Notes under the pieces: generated by a model
The model's input: the letters and a program-made list of their open reading frames with translations, nothing else
Databases searched by the model: none
Told to the model about the DNA's origin: nothing
Program-made: the position numbers and the translations under genes
Source of the DNA: Undaria pinnatifida
Taxonomy: Eukaryota; Sar; Phaeophyceae; Laminariales; Alariaceae
NCBI GenBank assembly: GCA_012845835.1
Contig: JABAKD010000006.1
Coordinates: 1,286,116 to 1,350,115, forward strand
Length of the DNA stretch: 64,000 nucleotides
Direction: 5' to 3'
Part shown: positions 1-64,000 of the stretch, piece by piece
Layout: each line of letters starts with the position of its first letter
Numbering within the stretch: the first letter of the stretch is position 1

Positions 1-138
1 TGCGCCCATAGCCGCCTAGCTGTTTCTAGCAATAGACTACGTACAGTACTGCATATATACACGTAACGTTTGCTCGTCTAATTCGTATTGTGTGTGGAAC
101 TCCGCCGCTAATCGGCTCGAGTGTCAGTGCACACTTAC

Positions 139-252
139 CACGAGCTTGCCACACCGAAAAACAAAAGCAGCTCTTAGCAAATTGTGCGGAGCCTCCATCT
201 CTCCGCGGAGTCTCCATCGCTTCGAGCACTGTCGAGTACAGGAGTGGTCCTT
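139..252 (-). CDS. Exon of an unrecognised Cys-containing protein (gene A), downstream exon
   Basis: On the minus strand an acceptor ending in CAATAG precedes 114 bases (38 codons) that stay open from phase 0 to phase 0 and end at a strong donor, GTG|GTAAGT. The peptide is basic and has four cysteines, with segments such as CTRQCSKRW and FRCGKLV. Its phase-0 entry fits the phase-0 exit of the exon at 434-606, and both are Cys-rich at the joint, so I place them in one gene running off the left edge. The overlapping longer open frame at 26-355 ignores the donor and is less likely. Function unknown. Exon choice rests on splice signals and phase only. Confidence 0.42.
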
Positions 253-433
253 CTATTGCGCCGGTATGTGCACTATAGAGGGAAATGTCGGCACTACAGC
301 GGCAACCGGCACCACTCCGCATACTGCCCTTGCCTGTTTTTCCCATACATGCCAATCTATTTCACAGGCACTAAAGCGGGCAACCGGCACTACTCAACTG
401 GCACTATCGAGGGATCGCTACTGCACCCCTTAC

Positions 434-606
434 CTCGTCGCAAGACATGTCAGAACCTTGGCTGGAGTAGCACCAGGTAGGGTATTCGAAGAACGTGAGC
501 GTGATCAGCCCGATAACGGCCGAGATGGACAGGGGCTTCAAGTTGACGGCCACGTGGTGAAATCGCCGCGACATCACCGTCGGCAGCGGTTTAGCACGAT
601 AAATGC
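434..606 (-). CDS. Exon of a probable membrane protein (gene A)
   Basis: An acceptor (CCAACCACAG) and a perfect donor (GAG|GTAAGG) bound 173 bases, entering in phase 1 and leaving in phase 0. The peptide starts with YRAKPLPTVMSRR, continues into a hydrophobic stretch (ISAVIGLITLTFF) that could span a membrane, and ends in a Cys-bearing polar tail (CYSSQGSDMSCDE). A paralogous copy at 1034-1138 keeps the same acceptor and the reading YRAEPLPTLMSRR, with many differences that preserve or conservatively change the residue. That supports this frame as the coding one. The next exon downstream is probably 139-252. I do not recognise the family. Confidence 0.6.
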
Positions 607-1033
607 CTGTGGTTGGAGGTCGACAGCGGTTTTCGTTAGACTGAACAATTATCCCTGTTGAACAAAATAAGTTGCTGTTCGTTAGAAATAACTACCGCTT
701 GTTGAGCTAGGAATACCTACCTGTAGGGCAACAGGTAACTCGTGTTTTTCAACGCTGTTTTGGGAAATAAACGTTCCCACCGTCGTTGTGAAATCTATTG
801 AACGAAAAAACAAAACGCTTGGAAATTAGAGCTTTTGTTATGGTACCGGGAAAAAGATTTCCCCCCAACCAAAAAGCTAATGCTACCAGGCACATGCTGA
901 TAAAACGACTGGAGTGTTTCAGCCATGTTCCGTTGAAAAAGAACTACCTTGTTGAGGTACTTCTTGAACTAGCTCAACAAAGTGGGGCTAAGGCTATATT
1001 TCAAGGGGGGATATCATCGGGGGGGGGGGGGTA
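607..1033. other. Intron-like stretch of gene A without a recognisable feature
   Basis: This lies between the gene A exon and its broken copy. It holds scattered TTGTTGAG-type words like those in the array at 3485-3845, and it ends in a run of about thirteen G at 1019-1031. The plus-strand frame at 798-1034 is AT-rich, runs into the G tract and is not convincing. Confidence 0.4.
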
Positions 1034-1138
1034 AGGTTAGCGTTAGGGACGCGTAGGACAGCGGCTGCAAGCTGACGGCCAAGAGGTAACGTCGCCGCGA
1101 CATTAGCGTTGGGAGCGGCTCCGCACGGTAGACTACGC
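1034..1138 (-). pseudogene. Decayed duplicate of the gene A membrane exon
   Basis: The acceptor CCGCGACAG and the first 31 or so codons match the exon at 434-606, reading YRAEPLPTLMSRR then LAVSLQPLSYASLTLTL. The hydrophobic part is shortened, and homology ends at a C tract on this strand, so the Cys tail and donor are missing. It lies upstream of the intact exon in the same orientation. A tandem exon duplication that has since been truncated is the simplest reading. Confidence 0.55.
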
Positions 1139-1275
1139 CTGTCGCGGATTGTAAGCGGTTGCGTCACGTGTCACTAGCTCAGGATGTGAAGTCTAGCAGG
1201 AGCACCCCCGGAACCTGCGGAATGGGCGCGTGGAATGGGGGTGTGCTACGATAGGGTGACGAAGAACTGTTGGCC

Positions 1276-1597
1276 ACATCGTTTCTGCCTGACGGTATGC
1301 TACCACCAAAATAAACCAATCAACCATGAAATGTATATGTACTGTATATGTATACCAATACCAGTCATGCATATGTAAATCAATACCAGTCAACTAATGA
1401 CCTACACTACACACAGTCGTTGGAGTGCCTTTTGTACACATCATTTCTGCCTGAAGGTATGCTACCACCGTAATAAACCAATCAACCATGAAATGTATAC
1501 GTACTGTATATGTATACCAATACCAGTCATGTATATGTAAATCAATACCAGTCAACCAATGACCTAAACTACACACAGTCGTTGGAGTGCCTTTGTA
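1276..1597. repeat. Tandem duplication, 162-bp unit, two copies
   Basis: Two head-to-tail copies (1276-1437 and 1438-1597) differ at only a few positions. Each contains a palindromic TATATGTACTGTATATG core and CCAATACCAGTCA words. The frames seen across them simply repeat one another, so I do not call them genes. Confidence 0.8.
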
Positions 1598-1675
1598 CAA
1601 AACTATTCTAGCTACGTCAGCTGTGAGTTGGACAATGTTGGGGTTGCTTGTCATCTTTGCCAGCTGCGAGATACA
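1598..1675 (-). repeat. VELTADV motif repeat, copy 1
   Basis: One of eleven copies of a 55-60 bp segment. On the minus strand it reads as a short peptide, here NIVQLTADVARIVL. The consensus over the window is AKMSIDPKFVELTADVL. It directly follows the 162-bp duplication. Confidence 0.6.
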
Positions 1676-1802
1676 CCGGCCGCTCGTTTTTAGGTACGTA
1701 GTAACTTGTCACCATTGATCAGTGTTAATGGCAATATTAAGTACATACAGCAGCAGTAGCAACACTCAAATCAATACCAAATAACACCACTTGAAAAAAA
1801 AC

Positions 1803-1872
1803 TTCCAAGCACGTCAGCTGTGAGTTCGACAAATGTAGGGTCGATACTCATCTTTGCAAGCTGCGTGATATA
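1803..1872 (-). repeat. VELTADV motif repeat, copy 2
   Basis: Second copy, on the minus strand, open through the motif as LAKMSIDPTFVELTADVL. It is about 200 bases from copy 1, with GTACGTAGTA and AGCAGTAGC microrepeats between them. Confidence 0.6.
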
Positions 1873-2424
1873 ACATTTGTGCACAAAACACGATTCACTC
1901 AACACCTAAGCCAAGGGATTTTCCATCGGGGTAGGCATGTTCTGGGTGGGGTAGGGACACACCCGCCACGACAGAAGCAAGCATTTTTCGGTCAAAACAT
2001 ATTTTCCGAATTTCGGGACTGTATTATTCTGAATTTCGGGACTCCTTCTGAAAACCATATCGCGTCCCTTTCTGGCGAAATTCATTGCACCCCACCCCAA
2101 AAACTGATTCTGAAAAGCTCAGCCCGATAAACAAGTCCCCTCACTGTATATAATAAATATAACGCTGTATAGACTATGATATACCTTGGTATCGTTTAGT
2201 ACATAATCATAAACCCAGGAAGCATGCGCTAGAGTCTTTCAAACCACTCGCCTCTCACCCGGCATCATCATCTACAATAGCCCGTGCAGATTTCATTGAC
2301 CAGGGATTTGTCCACCCTGCTGAAACATTTATTTCGCTGGAATGCCATTGCTTTTTTCTTCATGTTTCCCTATTTTTTTCGTTTTTATGTGCCTATAGTG
2401 GGGCGCGAGTCGACGACGGAAAAA
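1873..2424. other. Gene-poor stretch, nothing recognised
   Basis: No splice-bounded frame or element found. Short paired frames on the two strands (about 1879-2130) have no acceptor or donor and look like chance. The right part is AT-rich. Confidence 0.35.
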
Positions 2425-2600
2425 AAAAATGCTCAACAAGTCTTCTCGCGACGAAAACGAAGGCGCGTACCACAGGGGGGAGGGCCCGCTATGTGACCCC
2501 GGATTCGAGGTGCTACTGGGAGGGAGCGCGAGAGTAGTGCGAGGATAAGAAACGGAATGAAGAACAAAAGCAATGCAAAACAAAAAAGAAAAAGCGGGAG
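2425..2600. repeat. Dispersed repeat, copy related to 54300-54470
   Basis: The segment around GGCGCGTACCACAGGGGGGAG, through a GTGACC(C/A)CGGA word to the A-rich tail, resembles 54300-54470, where a similar GCGCGTACCGTAGTGGGGAG block precedes another A-rich tail. Both are in the same orientation. A degenerate SINE-like element is possible from the A-rich end, but I see no clear A or B box. Confidence 0.35.
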
Positions 2601-2714
2601 TTTTCATCGGGTTGCACGCTCTCATTCTTCTCGATATTTAGTTTATGGTGGCGGGGTATAGAGCTCCTCAAGGGAGGGAGGGAGGGAGGAGGGGCCTCCG
2701 ACAATGGTCGACTT

Positions 2715-2889
2715 CCCGAGCTATCTCACGGGTACGGGTGCAGCAGAAGGTTTCGAGCTCCAAACACGAGGAGCTCAATATCTCACGCGGAACATGAACT
2801 TCGAAGGTAACAACGGTCGTTCGCGCGCAACCCGACCAACGCTTGCCTCTATGCGCTAGACCCAAAGCAAATATACTGTTAAAATTATC
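2715..2889 (-). repeat. Dispersed repeat shared with 28560-28700
   Basis: The minus strand here aligns with the plus strand at 28560-28700: a TAATTTTAA start, TTGGTCGGGTTG, then GTGAGATATTGAGCTCCTC and GCTGCACCC. The opposite orientation shows it is interspersed and not a local duplication. The 127-residue frame at 2668-3051 crosses both this repeat and the neighbouring MITE, so it is not a gene. Confidence 0.5.
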
Positions 2890-3143
2890 GATTGGTTCTA
2901 CGATAGCCCCCTCCCCAAAACCAGCGATATTCTCTGACCAACGTTCCATGGCTGCTCGACACGAGGAAGGATGCAACGAAAAACATATATCTTCACATTG
3001 TCTTGTTTGCAAGGGACTATCGAACAACGGCGTCGGGGTGCGGAGGGCCACCGTGCTTTGCAGGAGATAAGCGGCCGGCAGCCGGTTTCAAAACCAGCGA
3101 TTTCGTTGAAGACAAGTTGGGGGGGGCTACCGCAGAACGACTC
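2890..3143 (+). mobile_element. MITE-1 element, copy 1
   Basis: About 254 bases bounded by inverted ends (GATTGGTTCTACGATAGCC on the left, complement of GAGTCGTTCTGCGGTAGCC on the right). The flanks TATC and TACC are an imperfect 4-base target duplication. Inside it, a word like ACCAGCGATTTCGTT occurs twice in the same direction near the two ends. Non-autonomous, with no transposase. Three further copies lie at 11963, 22521 and 35089. Confidence 0.8.
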
Positions 3144-3324
3144 TACCATACTAACCGATACTTCCACGCTCGAGGACCTCCAAAACCGGGCAGAAACCTT
3201 TGGTCCCGAACGTGCATCCCCTGACAGAGAGCTCCCCAAGAAAGAAGTACCAGAAAACTTTCAAGCACCGGCCACCGTCGCAGCGTGAAAAGGCGACGAG
3301 TGCTACGACAGAGAGGCAACAAAC

Positions 3325-3392
3325 TTTTCGTCTGAAACGGTTTCTGCATGGCGGGGCTCCTCAATGTAAAATGGTCGGAAACAGGACATTTG
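3325..3392 (-). mobile_element. MITE-2 terminal fragment
   Basis: The block with GCATGGCGGGGCTCCTCA and ATGGTCGGAAA matches, in reverse, the inner right side of MITE-2 elements such as 13013-13269. Only this part is visible, so it is a remnant. Confidence 0.4.
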
Positions 3393-3484
3393 TTTTTTCT
3401 TTGCGTGGTTCTCGTGGTGTACACTCTAGGCCATAGGACTTTTCATACGGTAGGAGCAGTTCTGAATTTTCTCCAAATTAGTTT

Positions 3485-3845
3485 TTTAAAAGGAAGTACC
3501 TGCTGAGCTACTGCAGCATCCACTACTGTTCATGAAGGAGCTATAGTACCTGTTGAGTTACTTCAGCCACTGTTCACAGAAGGAACTACAAAAATACACG
3601 TTGAGCTCCTTTGGTGTGTTCAGTAAAGGAATTACCTGTTGAGCTACTCCAGTCACTACTGCTGACCATGGCAAAAAAAATAACTCTTGAGCTACTCTAG
3701 CCACTAAAAGGAACTGCAACGTGATAAACACCTGCTGAGCTACCTGAGGAATTCGTTTCAAGAAAATGCAGCACCTGCTGACCTGCTGCAGTAGTCACAC
3801 TCTTCCTTGGAAGGGAATATCTGTTGGGTTACTTCCGTTCGTACC
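3485..3845. repeat. Degenerate tandem repeat, unit about 45-50 bp, about eight copies
   Basis: The core TACCTGTTGAGCTACTCCAG recurs near 3500, 3553, 3600, 3637, 3688, 3735, 3778 and 3824, followed each time by a CACT...GAAGGAA(C/T) word. Frames crossing it are products of the repeat. Confidence 0.65.
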
Positions 3846-4049
3846 TCAACACGTCGTTCCTTCGAACGAACAAGCGGGTGCGCCACCCCGATGCGGAACA
3901 CGACCGCGCGCATCCCCGCATTCTAGCATCAGCGTCCCTGGAACAGACCACGCCATCAACTCGTTCGGGCTGGTCGGTGTTAACTTGCTCGGTTACTTGC
4001 GCGGTGGCTACTTGTGTTTTGCTTTAGGTATTTCAAGAGTTTTGTCGTG

Positions 4050-4400
4050 TTAAATCTGGGTTGCATACAGCTCATAGGAACACTCGCGTCTCCCCTTTTC
4101 GACTTGCAACACCCTCCCCGGGACTTCAAGCCCAGCTAAACCCTGGAAGGGAGACCTTGCATGCGGTGTGTGTCTGTTCGCAAGGCTTACTTCTGGCATT
4201 TTAGAATCCCGAAATACGGCGTTTTCCCCCCCCAAAAAAGCACAAGTGAAGGCGCAACGACCACTGCTTCTGCTCGTCGATGCAGACGAAGCCAAACCCT
4301 TTGAAGTTGGGCTTCAGACACGCTCGTTTGAATCCAGCACGCTTGCCATTGCATTCGTTTCGTCGGTCTCCGTCATTTTTTATTTTGTAAAAACCACAAA
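4050..4400 (-). other. Possible minus-strand exon, frame unresolved
   Basis: A GAA|GTAAGC donor near 4190 on the minus strand follows about 170 bases open in more than one frame. One frame reads LKPNFKGFGFVCIDEQK, which looks protein-like but stops shortly after an eight-base G run (T-rich upstream). The other frames stay open to the donor. A single-base change in the G run would let the protein-like frame reach the donor. No clear acceptor was found. It may be a real exon, a pseudogene or chance. Confidence 0.25.
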
Positions 4401-4514
4401 AAAAAATACGGCGTGAGCTGTGTGTGAGTTGTTCCGATAGGTCGGTCGATGCTCAACTTTTCAAGCTGTCCAGTAGAGCATGCATACGACTCACTCGCAA
4501 AAATGGCTGATGCT

Positions 4515-4895
4515 TTAACGCTTAGTTTGGGTAGGCAATTAGTTAACCGTTTGCAAATGGCCAAACCAACTAACAATCTTCAGTCTAATTCCTCAACAAA
4601 TGGCGCCGTCGACAGACCATGGGTTTTAGGGTCGTGGGCTTGAATCCCTCTGTCCACCAACAATAAACCTTTGCGACTTTTCCCCGGTCGAACTTGAAAT
4701 ATGTATCCCAAGGAAATGAAACCGCGTGGATGTTGACACGTCCGCCCGCATATCCGTCCGACCTGCTACCCCGCAGTTTCAAGGGGGAAGAGTGTTATAA
4801 GGCTTAGTTTGGGTAGGCAAATGGTTAACTGTTCGCAAAGTGGTCGAACAGACTAATACCCCACAAATACCTTAACATTGGCACATACTGTGCAC
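4515..4895 (+). mobile_element. tRNA-like element with inverted ends (family 3)
   Basis: Contains a tRNA-like 3' half (GTCGACAGACCATGGG, a T-arm-like GTCGTGGGCTTGAATCC, then CCACCA), a GGTAGCAGGTCGGACGG-type block in reverse (complement of the conserved CGGCGGGATAGCAGG), and the inverted end word TATAAGGCTTAGTTTGGG followed by GACTAATACCCC and TACCTTAACA. Related copies are at 18075, 35365, 36265 and 37020. A tRNA-derived non-autonomous element is the best description. Confidence 0.6.
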
Positions 4896-5544
4896 AAGAC
4901 GATGGAGGTCGTACCGATTACGTTGGTTGAGCGGGGTCTCCTCTACTTAGGGTTAGGGCTATAGAGTCAGGGGTAGATACACTCACTTGTGCGCCTTTTT
5001 CCGTATCGTGCGTTTTTAGGCGGGAAAGCGTAGTATTTCCCTGACGAATTTTGATTTCACTTGGTTTTTCGGATCTTCCTAGGGCTCCAGCACCTTTGTG
5101 TGACCACGGACTCTGGATTTTTGACAAGAGTTAATGTGAGAAAACAACAACAACAACACTTCAAAGCTTATGTCCATTACTTTCTCGAATGATTGGTACG
5201 GTGCGTACCCTCAAGCTGTTCGTGACATGATACAGTATGCGACAACAGCTTAGAACCTCTTCTTTCTGGTCAGGCTGGAATCGTTATGTAAGGCAGGGTG
5301 TGTCCTGCAATAATTTTAATACAAAACAGACCATGCCACAGAGCTGATCTTTCTAGGGTGAAGAATCAGTACGGACACTGGGTGTGCTGGATGTCGACGA
5401 GTAGAAGAACGGTTTAATGTGAAGAACACACACACACACATGCTCTTATTTTTGTCCCAGCCTCGAGCCTGAATTTCTTAAGCTGCCAAATTTCGAAGTG
5501 CTGTCGCGTACTGTACATCGGTCGCGCATTCCTCGTGCGAAGAC
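4896..5544. other. Gene-poor stretch with a CA microsatellite
   Basis: The block TGGATGTCGACGAG...GGTTTAATGTGAAGAACACACACA at 5385-5442 is repeated in degraded form at 6025-6085 (TGGATATTCATGG...GGTTTAATGCCAAGAGCACACAC). No coding frame with splice support. Confidence 0.4.
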
Positions 5545-5730
5545 TTTTTTTTTTTTTTTTGCACACTTTCACTTTCCAGCTTCTGGACAAGCCGTGGTCA
5601 CAGGTGTCGTCCTTTCTCCTCCCCGGTTCTTGCCTTTAATTTTTATCGCGCATAGGGTTCAGCAATCCCACTGCTCGTCGATTGTTCATCGAGTGTTGCT
5701 AACTCATGCTCTCGCGCTTTCCGCAAGTCA
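5545..5730 (+). repeat. Dispersed repeat shared with 53955-54130
   Basis: The segment holding CTTCTGGACAAGCCGTGGTCAC, CAGGTGTCGTCCTTTCTCC and GCGCATAGGGTTCAGC parallels 53955-54130 (TCTGGACCCGTGGTCAC, CAGGTGTCTTCCCTTCTGC, GGCATAGGGTTCAGC). The copies have the same orientation and are clearly diverged. The 138-residue plus frame here is this repeat joined to the tRNA-like segment, not a gene. Confidence 0.55.
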
Positions 5731-5769
5731 ATTTGTCTACAAGAAAAAGTCCCAACGAATTTATACGAG

Positions 5770-5860
5770 TATGCACTCGGCGGGGCTCGAACTCACGAAA
5801 CTGACCTATACCAGGCTCGAGGATAACCTGATACGCCACCGGGGCGACCGGAAGATAAAA
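5770..5860 (-). repeat. tRNA-derived repeat (A- and B-box-like)
   Basis: The minus strand reads GGTGGCGTATCAGGTTA, an A-box-like word, then about 35 bases later GTGAGTTCGAGCCCC, a B-box-like word, then CGCC. This resembles the internal promoter of a tRNA, but the arms do not fold into a clear acceptor stem. I call it a tRNA-derived SINE head or tRNA pseudogene. Confidence 0.45.
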
Positions 5861-6593
5861 GCCGGTGACCCCCCCTGCATGCTAGCAGGGTCCACAGGAC
5901 GATGCTGCTTATAGGCACGATTCCCACATGGTCTCCGTGGCACATTTTCTCAGCCTGAGCAGCATTTCGAAACCATTCGATATATCTCTGGGGTGAGGCG
6001 GAGAACCGCCGCGGACAATAGGTGTCCTGGATATTCATGGATATTAACAGAAAGGGTGGTTTAATGCCAAGAGCACACACACACTATACTATGTCTAGAG
6101 TAGACTATTAACTACTCTTCTATTGATCCTTTCGGGCTGACACAAGGTCGAGGAGGCCCCGCCCAAAAAACGCACTCCGCATTTAGCAATCGCTCCTACA
6201 AGCGTGGAAACCCATTGAATCGGATAGTCGGCACCTTCAGGAAACGACGATTAACATTATTAGCCCGACTAGTAACCAGGGTAGTTGGCGACTTAAGTCG
6301 TGCCGACTCACCGGTCAAATGATCCGAGTACAGCGAACTGTTGTATGTATGAATAGGGTGTTCTGTACATATTCCAACAACAGAAGTAGTACGATCGTGC
6401 ACCCAACAGCAGCAGTACGCAGTACGATGGCATACTACTACTAGTCTTCTGTTGTAGGTACAGCAGCACCCATGGGCAAAGCAGCAGTACCTGGTATTAG
6501 CCAGGTATCATATTAGCTGGTAGCTCATCGATCTGAATAAGTTCTGTTCCGCCGAAAAATCGTACTGGCATGTATTCCAAGAGATAAATATAC
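5861..6593. other. Gene-poor stretch
   Basis: Contains the degraded CA-repeat copy (6025-6085), AGTAGTAC and CAGCAGTAC microrepeats around 6380-6500, and a TACCTGGTA motif at about 6489. No supported gene. Confidence 0.35.
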
Positions 6594-6656
6594 ACTCCAG
6601 CTGTGAGATCGAAGATTTTGTCGAAACTCATCATAGCAAGCTGTGTGTGATACTGG
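6594..6656 (-). repeat. VELTADV motif repeat, copy 3
   Basis: Minus-strand reading HTQLAMMSFDKIFDLTAGVY. It shares the sub-type with the 46870 copy (SFDKIFDLTAGV) and differs from the SIDPKFVELTADV majority. Confidence 0.55.
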
Positions 6657-7229
6657 CATGTATATGCGGTTTTTCTTTGTACTCTTGGCTGATAATTTAC
6701 GACTTGGGCGTGTGCGCAGCAGTGGAGGCACGCACAGCCGTATCGACTATCCTTCCAAGCGCAACAACCAACGGCAGACTGGGTTGTCCAAATGCAACGT
6801 GGAACAACAAACAGCAACCACAAACGCTCGATCAACTACGCAACTGCTGTAGACTAGTGCTGCGAATATTTACGTTCGTATTAGACGATATCGCGCCCGA
6901 CATTGCTCTACTTCTACTGATATTACCAATTGGATTATAGACTACCAGTACTAGACTAACAATACTACTGCTGTGTTGTAAAAACCATGATCAAGCTCCT
7001 AAAAACGGGTCGGTTGGGAGAGATATATCCCGCGTTGCCTCAGGTGTATGACCAGCGCGTACCCCTGCTATCTAGACAAGGTTCTGCGTTATCACCTTCC
7101 ATCGCCTCGAGGACCAAGAGCGCCGCATCTTCCACAACCAGAGAGTGCTTGAAGTTGCTCTGCAACGCCATAGTGATGAATGGCCGTCTTGGTTGAGGTT
7201 GATGATGGCCTACTCGTTGATTTTGTCCC

Positions 7230-8045
7230 ACTTTTTGGCTCCACTCGTAGGATATGCTGCTTCGGCCCTTTTCCTTCTTGCGTGGTGTGGTGCGCAACGA
7301 GCAAGCAGCAACGCTTTCCTTGTGCCACAGGCTTTCTCCTCAGAACTTGGTACCCACGAGGCAGATGCCGGGTGCTGCTGCGCACTGAGCTCGTCCTCTT
7401 GACGGGTGGCGGTTGATTTTACAAAAAAAAAAAATGTTCGTCTCAAACTTCCAGTGATGCTGCTGTGTTGCACCGCTGTTTGGTCGTTGTTCTCCTTCTT
7501 GATCTTGCGATGTGCGCACAGCACAGCACAGCACAGCACAGCATCAACGCTTTATTTCTATGGTACTGCTGTGTAGTACAGTTTTGGCTTAACTCAAGAG
7601 AGGTGTTTCCTGACGCAGATCGTAGCGGGTGCTGCGTGTCGCACACTGCGCGCCTGTACGCAGGCCGACAGAAGGGACAGCGTGCTCGATTTTTTGGTCA
7701 ATTTTGTTTACACTATTTTTTCTGGTATTCTCCTTCTTGCTGTGCTTGGTGCGTTGGTGCGCAGCACAACGGCAGCAGCGCTTTTTCTTTGTGGTTCAGG
7801 CTTCTCCCAACAACGAGATTGCGCACAAGGCAGGTAACAGGTGCTGTACGCTGCACGCCAAGGCGCACAGAGGGGCCTCCTTGTCCGGTCTACGCACCTG
7901 CACCCTTGGAACTAGCGAGGGCATTTTCTGTGAGGGAGTTCCATTTAGCGCAAAGTGCTCTTTTGGTGAGTACGGGGTACGGGGACATAAAATCCAAAGA
8001 CGAAAAATCCACAATCCAAAATCCAAAAAATCCAAAATCCGGCCA
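7230..8045. repeat. Diverged tandem duplications with TGCTGTG and GGCGCACAG words
   Basis: Segments at 7240-7400, 7590-7690 and 7830-8040 are related to one another and to 9355-9545: a GGTGCTG(C/T)GTG word, ACGCCAAGGCGCACAG, a TTC(C/G)ATT(T/G)...GC(A/T)AAGTGC word and an AAAATCCAAA tail. Around 7520-7545 there is a CACAG microsatellite and at 8050-8079 a T run. The long plus frames at 7465-8160 and 7629-8051 run through these duplications and the T run, so I do not call them genes. Confidence 0.5.
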
Positions 8046-8499
8046 CAATGAACGTTTTTTTTTTTTTTTTTTTTTTTTCATCCTCCGGCGGATGGGGAAA
8101 AATAAAGCTTTAGCTCACCACACTTCCGCGTATTTTCATACGCGTCGTGTGTCGATTTAACTCAGTTGCTTTCGCAGCCCAACGCTAGCTGCGTTATCCA
8201 TCGGGGCACGAGAAAATATGCTTTCACGGTACACATAGCCTGTTGACCAATAAGATCAACGTGGGTGATTACTGCATTCATTCGTACGTAGTATGTATGT
8301 GATGAACATGGTCTAGGACGTTAACGTACAGATCGTGGAACTCAGATTACGCGTATATACGGATGGATACCTCCAATGTCAGGCCTAAAAAGAGTCCGCC
8401 CGTTTCGGATATCATTTCTGAGGCCTCTCTGTTTTCACATAGGGTCGGTCCTGAATCCGGTATCCTGACGGGATCTTCCGTCGTGCACCTGACTGAATA

Positions 8500-8805
8500 T
8501 CAGGGCACGGAACCAAGACCGAGAGGCGAGGCATGTAAGGACGATAGCCTCCATGACTCCGCTTGGTAAGACGGAGCCCTAGCACCTCTCCTTCTTAAAC
8601 GAACTATAAAAAAACGATCGGCTACACCGGCCGTAACGGTGGCGACAAGGGACCAAGGCTCCAGAGATCTTCCGCCTCGACATCTTGCGACATCGGCCGT
8701 TCCGGGATAGAGGACCTTTTTGCAACTACCGGTATAGATAAGGGCACCTTGGTTGGGGCAGTCTACGTGGTCGCTGGCATGCAATTGAAGCACGCAGAGA
8801 AGCAC
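8500..8805 (-). CDS. Unsupported but protein-like open frame
   Basis: A 101-codon minus-strand frame with a fairly balanced composition (segments DHVDCPNQGALIYTGSC and VLYPGTADVARC). No acceptor, donor or homologous copy in the window supports it, and a 68-codon plus frame overlaps at 8363-8569. It could be an exon fragment or an old mobile-element relic. Function unknown. Confidence 0.2.
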   Translation of the reverse strand: MLLCVLQLHASDHVDCPNQGALIYTGSCKKVLYPGTADVARCRGGRSLEPWSLVATVTAGVADRFFIVRLRRRGARAPSYQAESWRLSSLHASPLGLGSVP

Positions 8806-8828
8806 TGCTTGCTGTTAGCGAGAGAGCT

Positions 8829-9206
8829 TCAGGGTGCGATATAAAGACTGGTTGAGCTTGATAGGTGATAGGTTCGGATTGGCGATTGGTTTCGGGGAGC
8901 TTCGTTCTGTCTGCGTGCGGTGCTGCTGTGGTTCGCCATGACTGCCGCTGTGACTTTTGTGTGCCGCCTTATTGGCGATGAATAATTCGCTGGATGCCAC
9001 GGTTCGCGCCGCCGCCAGTAGTGCTGAGGCCCAACCTGCTCTACGTCGGGCCGACGCATCGCTTGCGGGTACGGATCCCCTTCCGAGGAGCCAGCGGTGG
9101 ATGCGGCGCTGACCTCGGCTGGCTTTTGCCAAGTAGGCTGGGAAAGTTGAGGCTGAGTTATTGCTGGTCGATTTGTTGGGGGCGGGTACGACGTTGAATA
9201 ATCCAC
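8829..9206 (-). CDS. Pro/Ser-rich open frame, uncharacterised
   Basis: A 125-codon minus-strand frame starting MDYSTSYPPPTNRP and rich in P, S, Q and R, as expected of a disordered protein. A second minus frame (8815-9303) and a plus frame overlap it, so coding strand and frame are not settled. No splice evidence seen. It lies beside 8500-8805 in the same orientation, so the two may be parts of one decayed gene. Confidence 0.25.
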   Translation of the reverse strand: MDYSTSYPPPTNRPAITQPQLSQPTWQKPAEVSAASTAGSSEGDPYPQAMRRPDVEQVGPQHYWRRREPWHPANYSSPIRRHTKVTAAVMANHSSTARRQNEAPRNQSPIRTYHLSSSTSLYIAP

Positions 9207-9349
9207 AGTTTCCGGGAATCAAAGACCTGTCCCAGGTCGCCGTGTGGTCGATCAGATGAGCCTTCTGCCGCGGTGCGCTGCCGTTCCTGTGCGTCACCGT
9301 CATCCCGCGAGGCAGCCACCCGACCGGAGCGAGTCTCGACGAATTGGCC

Positions 9350-9545
9350 AGATAGCGGGTGGTGCGTGCCGCATACCAAGGCGCACAGGGGTGCCCCCTG
9401 TCGACAGGTCTCCACCACTACTCTGTTGCACTGTTTGGTTGGCGCGCTTCAGGTTGTTCAAAGAGCCTCGATTCGATAAAGGAATGCCGATTGGAGCTAA
9501 GTGCCGTTTGGCGTGTGCGGCATTCAGGCACAAAAAATCCAAACA
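9350..9545 (+). repeat. Copy of the 7830-8040 repeat
   Basis: ACCAAGGCGCACAGGGG, then GAATGCCGATTGGAGCTAAGTGC and AAAAAATCCAAA, line up in order with 7855-8035. This is a dispersed duplication 1.5 kb away in the same orientation. Confidence 0.55.
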
Positions 9546-10529
9546 GCATCTGACAAAGAACAGACCGAGTTGTACACCCAGGGTACATCATGCAGTAGGC
9601 GACCAAGCTAGTACAACAGAGGAGCATAACTGTAGCTACCTTGTAGCAGTTAGAACCGAGCTAACGCGGGCAACACGACCGATAATCTCGGGCTTCCGGG
9701 TCGCAGCAGCATTGACATCCATTCCATCATTGCGGCTACTGGACATGGACGCCAGACCGAGGCTACGTTAAAGGAGGTGTACTACGGTTTCACTACAGAC
9801 GCGTGGCCACTCGAAATAGCCAATGTGTGTATATCTCCAACCGTAGCCTTGCTCACCGCGTACCGATCTATCTACTACGGTACCTCGACTGCTTGCTGTG
9901 GATACCATATGCCGGTACCAGGAACCAACCGCCAGTAAGCACTAAGATGCGATTCCTCAACAAACTTTCTACGCAACACGGTGCATTACACATCGGGTGC
10001 TGCTGCCCAGAACGTGCATCCATCCATAATTTGGTGGTACTGATGTGCATTTCAAGTTTGTGCTGTCATCATTGACCTACTGGCTGTGATCTGTATCGCA
10101 GTATCGTTGTATCACGGTATCGTTGTACCGCTGTACAGTATCACACTGTCTGTGTTGAATGTACTGTTGGACTAGGAATGTGTCCAATCTTGGCAACACC
10201 AGTAATCTAGAACGTGCCAACTATCGCTCAACCTTAGCGTCACATCTATGAGTACTTTTTTTGATTTGCATTCGAGCTTTATTCAGCAAAGAAAGAGCGA
10301 CGTGAGACTTTTCAGCAATTATTTCGTTCAAACACAAGAAGAGGACTATAGAACGGGAAAGCACCGACTGTAAAACACATAACCAAGCGAACCAAGCGTA
10401 GTTTCTTGCGAATCCTAGAGTCTGGGTGGCTCCTTCTGGCCCATGCTGTGGCGCTTCCCAGAGGGTAAGTGGCACACTTATTCGAACATGACCGAGCAAG
10501 AACATTTGAAAGCGAGGAAGACCCCGCAA
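9546..10529. other. Gene-poor stretch
   Basis: Only short frames. A small internal repeat of GTATCGTTGTA and ACAGTATCAC words lies at 10095-10145. Nothing else recognised. Confidence 0.35.
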
Positions 10530-11190
10530 ATATTATGTGCAGTGGTATTAATAGTACGGCAGATATTAAGAGGCAGCGGATGTTCCATGACGAGGCTCAT
10601 AACCTGTGGCTTGGCATGGCGAGTACATCAACAAGATCGCCAGCTATCGAGTTTGAAAGGAGGAATGAGGAGGCAAGAAGACATTGAAGCGTGGAGGATG
10701 CAGCACGTATTGTAATATTGCTCACACGTATTGTAATATTGCAGTAGTAGTGTGATTTTGTTCAACGATGTGGCTCATAACCTGTTACTTGGCACGACGA
10801 GTACACCAACAAGACCGCCGGCAACCGAGTTATTTAGGGGGGGTTCCACCCTCGCAACAAGCGCTCCGTGCCCGATAACTCCTCGCCCCCCAAAAAATTT
10901 GCACCAAAAAAGTGAAAGCGTATTTGCAACAGTAGTGTGCTGATGCTCGATGACGAGGCTCACAACCTGTTTCATGGCTAGATGAGAACAAAAAGATCGT
11001 CAGCTGCGCTCCCGATGCTTTTTTGAGGGAGGGGGGTGACGGTGCCAGAAGGCACGATCGCAAGGAGGATGCAGTAGGCATTGTATTGCGATAGTAGTGT
11101 GCTGTTGTTCGATGACGGGGGTCATAACCTGATACTTGGCATGACGAGTACATCAATACGATAGCCGAAATCTCGCGTTTTAGGGGGAAT
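10530..11190 (+). repeat. Degenerate tandem array, unit about 150-190 bp, four copies
   Basis: Each unit carries GTTC(C/G)ATGACGAGGCTCATAACCTG, then CTTGGCATG(A/G)CGAGTACA(T/C)CAACA, a GATCGCCAGC(T/A) word, and ends with AGGATGCAG...TTGTA. Units begin near 10575, 10755, 10940 and 11105. Two more units lie at 12615-12880 beyond other repeats, so the array was interrupted or split. Confidence 0.65.
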
Positions 11191-11469
11191 TCCGTCTTCG
11201 CACACGAACGCCCGCTCCGCGCTCTAACTCATCGCCTCTAAATGAATACGGAACAATAAAGATACAATAGCTGTCGCTAAAACGAGCGACAGCTGATAGA
11301 CGTAGCTGTCGTCAGACGTGTGCGTCCACGGGCCATAGTGTCTGCTGTCGCCCTTCTGGCGTTGGCGCACGGACCGAGTTTGGGTCAATCGCCCCCAACG
11401 GACGTCTCTCCATGATGACTTACTCTCACCACGAGACAGCAGTAGATACACTCAGCGGACACACCCCTA

Positions 11470-11830
11470 GCGGGCACACACTCTCCATGCCCGCTCTCCG
11501 CTGGCCACTATTGTCGCCCGCTGCGCCCGTTGTCTGTGTGCTGCCCGCTGTGTGAGCGCTGTGTGCCGGCTGTGTGAGCGGTGTGTGCTGCTTTTTTTGC
11601 CCGTGTGGTCTGCTGTGTGTGTCGATCGAAGACACGCACGCGCAAACTATTGGCCACTACGCCCGTTGTCTGTGTGCTGCCCCCTGTGTGAGCGCTGTCG
11701 CCCGCTGCGCCCGTTGTCTGTGTGCTGCCCGCTGTGTGAGCGCTGTGTGCCGGCTGTGTGAGCGGTGTGTGCTGCTGTTTTTGCCCGTGTGGTTTGCTGT
11801 GTGTGTTTTGTTGCACCGTGGTGGTCTGCC
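11470..11830. repeat. GC-rich tandem duplication (CTGTGTGAGCG words)
   Basis: CGCCCGTTGTCTGTGTGCTGC followed by CGCTGTGTGAGCGCTGTGTG occurs three times (about 11522, 11661, 11707). The flanking GTGTGCTGCT...TTTTTGCCCGTGTGG block occurs twice (about 11583 and 11767). Several open frames on both strands are products of this repeat. Confidence 0.7.
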
Positions 11831-12560
11831 TCCACCTGCAGTCTGAAATCAAATGATCCCACACTAAAATCAAGTTTAGTCGAAGGCACGCACGCAAACT
11901 CTTTTTTTTTCATGGGAGCCTATATTGCGAGGCGAATAAAATCAAGTATATTGCGAGGCCCAGAGTCGTTCTACAGTAGCCGCCCCAACTTTTCTTTAAC
12001 GAAATCGCCGGTTGTGAAACCAACTCCCGGCCGTATCTCCTGAAATACGGTGCCCCATGTAGCTCCGACGTAATCGTTCGATAGACTTTTGCAAGCATAA
12101 AAATGATTGAGGATTCTGTTTTCATAGCACCCTTCCTCGGGTCTAGCAGCCATGAAACGTTCGTTAAAGAAAACCGCCGGTTTTGGGGGGGGCTATCGCA
12201 GAATCAGTCCCCACCTGCACTCTAAAATCAAATGATCCTCCACCTGCAATCCAAAATCAAATGATCCCACACTAAAATCAAGTTTAGTCGAAGACACGAA
12301 TCTTCGCTCGAATGTGTTTTGTTGCTCCGTGGTGGTCTGCCTCCACCTGTACTCTAAACTCAAATGATCCTCCACCTGCAGTCTAAAATCAAATGAAACC
12401 ACACTAAAAACAAGTATATTGCGAGGCCCACCTGCTCTCTAAAATCAAATGATCCTCCACCTGCAGTCTAAAATCAAATGATCCTACACTAAAATCAAGT
12501 TTAGTCGAAGACACGCACGCAAACTATTTTTTTTTCATGGGAGCCTATATTGCGAGGCCC
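11831..12560. repeat. Interspersed CACCTGCAGTCTAAAATC array, interrupted by MITE-1
   Basis: Units built of CCACCTGCAGTCTAAAATC, AAATGATCC, CACACTAAAATCAAGTTTAG, TCGAAGACACGCACG and CATGGGAGCCTATATTGCG recur at 11830-11960, 12210-12330, 12340-12430 and 12435-12560. The copy at 11950-12235 holds a MITE-1 insertion, and the copy at 12410-12445 shows the uninterrupted site. Confidence 0.75.
11963..12209 (-). mobile_element. MITE-1 element, copy 2, with CCCA target duplication
   Basis: A 247-base element in reverse orientation, with ends GAGTCGTTCTACAGTAGCC and complement of GACTGATTCTGCGATAGCC. CCCA stands on both sides (11959-11962 and 12210-12213). The uninterrupted sequence GCGAGGCCCACCTGC is present at 12421-12435 in another unit of the same array, giving a related empty site. 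Confidence 0.9.
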
Positions 12561-12599
12561 AGGCGTAGATTAGAAACTCGCTTCGCTCGCATAAATAGG

Positions 12600-12890
12600 A
12601 CGCAGCAAGTATTGTGTCGCGACATATCAATAGTGTGCTGTTGTTCAATGACAAGAGGCTCATATCCCGTTGCTTGGCTTGATGAGTACGCACAACAGCA
12701 AGATCGCCAGCTATCGAGTTTGTTGCAGGGACTACCGGAGCAAGACGGCATGAAAGCGAGGAGGATGCAGTAGTTGTTGTACCGCAGTAGTAGTAATGTG
12801 GTGCTTGGTGCATTGTTTGACGACGAGACTCATAACCTGTGACTTGGCATGGTGAGTACAGCAACAAGATCGTCAGCTCTCGCGAAGTCC
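12600..12890 (+). repeat. Two further units of the 10530-11190 array
   Basis: GTTGTTCAATGACAAGAGGCTCATA, CTTGGCTTGATGAGTAC and AGATCGCCAGCTATCGAG match the earlier array. A second partial unit follows at 12790-12880. They are separated from the main array by the GC-rich and CACCTGCAG repeats. Confidence 0.6.
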
Positions 12891-13012
12891 ATATCGGTAG
12901 AGCTATCTGATGTGATACTGCGTTGCACGCATACAACGATGAAAAACGTGTGCTTCCTGTAGGTAGAACCGCCTGAAGAAGAACAACTGGCGAAACGTCC
13001 CCACAGCCGGTG

Positions 13013-13269
13013 ACGCGTGCTACGATAGAGGTGCAGCCCTTTTTTTTTCAAAACTACTCTTCGATTGGGGAGCTTAAGACCTTTCTTAACCCAAAAACTG
13101 GTTTGGAGAAGAATAAAACTGCTGCGATACCGGATGAAAAATTCCATGGCCTAGGTAACAAACGAAAACCATGCAAAAAATATGGCTTATTTCCGACGAT
13201 TTTGAGTTAAGGAGCCCCGCCATTCAGAAAAAAAAAGGAAAAAAGTGCTAGCTCAATCGTACCACGCGT
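13013..13269 (+). mobile_element. MITE-2 element with CCGGTG target duplication
   Basis: 257 bases bounded by ACGCGTGCTACGATAG and the complement of ACGCGTGGTACGATTG. A 6-base duplication CCGGTG flanks it at 13007-13012 and 13270-13275. Inside are a T run, GAGCTTAAGACC, a central AATTCCATGGCCTAGG and TTCCGACGATTTTGAG, all shared with the other copies. No coding capacity. Confidence 0.88.
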
Positions 13270-13275
13270 CCGGTG

Positions 13276-14345
13276 TTAACTTGATGCGTACGAAACGCAT
13301 AGTATATCCCTGTGGTACGCGCAGCGAAAATCAAAAGGAAAAACGGCGTAAAAACTCCATCCCCCTCCCCTAGTTCCCCTTCCCGACACCGATGCCAATA
13401 CCTCTTGTTTCTCTCCCCATGATTGACAGGAAAAAAAAATGGTTGCGCCACGAGGAAAGCTACTCAGTCAGCTTTTGTAGTGCGGCTATGGACCACTTGC
13501 CACCTCTCTTCTTGCGCTGGCATAAGAAAAAATACGTGTCCAAAGTTGGCACTCCGTCGTTCGTCCCCCGTTGACCCACGGGCCAATCATTCTGTACCGC
13601 AGCCGCAGCAGCTCCAGCAGCCACAGTAGTCGCATCTATCTGAATTATTCTAAGGTGGCTTCAACGTATGATACGTTCTTCAACCACCAAAGACCTTATT
13701 TTCGCCTCAGAACTCGCACGTGCGGCAATTGAAACCAACCCTACCACGTGACGAACTTCAACCGTTCTTGCCGGTGACAAAGTGTAAGGTATCCCAATCC
13801 TCATGCTCCATACGTCACCCGAGTTGACTTGACCCACGCCACATGCTTAGAAGAGGGTGGTGGGTTTAACCTTCGTTTTCACCCATGGGTCGGAGAATTA
13901 AAAAAAAAAATAAACGCTCCACAATGCTCCCGAAGCTAGGATGTAATAAAAAAATCCACTGGATCACGTGATCACGATAGGTCCAATTTCCGTTGCGCCG
14001 ACCGGAGCGTTTTTACAACACACCACACAGAAACACAAACAAACCGCCATAATGAATATGATACCTCCTGATATGATACACGCCAGGTACTCGCAGCGAT
14101 ACCTGGAATATTACATTAAAATAAATCTCGAAGCTGTCCAGAAAGGGCTACGACTGTTTACCCCCCCGACGTGTACGGTATCCGCAAGAAAATTAAAACG
14201 GACTGAGTGACCAGCAACAAATCATGCCGACTAGGGGCAGCCTGATTTAACATGAGTATACTTGTACACGCTAAAACGGCTACTTTACATAAAAGGCCAG
14301 CAGACGATAATCTCGATGGTGTACACGCAAAAAAAAACACGCCTT
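13276..14345. other. Gene-poor stretch
   Basis: Short overlapping frames on both strands without splice support. CAGCCGCAGCAGCTCCAGCAG-type microrepeat at 13600-13630. Nothing else recognised. Confidence 0.35.
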
Positions 14346-14535
14346 TTTGTGGGTCAGGCCAATTTTCGTGGGTTGGATCGGATCTGAACGACCCGACCCG
14401 ACCCGTGAGATTTGAGACCCCCCGGACCCGACCCGACCCAACCTCTCCACCCTATCGGACGCAACCGGGGAGATTGCGAAAGCCTCCTGATCTGGCCCAC
14501 GGGTCGGGTTATGACCCGTGAACAGCCCCGAAACA
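14346..14535. repeat. CCCGA-rich inverted-repeat element
   Basis: A TTTCGTGGGTTGGATCGG start, an internal block of CCGACCCGACCCG, and an end CGGGTTATGACCCGTGAACAG. The left and right arms are complementary (GGGTC against GACCC), so it can fold back. It belongs to a family of about seven in this window. The short minus frame here is a repeat product. Confidence 0.65.
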
Positions 14536-14699
14536 CGTTACCATTTTACCAAACAGGTTACTCGGTAGCATTTCTGTGGTGCACGACTAATTTACATACC
14601 AGGAGCCATCTGGTGGGCATGTCGATGCTTTCCAAATATCGGCGTTTACACCCATCACCCCTGCTATTTTGGCCGAACGAATAAAATGAGTGTTTGCAG

Positions 14700-15175
14700 A
14701 AAAAAAAATAAAACTGTCAACTTTCAAACGTAAACAACAGCAGCAACTAAAACAAAAGCACCACAACTTCGAGCTTGGAAACGAAAACAGCAACAGCACT
14801 CGTAGCTGAAACAAAATACCACGGACGACCATCAACTTGGAAACGAAGACAAAACAAAAAGCAGCAGCTGAAAGAAACGACACAGCCACCGCGTCACAAC
14901 ACAGCACGCACAAAAATGTACCCTTTGACTACCGAAACAAAATTGGTCAATCGAAATCCAAGTATGATAAAGTGTCCTCACCAAAACCGTGGGCAAAGTT
15001 CTAAAATTTTTCACTTGGAAGCAAAAGCGACAACAGTTGTGTATAGCAGAACACCACAACTGCTAACCTGGAAACGAAAACATCACCATAGCAGTAGCTG
15101 GAAAAAAATACCGCAACTGCTAGTTTGGAAGCGAAAACAACGCCAGCAGTAGCCGAACCAACAGCTGTAGCCGAA
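14700..15175. repeat. Degenerate tandem repeat of TTGGAAACGAAAACA words
   Basis: Units of about 45-60 bases built of (C/A)TTGGAAACGAAAAC, AGCAGTAGCTGAAACA and CCACAACT(T/G)C recur roughly nine times. The 125-codon plus frame at 14775-15152 repeats the peptide words TWKRK and VWKRK, as expected from the DNA repeat. It is not convincing as a gene. Confidence 0.6.
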
Positions 15176-16139
15176 ACAACACTCCGCAACACACCACACC
15201 GCCACACTACACAACGCACCCGCCCCCAAAAAACAACACTGGAGCTGCATGCGACCGCAAAAATCCACGAAGGGTAACAAGCCGCGAGAGGGACAAAGCC
15301 CATGGGCACCACCGTACGCATGAAACGGCCGGGGTGGCTACCTATTCGCGCATTGCCCGCACATCGACCCCTCCCACCATCCCACCTTTCCCCGCCTTCC
15401 ATGGAGGACAAAAACGCGGGAAGAAAGGGCTAAAACACGGCGGTTGGTTCCTTCGCGCGCATAAAGAAAAAACTTAAAAACAAATCCCGTAACATCGCCG
15501 GCTCAGCGAGAAAAAATAAAAATAAGTAAAATAATAAAATGAACAAAACAAAACATCCTTGAACAAGAATGGACCCCCCCCCCCATTATGACATGGTTCG
15601 CCAAACCCCATCGTTACCACGAATATAGACAGAAAGAGCAGCAAATGACACAATCAAACGCTTGACGCCATAGGACACTTGTCTCAATGTATGAGTCTGG
15701 CATACAATAACCGCTACGTGTATTGTCTCTGCTGGCTCGTGGTTTCGACTAAAATACCATACGTAGCCAAATGACGCAATAAAAAAACGCTTAACAGCAG
15801 AAGACACTTGGCGTTAGGAAAACACACCAGTCATTATAGTACGTAGCTCGTTTGTGCTGGCTGGTGGTGCAACACCAGCGCCTACGATACCCTGTCAGCT
15901 GGTGACCCAATCAAGCGATCAACGTCAGAAGGCCATTCGCTCTAGAAAAATATCGCAGCTAGCTATCTCACCTACGCTGCCTGGCGGTACCAGCGCTGAG
16001 ATAAGCTGCCTTACGCTTGGTCGAAGCACTGGCTTCCCAAAACGACCCTTACCCTTGTAAAACTGTAAAAAGGATCCCACACCAACTCCACGTAGTTTGT
16101 GTCCAAAACCGTTGGTGCAGTTTCAAAGGAAATAACCGG
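15176..16139. other. Gene-poor stretch with a two-copy tandem duplication
   Basis: A unit of about 126 bases is duplicated at 15640-15870: AAATGACACAATCAAACGC against AAATGACGCAATAAAAAAACGC, and GTGCTGGCTGGTGG against CTGCTGGCTCGTGG. The rest shows no supported gene. Confidence 0.45.
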
Positions 16140-16460
16140 AGATGTTCACGGGTTGGATCGCTTCTCCCGGGTCGGGTCTGGCCAGGGTGACCCGACCCGG
16201 CCCGTGAGATTTGAAAACCTCCTGAACCGACTCGACCCGACCCGACCCGACCCGACCCGACCCGGCCCGGCCCGACCCGACCCGACGCGACCCGACCCGA
16301 CCCGACCCGACCCGACCCGACCCGACCCGACCCGGCCCGATCCTCCTCATCCCGCTCGACCTGGCCCGTGAGATTTCGAACACTTCTTGACCCGAACCGA
16401 TTATATCCGCTTTACGTGTCAAGCACCTCCTGACCCGACCTCACCCGTGAAAACTCTTTC
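16140..16460. repeat. CCCGA element with an expanded satellite core
   Basis: Starts TTCACGGGTTGGATCGC and carries a long run of the 5-base unit CCCGA (about 16225-16335) before further CCGTGAGATTT blocks and a GACCTCACCCGTGAAAAC end. Same family as 14346 and 19395. It ends immediately beside the stop codon of the next gene. Confidence 0.75.
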
Positions 16461-16465
16461 ATGTT

Positions 16466-17572
16466 TCAGACATTGCCATTTTCTCCGAAGTATGACGCAG
16501 GAGACCTGACAGTCGCCGTGGGCGCGCTGACCCGGACATCCCCGTAATAACTGCTCGAGCACCACGAAGCCGCGCTAAAGGCCGACATCGCGTGGACAGA
16601 TCGACACCCCGCAGAGGGGGACGAAACGCTCCTGGAAGCCCCGGGGGGCGGTGTATGCACCCCACTCGGTCCCATTCCCAGACCTCCGCGCGCTCCCGGC
16701 GCAGAACGCTCGGCTCCTATTCCCGCTATCGTGGAGGCCGATGCTGAATCCATTGCGCGGATTTTTTCTTCCTCCGGTGTCTTTAAGTCTATTTGATCCT
16801 TCAAGTCTACTCTTAAGTTCGTCGCCATATTTGCCTTCGGCGGCTTTTCTGATTTTAACTCTATTTTTCGTGCCTGCGACGCCTTTTGCGAAGCCTCTTC
16901 TCCGATAGTGTCGGGGCGTTTTTCTTCTCTCTCTCCCGCTGCTTGCGACTCTTGCTGCTGATGCCGTCCTCGCCCCACCCATACATTTAGTCTTTCTCGC
17001 CCGGCCAGCGGGAGCGGCAGCGGCCATACCACAGTGGACGCGGCTGCCGCGGCTGCGGCGGCTGCTTCCGCGGAGCTTGGTCGTCCCGGCGGGAGGGTGT
17101 TAAAGCCGTTCCTATCGTCGGAATTTTGAGGATACCCTGCGGAATTTTGAGGGTAAGCTGTCGGATTATGAGGGTATCCCGCACCATTTTGAGCGGGCCC
17201 TGTGCGATTTTCAAGGTACATTGTAGCATTTTGAGGGTATCCTGCGGGAGTTTGAAAGTACCCTGCAGGAGTTTGAGCGTACCCCGTTGTCGAAAATTGC
17301 GCGAGCGTAGCCCCCCCGCCGACCCCGATCGACGCCCTGCGGGTGTGTCCCGATGGAAAAGGTTGCTGTGGCGCTAAATTTCGAGGGGGTGCCGTGCCGT
17401 GAGTTCTGCTTAGCGCGGCGAATTCTGCGGGTGCAGATGGCGAATCTTTCGTCCCATGGCTGTCGGCCGCCTCGAAATCGGTAAGTAGCCTCTGGTCGGA
17501 GGCTTGGCGGGTGTGAATCGTGTCCATACCTGAGCTGTCAGTCTGCGGTGGGTCCCCCTTGTTCCTGGCCAT
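16466..17572 (-). CDS. Low-complexity protein with YPQN repeats, uncharacterised
   Basis: A 368-codon minus-strand frame. I start at the ATG in ACCATGG (17572), the better context. An upstream in-frame ATG at 17626 would add 18 residues. Residues about 95-155 carry an eight-residue repeat of the form GYPQNxAx (GYAQTPA, GYFQTPA, GYPQNSA, AYPQNSA). Then come a poly-Ala run (about residues 169-177), a hydrophobic VVWPLPLPLAG patch, a charged Lys/Glu-rich helix-prone region (about 210-275) and a Ser-rich C terminus. The length, repeat periodicity in the protein frame and a single strand of good codon structure support coding. No catalytic motif, signal peptide or known domain was seen. It stands alone and may be intronless, or be the main exon of a longer gene. 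Confidence 0.6.
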   Translation of the reverse strand: MARNKGDPPQTDSSGMDTIHTRQASDQRLLTDFEAADSHGTKDSPSAPAEFAALSRTHGTAPPRNLAPQQPFPSGHTRRASIGVGGGATLAQFSTTGYAQTPAGYFQTPAGYPQNATMYLENRTGPAQNGAGYPHNPTAYPQNSAGYPQNSDDRNGFNTLPPGRPSSAEAAAAAAAAASTVVWPLPLPLAGRERLNVWVGRGRHQQQESQAAGEREEKRPDTIGEEASQKASQARKIELKSEKPPKANMATNLRVDLKDQIDLKTPEEEKIRAMDSASASTIAGIGAERSAPGARGGLGMGPSGVHTPPPGASRSVSSPSAGCRSVHAMSAFSAASWCSSSYYGDVRVSAPTATVRSPASYFGENGNV

Positions 17573-18074
17573 GGTAACGTTTGTTGTAATGCGAGGAGGG
17601 AAGCGTTTTTTGTTCGGGGAGGGCATCGGGCGGCGGGGGTATCGGGTGGGGGCGTGAGCTTAGTTTCGCATTCCTGAAAAATAAGCAGCCGGCAGTGACG
17701 CATGGGGGGGCGGCGCAACACGGTCTCGCGATAGAGTAAAAATAGGGCGCCGATTGGCGACTTATTGTCCTGCCCGTGCGATTGGTTGTTGTACGAGGAC
17801 ACAACGAGTTATTAAGGGCGCACATCGGGCGGCGATGGTATAACGTTGAGAGCGCGAGTAAAGGCTCACGTTCGCGTGCAATAAGAGCAAGACAGGGGCA
17901 GGAGGTATCAGCCAAAAATCCAATATTTGCAGAAAATTTTGCATTGAATGAATCGCTAGTGTCAGCATAAAAACAACTCTGAACGCGGAAAAAGTAAGCC
18001 AAACGTAACGACCAAACGCCTGCCCAAAACTCACTTGTAAGAAAATGGAAAAAAAAAACCCGATGAAAGTCCTA
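17573..18074. other. Upstream region of the YPQN gene
   Basis: Should hold the promoter and 5' UTR of the minus-strand gene at 16466-17572. I see no certain TATA or initiator. Short minus frames (17538-18002) overlap without splice support. Confidence 0.3.
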
Positions 18075-18370
18075 TGGCCTATGTTTCGTCGACAGACCGT
18101 GGGTTTTAGGGTCGTGGGTTCGAATCCGACCATCCACCAATAATATTTTTGGGCGACTTTCCCCATGTCGAACTTGAAAAATACTCTCCCCGGTATCCCT
18201 GGAAAAAAGTAAAATCGCGCGGATATTGACACGTCCGCCCGTATATCCGGCCGACCTGCTATCCTGCCGTTTCAGGGGGGGAGAGTGTTTATAAGCCTTG
18301 ATTTGGGAAGACAATTCGTTAGCCTTTTGTAAGTGATCAAATGGACTAATGCCCTCTAATTCCGTCACAC
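18075..18370 (+). mobile_element. tRNA-like element (family 3), copy 2
   Basis: GTCGACAGACCGTGGGTTTT, a clean T-arm-like GTCGTGGGTTCGAATCC, CATCCACCA, then GGCGGACGTGTCAA in reverse, and the end word TTATAAGCCTTGATTTGGG with GGACTAATGCCC. The T-arm stem pairs well, but the 5' half of a tRNA is absent. Confidence 0.6.
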
Positions 18371-18690
18371 CTCTGCACGCATCAAGATAATTTGTACAAC
18401 ACCAAGGTGATCTTCCAGCGATATTGGGCAGCTAGTTTCTCAGTTGAAAAAGCCCATCCGCCAGAAACGAGTTTTGCGAAAAAGTGCTAGTAATACGAGC
18501 CTCTGCATGCTTACACCCGTCCCTCAATCGTTGGCGCTAGTAATCTAGGAAGGCTCACCATGTTTTTCTCTGAGGCGCTCTTTCTGCACTTAACGCCTTC
18601 GCTACTGGAAACCCTGTTCGGGGACAAACTTACTTGAATTTAGAATAGCAAGGGATTTGGGGGCCCCAAAGGAGTTAATGAGCTCTATAG
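18371..18690. other. Unassigned stretch
   Basis: No gene or clear repeat. The GGGGGCCCCAAAGGAGTTAA word at 18658 recurs in weak form at 63056 (GGGGCTCCAAAGGGGTCAA). Confidence 0.3.
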
Positions 18691-18960
18691 ACGTGTGCTA
18701 GGGCAGAGGTATACCTTTTTTTGGCTAAAATGGTGTCTGAATGACGGGGCTTCCTTAACCCCAAATCGTCGGATATAGGGTGACTTTTTAGCGCGATTTT
18801 TCGCTGAATACCTAGGCCATGGGGTCCCATGGGATCTGTTTATCTGGTAGCGGTTTAGTTTTTCTTCCAAATCAGTTATTGGGTTAAGAATGACGTGTCT
18901 TAAGTTCCCAAATTGAGGAGACTCCGAAAAAAACTGGTGCACCTCTATCGTGGCACACGT
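18691..18960 (-). mobile_element. MITE-2 element with CTATAG target duplication
   Basis: 270 bases in reverse orientation between ACGTGTGCTAGGGC and complement of ACGTGTGCCACGATAG, flanked by a perfect 6-base duplication CTATAG (18685-18690 and 18961-18966). Inner words (AATGACGGGGCTTCCTTAA, CCATGGGGTCCCATGG) match other copies in reverse. Confidence 0.88.
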
Positions 18961-19070
18961 CTATAGGTAATCCAGAACTGAATTTTGACCAAAAAAATGG
19001 AGTGTAACGGGACGAAACACTCCCAAGGGCCTAGATATTCGACGAAGAATATTGTGAAAAACGCAAATTA

Positions 19071-19350
19071 CAGACGCGTGCTATCATAGAGGTACGAGCA
19101 GCACTTTTGATAAAGATATTTTCTGGATGACGCAACTCCTTGGCCAAAATTTGTCGGAATGCCCCTCTTGTTTTTGCGATATGAATATTGGTTATGTATC
19201 TAGGACATGGGTATGGCCAACGCGTTGCAGCTTTTGCAATTTCAGTTTTCCCTCAAAATTATATTTGGTGGGGTTATGTTTTGAGTTACTCAAGTGAGGA
19301 AAGAGCCACAAAAACAAATGGTGCACTGTTTCGTAGCATGTACCACCGTG
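19071..19350 (-). mobile_element. MITE-2 element, diverged copy
   Basis: The left end ACGCGTGCTATCATAGAGG and inner words GATGACGCAACTCCTTGG and AGTTACTCAAGTGAGG match the reverse MITE-2. The right end is eroded (TTTCGTAGCATGTACC). No clear target duplication remains. Confidence 0.65.
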
Positions 19351-19394
19351 ACATTGCAACGATCACATCAGACGCAAAAAAAGGCCTAAAAATG

Positions 19395-19612
19395 CAGGGG
19401 TTTTCACGGACCGGATGATATCTCGCGGGTCAGATCGGGTGAGGATGAGCCGGCCCGACCCGTGAGAGTATAAGGCCTCCTGACCTGACCCGACCCGACC
19501 CGACCCATGGATGTCAAACACCTCGCTGACCCGACCCGACCTGACCCACAAGTTTTTGAAAATCTCCTGACCCAGCCTGCCGGCTGGGTTATGACCCGTA
19601 CCGGGTGCCCGT
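19395..19612. repeat. CCCGA-rich inverted-repeat element
   Basis: TTTTCACGG at the left, CGCGGGTCAGATCGGG, the CCGACCCGACCCATGG core and GGGTTATGACCCGTACCG at the right. The arms are complementary. Same family as 16140 and 20632. Confidence 0.65.
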
Positions 19613-19905
19613 GCCTATACATCCTAGAGAAAAGCTCTGGGGTCGCAAACTACGGGGCAGAGATACACATGCTTGGTACCAAAGTACAGCAAGGTGATTT
19701 AGCAGAAGCACCTTTTGGTCTAGATACTTATGAATGACAGGCCTCCTGGACCGAATAATCACCCAATATCAGGGTGTTTGCGACTTTCAACTTCTGCCGG
19801 GTTGGAACCCCCCCCCCCCGTGAAAGTAGCATAGAAACCGACCGATCTCATTAGTCCAAGCTATAGAGCTCCTCGCGGTAGGAGCTTGAGAAGAAACATC
19901 TGAAC
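19613..19905. other. Unassigned stretch
   Basis: A C run at 19808-19819 and AGCTCCTCGCGG words. No supported gene. Confidence 0.3.
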
Positions 19906-19929
19906 ACGTCGACAGATGACCGATCCTCT

Positions 19930-20165
19930 TAACCTCATGATCAAGATATTTCAGGGAAGATCTGTACGTGCTAGCTCATGTTACCGGGCGGGACCCGTAC
20001 GATCTGCATGATCTATAGCACCTGCTTCTTGGGTAAGATCTGTAGTCTACAGGTGAAGATCCCCATAACGGCTGGTACAGTATCTATATTACCTAGATGA
20101 TCTAGATCGTGATTTGTCGGAGATGTGAAGTATCACGGCTTTTCGCGGGTCAGATGATCAAGATC
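19930..20165 (+). repeat. GATCTGCATGATCTA segment, left copy
   Basis: CTGTACGTGCTAGCTCATGTT, CCGGGCGGGACC, GATCTGCATGATCTATAGCAC, AGATGATCTAGATCGTGAT and CGGAGATGTGAAGTATCA, ending GGCTTTTCGCGGGTCAGAT. All recur in order at 20450-20645. A MITE-2 copy sits between the two. Confidence 0.75.
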
Positions 20166-20182
20166 TTTTGGGTAAGGTATAG

Positions 20183-20446
20183 ACGCGTTCTACGATAGAG
20201 GCGCACCACTTTTTTTTTGAGGTTCCTCAATTTGGGAGCTTAAGACATGACCCTCCCAAAAATTGATTTGGAGGAAAATAAAACTGCTATGATACCGGGT
20301 GAAAAATCCCACGGCCTCTAGGTAAGCAACGAGATATTCATGCAGAAAGAATTGCCTATTTCCGACGATTTTGGATTAAGGAACTCTGTCATTCAGAAAA
20401 CATTCCTTTCAGACGAAAAGTGCTACCTCTATCGTAGAATGCGTCT
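20183..20446 (+). mobile_element. MITE-2 element between duplicated segments
   Basis: ACGCGTTCTACGATAGAGG at the left and complement of ACGCATTCTACGATAGAGG at the right. Inner GGAGCTTAAGACATGACC, ATTGATTTGGAGG and TTCCGACGATTTTGGATT match the copy at 13013. No clear target duplication, because the flanks are themselves duplicated. Confidence 0.8.
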
Positions 20447-20449
20447 CTG

Positions 20450-20640
20450 TACGTGCTAGCTCATGTTGCCGGGCGGGACCTGTACGATCTGCATGAGCTG
20501 TAGCACATGCTTCCTGGGTTAGATCTACACGTAATGATCCCGCACGATATGTCATAACGGTCGGTACAGGATCTAGATGATCTAGATGATCTAGGTCGTA
20601 ATATGTCGGAGATGTGAAGTATCAGGGCTTTTCGCGGGTC
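20450..20640 (+). repeat. GATCTGCATGATCTA segment, right copy
   Basis: Second copy of 19930-20165, with an expanded GATCTAGATGATCTAGAT microrepeat at 20571-20598. It passes directly into the next CCCGA element. Related GATCTATATGATCT words occur at 57950-58205. Confidence 0.7.
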
Positions 20641-20845
20641 AGATCGCTTCTCGCGGGTCGGGCCGGATCAGGATGACCCGGCCCGACCCGGGACATTTGA
20701 GAACCTCCTGGTCCGACCCCACCCGATCCGACCGGTGAGATTTCGAACACCGCCTGACACGACCCGACTCGACCTTCGAGGTCTTAAAAACCTCATGACC
20801 CGACCCGCGGGCGGGGTCATGAGCCGCGAAAAGCCCTGTGAAATA
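20628..20845. repeat. CCCGA-rich element with clear inverted ends
   Basis: Left end AGGGCTTTTCGCGGGTCA and right end complement of AGGGCTTTTCGCGGCTCA make an inverted repeat. The interior has GACCCGGCCCGACCCGGG and CCTCATGACCCGACCC. This copy defines the family ends best. Confidence 0.75.
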
Positions 20846-20917
20846 TTTGCACCAGCTACCGACGGCAGCACGCTTCAGCATGGGCCCAATTTTATCCCTC
20901 CCGCTGTAGCACGCGTC

Positions 20918-21538
20918 TCACCTTGTGAAAAACAGGGGGCCGACAACGCCCGCTTGGTGCCTCCACGACCCCTGCTTCGCCGCGGCCCACCTACCCGTAC
21001 CCATTCTCCCCCCCTTAACCGCCACCGCCGATCCACCTGGAGAACTAGACCCGAGCGAGAACATAGCCTGGGAGTTCCCGGAACTAATGGTCCGCACTTC
21101 CGGAGACATATCTAATACCGGCGGTAACCTTTTAATCGGGCCTCCGTGGCTTCTTAGAGGCAACATGGACGTTGGTTCTGATCCATGGGGGTAGTGGAAA
21201 GGTAAACCCGAGCTGCTGCTGCTGAGGCCGCCGACAGCACCATCGCCATTGCCGTGACCTCGGTGAGCGCCGTAACCCGCCTGGTTACCTGTGCTGTAGC
21301 CGCTACCAAACCCGCGCAAACGAGACCCTACGCGTCTGCTTCTGATTCTGGTGCTGCCGCCGCCGCCGCCCACGCTCATCGAGCGGTGCCGCTTGTTGGC
21401 GGAGCCTAGGTCTAGCCGCTGTGACCCCTTCGATGGGAGGCGGCGCTTAGGGAGGTGCTTGCTCGGCACTGGTGTGTGAACAGCATAGAAGATGGCCGCG
21501 AGATTCACCGCGTTGTCCATCACCTCCACGGCGAAAAT
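20918..21538 (-). CDS. Terminal exon 5 of the multi-pass membrane protein (gene B)
   Basis: Enters in phase 0 after an AATGAAG acceptor and runs 206 codons to a stop. It starts with a hydrophobic segment (VMDNAVNLAAIFYAV, protein residues about 216-229), taken as the last membrane span. It continues into a long basic, Ser/Gly-rich tail with KRRLPSKG, a poly-Gly run, RIRSRRVGSR and poly-Ser. A tail of this kind after the last span is usually cytoplasmic. The first 20 or so codons are duplicated in exon 5b at 21541-21753, which supports both frame and boundary. The acceptor lacks a pyrimidine tract, so the start here is less certain than in 5b. An ATG six bases upstream could also make this a separate gene. 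Confidence 0.55.
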   Translation of the reverse strand: MFAVEVMDNAVNLAAIFYAVHTPVPSKHLPKRRLPSKGSQRLDLGSANKRHRSMSVGGGGGSTRIRSRRVGSRLRGFGSGYSTGNQAGYGAHRGHGNGDGAVGGLSSSSSGLPFHYPHGSEPTSMLPLRSHGGPIKRLPPVLDMSPEVRTISSGNSQAMFSLGSSSPGGSAVAVKGGRMGTGRWAAAKQGSWRHQAGVVGPLFFTR

Positions 21539-21540
21539 CT

Positions 21541-21753
21541 TCATTTTTTTTCACGTTTGATGGAAGGTTTGTCCGGGGGGTGACGGTAGGGGATGCGGGG
21601 GTTAGGAGGTGAGGGGAGGGTGAGGGGAGGGGCTAGGAGGTGCGGGAGAACGGAGGGGGGAGGGGGGGTTGCTTGCTTGGCACGGGCGCGTGAACGGCCT
21701 AGGAAAATGGCCGTCAGGTTCACCGCGTTGTCTATTACCTCCACATCGATAGT
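21541..21753 (-). CDS. Alternative terminal exon 5b of gene B
   Basis: The acceptor TTATCCACAG is followed by 70 codons in phase 0. The peptide begins VEVIDNAVNLTAIFLG, nearly the same as exon 5, then diverges into a Pro-rich and basic short tail ending KREKK and a stop. The stop lies just before exon 5. Splicing to 5b would give a protein of about 279 residues with a short tail, against 415 with exon 5. It may instead be a dead copy, but it has no internal stop in the homologous part and has the better acceptor of the two. Confidence 0.45.
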   Translation of the reverse strand, partial: TIDVEVIDNAVNLTAIFLGRSRARAKQATPPPPSVLPHLLAPPLTLPSPPNPRIPYRHPPDKPSIKREKK

Positions 21754-21799
21754 CTGTGGATAACTGTTTTTACGTTTAACGAACTGTTTTTCGTGGGGG

Positions 21800-22210
21800 A
21801 GAGGGCGGGGGGGCATGGCGGGGTAGCGCAGGGCGGGGAGGCATTGGGAGGTAGCGGGGGGGGGGGGGGGGGGGGGGGCTATAAGGAGGGTGACGGTACA
21901 ATCTATACATAATTTCCGTATTTGTGGTAATGTTTTTCGGCAGGGGAGGGGGTAGGGGATGAGGGCGGAGGGGTAGGGGGTGAGTTGTACTAATTTCATG
22001 TAGGTCATGACCGCAGTCTTTAGACCATAGAGGTGGGGGGCATGGGGCGGTAGCGGGGGGTACAAGGAGTATCACGGTACGACCTCTGCATTTTCTTTCG
22101 TATTTGCTGTAATATTTATCGGCGAGGAAAGGGGTGGGGGTGGGTTGGTAGGGACTGGGTGCACTCATTCATATCGTGCATAACCGTAGTATGTAGACCG
22201 TAGACCCTCG
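21800..22210 (-). repeat. Duplicated intron segment of gene B, two copies
   Basis: GACC(A/G)TAGA...CATGACC(G)CAGT words and a GGTAATGTTTTTCGGC / GTAATATTTATCGGCG block occur twice, at 21880-22040 and 22060-22205, each beside G-rich tracts, including a G run of about 23 at 21856-21878. Read on the minus strand both give YGL-T-VM words, which hints at a degenerate exon, but no splice-bounded frame survives. Confidence 0.5.
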
Positions 22211-22266
22211 CTGGAGCCCCTCCTCCCCCCCGCCCCCCCGCCCGCCTATCCACCCCAACTGCTCAC

Positions 22267-22380
22267 CGGCGTTTGATGAAGACGCCCCCCAATTTTGGCG
22301 AGCGCAAGCCCCGCAGTAACTATTGTCATTGCTAAGGAAGCTACCACGGCGGTAATGCTTCTGTCCACTTTCGTTGTGAT
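22267..22380 (-). CDS. Exon 4 of the multi-pass membrane protein (gene B)
   Basis: The acceptor CGACTCGCAG, preceded by a pyrimidine-rich stretch, and the donor CCG|GTGAGC bound exactly 114 bases (38 codons), phase 0 in and out. The peptide begins ITTKVDRS and then a strong transmembrane-like stretch, ITAVVASLAMTIVTAGLALA. Two extra copies lie at 22822-22917 and near 23050-23117. The phase fits exon 3 before it and exon 5 or 5b after it. Confidence 0.65.
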
Positions 22381-22520
22381 CTGCGAGTCGTGCCGTGCAT
22401 AATAGCGGACGCGGTTAAAGAAGGGGGGTGAGGGGCCCAGGCGAGGGCATGTTGGTAAACGTCTGTGTGCGAAACAAACCATTTGTCCTTTTTGTTCCGT
22501 TGAATGTTGGTTGATCTTAC

Positions 22521-22774
22521 GAGTGATTCTGCGATAGCCCCCCCCCAAACCAGCGATTTTATTTCAACGAATGTATCACGGCTGCTCGACACAAGGAAGA
22601 ATACTTGGTAGTGAAAACAAAAGTATCCACATATTTTCCTGTGTGCAAAGGTCTACCGATCGATGACGTCGGGGTGTCAAGGGACACCGCATTTCAGGAG
22701 ATACGACCGGGAGCTGATTTTGAAACCGGCGATTTCGTTAAACACGTGTTGGGGGAGCTACCTTTGAACGACTC
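22521..22774 (+). mobile_element. MITE-1 element with TTAC target duplication
   Basis: 254 bases, ends GAGTGATTCTGCGATAGCC and complement of GAGTCGTTCAAAGGTAGC, flanked by TTAC at 22517-22520 and 22775-22778. It sits inside an intron of gene B, between exon 4 and its first extra copy. Confidence 0.88.
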
Positions 22775-22821
22775 TTACGTTATTTTTTATGGACGTTTTG
22801 TACAGTATGCATCGTATTTTT

Positions 22822-22917
22822 TTAGGCTATCGCTTTTTCGATTTTGAAGCAGTAAACGATTGTCACTGCCAAGGAAGAGAACGCGACGATAACGCTTTGA
22901 CTCATTTTCATCGTAGT
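22822..22917 (-). pseudogene. Extra copy of gene B exon 4 (4b)
   Basis: The acceptor TGGCTTTCAG is followed by TTMKMSQSVIVAFSSLAVTIV, aligned with exon 4, and then a stop at codon 32. The homologous donor is lost. It keeps its hydrophobic character. As it stands it would end the protein early, so it is either a poison exon or a decayed duplicate. Confidence 0.55.
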
Positions 22918-23049
22918 CTGAAAGCCATGCCGTTTTGTGGACGCTGTCGAAAAAGGCGGGTAAGGGGTCATGATAAGAGGACGCTAGCCGGCGTAGAAAT
23001 ACTTGTTTGGTCAAATAAATTGCATTTTTTTTATATTTTGATGAGTTGG

Positions 23050-23117
23050 TATTGAGTTATTGTATGCTATGCAGGCCATCACGGCAGTGTTTTTTCGGTC
23101 CACTTTTTCGTCGTGAT
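23050..23117 (-). pseudogene. Remnant of a third exon 4 copy (4c)
   Basis: GGTGTACAG followed by ITTKKWTEKTLP and a stop. The start aligns with exon 4, and nucleotide similarity continues over GTGATGGCCTGCATAGC. Clearly broken. Confidence 0.4.
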
Positions 23118-23326
23118 CTGTACACCGTGCCTTGTAGTCGTCGCCGTAAAGAAAGGCGTGCGCAGAGTCGGGGTCCGGCGATGATATGACCTGTCTGTTT
23201 GCTTTATCTTTTCAGCAGCAATTTCATGCGGCCTACCTTGATAGAAAAACGCGGTACGAAAATATATAAAAAGTATAGATCCCCGCTTTTGGTCGCTTGT
23301 TAGTCCATGTTTCCAGCAATTCCACG

Positions 23327-23535
23327 GGCAGGGTCACCACTCGCGGGTCGGGCAGGAATCAGGCTGACCCGACCCGATCCGATCCGACTCGTGAGATTTG
23401 AAAATCACCTGACCCGACCCAACCCGCCCCATGAGACTTTCTGGGCCGATCTGACTTAGCCCGTGAGAGTTTAGAAACCTCCTGACCAGGCCGGCGGGTC
23501 GGGTTATGACCGTCAAAAGCTCTGGATGTTTGTTA
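23327..23535. repeat. CCCGA-rich element
   Basis: CCACGGGCAGGGTCACC at the left, GACCCGACCCGATCCGATCC inside and GGGTCGGGTTATGACCGTCAAAAG at the right. In an intron of gene B. Confidence 0.6.
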
Positions 23536-23547
23536 CTTCCAGATATT

Positions 23548-23915
23548 TTCACGGCTCAGGTCAAAACCTCGCGGGTCGGGTCGGGGGGTCCGACCCGACC
23601 TGTGATATTCCAATACCCTTCTGAGCCGACCCCACCCGACACGGGATATTTCAAAACCTCTTGACCCTACCCGACCCGACCCGATCCGTCATATTTCAAA
23701 CCCTCAGGACCCGATCCGACCTGACCCGTGAGAGTTTGAACACCTCCTGACCCGACCCGACCCGCGACGCTCCGAATGACCTGTGAGATGCAGATCATGT
23801 CACGGGTCGGGTCGATTTGATCCGCGAGATTTTTTCTCCCGAGCAACGGGTTCGGCCCGTGGATCCAACCCGCGGGCCGACACTTCGAAATGGTTAAAAG
23901 CCTGTGTTTTAGTCG
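23548..23915. repeat. CCCGA-rich element, longer copy
   Basis: TTTTCACGGCTCAGGTCAAAACC, alternating GTGA(G/T)A(T/G)TTCAAA and CTGACCCGACCC blocks, ending TTAAAAGCC at 23905-23913. The block GAGATTTCAAAACCTC-CTGACCCGACCC works as a sub-unit of about 45 bases. Confidence 0.6.
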
Positions 23916-24059
23916 CCCACGGCGATAAATGACCTGGATGTAATGGGTATGGATGCAGTTGGACATATATATACACATTTGGAGGCGTTTTAACGTACGA
24001 ATATCATAATATTGAAGGAGCATCAGCACCACAGAGGGCCTCGGATAGGAAACAGTTAA

Positions 24060-24520
24060 AAACTTTCATGTGGTGGGTCCGCGGGTCACATCTACAGCCT
24101 CTACCCGCAGGTCAGAAGAAACCCGCCCTCGTGTCAAAGTGGCCCGACCCATGACGTGACCCGTACCTCGCGGAGCATGACACGACCCGAACCGACCCGC
24201 GAGATTTCAAAACCTTTGGACCCAACCCGACCCGACCCGACCCGTGAGGTTTCAAAATATTTTGACGCGACGCGACTCGACCCGACCCGACGCGTGTCCG
24301 CAGGTCTGAAGAAAAGCAACCCTCGTGTCAAAGTGGCCCGACCCATGACATGACCTGTACCTCGCGGGTCATGATCATGACACGACCCGACCCGACCCGC
24401 GAGATTTCAAAACCTTTTGACCCGACAAAATCCGACCCGACCCATGAGGTTTCAAAACCTATTCGCCCGACCTGACCCGATCCGTGAGAGTTCAAACCTC
24501 TTGATCCGTGAAACGCCCTG
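24060..24520. repeat. Two tandem CCCGA-rich elements
   Basis: Near-identical halves: AAGTGGCCCGACCCATGACGTGACC at 24136 and AAGTGGCCCGACCCATGACATGACC at 24332, each followed by CGCGG, ATGACACGACCCGA and GAGATTTCAAAACCTTT. The unit is about 196 bases. Frames on either strand here are repeat products. Confidence 0.7.
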
Positions 24521-25640
24521 GTTATTTTGACGGTTTGTTTGCATGCGTCGCACTTTCTAGGGCCTTATTTTTTTTTCGTTAACCATATAAACGAAAGGGT
24601 GGTGGGGCGAGCGAGCGGGCGGGCGGGCGGGCGGACGGACGGACGAGTGGGTCATCAAGCTCAACGCTTGTGCATGCATGTGCAGTTGGGTCCAACTAAC
24701 CGGGAAATGAAATCCCCTGCCATACTCAGCAGAACCTTTGCCATTGCTCAACAGGACCCGAAGTCGAGAGGCGCCTGCCGGCTGGAGTTGTAGGGAAAGC
24801 AGAAACGCCACCGCCTGATATCCGGGTGAGGGTTTTTTGGCAGGTGCACCGGCCAACGGGGGGGGGGGGGGGGGGGGGAGGGGTCGTATTAATTCGTTGC
24901 GCGGCCTCAGTCGTTTGACCACTGACCGCGCATCCCTTTCGAGACGGAGCAAAAGAGGGAGATGCAGTAGTCCTAAAATTCATGGCTTTAGTCCTAGGAC
25001 CATGGTACCTCGGGCAAGAAAATTAACTCTAAATTGATTTCGAGTTTGTCGCCGCCGAGCTACCTGAGCCAATGATTGTCAACACGCTGTAGCTGGTAAA
25101 GCGAAATGTCTGACAAACAAAACATGAAAACGTGTGGGTTGCCACCGAAAATGCTTTACACTGGAGGCAGGGGGAAACGTTGGTGAAGAGCACGGGGGGC
25201 ACCCAGGAGTCGAAAGCGCGTTTTCCCAGGTAGAGCCGATGTTGAGACCGCGCAAGTGACCTTGTGAACAACAACACCTCCACCGCCGCCGCCGCCACCA
25301 CCACTACTACCAACACTAACACAACCGCTACGACAGCAACCACCATATGCACCACTTCACCTTCCCCCACTCTTATCCCCCACACCTCCACCTTCACTTC
25401 CCTCCACCTCCACCTCCACCCACCAACGCCCTCCAAACCCCCGCGCGAGGTGCACGCGATGTGTGCCTGATCGGTGACAACCCGACGTGCTCCGTCCTGG
25501 CATTGTAAGGATAAGAGGGGCCATGGTCATACGACTACGACTATTCATGAAATGAGTACACCGCCGCCCACCTCGCCGCCTCCCCCTCCCCCCCCCCCCC
25601 ACCACTCCCCGCCTGCTTCCCACGTCTCGCACCGCCGAAC
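24521..25640. other. Large intron of gene B with simple repeats
   Basis: Holds GGGC/GGAC tetranucleotide runs at 24608-24645, a G run at 24859-24878, CCACCGCCGCCACCACC-type repeats at 25275-25440 and 25560-25605, and at 25445-25515 a reverse copy of the 53340/53590 repeat. On the minus strand 25030-25260 is open for about 75 codons (GKRAFDSWVPPVLFTNV), a possible cryptic exon, but no fitting splice pair was found and gene B does not need it. Confidence 0.35.
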
Positions 25641-25649
25641 AGACCTTAC

Positions 25650-25735
25650 CAGAAAGTTTTCATGATGAGCTGTATGCTCCACTTCGAGCGGAAACAAGCA
25701 CGGTGAAATGTGGCAAACATCGCGGGCCATTGATA
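25650..25735 (-). pseudogene. Partial extra copy of gene B exon 3 (3c)
   Basis: About 85 bases match the 3' half of exon 3 and read RACFRSKWSIQLIMKTFW against exon 3's RLSWSMQLITETFQ. They end at an excellent donor, CTG|GTAAGG. The 5' half and an acceptor are missing, replaced by a TGG-rich minisatellite. Confidence 0.5.
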
Positions 25736-25739
25736 CCTT

Positions 25740-25980
25740 TTTCACCGCCACCACCACCACCATCGCGACCACCATTTCCACCAACACCAATACTAATACC
25801 AACACTAACACCAACACCATCAACACCGCCAACATGGCAACACCACCAACACCACCAACACCAATACCACCACCACCACCACCACCAACACCAACATCAT
25901 CACCAACGCCAATCCCCGCAACCATCACCACCACCGCCGCCACCACCACCACCCCAACCCCCCCCCACCACCACATCACC
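25740..25980. repeat. CCA-rich minisatellite
   Basis: Irregular CCACCA and CCAACACCAA units fill the space between exon 3 and its partial copy. The 103-154 codon plus frames and the 176-codon minus frame across it are low-complexity products. Confidence 0.8.
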
Positions 25981-26002
25981 CCTCTTGCTAAACACACCGT
26001 AC

Positions 26003-26192
26003 CTGAAAGGTTTCCGTGATGAGCTGCATGCTCCAACTCAAGCGAAACGCGGCGGGTTCGAAGTGCGACGTACACCGCGGCCCATCGATTCCAGCTTTTT
26101 CTTGCTCCGCCGTAATCATGAGCTCGTCTACTACGAGCGTTCCCCAGTTAAGGGCAGTGAGCAATAGACCTAGCCATCTAAATTGCTTCCAT
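26003..26192 (-). CDS. Exon 3 of the multi-pass membrane protein (gene B)
   Basis: The acceptor CGTTCAAGCAG and donor CAG|GTACGG bound 190 bases, phase 2 in and phase 0 out (63 full codons). The peptide starts WKQFRWLGLLLTALNWG, whose hydrophobic part (residues about 113-134) is a likely membrane span. It continues through a loop with a Cys and acidic residues and ends with the amphipathic RLSWSMQLITETFQ. Entry phase fits exon 2, exit phase fits exon 4. A broken copy lies upstream at 27240 and a partial one downstream at 25650. Confidence 0.65.
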
Positions 26193-26424
26193 CTGCTTGA
26201 ACGACGCATGGTTTGCACCCAACAGGAAGGCACGCATGCACGGGAGACCAAGAGCGTTCCGTGATCAGAAGAAATGTTGCGGGAGGCGTTTCACCCGGAA
26301 GATTTTCGTTCACCCTTTTGACGAAAAATGAAGACGAAAATGCAACCCATGGCCTAGTGGTCACTGTGAGTACGAAAGATTGAATGGTTGTAACTTAAAT
26401 TCGCAATTTGGGTTTACTGTCTTA

Positions 26425-26765
26425 TAAAAACGGATAGTAGAGACATTCTACGGTCGGGGTGCACCATTTTTATTTCCATCTGCAACCCCCTCGCTTAAGG
26501 AGTTTTTTTTTTGTTTTTTTGTTTTTTTTTCTATCCTTTTCACCACAATATAAACTGGTTTTATTTTTTGGGGGGGGGGAAGCTAAAAGTTCTGTACATG
26601 TGCCCGATGAAATAGTCAATTCCACGGCTTTAGCTAGCTAGGTATATAATCGAAAATTGCTGCAAAAAAAGGAACGAAAGTTCCGACGACTTTGGGTCAA
26701 GGAGCCGAGTCATTCAGAAAACGCCTCACGAAAAAAACTTTCTCCTCTATCGTTTAGCGCGTCAA
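26425..26765 (+). mobile_element. MITE-2 element, enlarged diverged copy
   Basis: ACATTCTACGGTCGGGGTGCACC at the left, CGCTTAAGGAG with T runs, AATTCCACGGCTTTAG, TTCCGACGACTTTGGGTC and CTCCTCTATCGTTTAGCGCGT at the right. T-run expansion explains the greater length. In the intron between exons 2 and 3 of gene B. Confidence 0.7.
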
Positions 26766-27230
26766 CATGGAAAAACGCACAAAGGGAGTTCCAGCAATCA
26801 ATATTGTCTAGCTTTTTAGCTGACCCTCTTTGGGGCTCCAGAGGGAAAAAGTGGCGATGCAAAATCAATAATTAAAGCATCGTGCACTGCTGATTGGAGG
26901 GTGATAAACATTGGTGTCCGAAGTACAACAAACAATGCGAGCCTTTAATGGGTCGCCGCACAGGACGGGTGCGGCGTAATCCTACCCGCCGTGCTGTTCG
27001 CTCACACTAATCGTGGAAGCTTGAAAATGTCGCAATCACCGCTTTTTTAGTCGTTTTTGTGGGCCCCAAAGTGGTCAGAAGCCCCAACAGTCGCAAGGGT
27101 TTTCCACGAAAAAGAGGCGATGTCATAAACCTATCGTAGCAGGCGTCAAGACCGGGCATCTAACCCGAAAGAAATGCGCCTGCTCTCAACTCGAGGTAGA
27201 CTATTCAAAAACCTTCTTCGTCCGTGGGTG
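26766..27230. other. Intron stretch of gene B
   Basis: No exon or repeat recognised with confidence. AAAGCATCGTGCACTGC and a GGGTGCGGCG segment only. Confidence 0.3.
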
Positions 27231-27235
27231 CGTGA

Positions 27236-27330
27236 GAGGCCTAGCCATTAAACTCGATATTTCCATCTGCTCGAGAGAGGCATCTGGCATCACCACGCGC
27301 ACGGGAGACCAAAAACAACTCGAAAAGAAC
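27236..27330 (-). pseudogene. Broken extra copy of gene B exon 3 (3b)
   Basis: The intron end GGTCTCCCGTGC...CGAGCAG and the first 30 bases of the exon align with exon 3 at 26160-26250. In the exon 3 frame it reads WKYRV and then stops. Homology fades soon after. The shared flanking intron sequence shows that the duplication included intron DNA. Confidence 0.5.
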
Positions 27331-27513
27331 GCCCCTCGTGCAGCGCCACGTGGCTCTGCACGGCAGTTGCTTGAGAAACAAGGCCGCACAAAGCAATGCT
27401 CCGTGACGCTAACCGTAGCGGTTCAGGGACAAAGCAACGCAACACAATCAAGCTCTTCCTGTATGCCCTTCCTAGCTGGGGCTGGCTTGGTACGGCGAAT
27501 TGGAGAGGATGAA

Positions 27514-27640
27514 CAGGTGTGCGTTGCTAGGATAGGGGTAGCACTTTTCGACTCAAACATTTTGTGAACGAAGCGTTTCCTTCACCCAAAATCGGCAGAA
27601 AAAAGAAAAAAAAACTGTGTTTTTCAATAATGAACATGTT
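27514..27640. mobile_element. Possible MITE-2 remnant
   Basis: TGCTAGGATAGGGGTAGCACTTTTCGA and AAAATCGGCAGAAAAAAG resemble an eroded MITE-2 end. Weak. Confidence 0.25.
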
Positions 27641-28012
27641 CTGTCCCTAGACTGTGGTGTTTTGGTTCATCCGGTTGCTTTTACTTCTTGAGTTTACACA
27701 AAAAAGGAAAAGAAAATCGGACTGCTCAAGTGAGATGAGCCCCAGAAAAAGAAAAAAACCGGGGTGAACCTTTACGGGAGCATGTGTCGTAGAAAGGTCA
27801 GAGGGCATTGCTCGTGGGCGAGCAGCTGTGGCTGTTGCTGCTGCTGGTGCTGTTGATGTCACCCCATTAACGCATCGCGACTATCTAGTCCGTGGTCGCA
27901 GGACAGGCTAGAACAACTCAGGAGGAGTGGAAGAACACCTCTCATGAAAACAAAAGACAACATACTAGACATTAGTATACACCCCGGAAGAAAATCGCAC
28001 GCGAATCCTAAC

Positions 28013-28157
28013 CTGGGACTGGCTTGGTACAGCGAGTTGGATAGGATGAACAGGTGTATGAAGGTCAACGCGTTGCTCACGGACACGCAGCTGCTCATCA
28101 CCATCGCCAGCGCCACGCAGTCGAACCCCACGATCCCATTGAGCCAATAAGTCAGGC
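28013..28157 (-). CDS. Exon 2 of the multi-pass membrane protein (gene B)
   Basis: The branch-like CTTAACTACC and acceptor CCGGCAG are followed by 145 bases, phase 1 in and phase 2 out, ending at CCCAG|GTTAGG. The peptide begins LTYWLNGIVGFDC and has one long hydrophobic stretch, ALAMVMSSCVSVSNALTFI, with three Cys around it (residues about 73-99). A diverged copy of about the same length lies at 28300-28403. Entry phase fits exon 1, exit phase fits exon 3. Confidence 0.65.
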
Positions 28158-28299
28158 CTGCCGGTAGTTAAGCCGAGCCGCAGCGCATGCAAGGGGGGCG
28201 CGGTTGATGCGAAACACGAAACACCAGGGCTGTGCGTTGGCCGAGAAGCTAGTTGTTAGCTGTATGGGCTGACTGAGTATATGCATTTCCGACCATATA

Positions 28300-28403
28300 G
28301 GAGCTAGCTAGGTATAACAGCTGGCTGCTCATGGACAAGCAGGAGTTCATCACTAACCCCAGCGCCATGCCGTTCAAGTCCAATATCGCAGTTAGCATAT
28401 GAG
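28300..28403 (-). pseudogene. Extra copy of gene B exon 2 (2b)
   Basis: Reads LTHMLTAILDLNGMALGLVM and CLSMSSQLLYLA, aligned with exon 2 and still open. The acceptor CAG is replaced by TTG, and no donor is seen at the homologous place. A hydrophobic reading frame kept open despite lost splice sites suggests fairly recent loss. Confidence 0.5.
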
Positions 28404-28559
28404 TCAGCAAGGAAGCGGTAGGTAAGTCGTTACTGTTAGGGCCGACACGAATGGCCGAATCCGACCGCTACATGGGAGGCAGTTCTTGGGCCCCCAAAAA
28501 GGTATACCCTCGGTCCGATTCAGCTCCTCAAGCGAGGAACTACGGGTTAGTCATTCATC

Positions 28560-28700
28560 AAGTAAGTAATTTTAAGAGTACGTTGTATTTTTCTTTCACT
28601 AAGGCATTGAAGCATTGGTCGGGTTGTGCGAACGAAGAACGCCTTCGAAATTGTTTTCTTCGGGTGAGATATTGAGCTCCTCCTGTGAGCTGCACCCCTA
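28560..28700 (+). repeat. Dispersed repeat shared with 2715-2889
   Basis: TTGGTCGGGTTGTGCGAACG, GGGTGAGATATTGAGCTCC and GAGCTGCACCCCTACC align with the reverse of 2715-2889. In the first intron of gene B. Confidence 0.5.
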
Positions 28701-29440
28701 CCTACCATGGGACTTTTTTTGCAATCTTAATCTATTTGCACCTCTTAACATTATTCTAGTCTAACTCCAAGTGTTTTGTCTGTGTCGGGAGTGCGGTGCT
28801 AAAAGAGTTAAAGCTCATGGGCTTTCGGTTCGCGACGTGTACCGCCGCCTTGGAATAAATAGCTCGCTTCGCTGCGCCGTCGAAACAAGTTTTTTTTCAA
28901 GTCCGTTTACTACTTCCTGGCAACACGTTTGTAGGACATTTTTTTCCTTGTAATTAGTGTAGGAAGGGGTTTGGAGGCTCGGAAGGTGTTGATAACCGAG
29001 CCACTGAGCCGCTTGCGCGAGTGAGACTGAGTCCTGTTCTCCCAATCAGATAATATTTTGTCGTGCATTGCACACGTCTCATTTTCTTCATTCTATCGAT
29101 TTTATTAATATTTATATTTTCACCTGGCGCCTAATATGGCAGGAGACGGCACGTTGATGTTACGGTACTTCCCTGGGAGCCTAACAAGGCGTAATATGTG
29201 GGATACGGCTGGTTATAAAAGGGTTTCACATGCCTTTGAGGGCATGTGTGTATATGAAAAAGGGGATGGTGATCTTGCCTCGCGGAATTGCACGCTGTTC
29301 AGTTCGTCCGTGGCGTGTGTGGAACTAATACAAGAGTTTATCTAGTACAAGTGAGTGACCAACGAACCTGCCTAGTAGAAAAACCTGCAAAGAGTGGCCT
29401 GTGTCTGTAACAGTCCTTTAATCTTATTTTATAAAACATA
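28701..29440. other. First intron of gene B, no repeat recognised
   Basis: AT-rich. Short frames on both strands without splice support. CTCGCTTCGCTGCG at 28863 resembles ACTCGCTTCGCTCG at 12571 and 46711. Confidence 0.3.
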
Positions 29441-29446
29441 TTTCAA

Positions 29447-29515
29447 GGACGTCAGCCGTGAGTTCGACGAATTTCAGGTCAATACTCATCTTTGTAAGCT
29501 TCGTTGTTGGTACTT
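29447..29515 (-). repeat. VELTADV motif repeat, copy 4
   Basis: Minus-strand reading LTKMSIDLKFVELTADVLEIC. It stands directly before the 93-bp array. Confidence 0.6.
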
Positions 29516-29589
29516 GTATTGATCTTATTATACGTGGCGTCGTCGGCAGGACGATAAGGGTGGCCTGTGTCTGTAACAGTCCCTTAATC

Positions 29590-30900
29590 TTATTATATTG
29601 ACCCCTTGACCGACGGCAATTTTCCAACAAATCACCTTGATTGACCCCAAACTACCAGCTTTTAGTGTAGGATATATGGAGACGGCACTTTCAGCCTCGA
29701 CCGACGGCAACTTTCCAGCAATTCACCTTGACTGACGCCAAGCTACATTTTTTGGTGTGGGATATATCGGGGGACGGCACTTTTAGCCCTTGACCGACGG
29801 CAATTTTCCAACGATTTACCTTGACTGACCCCAAATCACTAGCTTTTAGTGTGGAAGATGTCGGCAAACGGCACTTTCAGTCCTTGACCGACGGCAATTT
29901 CCCAATAGTTTACCTTGACGCCAAACTGCTAGGTTTTAGTGTGGAATATGTCGTGAGACGGCACTTTCAGCCTCGACCGATGACTACTTTCCAACAGTTC
30001 ACCTTGATTGACGCCAAACTACCAGGTTTCAGTGTGGAAGATGTCGGGGGACGGCATTTTCAGCCCTTGACCGACGGCAATTTTCCAACAGTTACGTTGA
30101 CTGACGCCGAACTACTAGGTTTCAGTGTGGAAGATGTCGGGAGACGGCACTTTCAGTCCTTGTACAACGGCAGTTTTGCAATAGTTTACCTTGACCGACG
30201 CCAAACCGCTAGGTTTTAGTGTGGAAGATGTCGGGAGATGGCACTTTCAGCCCTTGATCGGCGGCAATTTTCCAATAGTTTAGCTTGACTGACGCCAAAC
30301 TACTAGGTTTTAGTGAGGAATATGTCGAGAGACGGCACTTTCAGCCCCAACCGACGGCAATTTTCCAATAATTCACCTTGACTGACGCCAAAATACTAGG
30401 GATTAGGTTGGCATATATCGAGAGACGGCACATTCAGCTCTGGACCGACGGCAATTTTGCGATAATTCACTTTGACTGATGCCAAAACTACTAGACTAGG
30501 TTTTAGCGCGGAAGATGTCGGGAGACGGCACTTTCAGCCCTCGACCCACGGCTATTTTCCAACGATTTACCTCGACTGACGCCAAACTGCTAGGTTTTAG
30601 TGTGAAAGATGTCGGGAGATGGCACTTTCAGCCCTTGGCCACCGGCAACTTTCCAACAAAGTACCTTGACTGACGCCAAATACTATGTTTTAGTGTGGAA
30701 GATGTCGGGAGACGGCACTTTCAGCACTTTCCCGACGCCAATTTTCCAATTTTTTTCCTAGACTGACGCCAAACTACTAGATTTTAGTGCGGAAGATGTC
30801 GGGACACGGCACTTTCAGGCTTTGACCGACGGAAGTTTTCCAATAATTTCCTTTGACTGTCGCCAAACTACTGGGTTCTAGTGTGGAACGATCGGTTTGG
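29590..30900. repeat. 93-bp tandem array, fourteen copies
   Basis: The marker TTTTAGTGTGGAAGATGTCGG recurs at about 29662, 29752, 29845, 29934, 30027, 30118, 30213, 30307, 30402, 30499, 30593, 30688, 30782 and 30875, spaced 89-97 bases apart. Each unit also has GACGGCAATTTTCCAA and CTTGACTGACGCCAAACTA. Stretches are open on both strands because 93 is a multiple of three. The 132-codon plus frame repeats FSVEDVGRRHFQ. Spacing drift breaks the frame, so I call it a satellite in the first intron of gene B, not a gene. Confidence 0.85.
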
Positions 30901-31229
30901 ACGTCTTCGACCGCGAGGCGTTTTCCGTTGACTGATCGCCTCCTGGCATCTTTGCCTGGCGCTGCCATAGTCCGACAATATACCAGGTACTGTATAGCAA
31001 TTGAATATCTTCGCCCTAACGCCCTTGTCATGCAAAACGTGTATATACCAGGCACCACGTATGTTGTTGGTATGCATGTATTTGGTTCTGCAAGTGTGTA
31101 GACAGATATGAAAACGTGAGACACAAAACAAATCACACAAGGACATTTAATTAGCCATTCCAGAGCATGGGTGCCAGCGAATGCCAACACCCATGCGGAG
31201 CCCTTGTAGAGTATGTACAGGTATGTTTT

Positions 31230-31450
31230 CGGATCGCCGATATCGTATTCCATGGAGATATCATACGAGTGCGACAAGCATTTGCCTGAGAAGCAAAGCC
31301 GCACCGCTCATCGCAGACACAGAAGAGCAGTGAGAGGAGGCCAGCTGCGAGCCGAGAAAGGCTGCTATGATATAATAATGTGAACACATGTCATGCTGAT
31401 GGTGTCTTGTACGAGCGCTGCTATCATACTACTTGTACTCTATGTACTGA
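31230..31450 (-). pseudogene. Decayed extra copy of gene B exon 1 (1b)
   Basis: Reads LSRLAAGLLSLLFCVCDERCG, aligned with exon 1's LSGLAASLLSLFFCIYGERYG. The donor GTGAGC of exon 1 is ATGAGC here, and a stop interrupts the upstream part. Nucleotide similarity continues through the flanking CCATGGAGATAT. Confidence 0.5.
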
Positions 31451-31571
31451 CTGTTTTCGTACCGAATCTGATCAGATCACACCAGGTATAGACTATGCAT
31501 AGCGCCATGGAGATATGAGCGAGTACGGCAAAGCATCCGCGTGATAATCCGCAATCAGCCGTAACGCTCAC

Positions 31572-31749
31572 CGTATATACAGAAGAACAGAGAGAGAAGG
31601 CTAGCCGCGAGCCCAGACAGGTTCAGCGCCGAGCTTTTCCGCGCGCACCGCAGAGCGAACCGGGATCCGACAATGCTAGACACGGTGAGGCCTGATGATA
31701 AGGCTGCTACCTCTAAAAACGCCGGATAGGCAGCTCCTGCTGTCCTCAT
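31572..31749 (-). CDS. Exon 1 of the multi-pass membrane protein (gene B)
   Basis: I start at the ATG at 31749 and end at the donor TACG|GTGAGC (phase 1): 59 codons plus one base. The peptide has two hydrophobic stretches, FLEVAALSSGLTVSSIVG (residues about 11-28) and LAASLLSLFFCIY (about 47-59), joined by a basic Arg/Cys/Lys linker. A longer open frame reaches 31875, and an acceptor at 31676 is also possible, so the 5' end is tentative. Joined to exons 2, 3, 4 and 5, the coding length is 1248 bases (415 residues) with every phase compatible. Hydrophobic layout suggests six or seven spans with a cytoplasmic tail, as in receptor-like proteins. No family was recognised. Confidence 0.5.
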
Positions 31750-32575
31750 GCTCTCTGCTGCTGCTGCTTCTGCTGGTTGTGTTTTTCGTTTTGTTTTATG
31801 GTGGGATGAGAAAAGTAGGGGTGTTGAACCAATTAGACAGGGGGGTACATCGGTGTGATCAGCGAGGAGGAACAACGGCAGTCATTCATAGTTGCATCAG
31901 AAGCGGCAATAATCAATTGTGCATTGTGATTTGCACTGCGTACTTGCGAGGCGAAGCCTTCCCGCGTGTCGTGTTGTTGCTGTGCGTCCGCTAGGCCAGC
32001 GAGAGTTTCCGCAACAGTACTCAGCAAGCAGTGGACACAGCAGTCCAGAGCGAAGAGCAACAGAGATTCGTGGTATTGCATACCTGGTAGATATTCACGG
32101 GAAGTCGGTTTGATGAGAAGGGACGGCTACGCCGTACAGGGAAAGAAAGGTCTCCCATTTCCCCATCATTTACGTACCACCAGGCAATTGTTTACAACAA
32201 CGTAGACGGAGATTAAGTTTCCTCCTTTGTTTGTCTCCTATTTCCGCCCAAAAGTCTAGCATACCGTGTACCGGACAAACGACAGATACCAGTTTCTACG
32301 TCCTCGGTCATGTCCCTCATTTGTGTTTTTTATGTTTCTCCAACTGATTGACGTCAGCGCACTGACCCTACAGCAGCAGTGGAAATAATGAGCAGTTGGG
32401 ATCAGTAGAAACAGTAGCACAACATACAAGAGAGGTTGATTTTCAGACGAGCAGCAGGAAGGCGACCTCTCCTCGTACCACAAATATAGATGGTCACAAG
32501 GCGCAAGCACAAACAACAGTCAGTGCCTACTATTAATAGTTATTTCGTGTGATGTCGGCAGGCTAGACAGACATC
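31750..32575. other. Region upstream of gene B
   Basis: Should contain the promoter of gene B. Short frames only. TACCTGGTA at about 32081. No certain core promoter element seen. Confidence 0.3.
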
Positions 32576-33131
32576 TTGATACCCTATTTTCTACCAGGTA
32601 TGCGGTTATTATGTCGTGTACCTGTTTGCATCAACCACAGCAAGCAAGCCGCAATACAATGTGGTACCAGGCCTATTATATGCCAGGCTCATCGGTCTCC
32701 GTTTTCGCAGAGTATTTCCCCCTCTCCGTCTCCCTTCGCCCAGCCCGGTTCTTGCCTAAGTGCCAGCGTGAAGGGGGCAGCAGTCCCGACACGCCACGTC
32801 CATCTCCTTCCCGACTTTGGTGCTTACTCACGTGGGTTCAATCCCCTCTTCTCTGCTCCATACGAGCCCCACGCTTTCCGCGGCGGTGATGCGACACTGC
32901 GTCCGCAGGCAAGGCTGCTGCGTTAAAAAAATCCGCGAGGAAACTTTTGTTGCCTTGTCGCTGGCTGTCACCGCCGGCCCGGCCATACCCGAGCGCTTCA
33001 GCGCCCGAGTACTGTCGACGCCACACACCCCCTCAGGTGCTCTGGCACGTTTTGGGGAAGCCTCGGGCCCGAGCACCACCCCGGCCGGGGAGCAGCCGAG
33101 GGGAGGAAGGAGCTACGTAGGTCTACCCTAA
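32576..33131 (+). CDS. Weak plus-strand coding candidate
   Basis: A GC-rich island with two overlapping plus frames. The second, 32817-33131, reads RRQGCCVKKIREETFVALSL then a Pro/Ser/Ala-rich tail. CTTCGCCCAG at 32739 and TGCGTCCGCAG at 32909 could be acceptors. A minus frame (32828-33079) overlaps and is equally open. Composition suggests coding on one strand, but I cannot decide which. Confidence 0.25.
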
Positions 33132-33165
33132 GCTAGCACGGCAGTCACATCGGTGGGCATACCTG

Positions 33166-33426
33166 ATGATGTTGTTGACTAATTCCGCCTTCCCGGCACC
33201 GATCCCCAGATCGAACCAAGGATCCTTCGGCGCCTCCTTATCCCCCCCGGTGCGCTATGCTGCAACAGCAGCTGTTGCTGCTGCCGCTGCTGCCGCTGCT
33301 GCTGCTGCTGCTGCTGCTTTGTACGTACTGGCAATGCGGGCGGATTGGATTTCTACTGAAGAACTGGTGTCTACCGTGTATCGTAGCTTTCTGCTGAGTG
33401 TCTTGGGCGATCTCCGTTTTTGCTGA
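33166..33426 (+). CDS. Possible exon with a poly-Ala run
   Basis: An 86-codon plus frame: a Pro/Ser start, a run of about 15 alanines encoded by (CTG)n-type triplets at 33258-33318, then LYVLAMRADWISTEELVSTV and a stop. The non-repetitive C-terminal part looks protein-like. It may be joined to 32817-33131. On the minus strand the triplets give poly-Ser/Cys frames that end sooner. No splice proof. Confidence 0.25.
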   Translation: MMLLTNSAFPAPIPRSNQGSFGASLSPPVRYAATAAVAAAAAAAAAAAAAALYVLAMRADWISTEELVSTVYRSFLLSVLGDLRFC

Positions 33427-34190
33427 TTTGTTTCCTCTGGATGGTGGTTCAGGATCTGGATTTTAGACCCAGACTAATGTGGATCCAGAGTCTACTAATA
33501 AAGTCTCGTCCGCGCCCTCATCATCACAGCAGTTTGTTTAATAATTAGACTAGTCTAGACCTAATTGTATAACGGCCAGTTTTTGTAGTACCAGGTAGGC
33601 GAAGGAGAGATGCACCTGCTGGATGCAAACACAAATAAATGGATATTGATAGTCTAGTCTAGACCCTGTATGTACCAGGTAACGTGTGCATGTATTTGTG
33701 CCGCGGTTATGATACGATGATACGATGATACGATGATACGATAATACGATGATACGATGATACGAGTCGGCGTCCCCGGTGGTTCAACTCTGTAAGTCGC
33801 GTTGTTGTTTGTTGCTGTTGTTCTCACATTAACTCGCATAATCAAGTCCGTGGTCACAGGACGGGCTCCAGTCACTCTGGAGCTGGGTCGCATACAACGT
33901 AGCAACTATCGTTGTAGTCTAGCCATTTTCGTACGTTCGAGCCCCGCTAAAGGGGATATTTCTTACTTACTTAAACCATACCAGGTACCTGGTACATTAT
34001 ACCAGGTACAAAATAATGACAGGCCGAAGGTGGGCAGGCGAGAACGCGAGTTGGCGAAATTCGATGCAGATCGACGAGCAGCATAATAAAAAGCTGAAAC
34101 GCGGGAAGGAATGCTGAGAACTCTATGTTGTACTGCCACCAGTAGGGAATGAGCGGCAGCCCCGCCCCCACAGCGGTGGCGCCACGGTGA
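33427..34190. other. Stretch rich in TACCAGGTA motifs and a GATACGAT microsatellite
   Basis: GATACGAT units at 33714-33767. TACCAGGTA or its complement near 33591, 33671 and three times in 33980-34012. CTAGTCTAGAC palindromes at 33549 and 33653. At 33922-33945 GTACGTTCGAGCCCCGC resembles a tRNA T arm (B box), probably another tRNA-derived remnant. Confidence 0.5.
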
Positions 34191-34195
34191 AGCCA

Positions 34196-34203
34196 GTAGC
34201 AGC

Positions 34204-34273
<70 letters not shown>

Positions 34274-34277
34274 TTAA

Positions 34278-34326
<49 letters not shown>
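34196..34326. repeat. AGT trinucleotide microsatellite
   Basis: About 43 AGT units with one ATT/AAT interruption near 34273. Frames through it (poly-Thr) are artefacts. Confidence 0.95.
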
Positions 34327-34327
<1 letters not shown>

Positions 34328-34818
34328 TAGCTTCTAATGTAAGAAAACAGATACCAAGGAAATATTGAGTTATTGAGCATCGTTTACTTCATACTTCGGC
34401 CGTGTTGTGCGGCATCACATGGTACAACAGAAACAACGTGGCAGACTCTGTGAGTTTAACGTAAACGAAGAACAACAACAAAACAACATAGTTGACAGTG
34501 AATGGAAGCAGCGCGACAGACAGCCGACGTCGGACCTCATCATATAGTCTAATATTTGTGTCGGGCAAGAGAGGCAACGATACAAACAGAAACAAAAGTA
34601 AAACTGGATACCGCGAAAACCTTGCTTTCATGATAGTCTAGTCTAGATAATAAGCAGAAGAAACTACAAAGAACTAACTTTCGATATTATGCTCCGATTC
34701 GTACTCGTATTGTACTAATAGTCTATATGCGTGGTATCATATAATATATGATATACAACTGCAAAACAGTGCGATGGACTCTTGGCTTTTTACGCATACA
34801 AACAACAATGAATGGAGT

Positions 34819-35370
34819 GTTAAGGTATTAGCGGGGTATTAGTCCGTTTGACCATTTGCAAAAGGTTAACCAATAGCTTACCCACATTAAGCCTTATAAC
34901 AATAGACCCTGTGGGCGTCTTCTGGAGCGGGGCTCAGGCAGGTGGCAATAATGTTTTTACCCGAGGAGGCTCTTTTCCGTTATTATCGGCCTCTTGGAGA
35001 AGGGAGATGAGTCGACTCCTCCACCGTGTCTGTGTTAAGGTATTAGTGCGGTATTAGTCCGTTTGACCACTTGTAAAATGTTGACCAAGACTGATTCTAC
35101 GATAGCCCCCCCCAAAACCAGCGATTTTGTTTAACCAACGTTTCATGGCTGCTCGACACAAGGAAGGATACTATCGAAAACATACTATCCACACATTTTC
35201 TTGTGTGCAAAGGTCTTTCGATCGATGACGTCGGGGGGTCGAGGGACACCGTAGTTCAGGAGAAACAATCGAGAGCTGGTTTTGAAACCAGCGATTTCGT
35301 TAAAGAAAAGTTGGGGGGGCTACCGTAGAACGACTCCCAATAGCTTAACAAAACTAAGCCTTATAACACC
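34819..35370 (+). mobile_element. Inverted-end element (family 3), left members of the nest
   Basis: GTTAAGGTATTAGCGGGGTATTAGTCCGTTTGACC then AAGGTTAACCAATAGCTTACCC and TAAGCCTTATAACA at 34819-34902. A second such end starts at 35033 and is split by the MITE-1 at 35089, resuming with CAATAGCTTAACAAAACTAAGCC at 35338. Confidence 0.65.
35089..35336 (+). mobile_element. MITE-1 element nested in family 3, CCAA target duplication
   Basis: 248 bases with ends GACTGATTCTACGATAGCC and complement of GAGTCGTTCTACGGTAGCC. CCAA stands on both sides (35085-35088 and 35337-35340). The uninterrupted form GTTAACCAATAGCTTACC is present at 34864-34881, so the insertion point is certain, and MITE-1 moved here after family 3. 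Confidence 0.92.
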
Positions 35371-35560
35371 CTCCCCCCCTAAAACGGCGGGATAGCAGGT
35401 CGGCCGGATACACGGGCGGACCTGTCAATATCCAAGCGGTTTCATTAAAAAAATTCCTGGGTATACCCGGGAGAGTATTTTTCAAGTTCGCCATGGGGAA
35501 AGTCTGAAAAAGTTTATTATGGTGGATGGCGCCATAGTATTTTTTCTGTGATTGGTTTAC
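35365..35560 (-). mobile_element. tRNA-like element (family 3), reverse copy
   Basis: TATAACACCCTCCCCCC, AACGGCGGGATAGCAGGTCGG, GGGCGGACCTGTCAATATCC and TATTATGGTGGATGGCGCC in the reverse of the 18075 order. The tRNA-like part is cut short. Confidence 0.6.
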
Positions 35561-35660
35561 CGTAGAGCCTTTCCTGCCCCCCCCGTCACACCGGCGGCAT
35601 GCGGCAGATTCTAGAGCCTTTTCTGCCCCCCCCGCCACACCGGCGGCATGCGGCAGGTTT
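35561..35660. repeat. Tandem duplication, 57-bp unit, two copies
   Basis: TAGAGCCTTT(C)CTGCCCCCCCCG(T/C)CACACCGGCGGCATGCGGCAG occurs twice, at about 35564-35608 and 35612-35655. Confidence 0.7.
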
Positions 35661-36125
35661 TTGATGGGTGACTATTGCCTTGTTGTAGGGTCTGCGTTTC
35701 TTTGTACTGCTATTCTTTGCGTGTTCCTGGCTCCATAGCCAGACGGTTAGAGGTGTGGGAGTGGGTTTTGAGGAGCCGCATCTTCGACTCATGGTCTAGT
35801 TCGTAGAACCAAAGTTTGCCCGAATCTCCCATATTTCTGCATATGCGACTCATCAGGGTGGGCTAGTGTTAAGGTATACGGCCTCGAAAGGCCTGTAAGT
35901 ATCCGAATTTGAGATCGTTTGGATGGGTTTCGTATGATAAGGTTGACGTTTTATATTCGGGAAAGTTAGGAAGTAGATCGGAGGCACGTGCCTCCGATCT
36001 CAGAAGCTATCCGGGGCTCTGGTGGAAACGAATGAAGCTACGTCTATACGAAGGAAAAGAAATTGAGTACTCTCCGAGGACCTGCTCAGTTGGCAAACCT
36101 GCAGGGGGCACTCTGTGTCCCCACC
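35661..36125. other. Stretch with a short perfect palindrome
   Basis: GATCGGAGGCACGTGCCTCCGATC at 35976-35999 is a perfect 24-base palindrome around a CACGTG centre. No supported gene; the short plus frame at 35909-36130 runs through it. Confidence 0.45.
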
Positions 36126-36565
36126 TTTAACTTCACATGTGGGACTCGAACCCACGATCCCAAAAACCCATGGTCTGTCGACGACGCCATTTGTTGAGGA
36201 AACAAGTGGGGTATCAGTCCGTTTGACCACTTTCTAAAGGTTAACCAAAAGCTTACCCAAACTAAGCCTTATAACACTATCCCCCCCTGAAACGGCGGGA
36301 TACCAGGTCGGCCGGATACACTGGCAGATCTGTCAATATCCAAGCGGTATCATTTCCACCTGGGGATACCGGAGAGAGCATTTTTCAAGATCGACATGGG
36401 GAAAGCCTGAAAAAGTTTATTATGGTGGACGTGGGATTTGAACCCACGACCCAAAAACCCATGGTCTGTCGACGACGCCATTTGTTAAGGCATTAGTGGG
36501 GCATTAGTCCGTTTGACCACGTGCAAAAGGTTAACCAATAGCTTACCCAAACTAAGCCTTATAAC
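36126..36565 (-). mobile_element. Two reverse tRNA-like elements (family 3) in tandem
   Basis: GTGGGACTCGAACCCACGATCC at 36139 and GTGGGATTTGAACCCACGACCC at 36429 are reverse T arms with five paired bases, each followed by AAAACCCATGGTCTGTCGAC and GACGCCATTTGTT. Between them lie GAAACGGCGGGATACCAGGTC and family 3 end words. The right unit ends GCCTTATAACA at 36566. Confidence 0.65.
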
Positions 36566-36935
36566 AGGAAGGAGGCAGCGTGACAGGCAGCTCACGAAAT
36601 AAGAGTATTACAGACAACAACAGGCGATGGAAAAAATTAGGATATAGTCTACCCAACCAACGATTTCTTTTTCAAATCACCAAAAAAAGCTACAAATTAA
36701 ACGGGTATAAAAAAAAAGCTTGGACAAAGATACGCAGTAATGCCGACAATAATAACAGCTCGTATAGATTCAGACATGTGTGCTGCGAAACGTTTCAGGA
36801 CAGACTACAGAGAGACGCATTGATGCTTACGAGGTATTGTGCTTTTTGTCGGAGCGTTACATTGTGTCGACTTTGATGACGTGAAATATGGTGTCGGACA
36901 CATAGATGCAGATAGATGATGTTTTAGGGATTAGA
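36566..36935. other. AT-rich insert between family 3 ends
   Basis: A plus frame of 98 codons at 36580-36876 (Lys/Asn/Ser-rich, then FRHVCCETFQDRLQRDALML) lies between inverted family 3 ends at 36484-36565 and 36936-37025. It could be cargo of a larger family 3 member. No motif recognised. Confidence 0.3.
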
Positions 36936-37316
36936 TTGGGTCAGCTATTTGTCTATTGGTTAACCTTTTGCAAATACTTATCGTGGTGAAACGGACTAAT
37001 ACCCCACTAATACCTTTTAACAAATGGCGTCGTCGACTGACCATAGTTTTTTTGGGTCGTGGGTTCAAATCCCACCATCCACAATATTAAACTTTTCAGA
37101 CTTTTCCCATGGCGAACTTGAAAAATGCTCTCCCCGGTATCCCCGGGAAATGAAACCGGCGCTTGGATTTTGACAGGTCTGCCCGTATATCCCGCCGACC
37201 TGCTATCCCGCCGTTTCAGGGGGAAAGAGAGTTATAAGACTTAGTTTTGTTAAGCTATTGGTCAACATTTTGCAAGTGGTCAAACGGACTAATACCGCAC
37301 TAATACCTTAACACAG
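36936..37316 (+). mobile_element. tRNA-like element (family 3) with inverted ends, right side of the nest
   Basis: TATTGGTTAACCTTTTGC...GGACTAATACCCCACTAATACC at 36948-37016 is the reverse complement of the 36484 end. Then come GTCGTGGGTTCAAATCCC (T-arm-like), CATCCAC, the CCGACCTGCTATCCCGCCG block and a final inverted end to TACCTTAACA at 37316. Confidence 0.65.
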
Positions 37317-37324
37317 ACAACCGT

Positions 37325-37665
<341 letters not shown>

Positions 37666-38234
37666 TAGAGGTGCTGTTTGAAAGTGGGGGAGAAGAAAGA
37701 AAAAAAGCAGATACTACGCCTAAAAAATAAAAGATCAAGTGTGGGCAACAAACTCGGGCGAAGATACGCAGGAACCCCGACGATTGCTCGTACGAATACA
37801 GGCATCGTGTCGGGGGGTCTCCGCTTTTGTCCTAGACTCGTTGGTGCTAGCAGTAGAGAATATATATCAAAAGCGTTATGTGGCTTTGGTGCCTGTCTTC
37901 GCTGCTGCTGTTTGGTTTGGGTCGTTTGCAGGTCAACTAGAAGCGGGTGTCGTGCTGGTGTGTTGTTGTGTGTTGCTTCCTCCTTAAATTGTGCACCTTG
38001 CTGCTGATTGGCGATTGCTCTTGTGAGAAGTGGATTTATGCTGCTTCGAAAACCAGTTGCACGATCTCCCACTCGATTTTTGCTGAATTATACAATTGAT
38101 CCATGTTGAATCTACAACTTCCCTATGAAAAGGCTATTAATAGTTCGATGAGATGGTTGTCACTGAACTTGGTGCCCTCTTGCGGCTGGTTAGTGGTTTT
38201 CTCTGCTCTCTATGAATCCTAGGCGAGACAATCA
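37666..38234. other. Stretch between microsatellite and satellite
   Basis: Plus frames at 37678-38007 and 37739-37987 overlap in different registers. The 254-codon minus frame at 37308-38072 gets most of its length from the AGT repeat. No splice-supported gene. Confidence 0.35.
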
Positions 38235-38239
38235 ATGGA

Positions 38240-40275
38240 ACACCCGGGGGTTGGATTCCCACATTGTTCGGGGCGGTATCGACCCGGGGGAACATCGTTT
38301 TTGTCCCCGGGTTTTCGGGGTTGTAGCTATATTGAAAGAATTTTGAACCGGGGATTGTACTCTATCCTCCCCAGGTGGCCCCAGCTGGTATACGAACCTC
38401 ATACAATGAACGATCGAGCGGTGGGCTTAGGGTTTCCACACCTTGCAGGACGGTATCGACCCGGGGGAACTCCATTTTCATCCCCGGTTTGTCGAGGTTG
38501 TAGAGATGTCGAAGGATTTATGAACCGGGGATGGGACCCCATCCTCCCCGAGTGGCGATGGCTCTGCGTACGATCCCCAGCCAACCATCGATCGGCCGAT
38601 GGGGCTGGTACTTCCACGCCGGGCGGGCGGTATTGACAAGGGGAATTTCCGTTTTTGTCCCAGAGTTGTCTGGGTTCTAGATGGTTTGGAAGGATTTCTG
38701 TGCCGGGGATGAGACTCCACCATCTCCGAGAGTTGTCTGGGTTCTAGATGGTTTGGAAGGATTTCTGTGCCGGGGATGAGACTCCACCCTCTCCGCGTGG
38801 CGCTTGCTCTTTTTACAAGCCTCAGCCAATTTTCAACATTTCAACCAGCCAGTGGCGTTGGGGCTTCCCCACCGTGTGGGCCGGTATGGACCCGGGGGAA
38901 CACCGGTTTTGTCCCCGGTTTGTAGGGGTTGTAGATGTATGGAAGAATTTTCAAACAGGGGCGGGATCCTGTCCTCCTCCGGTGACGCTTGTTTCATATG
39001 AGCGCCCTAGCCTACCATCGATTGGCCGGCGGGATTGGGGTTTCCATACTGTGCGAGGCGATATCGATCTGGGGGGGGCTCCTTTTTCGTCCCCAGGTTG
39101 TCAGAGTTGTAGATGCATGAAAGGATTTCCGAACCGCGGATGGGACCTTATCCTCCCCCGGTGACGCTGGTTCTATGTAACAGCCCCAGGCAATCATCAA
39201 CCAGCCAGCGGCGTTGAGATTTCCAAACCGTGCGGGGCAGTGCGACTCAGGGGAGCACCGTTTCCGTGCCCTGGTCGTCGAAGTTGCAAGATACGTAGGG
39301 TTATCTGAACCGGGGGTAGGACTCTACCTTCCTCGGGTGCGGCGGAACTGCCCCCTATTGGTGCGCCTCTATCCTCCCCCGGTGGTGCTCTACGAGCACC
39401 AGCTCCAGCGAATCAGCGATCAACCAATGGGAATGGGGTTTCGACACCATACGGGACGGTGTCTACCCGGGAGAACTCTTTTATTGTCCCAGGAATTTGT
39501 CGGGGTTGTAGCGATATCGGAAGAACTCGTGATCCCGTGATGGGGCCCTATCCTCCCATCCATGGTGACCCTGGCTCTACGCATGAGCTCAGCCAATCAT
39601 AGGTCAGCAGGTGGGTTTGCGGTTTCTACACCATGCGGGGGGGTATCGACCCGGGGTATCTGCTTTTTGCCCCCGGATTGTCCGAGTTGTAGATAGGGAA
39701 GGATTTATGTTCCAGGATTGGCTTCTATCCTCCCCGGGTGGCGCTGGCTTTATGAACGACCGCCAGCCAATGGGCGATCGACCGGTGGGGTGTGAGACTT
39801 CCACACCCTGCGGGGCGGGTCAACCCGGGGATTTACATTTTCGTACACCCCGTGTGGGGGATTATCGACCCGGGAGCATCTTTTTCGTACCCGATTGGTC
39901 AGAATCGTATATATGTAGAAGGGTTATGATCCAAGGATTGGACGGTATCGTCCCCAGGTAACGATGGCTTTATTGACGAGCCTCATCCAACCAGCGATCA
40001 ACCACTGGGGTTTAGGTCTCCACACCGTGCGAGAAAGTTTCAGCCTGGGGGGGCGTTATTGTCGTCCCCGGGGTTTAGGATTTGCAGAAATAAGGAGGAA
40101 ACTGGGGATGGGGCCTCATCGTCCCCGGGTGGTGCTGGCTATACACGCTCTAGCCAATTAGCGCTTTTCACACATTGTGGGGTGGTGTCGACCCGGGAGA
40201 ACTCGGTTTTGGTCCCCGGGCTGTCGGAGTTGTAGGGATATATGAGAATATCTGAACTGGGGATGGGGCCCTATC
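38240..40275. repeat. Satellite array, unit about 177 bp, about twelve copies
   Basis: The marker GGTATCGACCCGGGGGAAC recurs at about 38273, 38451, 38628, 38882, 39059, 39235, 39455, 39641, 39817, 39858, 40035 and 40183. Most steps are 176-178 bases. Each unit also has TCCCCGG(T/G)TTGTC(G/A)GGGTTGTAG, GAACCGGGGATGGGA and CAGCCAA(C/T)CA(T/G)CGAT. A 63-base piece is doubled at 38664-38790. Frames on both strands repeat the same peptide words and are products of the array. Confidence 0.92.
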
Positions 40276-40635
40276 CTTCCCGGGTGCGGCGGGGCTGGGG
40301 GGTTACCCCGAGGGGCAACTATCGCCGCACGCCCGGTGCCCCTCCATTGTTCGGTGGCGGGCGGGGGGGAGGGCTCGGTCAATAGGATTGGAGCTCAGAA
40401 AGCGAAGCAGTCAAAGTAATCCTTATTATGTAACATAAATAAACGGGTAACGGGGTATAACGGTTTGCTGTGCACAATGATGCAGTGAAACTCGGGGATG
40501 GATCCAGGATGTCTCCTGGCAATCACAGGTCTTAGAGTGCCGAATAACAAGAAGCTACCCCAAGCTCCCCAGAGGTCGAAATGCTGGCGGCGCACGACGT
40601 GGCCATTACTTACTGATACCCAAAGGGCCCAAAAC
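40276..40635. other. Junction between two satellites
   Basis: GC-rich CGGCGGGGCTGGGG near 40280, then unique-looking sequence with minus frame 40395-40679 (VSNGHVVRRQHFDLWGAWG) and an overlapping plus frame. Neither has splice support. Confidence 0.35.
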
Positions 40636-41880
40636 GCTTTTTGGGCAAGCTCGTCAGGCGGGGCCGTCACAACACGCACACAGCTTATCTGGACCAGCTG
40701 CCAGATACGGCGCGCCCAACGGAATCTGACAACCTGTGGTGGGGGATGGAGACAAAACGTGGTCGCTACTGTTAATACTTCCCGGAAAACCCAACAAACA
40801 AATGCGCGAGAGCATGACAGTTGACATCCTCACGTCGATCACACAGCTTGTCTCGACCAACTGTTAGAGAAGGAACGCCCACCGGGACCTGCCTCCCCTT
40901 TGGGAGGATACAGCCAAGAACGCAGCCACTGCGTGCTCCAGGAAACCCCAACAATAGTGGACAGACTCCTCAACCGACACCGTCACGCCCAGCTTACAAT
41001 TTTGTCTGGACCAGCTGCTAGAGAAGGCACGCCCGCCGGGACCTGACACCATTTTGGGGGGGGTGGCGAGAATAGCGCGGCCACAACTCACACCCGGAAA
41101 ACCCATAAAAAAAGCATGGCCAAGGTCGCCAGCCAAGACCGTCACGCGTGCGCTCCGCTTTTCTGGACCAGCTGCCGGAAACGATATGCATGCGGGGACC
41201 TTTGACAAGCATCTAGAGGGGATGTTGACAAAGAACGTGGCCAGCATTAGCTCCCAGGAAGCCCAGCAGAATTCGGGCAAGCTCGTGAATCGAGGCTGTC
41301 ACGCCGCGCACCCAGCTTCTTCTTTGGATCAGCGTCTAGAGAAGGCACGCCCGCCGGGGTCTGCCAATTATGTGTGGAGTATGTAGAGAAGAATGCAGCC
41401 ACTACTGTCTCCCGTAAAACCAATAAAAGCATGGCCAAGGTCGCCGGTCAAGACCGTCACGCCGCGGACAAAGCTTCTCTGGACCAGCTGCCGGAAACGG
41501 CACGTCCGCCGGGACCCGACAACCATCTGGGAGTGATGTAGGCAAGAACGTGGCAACTGACAGTTCCCGGGAAGCAAAAAACAAGAATCGGGCAATCTTG
41601 TGAATCGGGGTCGTCACACCGCGCACGCAGCTTCTCTGGGCCAGCTCCCAGAGGCGGTACGCCCGCCGGGACCTGACAACCATTTGGCGGGGGTGGAGAC
41701 AAGAGCGTGGACATTGTTACTAGCTTCTGGGCATCCAAACGAAAACCGAGCAGGCTTGTCAACTGAGGCCTTTATACAGCGCATTCAGCTACGCTGAAAC
41801 AGCTTTCGGAGATGGCACGCGTGCCGGGGTTTGGCAAGCGTTCCGGGAGGATCGAGAAAAGAATTTTCGCGATGGTTCGC
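40636..41880. repeat. Satellite array, unit about 157 bp, eight copies
   Basis: The marker CTCTGGACCAGCTGCCAGAG recurs near 40690, 40848, 41005, 41162, 41326, 41478, 41634 and 41790 (steps 152-164). Each unit also has GGCACGCCCGCCGGGACCTG, a GGGGGTGG(A)GACAAGA word and CCCGG(A)AAACCCA. The numerous overlapping minus frames here are repeat products. Confidence 0.92.
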
Positions 41881-43119
41881 TACAGGAGTCTTCTGTAGGC
41901 CGTAGCTACAGCCTGTCTTTGGGCGCAGTCAACAGACTCGCTGCGACTCATACCCCTCCTGGAGTTCGTGGAGATTTGCAGATGGGTGCCAGATGGTAGC
42001 GGTAGGCGGAGGCGAGTCGAAGTGGTGTAAACAAAGAAAAGCACTCCAAATCCATACGTGACCTTTGCGACCTATATTATAATAGAATCACCTGGGGTTG
42101 CCCCAGCCTCGATCTAAATCCCCACCTATTTTTCCCCCTGGCACGAGTACGTTGTTGTTGATTGGGAAACACTGCGGACCTTTACAGGGTTCACCTACTG
42201 TTGTACTGACTATTTTGGCGTTTCGGTGATTAGCGAACTGGATTTATTTGATTACAATCAAGTAGCTGTTAACTACTCACGACTAGTTGCGTAATGGCGT
42301 ATTCACGCAACCCCGATCCCGTTGATGTTACAAAGAATCGCATAATTTAATCAAGCTGTACGTCGATTTCGTGTTTTTATTGCCATCAAGAGACTAGATA
42401 GTGTCCTGTATGTGGATCATTTTCGACTTATAGTACAGACTTGGTCAAGCGGTCAGCACACTGGTTCGATCAGTACACTGGTTTGATCAGTACTTTTTTT
42501 GCCTTGATATTAGACATCATCCACCGGTATATCCTTCACCGCATTAGCATACTGGACGCGATAGTCTTGAATTCGGGAACTTGAGAGGCTTTGAGCAAGT
42601 GATCTCAACCTTTCGGGACATTTTCCGGAGTTGCTCGCCGAGATCAACGGTCAGGACTGCGAGACTGCTCAGATGGCAGCGGGTGGACCGCCGCGAGCGT
42701 GTGGCCGTCGGGGCCATGAGGCGAAATTTTTCAGCTGCGGTAAACAAAAAAACTCTTAAAAAAAAATAAACCCTAAGAGCAAGGGGACGAAGAATAGTTG
42801 AAAAAAAAAAAAGCGAGTCGTACATCCAAAGTTCAAGTGACCGCTGTTTGCCATGTTGAGCGACGAGCACGCATCTATCGCAGAGTCGAAGCGCGGGTGA
42901 ACCACAGCACCAGATGCTTCCTCGCGCATTCTCCCTCAGCCTCAATCTACTTGGCACCCTTCAGCAAGTCGATTGTGGACACCCTTGGGCAATCTGTTGC
43001 AAGGAACCACAGCAAAGTGGTGGATACATTGTGTTCCATCTATCTATGCACGGCATTTTTGTTCACGTTCGTACACGGATGCCATTATGATTGTTTTCGT
43101 TATTTATTAATAGTAAAAA
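41881..43119. other. Unassigned stretch, ambiguous coding
   Basis: At 42544-43142 there are open frames on both strands: minus 137 codons, plus 62 and 114 codons (VISTFRDIFRSCSPRSTVRTA; KSIVDTLGQSVARNHSKVVD). Both look moderately protein-like, but no splice junction or duplicate decides between them. The first 650 bases show nothing. Confidence 0.25.
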
Positions 43120-43510
43120 TATTTCAAGGACGTCAGCCGTGAATTCGACGAATTCCAGGTCAATACTCTTCTTTGCAAGCTGCGTTGTTGGTACTTGTAA
43201 TATACTATGTAGGTGGTTTTTTTTTAATGGGAGGGGACCCATTCTTTTGTTTCAATATATATATGTTGTTTTTCTCCACTATAATGGTTGGTGCTGGTAT
43301 TGTATAAAAATAGTTTAAGGACGTCAGCCGTGAGTTCGACGAATTCCGGGTCGATACTCATCTTTGCAAGCTGCGTTGTTGGTACTTGAAATATACTATG
43401 TGGGTGGGTTTTTAAAAGTGATTGGTTCTATTCTTTTGTTTAAAACAATATATACATACTTGTATATGTTTTGTTTTTCTCCACTATAATGGTTGGCGTT
43501 GGTATTTTCA
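43120..43510 (-). repeat. 190-bp tandem unit with VELTADV motif, two copies
   Basis: Copies start at about 43120 and 43311. Each holds GACGTCAGCCGTGA(A/G)TTCGACGAATTCC, CTTTGCAAGCTGCGTTGTTGGTAC, TATACTATG and CTCCACTATAATGGTTGG. The VELTADV reading is on the minus strand in both (motif copies 5 and 6). Confidence 0.75.
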
Positions 43511-43840
43511 CTTCAGGTGGGGAATTTCAAGCTACATCTAACATCATACTTCGTACCTATTTTACACAATTATTGCTGTAGTTTCCACTATACTGCTCTG
43601 TCATATGTATGGTAGGTGGTTCGTTTTGTTTTTTCTCCTCTTTAATATCGGAAGGAGTACGAGTACAGAGTATTACTAGTTATCTAATATGTTAATATTA
43701 GTATATTAATACGGCATCCGAGAATAAAAGTCGGCTACTCCCGCCCCCCAAAAAATAAAATAATTAAAATAACTCTGTGGGACACGAACCCACGGTTCCA
43801 AACTGATACGCTGTCACAACAACATTTAATAAAAATACTT
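43511..43840 (-). repeat. Continuation of the 190-bp repeat and a tRNA-like 3' half
   Basis: CAGGTGGGGAATTTCAAGC, CATCTAACATCATA and CTGTAGTTTCCACTATACTGCTC recur at 44028-44110. At 43773-43830 the minus strand reads GTGACAGCGTATCAG then CCGTGGGTTCGTGTCCCAC, a tRNA 3'-half-like segment. Confidence 0.5.
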
Positions 43841-44130
43841 TCAGGACGTCAGCCGTGAGTTCCACGAATTTCGGGTCAATACTCTTTTTTTCAAGCTGCT
43901 TGTTGGTACAACACTTACTTGTAATATACGATGAGGGTGAGTTTTTCTTAATGGGAGGGGTCCTATTCTTTGAAAAAAAACAAATTGTTGTTCCCCACTA
44001 TAATGATTGGTGTTGGTATTTTTACTTTAGGTGGGGAGTTTTGAACTAGATCTAACATCTTATCTATTTCGTTAATTTATTTCTGTAGTTTCCACTATAC
44101 TGCTCTATCATATGTATAGTGGATGGTTTG
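43841..44130 (-). repeat. Third copy of the 190-bp VELTADV unit plus tail
   Basis: GGACGTCAGCCGTGAGTTCCACG, TTCAAGCTGCTTGTTGGTAC, CCACTATAATGATTGG and the TTTCCACTATACTGCTC tail match 43311-43630 in order. Motif copy 7. Confidence 0.65.
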
Positions 44131-45016
44131 CGGATGGATGGCTTGGTCAGGGTTGTTGGTACTTGTGGTTAAGGGCGTAGGTAAGTTTTCTCTACCTGGG
44201 GGTGGTGTTATTTTTTCGTTTTTTCAACTTAATGGCGGGTTTTGGTATACATCGGGAGTATGAAGACAGTAGTAGTGACGTGCGTACGAAGTGATGTAGT
44301 GGATATAATGTAAAAGTCATGTAATAGATATCATGTGAAACAAAAAAGGCTTCTGTGAGACTCGAACCCACGGTCCCAAATTGCCACGCTGTCGCCCTAA
44401 CATTTTGACTACAGATATCATGCAACCGTGTAGACAACTTATGTTTTTATAACTGACCCTATTTCCGCTCCCTCGTTATTTCGGTTTAACTCTAGAAAGT
44501 TTTTTTTTTGTTTACAACAGTAGCTGATCGCACTAAATATTAATCTTCATATGATACCATTTATATTGCTGAGTCACGTCATCATGCAAAAATTGCGAAG
44601 TTATTCCCCGCATGGGAAATACATTTTTATCACCTGTTAATTACACTGGCTATTTGCACTAGGTTACTGAGTCAGGTCATATGAAGAGTTGATGAATTGG
44701 AAGTACACCGCTCATCATGGAAAGTCAACGAGTTGTGAGCATGGCTTGTGAGCCGACGAGTTGTGAGCATGACTAGTGAGATGTTGTGGTATATACTCAT
44801 GGTACTTCCCTGGTATAGATAGGCAGTGTACAGCAGCAGTGTATGTCCAGTCCATCCCGTCCTTCCTGACTTGTTATGGTCGCACCAATATGAATGCTTG
44901 TATCCCATCCATGACATGTCATTCTCGTTTTTCTTGGACCGCACTTCTTTTCAGTTCTATTCACTCGTATGTTGAACTCCTTCATCACCAAATGTTCACC
45001 TGTATGTTTGCCGCAG
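44131..45016 (-). other. AT-rich stretch with a tRNA-like 3' half
   Basis: The minus strand at 44353-44410 reads GGGCGACAGCGTGGCAATTTG then CCGTGGGTTCGAGTCTCAC: a T-arm-like hairpin with the same upstream GACAGCGT word as 43773. No tRNA 5' half. The rest is unassigned; GACGAGTTGTGAGCATG is doubled at 44725-44775. Confidence 0.4.
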
Positions 45017-45228
45017 ATGAAGGAAGTCTTTCAGTTTTTCAGCACGTGAACAGCTTAGCAATGCACTTGAACATGTCACCAAGGCTCCCTGGTTCCCCTC
45101 AGTCACTACCGGACGGTACTATAACACAAAAGACTGAGCTCAAAGCCTTGATACCGTACACAACGAAGGTTGAAGCAAGGAACCAATACCGATTGAATGT
45201 ACAAGTGCATTGCTTATTTTTTGTGTAG
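45017..45228 (+). CDS. Candidate 3'-terminal exon, unrecognised protein
   Basis: A strong acceptor (pyrimidine-rich, then TGTTTGCCGCAG) opens a 69-codon frame in phase 1 ending at a stop. The peptide includes EGSLSVFQHVNSLAMHLNM, then a Pro/Ser stretch and a charged LKALIPYTTKVEARNQYR. The amphipathic start and good acceptor make a real terminal exon plausible, but I could not find the exon before it. A 150-codon frame from 44776 runs through the acceptor without a break, so an intronless reading cannot be excluded. Confidence 0.35.
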
Positions 45229-46430
45229 TTGTTTTTCCATCATCTTGATTGAAGTACCTGTGTGCGAAACGGAAATACAAAAAGATTAGTTCATTCGTTT
45301 CACGGCGATATTTCATGTATACGTACTAGACAGTAAGAGGCAGATACTTTGGGACACCATTCATAATGTTACTCATTATTGAATTTTGCAAGCGTGAGGA
45401 TGGTTCTGTTGATAAGTAGATACATTTAACGATCTTAAGGTTGATTCTGTTGAGAAATAAATAAGTTAGAGTTCATCTTAGACATTGGTAATGCATTATT
45501 TTGTATCTGCTAACCAAATGATGAGGGACATTTGGGTTTTCAATGTTCCCCCTCACAGTCGATTCAGGTATAATGCACTAAAACTCTCAGGAATATTGGT
45601 GTATAATACCTTCCTTGCTTGTGCTATGTTACGATTTTTATTTTGTGTCACTTAGGTGCTACGAATAGGAGATACTTTTTAGGGGTTTGATGTATGATAC
45701 ATTTCATCAGTGGATCATGGATGCATTTAAGCTCCTGTATTTAAACAATCGTTTAATCGCATTTATTACTATAACTTTATTTATTCGTTAACCTTTGGAT
45801 ACATCTATATATTTCTAAATAACGCATGTAATTAGTCTTCTACTTCTTACGCATGCCTGTCTCAATACTCCTAAGGGAGACTCCCGCACCCATTCTACGA
45901 AATTTGGTAGTCTACCACGTCAGTCCTTTCTTCGTAAACAAGTAGTACACATGTATTCCGAAATGGCGTATGTGGTTGATATGGGAACATGGTGGTGAGT
46001 ACGTGGGGTGGGCGGGGGGGAAGAGGGGAGATAATTATTCCCGTATGTACATTTAATAAAATCATGCGGATAAGGAGCTATATGAAATTTGTAACAAATT
46101 TAAACAGCATCACAATCCTGGATCAATTCCAATACTGGTAGGCTTCTGTAACTTCAAAAATTCCGTAGGGTGTTGTTAAGCAATACCCAAATGGATCGAT
46201 ACTCATAAGAGTCGAATAGCGGCAACGGAATGCACTTAATTACGTGACCATTGCTTTCCATCAAAAATTCTGGGTCACTCGGGCTACCGCGTGGGGCCGA
46301 ATCCAAGGGCTTGGATATTTTTTTTTAATATTTTAATTAGTTTGCGTTGCGTACCGCCGAAAAGGGGCGCGAGTACTATCCATTCCATGCTGGCCTGAAT
46401 ACGTCATGCGCCGCACGTTGTCGTAAGAAG
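45229..46430. other. AT-rich region without genes or repeats
   Basis: Long AT-rich stretch with no open frame of note and none of the repeat families seen elsewhere. It may be 3' UTR and intergenic DNA after the exon at 45017-45228. Confidence 0.4.
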
Positions 46431-46868
46431 GTAAACTAAAACAAGCTAGCTGCAGCTCTCGCTATTAATCCGAATGGGAACTCGCGCTCTGGTAGATACT
46501 TGTAGCTCTCGTCAACTGTGTGTGTTCGTGAGAAGCAGACAAGGCGAACACGATTCGAGCAATAACAGTAGTTGAAGAAAAAACTCGATCGTTCTATGGT
46601 GTGTTGTTTTTGGGAGATTCCGGTCGTCTGATGGGATATGGAGATTCGAGCACGCGAGGCTGATGAACATGGGCCCCTATTTTTTGGCGCCGTCGAAAAC
46701 CAACTAGATACTCGCTTCGCTCGTAATAACAATATGACTGCATGCAAGTGCAGGGAAGTAAATGGAAACTTAACCACTCGCGTCCCAACAGAAAACCAAA
46801 ACAAACGGTCCACCGAAAAAAAACGTATTTAGTATGTACCTGGTATCATATTATTATAAAAATTAAAA
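46431..46868. other. Overlapping frames of uncertain meaning
   Basis: Minus frames of 125 and 64 codons and a plus frame of 64 codons overlap. ACTCGCTTCGCTCG at 46711 also occurs at 12571 beside a GCGAGGC word, so this is probably a dispersed repeat. Confidence 0.3.
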
Positions 46869-46928
46869 TACGCTCCAGCTGTGAGATCGAATATTTTGTC
46901 GAAACTCATCTTTGCAAGCTACCTGGTA
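46869..46928 (-). repeat. VELTADV motif repeat, copy 8
   Basis: Minus-strand match to the copy at 6594 (SFDKIFDLTAGVYF), close to TACCTGGTA motifs at 46838 and 46920. Confidence 0.55.
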
Positions 46929-47039
46929 TGTGTGATACTCCGATCGCGCGTACTACGGGTTGTGTGTCCTCATTAAGGATATAGGTCGGCGACTCCCCTT
47001 GCAACTACAGTGTAGCTATCAGGGTCAACAGGGTGATGA

Positions 47040-47375
47040 TAGTCAGTCTGTGCGCTGAAACTATAAAACCCGTTTCTGAGGGGGACAAAATCTGACAGCT
47101 GTGGAACGAAATGCATCAGTCTATCAAGTGAATCCTATAAGTCGAATAACCGGTGAGAGGGGGGCGGAGTTTTTAACGACGTGGGGCCTGGTTTTGATCA
47201 AAAGGGAGCGGGGGTGGGGGGGGGGGGAGGGGGGGGGGGAGAGGGGGGGAAGAGGGGGGGGAAGGGGGGGGACGGGTGGGGCAGCTCAATTTGTGCGTGG
47301 AAATTATAAATCCTTCAAGGGGATAAATCTGACGGTTATGGAAAGAATGCACCAGTTTATCATGTTATGAAATGC
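47040..47375. repeat. Two-copy duplication around a G-rich tract
   Basis: GAAACTATAAAACCCGTTTC...AAATCTGACAGCTGTGGAACGAAATGCA (47056-47115) and GGAAATTATAAATCCTTC...AAATCTGACGGTTATGGAAAGAATGCA (47299-47352) flank a run of G with few other bases at 47200-47280. Confidence 0.6.
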
Positions 47376-48360
47376 ATTATGTAATATGTACAGCGCTGCG
47401 TATGGAATGCATAATACACGTATGATTAAAAGATAGCAAGCAAATATTTCAACAAAAGAGGCGGGCTCCGCAACTGCTGCTTACTTATTGAGGGACAAAA
47501 CTACGGCCGGCTGCAAAAAAGCCAAGGCGGTTATGATAGCGGGCCAGGGGGAGTAACAAACAACAACGCCGCATAAACACACAGCTGTCATCCTAATCTT
47601 CACGCCAACAGCTTGTTAATCCGAATCCTCACCCCACCACTGACACTCAATTTCCTCCCGCCCCCCCCCCCCCCTTCCAGCCCCCCCAAGTGCTCGTGCA
47701 ACATGACATCAATCTCCTCTTCCCGAATTCTCCCGGAAGTTTCCATCGACACCGCTGCTGCTGCAAAAACACGAGCACCAATTGGTCAGCAACGGGAACA
47801 ACAAGCAACCATGGGCTAAGGCTGCTGTATGGGGGCACAACATGGGGAGTAACCCCAATTGATCGAGTTCACTAGTGCGAGTGGCTCAATACCTCACGCG
47901 AAAATGGCGCAGCGCAACAAATATTCTTCTTTATTTTTTCCATGGCCGTGAACAACGCGAAGCCGAAAAGCACGTATATAGGTAGCGCGAGCACCCTTTG
48001 GCAAGAAAAGGTGACAACAATCCGCCATTGGTAGGAAACAGCGACAACAACCAACCATGTGTGAAGCTGGCGAGGCCAAGAAAAAAAAAGGCACGCGCTC
48101 GCAGCTCTAATGTACAATTAAAGGATCGACATTGTTAACCCTTGTAAATCCCTTAGGACCCCACCGCGACTTTGGGTGAAACTACTTGAAAAAGAGTGAG
48201 ATCGTTTCTGCAGTGGTAGTGATAAGGGTTAATCATTCTTGTAATACGTACACGACACGCGGTCGGAATGGGACCAGATTGCCGCCAGCCATCGTCGAGC
48301 GAGCGAGTGGAAATCACCGAGGGGGGAAAACAACTGGCTGTCAATCAAACTCCAACCGAT
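47376..48360. other. Unassigned stretch
   Basis: C run at 47661-47674. Short frames only. AACAACCAACCATG words hint at an old duplication between 47780-47820 and 48010-48065. Confidence 0.3.
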
Positions 48361-48605
48361 CAATGGACCAAAAATAAATCAGTCAATCATCAAATCAATC
48401 AACCAATCAATCTAATCTCATCAATCTCAATTGTCACCCGACTAATCTGCCAGCCAATCAATCGTCAATCAACCAATCAAACAATACATCAGTCAACCAG
48501 TCAGTCAATTCCCCAACCAATCAATCACCTAGTAATTAACTATTAATCGAACAACCAACAAATCAAAAACTCAACAAGTTAGCCTATCAATCGACCAGCC
48601 AACGT
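48361..48605. repeat. AATCAATC tetranucleotide-like repeat
   Basis: Irregular CAATCAATCAACCAATCAATC units, with runs broken by CTC and CAG. The short plus frame at 48268-48546 is a product of it. Confidence 0.8.
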
Positions 48606-48784
48606 AACCCTAGCAATCCTTTCTTCAGTGCGGGAGCAGAAAATACCCCCCTCCCTTCCCTCTCAACCAAATCCAGTCCTTCCTCTAGCTCCTTCCTGTA
48701 AAATAGTGTCTCGATCGCCACCCCGACCTATCGAGTGCATAATATTCTACATACTAAACAACTGCCAACAGCGCATCCCACCCC

Positions 48785-48990
48785 AGGCACGACCTAATAA
48801 TAGGCAGGACTAAGGCGCGACCTAGGCACCATCAAGACACAACCTAGGAACCACTAAGGCATGACCTAGGCACGACCACGGCAAGAAAATCTAGGCACGA
48901 CCACGGCAAGAAAATCTAGGCACCACCTAAGCACAACCTGAGCACCATCAAGGCACGACCTAGGCACGACCCAAGGCACGGCCAACGAAA
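48785..48990. repeat. Degenerate repeat of GGCACGACCTA units
   Basis: About eleven units of roughly 12-20 bases built of AAGGCACGACCTAGGCAC, including an exact doubling of CTAGGCACGACCACGGCAAG at 48868-48918. Confidence 0.75.
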
Positions 48991-49390
48991 AATATCGGAG
49001 GGGGGGAGGGAGGGTAAATCAACCGCCCCACGGCACGCACGACGTCTACTATTCCACTCTGGCCCTAACAAACACGCGACTCTCGTCACACATACGACTA
49101 TTACGCGAACTCGTCAACACGCGGATTACGCGAAAATGCGAACACGCAATACTTCTACTACTAACTACTGCTACGTTTCAACTGCTACTACATCTGCCAC
49201 AGGGGCACTCCGGTAGCACGTGCCAGTCCTCCCCCCTGCGCTTAACCTTCCTCGTTCCCTTCACGCCCCACACCGATCGTTTATCGTCGGGGGTGTTGTT
49301 TCCCCCCAACGTCCCCACCCCCACCCCCTCCGTTCATATTCCTACCTAGCCGTTTGTTTCACCGCCACTAGCAAACGCACTTGACCCAAA
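48991..49390. other. Unassigned stretch
   Basis: CGCGAA and ACTACT words, C-rich to the right. Nothing recognised. Confidence 0.3.
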
Positions 49391-50190
49391 CGGTCCTGAC
49401 CCTCAAGATGCAACGGCCTTGATCTTCAATACCCAACCGTAATTGCCATCAAGATCCCATCATTCTGGTCAGCATCCAACGGTCGGCATCAGTAACATCC
49501 ATTTATCGGCATAGACGAGATCCAACGGTCCTGATCATCAAGATCCAACGATCCTGATCATCACAAGATCCAACGACCTAGATCATGCAATCCTGATATT
49601 TAAGACCCAAGGATTCTGGTGCTTAAGATCCAACCGTCCTGATCCTCAAGATCTATCGATCCTGATCAACTATCTTTATCCTCAAGATTCAACAATACTG
49701 CTGGTCACTAAGATCCAACGAGCTTCATCCTCACGATCCAACGCACTTCATCCTCAATATCCAACGGTCCTTATCGCGATACAACGATGCTCATTATTAA
49801 GATCCAACGGTCCTCATCTTCATGGTCCACCGGACATCATTCTTAAGATCGAACCATATTTAACCGTAAGATCCAACGGTCTTCGTCAAGATCCAAAACC
49901 CTGATACTCAAGATCCAACGACCCTGATCGTCAATATCCAATAATGATCCTGACCCTCTAGATCCGACGGTCCTCATCGTCCTCAATATCAAATGATCCT
50001 GACCTTAAAGATCCACACGTTCTTTCTCATCAAAATCCAAGACCCACCGGTCCTGATCGTCAAGATTCAACTGCCTTGATCTTCAAGATCCAACGGTTCT
50101 CATCCTCGATCCTCACCTTCAAAATCCAACGATCTTGATCCTCAAGATCCAATGATCCTCAAAATCCAACGTTCATCCTCAAAAGCGACA
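49391..50190. repeat. Degenerate array of about 24 bp, GATCCAACGGTCCTGATC
   Basis: More than thirty units of the form AAGATCCAACGGTCCTGATCCTC with frequent substitutions and spacing of about 20-30 bases. No open frame crosses it, so it is non-coding satellite DNA. Confidence 0.9.
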
Positions 50191-50379
50191 GGCGCTCTTC
50201 AAACGGCGTAGCAAAATATTTTCCTCACACGGCACTATCTTAACAAAAAAACAGACAAAAAAAGAGCCCGGCAGGAATAACACATACAAACATTTGCCGG
50301 CGGTTCGACACAGCAGTTTTTCAAAACGGATCTATCTCTCTCTTGCTCTCCCTTTCTCAATCTATCTCCGTTTTTACCG

Positions 50380-50545
50380 ACATCTTTCGACCATTCAGGG
50401 TCAAAGCGCTATTTTTCGACCATCTGAGGTCAAACATTATTCTTCGATTATAGCGGGGCCAAATTTCCTTCTTTCGACCTTATCTGGGTCAAAAACATTG
50501 CATACACCATTCTTCGAAGCACTACAATAATCGGGGTCAAACTCT
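50380..50545. repeat. Repeat of TTCTTCGACC...GGGTCAAA, about five units
   Basis: TTTCGACCATTCAGGGTCAAA, TTTTCGACCATCTGAGGTCAAA, TTCTTCGATTATAGCGGGGCCAAA, CTTTCGACCTTATCTGGGTCAAA and TTCTTCGAAGC...CGGGGTCAAA follow one another at 30-55 base steps. The minus frames across them are hydrophobic and low in complexity. Confidence 0.65.
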
Positions 50546-51092
50546 TCAACCGCACCCAACAACCCAAAAGTGTCCACAATCCCAAATTCTCTCGACCGAG
50601 GCGGACAAACAATCCGACCAATCGAACGATCCAACAAAGAGGGCTTACCACCAGCAAATCAAACGCTGCCTGACTTTCACACTTGGTCATTTTGCTATTT
50701 AAATACCAGGCAACATTAAAAAGAAACGAAAAAAAAATAAAAAATAAAAACCAAAAAAAAAAAAAAAAAAAACACCATGAAAAACCGACAAAATCGAGGC
50801 CTAAGAAAAACCGCGTGCACGGCATAAAAAAACAGGAAAAATAACAAGACGCCCCTCCGCAACACCAGCCACAAAAAAACAGCGCTTGCGTCGGAGATGT
50901 AAATCGGGAATCTAAACCCACCAGCGCCCCGACCCGGCCCCCGCTCCGGCCCCCGCCCCCTCGTCAAAAACTAAGCGAAACCCACCCACCCACCCACCCA
51001 CCTACACAATTACCGTTCCAGAGTAATCATCCCCTCGGTCCCTCAAGGAAAGGGAAAATTCACCCGCTAAACTATTTTCCATTCCAAAAAAA
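50546..51092. other. Region downstream of gene C
   Basis: Poly-A (50753-50773), CCCA repeats (50978-51001) and short minus frames. It should include the 3' UTR of the minus-strand gene ending at 51093. No definite polyadenylation signal chosen. Confidence 0.35.
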
Positions 51093-51464
51093 TCATGGAA
51101 TCAAACGCTCCCCCTTTAACCCCCCCCCCCCCGGGGTATCTGGATCATCATCATCTTCGCTCTCCGAGTATTCTCGCGTCGACTCCACTCCGGGTGATCC
51201 CCCTCCCTCCACCGCTACCCCCGGTGGCAACGCAAACGCGGTAGCTCCACCCCCACCCCCACCTCCGCCTTCATAAGACAAGGTGTTGATGCGAGGGAGG
51301 GAGGAGGGGGGTACTTGCGCGGCCGCAAGATTTATTGGTGAGGCGGACCCTCCCCCTGCTAGGGTAGCGAGCACCCGGGGTGATAGCGCCGCCCGCGGGG
51401 ACACTTCTCTAGCGGTCTCCATTTCATCCGTAGGACTCTCGGAGTCCGAGAATGTTCCGACCAC
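51093..51464 (-). CDS. Gene C exon 8 (terminal)
   Basis: After a long C tract and TTTCCCCTGTGTGTCCCGCAG, an ideal acceptor, a phase-0 frame of 123 codons runs to a stop. It begins VVGTFSDSESPTDEMETARE, then Ala/Gly/Pro-rich sequence with a poly-Gly run, and ends with an acidic cluster (ESEDDDDPDTP) and LKGERLIP. It joins exon 7 in phase 0. A disordered C-terminal tail of unknown role. Confidence 0.6.
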   Translation of the reverse strand: MVGTFSDSESPTDEMETAREVSPRAALSPRVLATLAGGGSASPINLAAAQVPPSSLPRINTLSYEGGGGGGGGATAFALPPGVAVEGGGSPGVESTREYSESEDDDDPDTPGGGGLKGERLIP

Positions 51465-51947
51465 CTGCGGGACACACAGGGGAAAGGGACAGGTAGAGGA
51501 AACGGGGGAGGGGGGGGGGGGGGGGGGGGGCAAGAGGGCGGGAAACACACGGAAGAAAAGACGAAACCCATGTTTAGAGCTTTTACGGCGCTTTCCAGGT
51601 AGCCGTATTTCGATAGGTTGCAAGAAACTAATGAAAATTATTCTTGATTGACTGTGACTGCTGTATTTACGTCTCCACACCGGTAAAATACCTGGCAAGG
51701 GTTATTAATGGGCGCAACACAGCCAACCACTTTCGTGTTTTAGGGGACGATACGTGAACATGTGGCACAGACCTAGGTCAAACAAACCAACCAAAAAAAC
51801 CCAAAGCCAAACCAAACCCAAAACTCACTCAAAAGCACAACCACCAACAAGGTCGCCATATCGTCACCCTAGCGCCTTATCCGGAAATCCCAAGAACACC
51901 TGCAATTAGTGTCGGACTTTCTGTGCTACAGACAACAAAAAACTAAC

Positions 51948-53240
51948 CTGCATGAGATCCAAAGCGCCCAGCGCCCTCTTCTTCCCCCCCGCCCTTGCTG
52001 CCATCAGCCCCCCCCTGGCCTCCTCCGCTCCCGCCCCGCCCATTGACGAGTTGGTCGAAAAAGAATTCTCCCCACGAGGACCTGACGCGCGCCACAAGCT
52101 GCTCCCGACGCTCGAGCTCCCAGCAGACGCAGGAGAAATACTAAGAGTGTGCGCCTCTCCGACGTAAACTCTGTCTCCTACCCTTGTCCCCCCCCCCTTG
52201 TCCCCGCCTTCTCGCCTTTGGAACGCCCCCCCTGACCAAGCGCCTGCTTTCGATGTCACCCACGGTGAAAAAGGTCGTTCCACTTCCGCAGCTCTTCTGC
52301 CAGCCGCGGCAGCAGCTCCTGCCGCTCCCCCCGCCCCTCGCCTTCCCTCCCCGCCGACACCGGCTGCGCCGACCCCAAACAGGTCGGGCCGGGCTAACGC
52401 ACCAGGAGATGGGGTGGAACCTCGATCGGAGTCGGTTCCCGGGGACAGCATCACCGCGTTCGGTGACAACATGGCGGTGTTAGGATTGATCAATAGGTCT
52501 GCGCGGTTCGCAGCTCCGACATCCACCACGCCCCCCACTGGGCCACTCCCACCACCACCGCTACCGGCTCCGACCCTCCCTCTTATTACGCCCCCCCCGC
52601 CCGCAGTGGCAGACCCCGTACGGGACAAGCCGTCGCCCCCCGAGGGAGAAACAGGGGACGCTAACAGCTGGGGTACCGCTAATCGTGCCGGCAACGACGC
52701 CCCCTGCATTGACGGAGGTTCCTCAGCCCCCCCCCCCCCCCGCACGCCTATTGCTTCCACCCCCATCTCCAACCCCTCCACCCCGCCCACCACCGCCGCT
52801 ACCCCCACCGGAAACTCCCTGGCGTTTAGCATCCTCCTCGTCCGCAGTCTCCATGGCAGCTTCCGCTACCGCCGAAACAACCCCGCCAACCTTAACCGTC
52901 ATCGGGGATGAAGTCGCCGCTGCCCCCCCTCCCTGCCCGCCTCCAAACCCTCCCGCGGTTGTCCTTGCTCGTGGGGTTAGCGATGCGGGTGCATCCACCG
53001 CCCCTGTCCCCGCCCCCAATTCCCCTCCTGGAGTTTCACCTAACAATGGCCTTGCGCGTTGTGGGGTAGACTGGAATAGGTCGGCTGCTGATGAGGCTGC
53101 AGCTGCCGCTGCTAGGCCTGCGGGGCTTACGGCACCCGCGAAAACTTCTGAGAGGCTGAAGTCTGACTCGGCTGATATTACGGTGGGGTGGCTGAGGATG
53201 TCTGCCGCTGTTCGACCCGTGCTCGTAGAACTGCTTGAAA
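51948..53240 (-). CDS. Gene C exon 7, with a frame break at a poly-G run
   Basis: The donor CATGCAG|GTTAGT is clear. The start is either GTACCAACAG (53259, phase 0) or, to match exon 6, TGGCTCAG (53240, phase 1). The frame begins SSSSTSTGRTAADILSHPTV and stays open to a run of 15 G (52727-52741 on the plus strand). Beyond it only the next frame is open (AEEPPSMQGASLPARLAV onwards) and reaches the donor in phase 0. One G fewer would join both parts. The protein is Ala/Gly/Ser-rich and disordered, with two short conserved-looking words (NTAMLSPNAVMLSPG). Confidence 0.55.
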
Positions 53241-53269
53241 CTGAGCCAGTTCCGGGGTCCTGTTGGTAC

Positions 53270-53300
53270 AACGGAGGGGGGGAGGGGGGGGGGGGGGTAC
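53270..53300 (-). promoter_or_regulatory. Long C tract serving as polypyrimidine tract
   Basis: On the minus strand an almost pure C run stands just upstream of the exon 7 acceptor. A second one at 51508-51530 precedes exon 8. Most introns use T-rich tracts, so C runs in this position are unusual. Confidence 0.5.
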
Positions 53301-53334
53301 TCAGAGTGGGCATGGCCGTAGTCGTGTCACCAAA

Positions 53335-53725
53335 GACCCTGGCATCCCTACTATGCCGGGACGGAGCACGTCGGGTTTCACCAACCACGCAGACATTGCT
53401 TGCACCAAGCGCGAAGCGTCGTGAGGTGTTCGGCGAGTCTCATGAAGGGTGAACTGCATCCTTCCAAGAGCTCCTCGTAACACGGACTTCGGCACCTTTT
53501 GCCTACTTTCTTGCTTAATGGATGACAGTGAAAAATAGTACAAGGGGTTGTAATCATGCATGACTGTCGTCTTCGGGGTCACAAGACCCTCACATCCCTA
53601 CATGCCGGGACAGAGCACGTCGGGATTTCACTGACCAGGCAGGCATCACTTGCACAAAGAGCGAAGCGCCGAGAGGAATGGTGTTGGGGCCATTATGAGT
53701 TGGCTGGACTTCATGGCGATCACAC
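53335..53725. repeat. Two-copy tandem repeat, about 237-bp step
   Basis: CAT(C)CCTACTATGCCGGGACGGAGCACGTCGGG, ACGCAGACATTGCTTGCAC and GCGAAGCGTCG at 53341-53435 recur at 53590-53680. A third, reversed partial copy is at 25445-25515. In the intron between gene C exons 6 and 7. Confidence 0.7.
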
Positions 53726-53954
53726 GCAGAGTAGTTGTCAAGCGGGGGGGCGCCGAAGTAAAATCCAACTAACTGACATATCAGGTACCCTAGTAGCGTC
53801 TACGAATAACACATCACACGTCGCGCTACAGACGCGCCAGCCGCATGCAAAGACACGGAACCTCTCGCATTTACCGCACGCAGAAAACTGCAATACCTGG
53901 CGGAATAGAAAATAGCCGTGTACCAGGTAGATCTTTTCACTCTTAATTTTATAA

Positions 53955-54130
53955 ATCATCGCTTTTGCTCTCCAGCTCAACCCGCACCGCTCGATCTTCT
54001 GGACCCGTGGTCACTAGACAGGTGTCTTCCCTTCTGCCCCCCCTCCCCCCCACCGGTACATGCCTTCATTTTGATTGGGCATAGGGTTCAGCGTTCCCAC
54101 TTTTCAGCTTTTTGTGCTCGTCACTTTTCA
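53955..54130 (+). repeat. Dispersed repeat shared with 5545-5730
   Basis: See 5545-5730. Here CTTCTGGACCCGTGGTCAC and GGGCATAGGGTTCAGCG. In an intron of gene C. Confidence 0.55.
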
Positions 54131-54299
54131 TCGACTTACGGCCAGCCACCTCACAGGCCTGGTATTTCTACCGGTGCAACACCGATCAAGTACAGTACAG
54201 GTTTCTGAGAGTCAAAAAGCGCGCATCCGTTAACACTGCCCGCCTTCTGATAAAGATACGATAACTCGACGCGTGTCGACGAAGGAATAAAGTGCGCTA

Positions 54300-54470
54300 A
54301 AAGTTGTCTCGTGGAAAACAAGCGCGTACCGTAGTGGGGAGGGGCGAGAAGAGCCTGCTTGGCGACCACGGACATGAGCTACATCTAGGGAGGGGGAAGA
54401 ATAAATAAAAAGTGCGCAAACAATCGAACGAAGACAAGAAAAAAAAAAAAAAAAAAACAGCGTCACAAGA
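54300..54470 (+). repeat. Dispersed repeat shared with 2425-2600
   Basis: GCGCGTACCGTAGTGGGGAGGG, GGCGACCACGGACATGAG and an A-rich tail with an A run at 54439-54457. In an intron of gene C. Confidence 0.4.
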
Positions 54471-54564
54471 AACCAGCCTGATGGTTCTTAGTGCCCATTT
54501 CATTAGCATCAACACAAATACGAATGGGGGTCATGTACCCAATAAATCACGGCAGCGCACTCAC

Positions 54565-54731
54565 CGAAGCAAGGCCTGGAGGCGCCGAAGACCACCGGGC
54601 AGTCGCCGATTGGTGCTGTCGATGCCGCGTCCTCTGCGTCGCCCTGGGAGATTGAGATCCCACCCTGCTTTGTCCCCCGGCTCCCTGGGTGCGGCTTCTC
54701 CCTCTTCCGGTCGACCGCCCGCTCATCAACC
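54565..54731 (-). CDS. Gene C exon 6
   Basis: The acceptor GATGAACAG and a perfect donor, TTCG|GTGAGT, bound 167 bases, phase 2 in and phase 1 out. The frame chosen from exon 5's phase reads VDERAVDRKREKPHPGSRG, then QGGISISQGDAEDAAS and PVVFGASRPCF. A second frame is also open (Arg/Ser-rich), so the frame depends on the exon 5 donor. The first part is strongly charged, the rest mixed. No motif recognised. Confidence 0.5.
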
Positions 54732-54899
54732 CTGTTCATCGTTACAGGCGGTCAAGGTAAGACGGGAAAAAAACTACGCTAAGGGTCGTTCGCCAAATAC
54801 CGCGATTCCGGACAAAAACAATCCAGTCTCCTGACAAGACAAAACAAAAAAACACGATTTCTCCTGACACCTTGAAATTGTGACACGTGAAATGTCACG

Positions 54900-55762
54900 T
54901 TTCTCAAAAAACAAGACCATGCCATCTTGTCAGGAATCCTGGCACTAATGGTAAAAAGCAGGATTCCAGACAAGCATCACGATTCGCAAAAAAAGAAAAA
55001 AAAATCACTTTGTTTTTCTTGGCACGATTCCTTACTAGGCAGCTGGTATATTTCAGTCTTCGTCAGGAACGTCCTTTACCCCCCTTTGGAATTGCACACG
55101 CGCTTTCGGAGACAAACTACGTGGAATTCGTGTAGGATGGTATTCGCGGTGGTAAAAGGTTAACAAATTAAAACACCCTTGCGGAATTAAGAGGGGGGTC
55201 GGGGGGGGGATGACGATGAAAGAAACCGACCCAACGCAGCGGCAAGAGGTGGTGGGGTGGAAGACGCCTTCAAAGCACGGTGTCAAGACCTGTACGCCAC
55301 TTCACGCAATATTATGATGCTTCGTACGGCTGTACCATGTTGCTGGAGTCTTGACATTCGCCAAGGCGGCCGCAGGGGGGATGATAGACCCCCACTTTCG
55401 CTACCGAGTGACGGTCACTCGCGTGATTGGCTATTCACCGCGCCAAAAAACGGACCTCAAACCTGTTAGTTGGCGCAGTGTAGCAACCCATTCTGTGGCA
55501 GCCGGTTCTGTTTTCGAAAACTAAAAAACCCTATTAATAAGCTTCTGATGATCGATGGCGGTTTGATCAATTTCTCAGGAGGACCTGCAGAGCGTGCTGG
55601 ACTCTTGCAAACAAACAGGGAATCCACTCAATAGACCCCTAAAAGTGACTCGTCCACCGTAGCTTTCGCCCATACTTGGACTCATCTACCGTACCCATAG
55701 TCTAGTCGGACGTTTTATAGGTCACCATACATGGGTCCCCAAAAGCTTACACGGACACACAC
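54900..55762. other. Intron of gene C between exons 5 and 6
   Basis: Contains A-rich and G-rich runs (55192-55210) and CAGGAATCCTGGCA / CAGGATTCCAGACA words, a small doubled motif at 54930-54975. No exon recognised. Confidence 0.4.
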
Positions 55763-57138
55763 CTTGCCAGGTATTCCTCAGCATCGACAGCCCCCCCCCC
55801 CCCCCCCGCCCCAGAGCCCCGCCTATCCTGCTGACTGTCCGTGCTTGTCGAGCTCTCCCCCCCATCCCCGGGCCCTGCGCGCTCCCTTCTCTCCCTATGC
55901 CTCCTTGCCGACATAGCCCCCGCCGCCGCTGCTGCTCCCGCTGCTGCAGCTGTTGCTGCCTCTGCCGATGCAGAGCTAGACCCTACCTCCGCCGCACCCC
56001 CTGTCCCTCCCACACCAACAGGCGTCGAGACAAACCTCGCCGTGCCACGCATGCCACCCCCCCCAGGCTGCACTCCGCCTAAGTCGCTCTGTGAGCTCGA
56101 GGGGAGTACCGAAGAAATTCTCCCCTGGGGTACGCTAACGCTGGAAACCCCTGAAGATGCTTCCGCACCGCCTGCGGCTGAAAGAGCGCTAGCCGCGACG
56201 TCATCTGACATCTCACTAAGCCCGCTGTCATCGTACCGATCTCGGTGTTGTGTCACGTGCCGACGCGGCCCGCTCTCCCCCGCCTCCTCATCCTCCAACT
56301 CCTCCATGTCCGCCGGAGGGCTTGAGGAATCGGAAACAACCCCGGGGCTCACGCTGGGACTCGCGCTTCCCAGCTCCCCGTAGATATCACTTGGCCGCCA
56401 GACCTCCGACGAAGGACGAGAGATGCTCCCGGTTCTAGAGCTACCGCTGACGAACACTTGTCGATCCCGGCTATCCACCGAAACAGCGCTAACTCCAGCA
56501 GATGAGGCAGCGGCAGCAGCTGCCGTAGCCATCCCTGCAGACGCCGGAGTGCCCGAAATCGAGGTGGAGGTCCCGGAGCGCCCGCGGCTGGCACGCTCAC
56601 TCCCGGTTTCAACCCCCGCTCCCGAAGAAAGCAGGGGGTTTCCAGCAGAAACCCCGTGGGATCGCGCTGCGGCAGAAAATCGTGCCCCTCCCCCCCCCGC
56701 CGCTGCAGCTTCTTCTGGTCGTTCGTCCATGTCGTCTCCCGTTGAATCGGAGGAGGTTCGTTCGGAGAGCATGGCCATGGGGGATCCCACCTGTGCGGAG
56801 TTACCACCCCCGCTGTTGTTGTTGTTGCTGTTGCTGCTGGAATTATTCCCACCGGTGTTATTGTTATTGTTGGTGGCAGCGCCTCCGGTGCCGTCAGAGG
56901 CTGGTCGAGGCTGTCCGTAGTTACCGAACGCGCCTCGGCGGACCGCGCCGCCTGCGCCGGCCGCTGCAGCAGCAGCTACCAGAGAAGACGAGGACGAACC
57001 GATGCTCAGGGGCTTGCCGCCGGGAGCTCCCGTATCGCCCAGGGCGTCTAGGAAAGCAGGAGGAGAGCTGGGCGAAGGGGTGCTGCTTCCCACGGTGTCC
57101 GGTCCCATGAACATCGGGTTCGTTGTCTTGAACTCTCC
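55763..57138 (-). CDS. Gene C exon 5, large low-complexity exon
   Basis: The acceptor CATACACAG and donor GCAAG|GTGTGT bound 1376 bases, phase 0 in and phase 2 out. The first words are EFKTTNPMFMGPDTVG, then almost entirely low complexity: Ser runs, poly-Ala, an Asn/Ser-rich block coded by AAC/AGC repeats, poly-Gly, and a more structured stretch (SEVWRPSDIYGELGSASP; ELEDEEAGESGPRRHV; HRDRYDDSGLSEMSDD) with acidic and phospho-acceptor-like residues. The C-terminal end reads GGAVDAEEYLARC. A large disordered exon of this type fits a regulatory or scaffold protein, but no domain is recognised. Long open frames on other strands are GC shadows. Confidence 0.65.
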
Positions 57139-58265
57139 CTGTGTATGAGTGGGGTGCGCGAAGAGGATACAACAACGTGGTCAAACACACAATGAACGAC
57201 TGAAAGTACATACCACTCCGACCAAAAAAATAAAAGCTCGGTATGAAAGAAGAAAGTATAATCTCGATTGGAATCGAGGCCATGCGGTACTGCTGTCATA
57301 AACCCCGAGACTAGTTGATAATCGTATCCCCACGCACATAGATCAGTAGACTGGAACACCCAATGTTTGACCCGGTGAGGTTCATGTATCATCCCCGCCC
57401 CAACATCTCGGGAGTTTCGCACATTTTTCAAGCAGCTCATATCGACCTTGTATCTATTGTCGGAATGGTCACCAACACTGCATGCAGTACACTATACATA
57501 CCTTAAACGGCAGTACCCCAGAAGGACTGACTGCTGTACATGGAACTACGGCAGCCGACCACATCCGTGTATGGTATCGCATCGTATACATACCATTAAT
57601 ACCACTGTTGTAAACAACCAAACTGCAGTACCCTACTAATCACAACAGTGCTACAATAGCACACTTCTACACAACAGCACTACAGAGTACACTACCGTAC
57701 AAACAAAAAAACTACTGCAGTACCCTACACACTACCGCTGCAGTAGACTGCCAACACAAAAGCAGTACCACATACTACAGTACCACAGAGTAGACTACCG
57801 TACAAAACACATATTACTGCTGCAGTAGACTACTGAACACAACACTATTGCATATTGCATATCGCCATTGCAGTAGACCACTGCTGTGCAAAACACTCCA
57901 CACCTCCAACAGATCAGATCCTTACTGATGGTGTATGTCTTGCAGGGCAGATGTATCCCTGATCTATATGATCGGTGTCTTTCAGTGTAGAAATACATTA
58001 TCTGCATGGCCTATAGATCATGTCGCCGGGTGAGAGCTGGATGTTTTCAACGCCTTATTGATAGCGCATGTTCTTGGGTTCAATCTGCACTGCACAGATC
58101 CCGGACAACATGTTACACGACAGATAAAGGATCTGCATGATCTATATGATCTATATATGATCTGAATGACCTTCATGATCTGTATGATATATATGATCTA
58201 GATCGCCATCTGTTCGATGGTGTGTGAAAACGCCAACATTTGCAATACTGCAGCGGGAAGCTCAC
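57139..58265. other. Intron of gene C with two simple-repeat fields
   Basis: 57480-57880 is made of CAGTACCCTACACACTAC and CTGCAGTAGACTAC words. 57950-58205 is rich in GATCTATATGATCTGCATGA, related to 19930 and 20450. No exon recognised. Confidence 0.5.
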
Positions 58266-58331
58266 CTCGGGCACGTCGTACTGGCCCGTACTTTCCAACG
58301 CGAAGTCGTCCATGTTGCTTTTGTTCGGTTG
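58266..58331 (-). CDS. Gene C exon 4, 22-codon micro-exon
   Basis: The acceptor CGTATCTGCAG and donor CCCGAG|GTGAGC bound exactly 66 bases, phase 0 to phase 0. The peptide (22 residues) includes MDDFALESTGQYDVPE. It joins exon 3 (ending VVPQ) and exon 5 (starting EFKTTNP) without a frame change. Both splice sites are near consensus, so this is a confident call despite its size. Confidence 0.68.
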
Positions 58332-58379
58332 CTGCAGATACGTGAATGGGTGAATGAACGAATGGGCAGATGGATAAAT

Positions 58380-58475
58380 GAGTTGATTAGTTGATGAATG
58401 AACGAATTGACAGGTGGACAAATTGATGGATGCATGAATGGATGGATGGATGGATGGGTGGATGGATGGGCGCAC
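58380..58475. repeat. GGATGGAT microsatellite and degenerate TGAATGAACG repeat
   Basis: Imperfect ATGAATGAACGAAT units pass into GGATGGATGGATGG at 58440-58470. In the intron between gene C exons 3 and 4. Confidence 0.85.
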
Positions 58476-59629
58476 GGCTTTTTTACCCCGCTAGGGTTTA
58501 TATACTGTGTACGTACCAGGTGATGCTTTTTCTGGCGCACCCCTCCCTACATCCTTCAACTTCTGCGTCAAAACATTCCATACTAACTCCAAGTATTTTG
58601 TTCAATATTGCGTCCATGCACAAACTGAGTACACCCCCCCCCTCCGCCAATATTGGAAAGAAAACGTGTTTGCACGGCCCAACGGACTGCGCGAAAAAGG
58701 TGAAACTGCGATTTCGTCTAGGGGACCTGGACCTGCCAGAAATAAGAAAGAGATATACCAGTAGCCGGGTGGAGGAGGACGTGGTGACACTTACGTGCCC
58801 GTGTGGCACAACAATAGAGAGGGACTCACACAGTAGGAGAATGTAAAATATACAAGGAGGGACGGCATGCGTTAGAGGAGATGAGGAAATTAGATGTATG
58901 TGACATGAAAGAGTTTGGTAGACTGAGAGAGCAGCGAGGAAACGATTGCTATCCTAGGAGATAGATGGTGGCCGCAGATGGCGAAACAGGACGGGGATAC
59001 GATAAGCAAACAGTTTCAATGTAATATATGGAAGAAGCCTGACGAGCGCCCAAATGTTGGAGGTGTCTCTATTAGGCGTAGGAACGGTGCTCCGTCTCGA
59101 AAGGGATGCGTGGTCAATGGTCAAATGACTAAGGCAAGCAACAAATGAGTACCCCCCCCCCCCCCCCCCCCTCCCGCCAAAACGGGTGCCATTCTTAAGG
59201 GTAACGCATAGCCCCCACGACGGCGTGCGACAGCATGTATAACAGCAGCATTACACATCAACATCAACGGCAGTAGCATCAACACTACCCATCAATAGCA
59301 GTAACACGTTCCAAGCAAGCTAGCATTAGACATCAACGACCGCGACCAAGGCAGCAAAACTTCAACAGCATCGGCAACAGAAACCGCATCAGCTGCAACC
59401 ACGCTATCAACAACCTTAGGCACCCCCCCCCCAAATAAAAAACGCCACAGCATCTGCACAATACAGTTATCAGCAAGATCAACAGCAGCAACAGCAACAG
59501 CAGAAGCGGCAATACCACCACCACCACCACAAACAGCAACGCTACAATCGAGCAGCGACAGAAGCAGCCACGTGCAACCATGCTGGAACATCACCTCCCC
59601 CCCTCCACCCCAGGCCACTCAAATATCAC
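58476..59629. other. Intron of gene C between exons 3 and 4
   Basis: A plus frame at 58430-58846 (KLRFRLGDLDLPEIRKRY) and a minus acceptor CTTTCTTATTTCTGGCAG at about 58736 look genuine in isolation, but neither fits the gene C phases. There is a C run at 59154-59171. 59230-59600 is full of CAACAGCAG and CATCAACA words. Possibly a nested or alternative exon. Confidence 0.35.
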
Positions 59630-59723
59630 CTGGGGGACAACGAATCTCCGGGCGCTACCCTTCGTGGTCGGGATGACATTGGCGCTGCTGTCCGAAACGG
59701 CTAAAGGATTCTGCGCTTGATAC
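59630..59723 (-). CDS. Gene C exon 3
   Basis: The acceptor CCGCCCCGGCAG and donor CCCCAG|GTGATA bound 94 bases, phase 2 in and phase 0 out. The peptide is YQAQNPLAVSDSSANVIP, then KGSARRFVVPQ. It is mixed in composition, unlike the later low-complexity exons. It fits exon 2 (phase 2 out) and exon 4 (phase 0 in). Confidence 0.62.
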
Positions 59724-59739
59724 CTGCCGGGGCGGCAGG

Positions 59740-60345
59740 GCCAAATCAGGCGAGAAAAAGCATTAGCCATAAACAACAAGTACATACATAACTAAGAAAA
59801 AACGGTCATCTCTTGTAGATACCACGACGGATAATAAGGAACCAAAAGCCAAATCAGGCGAGAAAAAACGTTAGCCATGAGCAATAAGTATTACATGATA
59901 CAACTAAGCGAAAACGGTCAACCCTTCTAGGTACCACTAGGGAAAATTAAGGGACCAAGGGCCAAATCAGGCGAGAAAAAACATTAGCCATAAGCAATAA
60001 GTATTACATGATATAACTAAGCAAAAACGGTCAACCCTTTTAGGTACCACTACGGATAATCAAGGGACTAAGGGCAAAATCAGGCGAGCGAAAACATTAG
60101 CCATAAGCAATAAGTATTACATGATATAACTAAGCAAAAACGGTCAACCCTTTTAGGTACCACTACGGATAATCAAGGGACTAAGGGCAAAATCAGGCGA
60201 GCGAAAACATTAGCCATAAGCAATAAGTATTACATGATATAACTAAGCAAAAACGGTCAACCCTTTTAGGTACCACTACGGATAATCAAGGGACTAAGGG
60301 CAAAATCAGGCGAGCGAAAACATTAGGCTTTAATCAAGAAATAGT
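59740..60345. repeat. 113-bp tandem array, five to six copies
   Basis: AAATCAGGCGAGCGAAAACATTAGCC then AAGCAATAAGTATTACATG and AAACGGTCAACCCTTTTAGG. The units at 60068-60180 and 60181-60293 are identical over their length; the earlier ones (from about 59740, 59850, 59960) differ slightly and use GAGAAAAA. Recent expansion at the right end. In the intron between gene C exons 2 and 3. Confidence 0.92.
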
Positions 60346-60484
60346 ATACAACTAAGCCAAAACGGTGAACCGTTGTAGATTTTATCAGTTGTCTTGTCGT
60401 TTGCGACCACACAGGTCGTCTCTCTAGCAGGCAACGGCGCCGGCGCTCCGGTTGTGCTGATGGAAACATGGGCGCATACATCAG
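60346..60484. other. Intron segment of gene C
   Basis: Short unique segment after the 113-bp array; nothing recognised. Confidence 0.3.
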
Positions 60485-60690
60485 TTTAATGTGGACAACA
60501 CAATAATTCCAAAGAGTGCATGCGCCCGAACTGCGACGACGCCCAGTGCTTCCGATGCCCCACGCCGATCATCCAACCCGTATACTGCGACACGGATCCC
60601 ATCACGAATAATTCCGAGTACGAGTTGGTTCCAAATACTTGGAGGCGAGTGCGTGCAGCGAACTCTAAAGGGGACAGGAACACGGGAGAT
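60485..60690 (-). pseudogene. Extra copy of gene C exon 2 region (2b)
   Basis: Reads GVGHRKHWASSQFGRMHSLE on the minus strand, against GMGHRKHWTSAQFRRMHSLE in exon 2. It is preceded by a TCCTGTCCCCTTTAG acceptor and by TRLQVFGTNSYSELF, which exon 2 lacks. The homologous donor GTGAGT is lost (TTATTG here) and a stop follows. On the plus strand the same DNA reads CMRPNCDDAQCFRC. It could be an alternative exon with its own ending or a decayed copy. Confidence 0.45.
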
Positions 60691-60909
60691 ATGACATGAA
60701 TACGAGTACCTTCTTACGTAATTTGTTCAAAACAATTTAATGGGGTTTAATTCAACAAAAACTCAACAAAACTATGCCTAAGCTAACCTAAACTACACTA
60801 CTAAACTAAACTAAACTAACCAATCTGAAGATTCATTCAACTGAACATAATTTAACGGGACAAAATTGATCGAAATTAAAGCAACTAAACTAAACTTAAA
60901 CTAACTCAC

Positions 60910-61058
60910 TCTTCCAAAGAGTGCATGCGCCTGAACTGCGCTGACGTCCAGTGCTTCCGGTGCCCCATGCCCACCCCCATGTCGTCCATCCCCACACCCC
61001 CCTCAGCTTCAACCGCCCGTAAATCGATCTCTCCCCCTTCCCCCCCAACCCTATCGCC
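60910..61058 (-). CDS. Gene C exon 2
   Basis: The donor GAAGA|GTGAGT is consensus and gives phase 2, which fits exon 3. The acceptor GCTAAAGAG lacks a pyrimidine tract and is chosen because it gives phase 0, fitting exon 1. The peptide is EIDLRAVEAEGGVGMDDMG, then GHRKHWTSAQFRRMHSLE. The conserved GHRKHW word also survives in the copy at 60485-60690. Family not recognised. Confidence 0.5.
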
Positions 61059-61169
61059 CTCTTTAGCATCTCCCAACCCTCGGGCGAAGTTTTCTCCATC
61101 CGAATGTGCACCAACAGAGGCCTGGCTGGGGGACGGGTCTCCGTCTTGCGAGGGTCTCCTAAAAAGGCG

Positions 61170-61465
61170 AAATGGGGCGGGGGGGGGGGGGGGGGGGTAG
61201 GGGGTAAGGTAGGGTAGGGTAGGGGGAGGGGGGGGGGGAGGGGGGTAACGGGGGCGTCAAGATGTTCACCGCTAGCTGAGGCCTATTTGACGGATGTGTC
61301 TCCTTCGTGCGAACGTCTACTACAAAATGGTGCAATGGGAGAGGGAGGGGGGGGGGGGGGGGGAATGCTCCGCCGAAGCCTGACTAGGGGTCTCTTTTGC
61401 GCGAAAGTCTGCAAAAAATGTGGCGAAACGGGGGGGGGGGGGGGGGGGGGGGGGTTCTCCAACTC
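61170..61465. repeat. Cluster of long G runs in a duplicated block
   Basis: G runs at about 61180-61197, 61225-61245, 61345-61362 and 61430-61454. The block GACGG(G/A)TCTCC(G/T)T(C/T)(T/G)TGCGA is repeated near 61131 and 61290, and again in weak form (GGTCTCTTTTGCGCGAAAG) near 61389. G runs stand at the same place in each unit. Confidence 0.7.
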
Positions 61466-61594
61466 CATTACTGTACAAGGCAACCGTCAAGGGATGGGGT
61501 GGGGCGCGTAAATACCTGCTGTTACCGGGAAGCGTAGAAAATTGTAGTAATTGACACCCACGGTGAACACAAAAAAAAACTATTCAACAAAAAT

Positions 61595-61662
61595 ATTCTA
61601 AAAACGACAGCTGTGAGTTCGACGAACTTAGGGTCGATACTCATCTTTGCAAGCTGCGTACT
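61595..61662 (-). repeat. VELTADV motif repeat, copy 9
   Basis: Minus-strand reading LAKMSIDPKFVELTAVVF. In the long intron between gene C exons 1 and 2. Confidence 0.6.
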
Positions 61663-61824
61663 ACATCGGTCTTTCGTTTTCAGTAAGTTTTCATGTGTAT
61701 CACAAAACCTAACTGTACGATGACATTGTTGTATAACGATACCTATCACATTTATCCCCCTATATGTTCACAGACCACATTTGGTCCTTGATTACTAAGG
61801 CATGTTCCCCGGAAAAGGCGAGAT

Positions 61825-62175
61825 TTCACAAACGCCACATTACCAAAATATAACTATAAAGTAACGCCCAACCGGGTTACGGCTGCCAAACTAAAACATA
61901 AACGCGCACTAAAACTAAACGCTTTCTAGCACTGGAAACCCGCTTTAAGGGACAAGCTCCTTGAGATCAGCATAGGAAGACATCTCGCGAGATCCATACG
62001 AAGCCACACTACCAAAACAGCAACTGTAACGTAACGCCCAAACGGGTTATGGCTGCCGAATTAACACAAAATGCAACCTCAAAGTTAACGCCTTTAGCAC
62101 TGGAAACCCGTCTTGAGGACAAGATACTAGAATATATCAATATACTTTAGGGAGGCATCTTGAGGCTCTGAAGGG
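61825..62175. repeat. Tandem duplication, about 170-bp unit, two copies
   Basis: CCACATTACCAAAATATAACT...GTAACGCCCAACCGGGTTACGGCTGCC at 61831 and CCACACTACCAAAACAGCAACT...GTAACGCCCAAACGGGTTATGGCTGCC at 62005. Each is followed by AGCACTGGAAACCCG and GGACAAG. Confidence 0.8.
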
Positions 62176-62359
62176 GTTACGCGGGAAAAGGCTATACGTG
62201 GTTGTGGATTCGCGCGTTTAGCGTCTCACCCGCTGGACATTCTGGTGAGGTCCAACTTGTTCGTGGCCACGTGTTCCTGGGGGAGGGGGAGAAAGAGCGG
62301 GGGGGAGGTCACGGCCAGGGATAACGTAAGGCATGCATTTCGATATCTTATTGAACTAT

Positions 62360-62430
62360 TGTGAAGACATCCGCTGTATGTTCGATACATTTAGGGCCGA
62401 TAATAATCTTTGCAAGCTGCGTAATACACC
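62360..62430 (-). repeat. VELTADV motif repeat, copy 10
   Basis: Diverged: minus-strand reading LAKIIIGPKCIEHTADVF. Confidence 0.5.
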
Positions 62431-62567
62431 GGCTGCTCGTTTTTACACATGTGTTATCCTTCGAATACATACGACTAATACGTATGATGCCAACGTGAAC
62501 ATCAACAACAAAACTGCCATCAATAATAATCATCGTAGCTACTGCTGTATCTTGTACACGCTAGGGT

Positions 62568-62849
62568 TTGACGCCGGACATCGCGCAACCAACTCAATTC
62601 CGACGCGGTGTAATTATTATTGCTCATACTTCGAAGCATGATATTATGCTTGCAACGTATCACAACCTCGTGTGCACTCGCCCAATTAAGAGTAGCCTGC
62701 AGTTCGTTTATTACGCGTGGAAAGACAACGCGGCTGATGCTGTAATCGTCGTTTGCAGTTTCAACAAGGTTATACGTCCAAAAGTTGGAAACTTTGTGGA
62801 ATTTTCTGCTTTCGGCAAGCAAAAGCTTAATAAAAAAATAAGAAAATAA
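62568..62849 (+). CDS. Weak plus-strand coding candidate
   Basis: A 93-codon plus frame whose latter part (FVYYAWKDNAADAVIVVC; NFVEFSAFGKQKLNKK) looks protein-like. A 123-codon minus frame overlaps. It lies in an intron of gene C on the opposite strand. No splice signals or copies. Possibly a remnant. Confidence 0.2.
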   Translation: MTPDIAQPTQFRRGVIIIAHTSKHDIMLATYHNLVCTRPIKSSLQFVYYAWKDNAADAVIVVCSFNKVIRPKVGNFVEFSAFGKQKLNKKIRK

Positions 62850-63106
62850 AATGTTGAGTTTTTTTGTTGCCATGAGCACCGTGTCTTTCATAACGCATCT
62901 GAGGGCTTCCGGGTTGGTTTATGGGGCATCACTTAATACGGCGAACCCAATATGGCTCTCGTATACCATCGAAAAACGTTCTGGGTTAACGTCTTTGCAG
63001 CCATAAACTCTTGTTGGGGGAAAAATTGACTTGAAGTTAGTATAGAGAGGGATTCTGGGGCTCCAAAGGGGTCAAGGCTATAAGGTTTGTGGTACGCATG
63101 ACTTAC

Positions 63107-63206
63107 ATTTACGACCGAAGATGCTGCTGAAGGTTTGACCACGTCCGCGTCTTCGAACTCGTTCCCGTCAAACAGGCAGTGGTAGCACACCGCCGCCGAG
63201 CAGAAG
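63107..63206 (-). CDS. Gene C exon 1 of the visible part, Cys motif
   Basis: The acceptor CGTTTTGTGTTGCAG and a perfect donor, AAT|GTAAGT, bound 100 bases, phase 2 in and phase 0 out. The peptide FCSAAVCYHCLFDGNEFED has a C-x4-C-x2-C pattern that could bind zinc with residues from an earlier exon, followed by an acidic stretch and a Ser/Ala-rich end. It matches exon 2 only through the phase-0 acceptor at 61058, so membership in gene C is likely but not certain. Earlier exons lie upstream, probably beyond the window. Confidence 0.58.
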
Positions 63207-63321
63207 CTGCAACACAAAACGGGGGGTGAAACAAACGCGTTACGATATACAGCGGTAAGCAACACCAACAAAAACATCAACAAGACCAACACCAACGACA
63301 GAAGCGACCAACATACCAATA

Positions 63322-63375
63322 TCTAATTCGTCGAACTCACGGCTGACGTCCTCGAAAATATTTTTTATAGAATAT
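63322..63375 (+). repeat. VELTADV motif repeat, copy 11, inverted
   Basis: The only copy reading the peptide on the plus strand (NSSNSRLTSSKIF in the same register as FVELTADVL shifted; the base sequence AATTCGTCGAACTCACGGC is the complement of the other copies). Its inversion shows the motif is interspersed and not merely tandem. Confidence 0.55.
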
Positions 63376-63689
63376 CTACAACAGCAGCAACATGAACTAC
63401 ACAGGTAGAAAACAACAGAGACAAAAAACATCAGCAACCGACAACAACAGCGCATTGAAACACCGCAAACAACATCAACGTCAAAATACCGCGACAAAAA
63501 TATCACCAACCACATCCATACATTACACCCGACAAAACAACGACAACAGCGCCATCACCAACTGAGATAACATCGACCCTCCACCCCCTCAGGACAAGAA
63601 ACTACGCCCACATAAACCACATCTACTACATCGTCAAAAACACACGCACAATCGACCACTCCCCCCACCCCCGCACTTAACATTCCCTC

Positions 63690-63975
63690 GCCAAACGGCG
63701 CAGGTGACCACGAGCGCCGAAAGCAGCATCCCTCCATACCGGAGAAAACTCTGCCAGGGCCCGCTAGTTCTAACTTCCTCCGCGACGGACCAAAAACACT
63801 ATCAACAACACCAACATCAACCAACACCAACACCACCAACACCAACATCAAACCAACACCACCATCGTGTTTCACCAGACAGCGCAGGTACCGATGAGCG
63901 CCTAAAACAGTACCCCTCCATACTAAAGAAAACTCTGGCAGGTTGCGCTAGTGCTAAGCTTGTCCCAGCCCGATG
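63690..63975 (-). repeat. Duplicated exon-like segment, two copies
   Basis: Minus-strand segments at 63700-63775 and 63885-63950 both follow a (C/G)CCAG or GGCAG acceptor-like word and read VFSGMEGCCFRRSWSPAP and VFFSMEGYCFRRSSVPAL. Several differences are synonymous in this frame. Donors are poor (GTGAAA and GCGAGG). Between them are CAACACCAACATC repeats. They may be extra exon copies of a gene to the right. Confidence 0.4.
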
Positions 63976-64000
63976 AACAACACCAACACCACCACCAATA

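Follow-up and report, generated by a model that had tools for sequence, protein, structure and literature searches.

Decaying same-strand local copies beside all five proposed exons of a gene in the brown alga Undaria pinnatifida

All five proposed exons of a gene in Undaria pinnatifida have at least one nearby copy on the same strand that scored above every one of 124 control stretches in Smith-Waterman comparisons. A preliminary description of the window (the whole stretch of 64,000 nucleotides analyzed here) had reported that each exon has its own extra copies, local, interleaved exon by exon and decaying. Smith-Waterman alignment together with frame and splice-site checks confirmed this observation, and the positions first given were right to within tens of bases. 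The copies are probably nonfunctional by-products of short same-strand duplications that arise locally across the whole genome, with this gene as an extreme case of a wider background. Because local copies also lie beside some exons of other genes, we read the gene as the extreme of ordinary duplication and not as a working splicing switch.

We propose, from their translations, that the five exons (Table 1) make up an algal membrane-protein gene. A Pfam search with the exon translations joined together, and with three further open frames from the window, returned no family, and an Rfam scan at the gathering threshold and a tRNA scan of the window were both empty.

Table 1 Proposed exons, their local copies and the counterparts in the paralog (fractions are identical over aligned bases)
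Feature	Position	Strand	Basis and remarks
Exon 1	31572..31749	-	ATG at 31749, donor after 31572; translation with hydrophobic stretches; counterpart in paralog exon 1
Exon 2 (5' limit approximate)	28013..28165	-	Translation; paralog counterpart
Exon 3 (5' limit approximate)	26003..26240	-	Translation; paralog counterpart
Exon 4 (proposed)	22267..22440	-	Hydrophobic open frame and donor; no paralog counterpart found
Exon 5, last exon (5' limit approximate)	20918..21548	-	Translation; paralog stretch in frame
Exon 1 copy (3' part of exon and intron start)	31250..31361	-	Smith-Waterman; donor GT changed to AT
Exon 2 upstream copy (5' part of exon)	28326..28407	-	Smith-Waterman, 60/82; no acceptor AG
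Exon 2 downstream copy (3' end of exon)	27476..27520	-	41/45 (91%); donor lost
Exon 3 downstream copy (3' part of exon)	25638..25743	-	Three frame-shifting gaps; donor kept; microsatellite upstream
Exon 3 marginal copy (5' part of exon)	27237..27283	-	Smith-Waterman, 34/44; in-frame stop
Exon 4 copy	22849..22967	-	Smith-Waterman, 89/117; four frame-shifting gaps
Exon 4 second copy	23058..23156	-	Smith-Waterman and blastn, 74/97; five frame-shifting gaps
Exon 5 adjacent tandem copy (5' part of exon and upstream intron)	21664..21877	-	Frameshift and stop
Second adjacent tandem duplication (non-coding), intron preceding exon 5	21852..22204	-	21852-22031 against 22028-22204
Paralog exon 1	C55:7931102-7931275		43% identical to exon 1
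Paralog exon 2 counterpart	C55:7933948-7934100		50% identical to exon 2
Paralog exon 3 counterpart	C55:7935726-7935929		42-43% identical to exon 3
Paralog exon 5 stretch in frame	7953188-7953445		52% over 23 residues

Each exon was compared with 1.5 kb on either side, and the null consisted of 124 non-local 1.5-kb stretches (60 kinase-locus flanks and 64 stretches of the window). None of these reached any of the eight copy scores. Seven copies are clear; the eighth, the more distant copy of exon 3 (27237-27283), is marginal, with a score of 33.0 against a null maximum of 29.5, and is insecure because the control exons L017 (32.5) and L033 (29.5) likewise exceeded all 98 of their nulls in the same kind of test. 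A blastn self-comparison recovered the same exon-copy pairs except the marginal one, and in it the exon 5 duplication unit adjoins the next unit. The closest copy of all, downstream of exon 2 at 27476-27520, had been absent from the preliminary description; a possible weak continuation of it at 27789-27828 does not exceed the null, its score being reached by 15 of the 124 controls. Over the parts aligned by Smith-Waterman, identity was 40/50 for the exon 1 copy (31312-31361), 71/91 for the downstream exon 3 copy (25652-25743) and 73/91 for the exon 5 copy (21664-21755). The two copies of exon 4 match each other at 38/54 and are thus nearer to the exon than to one another.

Only one paralog was found. 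It lies 6.6 Mb away (C55, at 7.93 Mb), its protein is 43-50% identical, and it has counterparts of exons 1, 2, 3 and, weakly, 5; a search for exon 4 in the paralog region gave a best score of 40, no better than the three highest of 20 shuffles (40, 41 and 47). The paralog bears copies of its own beside its exons 1 and 5, and its exon 1 matches two of them at 102/122 and 66/79, while these match each other at 54/69. Paralog exon 1 DNA gave no meaningful match to exon 1 of this gene or to its copy, exon 5 scores 95.0 against its own copy but 42.0 against paralog exon 5, and the DNA of the copies of exons 1 and 5 matches the local exon far better than the paralog. Judged by their sequences, the copies in the two paralogs have separate origins. 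The preliminary description had considered a second full-length gene as a source of the copies; the only paralog found is not their supplier.

Local copies are also present elsewhere in the genome. We used 70 control exons (50 kinase, 10 ion-channel and 10 light-harvesting), of which the top 30 kinase loci (L015-L044) were taken as returned, with stops in the matches of L023, L026 and L039. The other 40 were hand-picked for being fairly short (147-447 bases) and free of stops: 20 kinase (L045-L064), 10 ion-channel (L065-L074) and 10 light-harvesting (L075-L084), from 135, 43 and 61 matches, respectively. These 40 weigh more because some long open kinase matches (e.g., L017) look bacterial and may be contamination. 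A local copy was present at 7 of the 70 control exons under a strict rule and at 9 under a loose one, with 6 of the 40 short controls positive under the strict rule; Smith-Waterman alignment found one at 5 of the 50 kinase exons, with a significance cut (33) chosen after the scores of this gene's copies were known. One kinase exon had four copies and one ion-channel exon three, and none of the 10 light-harvesting exons had any. In the kinase and ion-channel control loci, 10-19% of non-exon segments had local copies.

Most of the local copies are direct. Local pairs numbered 187 direct and 14 inverted, compared with 57 and 46 among pairs more than 3 kb apart; in these counts inverted pairs with overlapping arms were dropped, arrays of more than 3.5 copies masked and L075-L084 left out, and slight overlaps between control stretches (L065/L069, L070/L072) cause slight double counting. 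No inverted local copy was found at the 79 exons examined (5 in the gene, 4 in the paralog and 70 controls), and local direct copies cover 8.7% of the unmasked DNA examined. With arrays masked, the two copies lay no more than 10 bases apart in 21 of the 187 direct pairs, most pairs being non-adjacent. Among 25 pairs examined, the sequence between the copies recurred outside them in 15 at a level of 1 of 200 or better, in an unmasked test that counts low-complexity matches (e.g., in the exon 3 pair) as recurrences; in the other 10 no trace of it reached that level. Among the papers listed by a literature search on spaced local duplication, none was judged on point.

The preliminary description called the pattern unusual, which holds for the gene as a whole but not for the kind of event. 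With all five exons affected against 6 of 40 short controls (P = 0.00038), the gene, which was chosen for the pattern, is an outlier; local copies nevertheless lie beside other exons (7 of 70, strict rule) and in 10-19% of non-exon control segments. Its exons also exceed its own non-exon segments, which had local copies in 280 of 2000 cases with the exon copies left out and in 655 of 2000 with them kept in (arrays excluded both times). It is unlikely that the gene family is a true exon-duplication hot spot created by local chromatin, replication or recombination features, with an excess beyond the tail of the distribution. The paralog, which was not chosen for the pattern, adds weight to this idea with copies at two of its four exons (strict) or three of four (loose), and pooling gene and paralog gives copies at 7 of 9 exons, compared with 7 of the 60 controls from kinase and ion-channel loci (P about 9e-5). 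The gene itself was so chosen, however, and the paralog by itself falls short of significance with the strict rule (P = 0.15) and is only weakly significant with the loose one (P = 0.032); moreover, three or four copies at some unrelated exons indicate that duplication rates vary by place anyway. We are more doubtful of an extended version, in which local, direct and often spaced duplication is unusually active in the genome and every exon of this hot-spot family keeps giving rise to copies, which would form a lasting reservoir of near-exons for the recruitment of alternative exons.

The condition of the copies bears on their function. The graded decay first described (lost acceptor, lost donor, stop, truncation) is evident: the copies are partial, frame-shifting gaps occur in four of the eight and in-frame stops in two, and five have either or both. 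In the remaining three, one of exon 1 and two of exon 2, the aligned part is free of frameshifts and stops, and each has lost a splice site, the donor GT in the exon 1 and downstream exon 2 copies and the acceptor AG in the upstream exon 2 copy. In total, seven copies are interrupted by a frame-shifting gap or a stop or have lost the donor, and the eighth is without an acceptor AG. Splice sites were judged for these three and for the downstream exon 3 copy, in which the donor is intact. The copies differ from their exons at 9-27% of aligned bases, with indels in five of eight. By codon position the differences were 40, 39 and 56 of 207, 206 and 204 sites, which is little third-position excess; the corresponding values were 36, 31 and 63 of 262, 259 and 260 in control exon copies (two L037 rows left out) and 10, 12 and 25 of 92, 94 and 94 in the paralog's copies, a stronger excess. 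Exon-copy pairs did not look clearly younger than intron pairs, with 466/570 identical in exon parts and 218/279 in intron parts (P = 0.23, not significant).

It had been suggested that the copies could feed mutually exclusive splicing. That they are mutually exclusive alternative exons, or decayed remains of a choice of one exon from a cluster as in animal genes, is highly improbable. A mutually exclusive cluster requires every copy to keep its frame, acceptor and donor; five of eight copies are broken, and three of the four judged have lost a splice site. The recurrence of copies at exons 1 and 5 in both paralogs, the three copies without frameshift or stop, the intact donor of the downstream exon 3 copy and the third-position excess in the paralog speak for such a use. 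Against it, each frame-intact copy has lost a splice site, the differences in the upstream exon 2 copy run 10, 7 and 5 by codon position, the paralog's copies are also broken (frame-shifting gaps in two of three, stops in two of three), and the copies in the two paralogs arose separately. The copies are probably not spliced.

Two further explanations have next to no probability. Local duplication from wrongly joined reads is a general possibility in any assembly, but such an artifact would be nearly identical, in conflict with the divergence and indels above. Chance similarity of hydrophobic exons, considered in the preliminary description, would suit the marginal exon 3 copy, which is close to the null range, and is contradicted for the other seven by the 124 control stretches and by similarity that extends past exons 1, 3 and 5 into the intron.

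We favor ordinary local duplication. In this model, the units would measure between tens and a few hundred bases and be copied within about 1.5 kb on the same strand, striking introns and exons alike. The duplication probably took a tandem form and was followed by loss that proceeded unevenly. Repeated rounds around a maintained exon would surround it with drifting copies in which frame and splice sites are lost, and the five proposed exons of this gene would all happen to be flanked in this way. Some observations count against this model: five of five exceeds the background, the third-position excess is stronger in the paralog, the light-harvesting exons have no copies, exon and intron parts do not differ significantly in similarity, although constraint on the exon alone would predict clearly greater likeness in the exon part, most local pairs are not adjacent, and in 10 of the 25 pairs the intervening sequence has no trace outside the copies at 1 of 200 or better.

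Same-strand copies in an adjacent intron that score above chance, clear here for seven of eight, are one mark of degenerate tandem (intronic) exon duplication, a known kind to which the copies probably belong. A second mark is evolution free of coding constraint, toward which the indels, stops and codon-position differences point, though the exon-intron comparison gave no significant difference; a third is head-to-tail adjacency of the units, seen for the exon 5 unit and for 21 of the 187 local pairs. Tandemly duplicated exons are said in PMC9013439 to occur in about 10% of animal genes, and that source and PMC12343006 ('Exonize') describe tandem exon duplications with unannotated or degenerate intronic copies in animal genomes, citing earlier work by Letunic et al. 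(2002). As in the cases presented there, exon copies lie in neighboring introns of the same gene and some are degenerate; unlike them, all five proposed exons of one gene are affected here, by partial and broken copies in an algal genome. Because copies can mislead exon callers, such loci matter for gene prediction. In Dscam (PMC1397879), as that report portrays it, exons were likewise duplicated locally, exon by exon, at several positions of one gene, forming mutually exclusive clusters, but no intact alternative exon was found among the copies here. Brown algal ROCO genes are described in PMC11378527 as undergoing LRR exon shuffling, with alternatively spliced repeat-unit exons. A search of this genome for the ROCO domain PF16095, with introns ignored, gave no match; this is weak evidence, because of that treatment of introns and because InterProScan also missed the brown algal COR domain, which hmmsearch found (PMC11378527). 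The present locus offers a set of single-exon duplications that have decayed to different degrees, in a lineage in which exon shuffling in immune-type genes is already under discussion, and it suggests that such duplications are a common background there, which bears on how claims of adaptive exon duplication are judged. As far as the ROCO account goes, single exons are repeatedly duplicated within brown algal genes in both cases; in ROCO the copies are alternatively spliced repeat-unit exons, whereas those of the present gene are broken and derive from non-repeat membrane-protein exons.

Each of the five proposed exons of this minus-strand gene has a copy or copies of itself close by, as the preliminary description had claimed. 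We aligned the region to itself and each exon to the 1.5 kb on either side of it. The null was a set of 124 non-local segments of 1.5 kb, of which 60 flank kinase loci in this genome and 64 come from the window (both strands). These comparisons confirmed the copies: at all five exons at least one copy lay beyond the reach of all 124 controls. Seven copies are clear and one, of exon 3, is marginal: its score is 33.0, the highest null score is 29.5, and two control exons (32.5 and 29.5) likewise beat their own 98 nulls. The earlier list of copies had lacked one match, to the 3' end of exon 2 (41 of 45 bases matching).

The joined exon translations, searched against the 511-Mb genome (the window is C55:1286116-1350115), recovered the exons of the window itself. 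A paralogue 6.6 Mb from the window on the same contig matched exons 1, 2 and 3 in the correct order at 43–50% identity; its counterpart of exon 5 is weaker (52% over 23 residues, E = 0.001), and it yielded no counterpart of exon 4 that beats shuffles, so that exon 4 is assigned to the gene from its open frame and donor. The gene product matched no Pfam family and, judged from its hydrophobic stretches, looks like a putative multi-span membrane protein.

This genome has many local direct copies. Across 287,266 bases from the window, the paralogue region and the kinase and ion-channel loci, with simple repeats and arrays masked, pairs within 1.5 kb comprised 187 direct versus 14 inverted and covered 8.7% of unmasked bases, and pairs more than 3 kb apart (window and paralogue region) comprised 57 direct versus 46 inverted. 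The preponderance of direct pairs among those close together suggests duplication of tandem type rather than mobile elements. The two copies adjoin in just 21 of the 187 local pairs. Of 25 pairs examined, 15 have intervening sequence that turns up again beyond one copy (1 of 200 or better), as a decayed tandem unit would leave it, and 10 do not; two of the five pairs from this gene were positive, one adjoining a microsatellite.

By one blastn rule, applied in a strict and a loose version, 7 and 9 of 70 control exons, respectively, had a local direct copy: 4 and 5 of 20 picked kinase exons, 1 and 2 of 30 exons of the top kinase loci, 2 of 10 ion-channel exons and 0 of 10 light-harvesting exons. 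Smith-Waterman alignment gave a local copy at 5 of 50 kinase exons, and inverted local copies were found at 0 of 79 exons. The paralogue has local copies at two (strict) or three (loose) of four exons, and this gene at five of five under both versions. The rates for non-exon segments indicate that exons are not favoured in general (121 of 643 at picked kinase loci, 93 of 934 at top kinase loci, 52 of 287 at ion-channel loci, 30 of 155 at the paralogue, and 96 of 183 at this gene with longer-period arrays unmasked). With arrays excluded, 655 of 2000 non-exon segments of this gene had a local direct copy, falling to 280 of 2000 when exon copies were excluded too; the remaining window, arrays kept, gave 1396 of 4000. 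The live rival explanation, that the gene family is a hot spot of exon duplication, draws on the excess of this gene (5/5) over 40 picked control exons (P = 0.00038); against it, the 2/4 of the paralogue gives P = 0.15 versus the same control exons, this gene was picked for its pattern, and copy number is uneven among loci anyway, with four copies at one kinase exon and three at one ion-channel exon. Given that choice and that unevenness, we read this gene as quite probably an upper-tail case of a process that acts genome-wide.

The graded decay of the copies noted in the preliminary description is seen when the eight are aligned in the reading frame of their exon. Frame-shifting gaps occur in four (the downstream exon 3 copy, both exon 4 copies and the exon 5 copy) and in-frame stops in two (the upstream exon 3 and exon 5 copies), and all three that have neither lack a splice site. 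As judged from these lesions, the suggestion that the copies could feed mutually exclusive splicing is not supported. By codon position (first, second, third), the eight copies differ from their exons at 40, 39 and 56 of 207, 206 and 204 sites, and the control copies at 36, 31 and 63 of 262, 259 and 260, two misread rows left out. A third-position excess is expected to be far stronger in a maintained coding copy and mild where the exon is maintained and its copy is dead. The stronger excess in the paralogue copies (10, 12 and 25 of 92, 94 and 94) counts in part against the dead-copy reading; these copies also carry frameshifts and stops. A constrained exon with an unconstrained copy should leave the exon part of a pair less diverged than the intron part. 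In seven pairs extending across an exon boundary, 466 of 570 exon bases and 218 of 279 intron bases are identical (P = 0.23), a small gap of the expected sign in which intron identity is biased upward because alignments end where similarity ends.

The copies did not come from the paralogue, the only other gene copy found, which matches far worse at exons 1 and 5. Exon 1 and its own copy share 40 of 50 bases, whereas the best local matches of either to paralogue exon 1 and its copies hold just 8–16 identical bases. For exon 5 the score is 95.0 against its own copy and 42.0 against paralogue exon 5. The paralogue has its own copies of exons 1 and 5, and its local copies arose separately. Where this was measurable (exon 4 here and paralogue exon 1), copies are nearer to the exon than to one another, as expected under the course we propose, in which a slowly changing exon would be copied several times and the resulting copies would drift.

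Coordinates and state of exons, copies and other repeats (window positions unless a locus or contig is named)
Feature	Position	Observation
Exon 1	31572-31749	
Exon 2	28013-28165 (5' end approximate)	
Exon 3	26003-26240 (5' end approximate)	
Exon 4	22267-22440	
Exon 5	20918-21548 (5' end approximate)	
Exon 1 copy		donor GT changed
Upstream exon 2 copy		acceptor AG absent
Downstream exon 2 copy		donor GT changed
Match to exon 2 3' end	27476-27520	
Exon 3 copy, marginal	27237-27283	
Downstream exon 3 copy		donor retained
Paralogue exon 1 copies	7932064; 7932675 (contig)	
Paralogue exon 5 copy	7953048 (contig)	
Stretch of ~270 bases	27521-27788	may interrupt downstream exon 2 copy; may be a mobile-element remnant, given the inverted match of 27527-27601 to 20359-20437
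Array in intron 1	29603-30888	13.7 copies, 94-base unit
CCGAC/GGGTC pentamer-rich repeats	23360-24510; 20600-20830; 16227-16340; 19395-19598	41-45 base higher periods in some
Old direct repeat clusters	38245-40292; 40640-41862	mostly 65-75% alike; shortest spacings ~150-220 bases
Array	59737-60326	5.3 copies, 113-base unit
(GTA)n run	37327-37663	long; 112.7 copies, 93% matches
Kinase exon	L056 1368-1610	four local copies, on both sides; second gene of the same appearance
Ion-channel exon	L069 1370-1633	three local copies, on one side
Long open kinase frame	L017 (G000:C45:94795-95541)	contig of bacterial look; assembly may include contaminant contigs

Exon copies in introns, some of them degenerate, are known from animals according to passages of PMC9013439, which also cite a 2002 study for tandemly duplicated exons in ~10% of animal genes and >2,000 unannotated candidates. 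Intronic and degenerate matches are sorted in a method used on 20 eukaryote genomes, as described in parts of PMC12343006, and excerpts of PMC11378527 report exon shuffling of single LRR exons in brown algal ROCO genes. Our searches of open-access literature listed no paper on dead local exon copies throughout a brown algal genome. The copies of this gene are a rather extreme instance of degenerate local exon duplication, a phenomenon already described.
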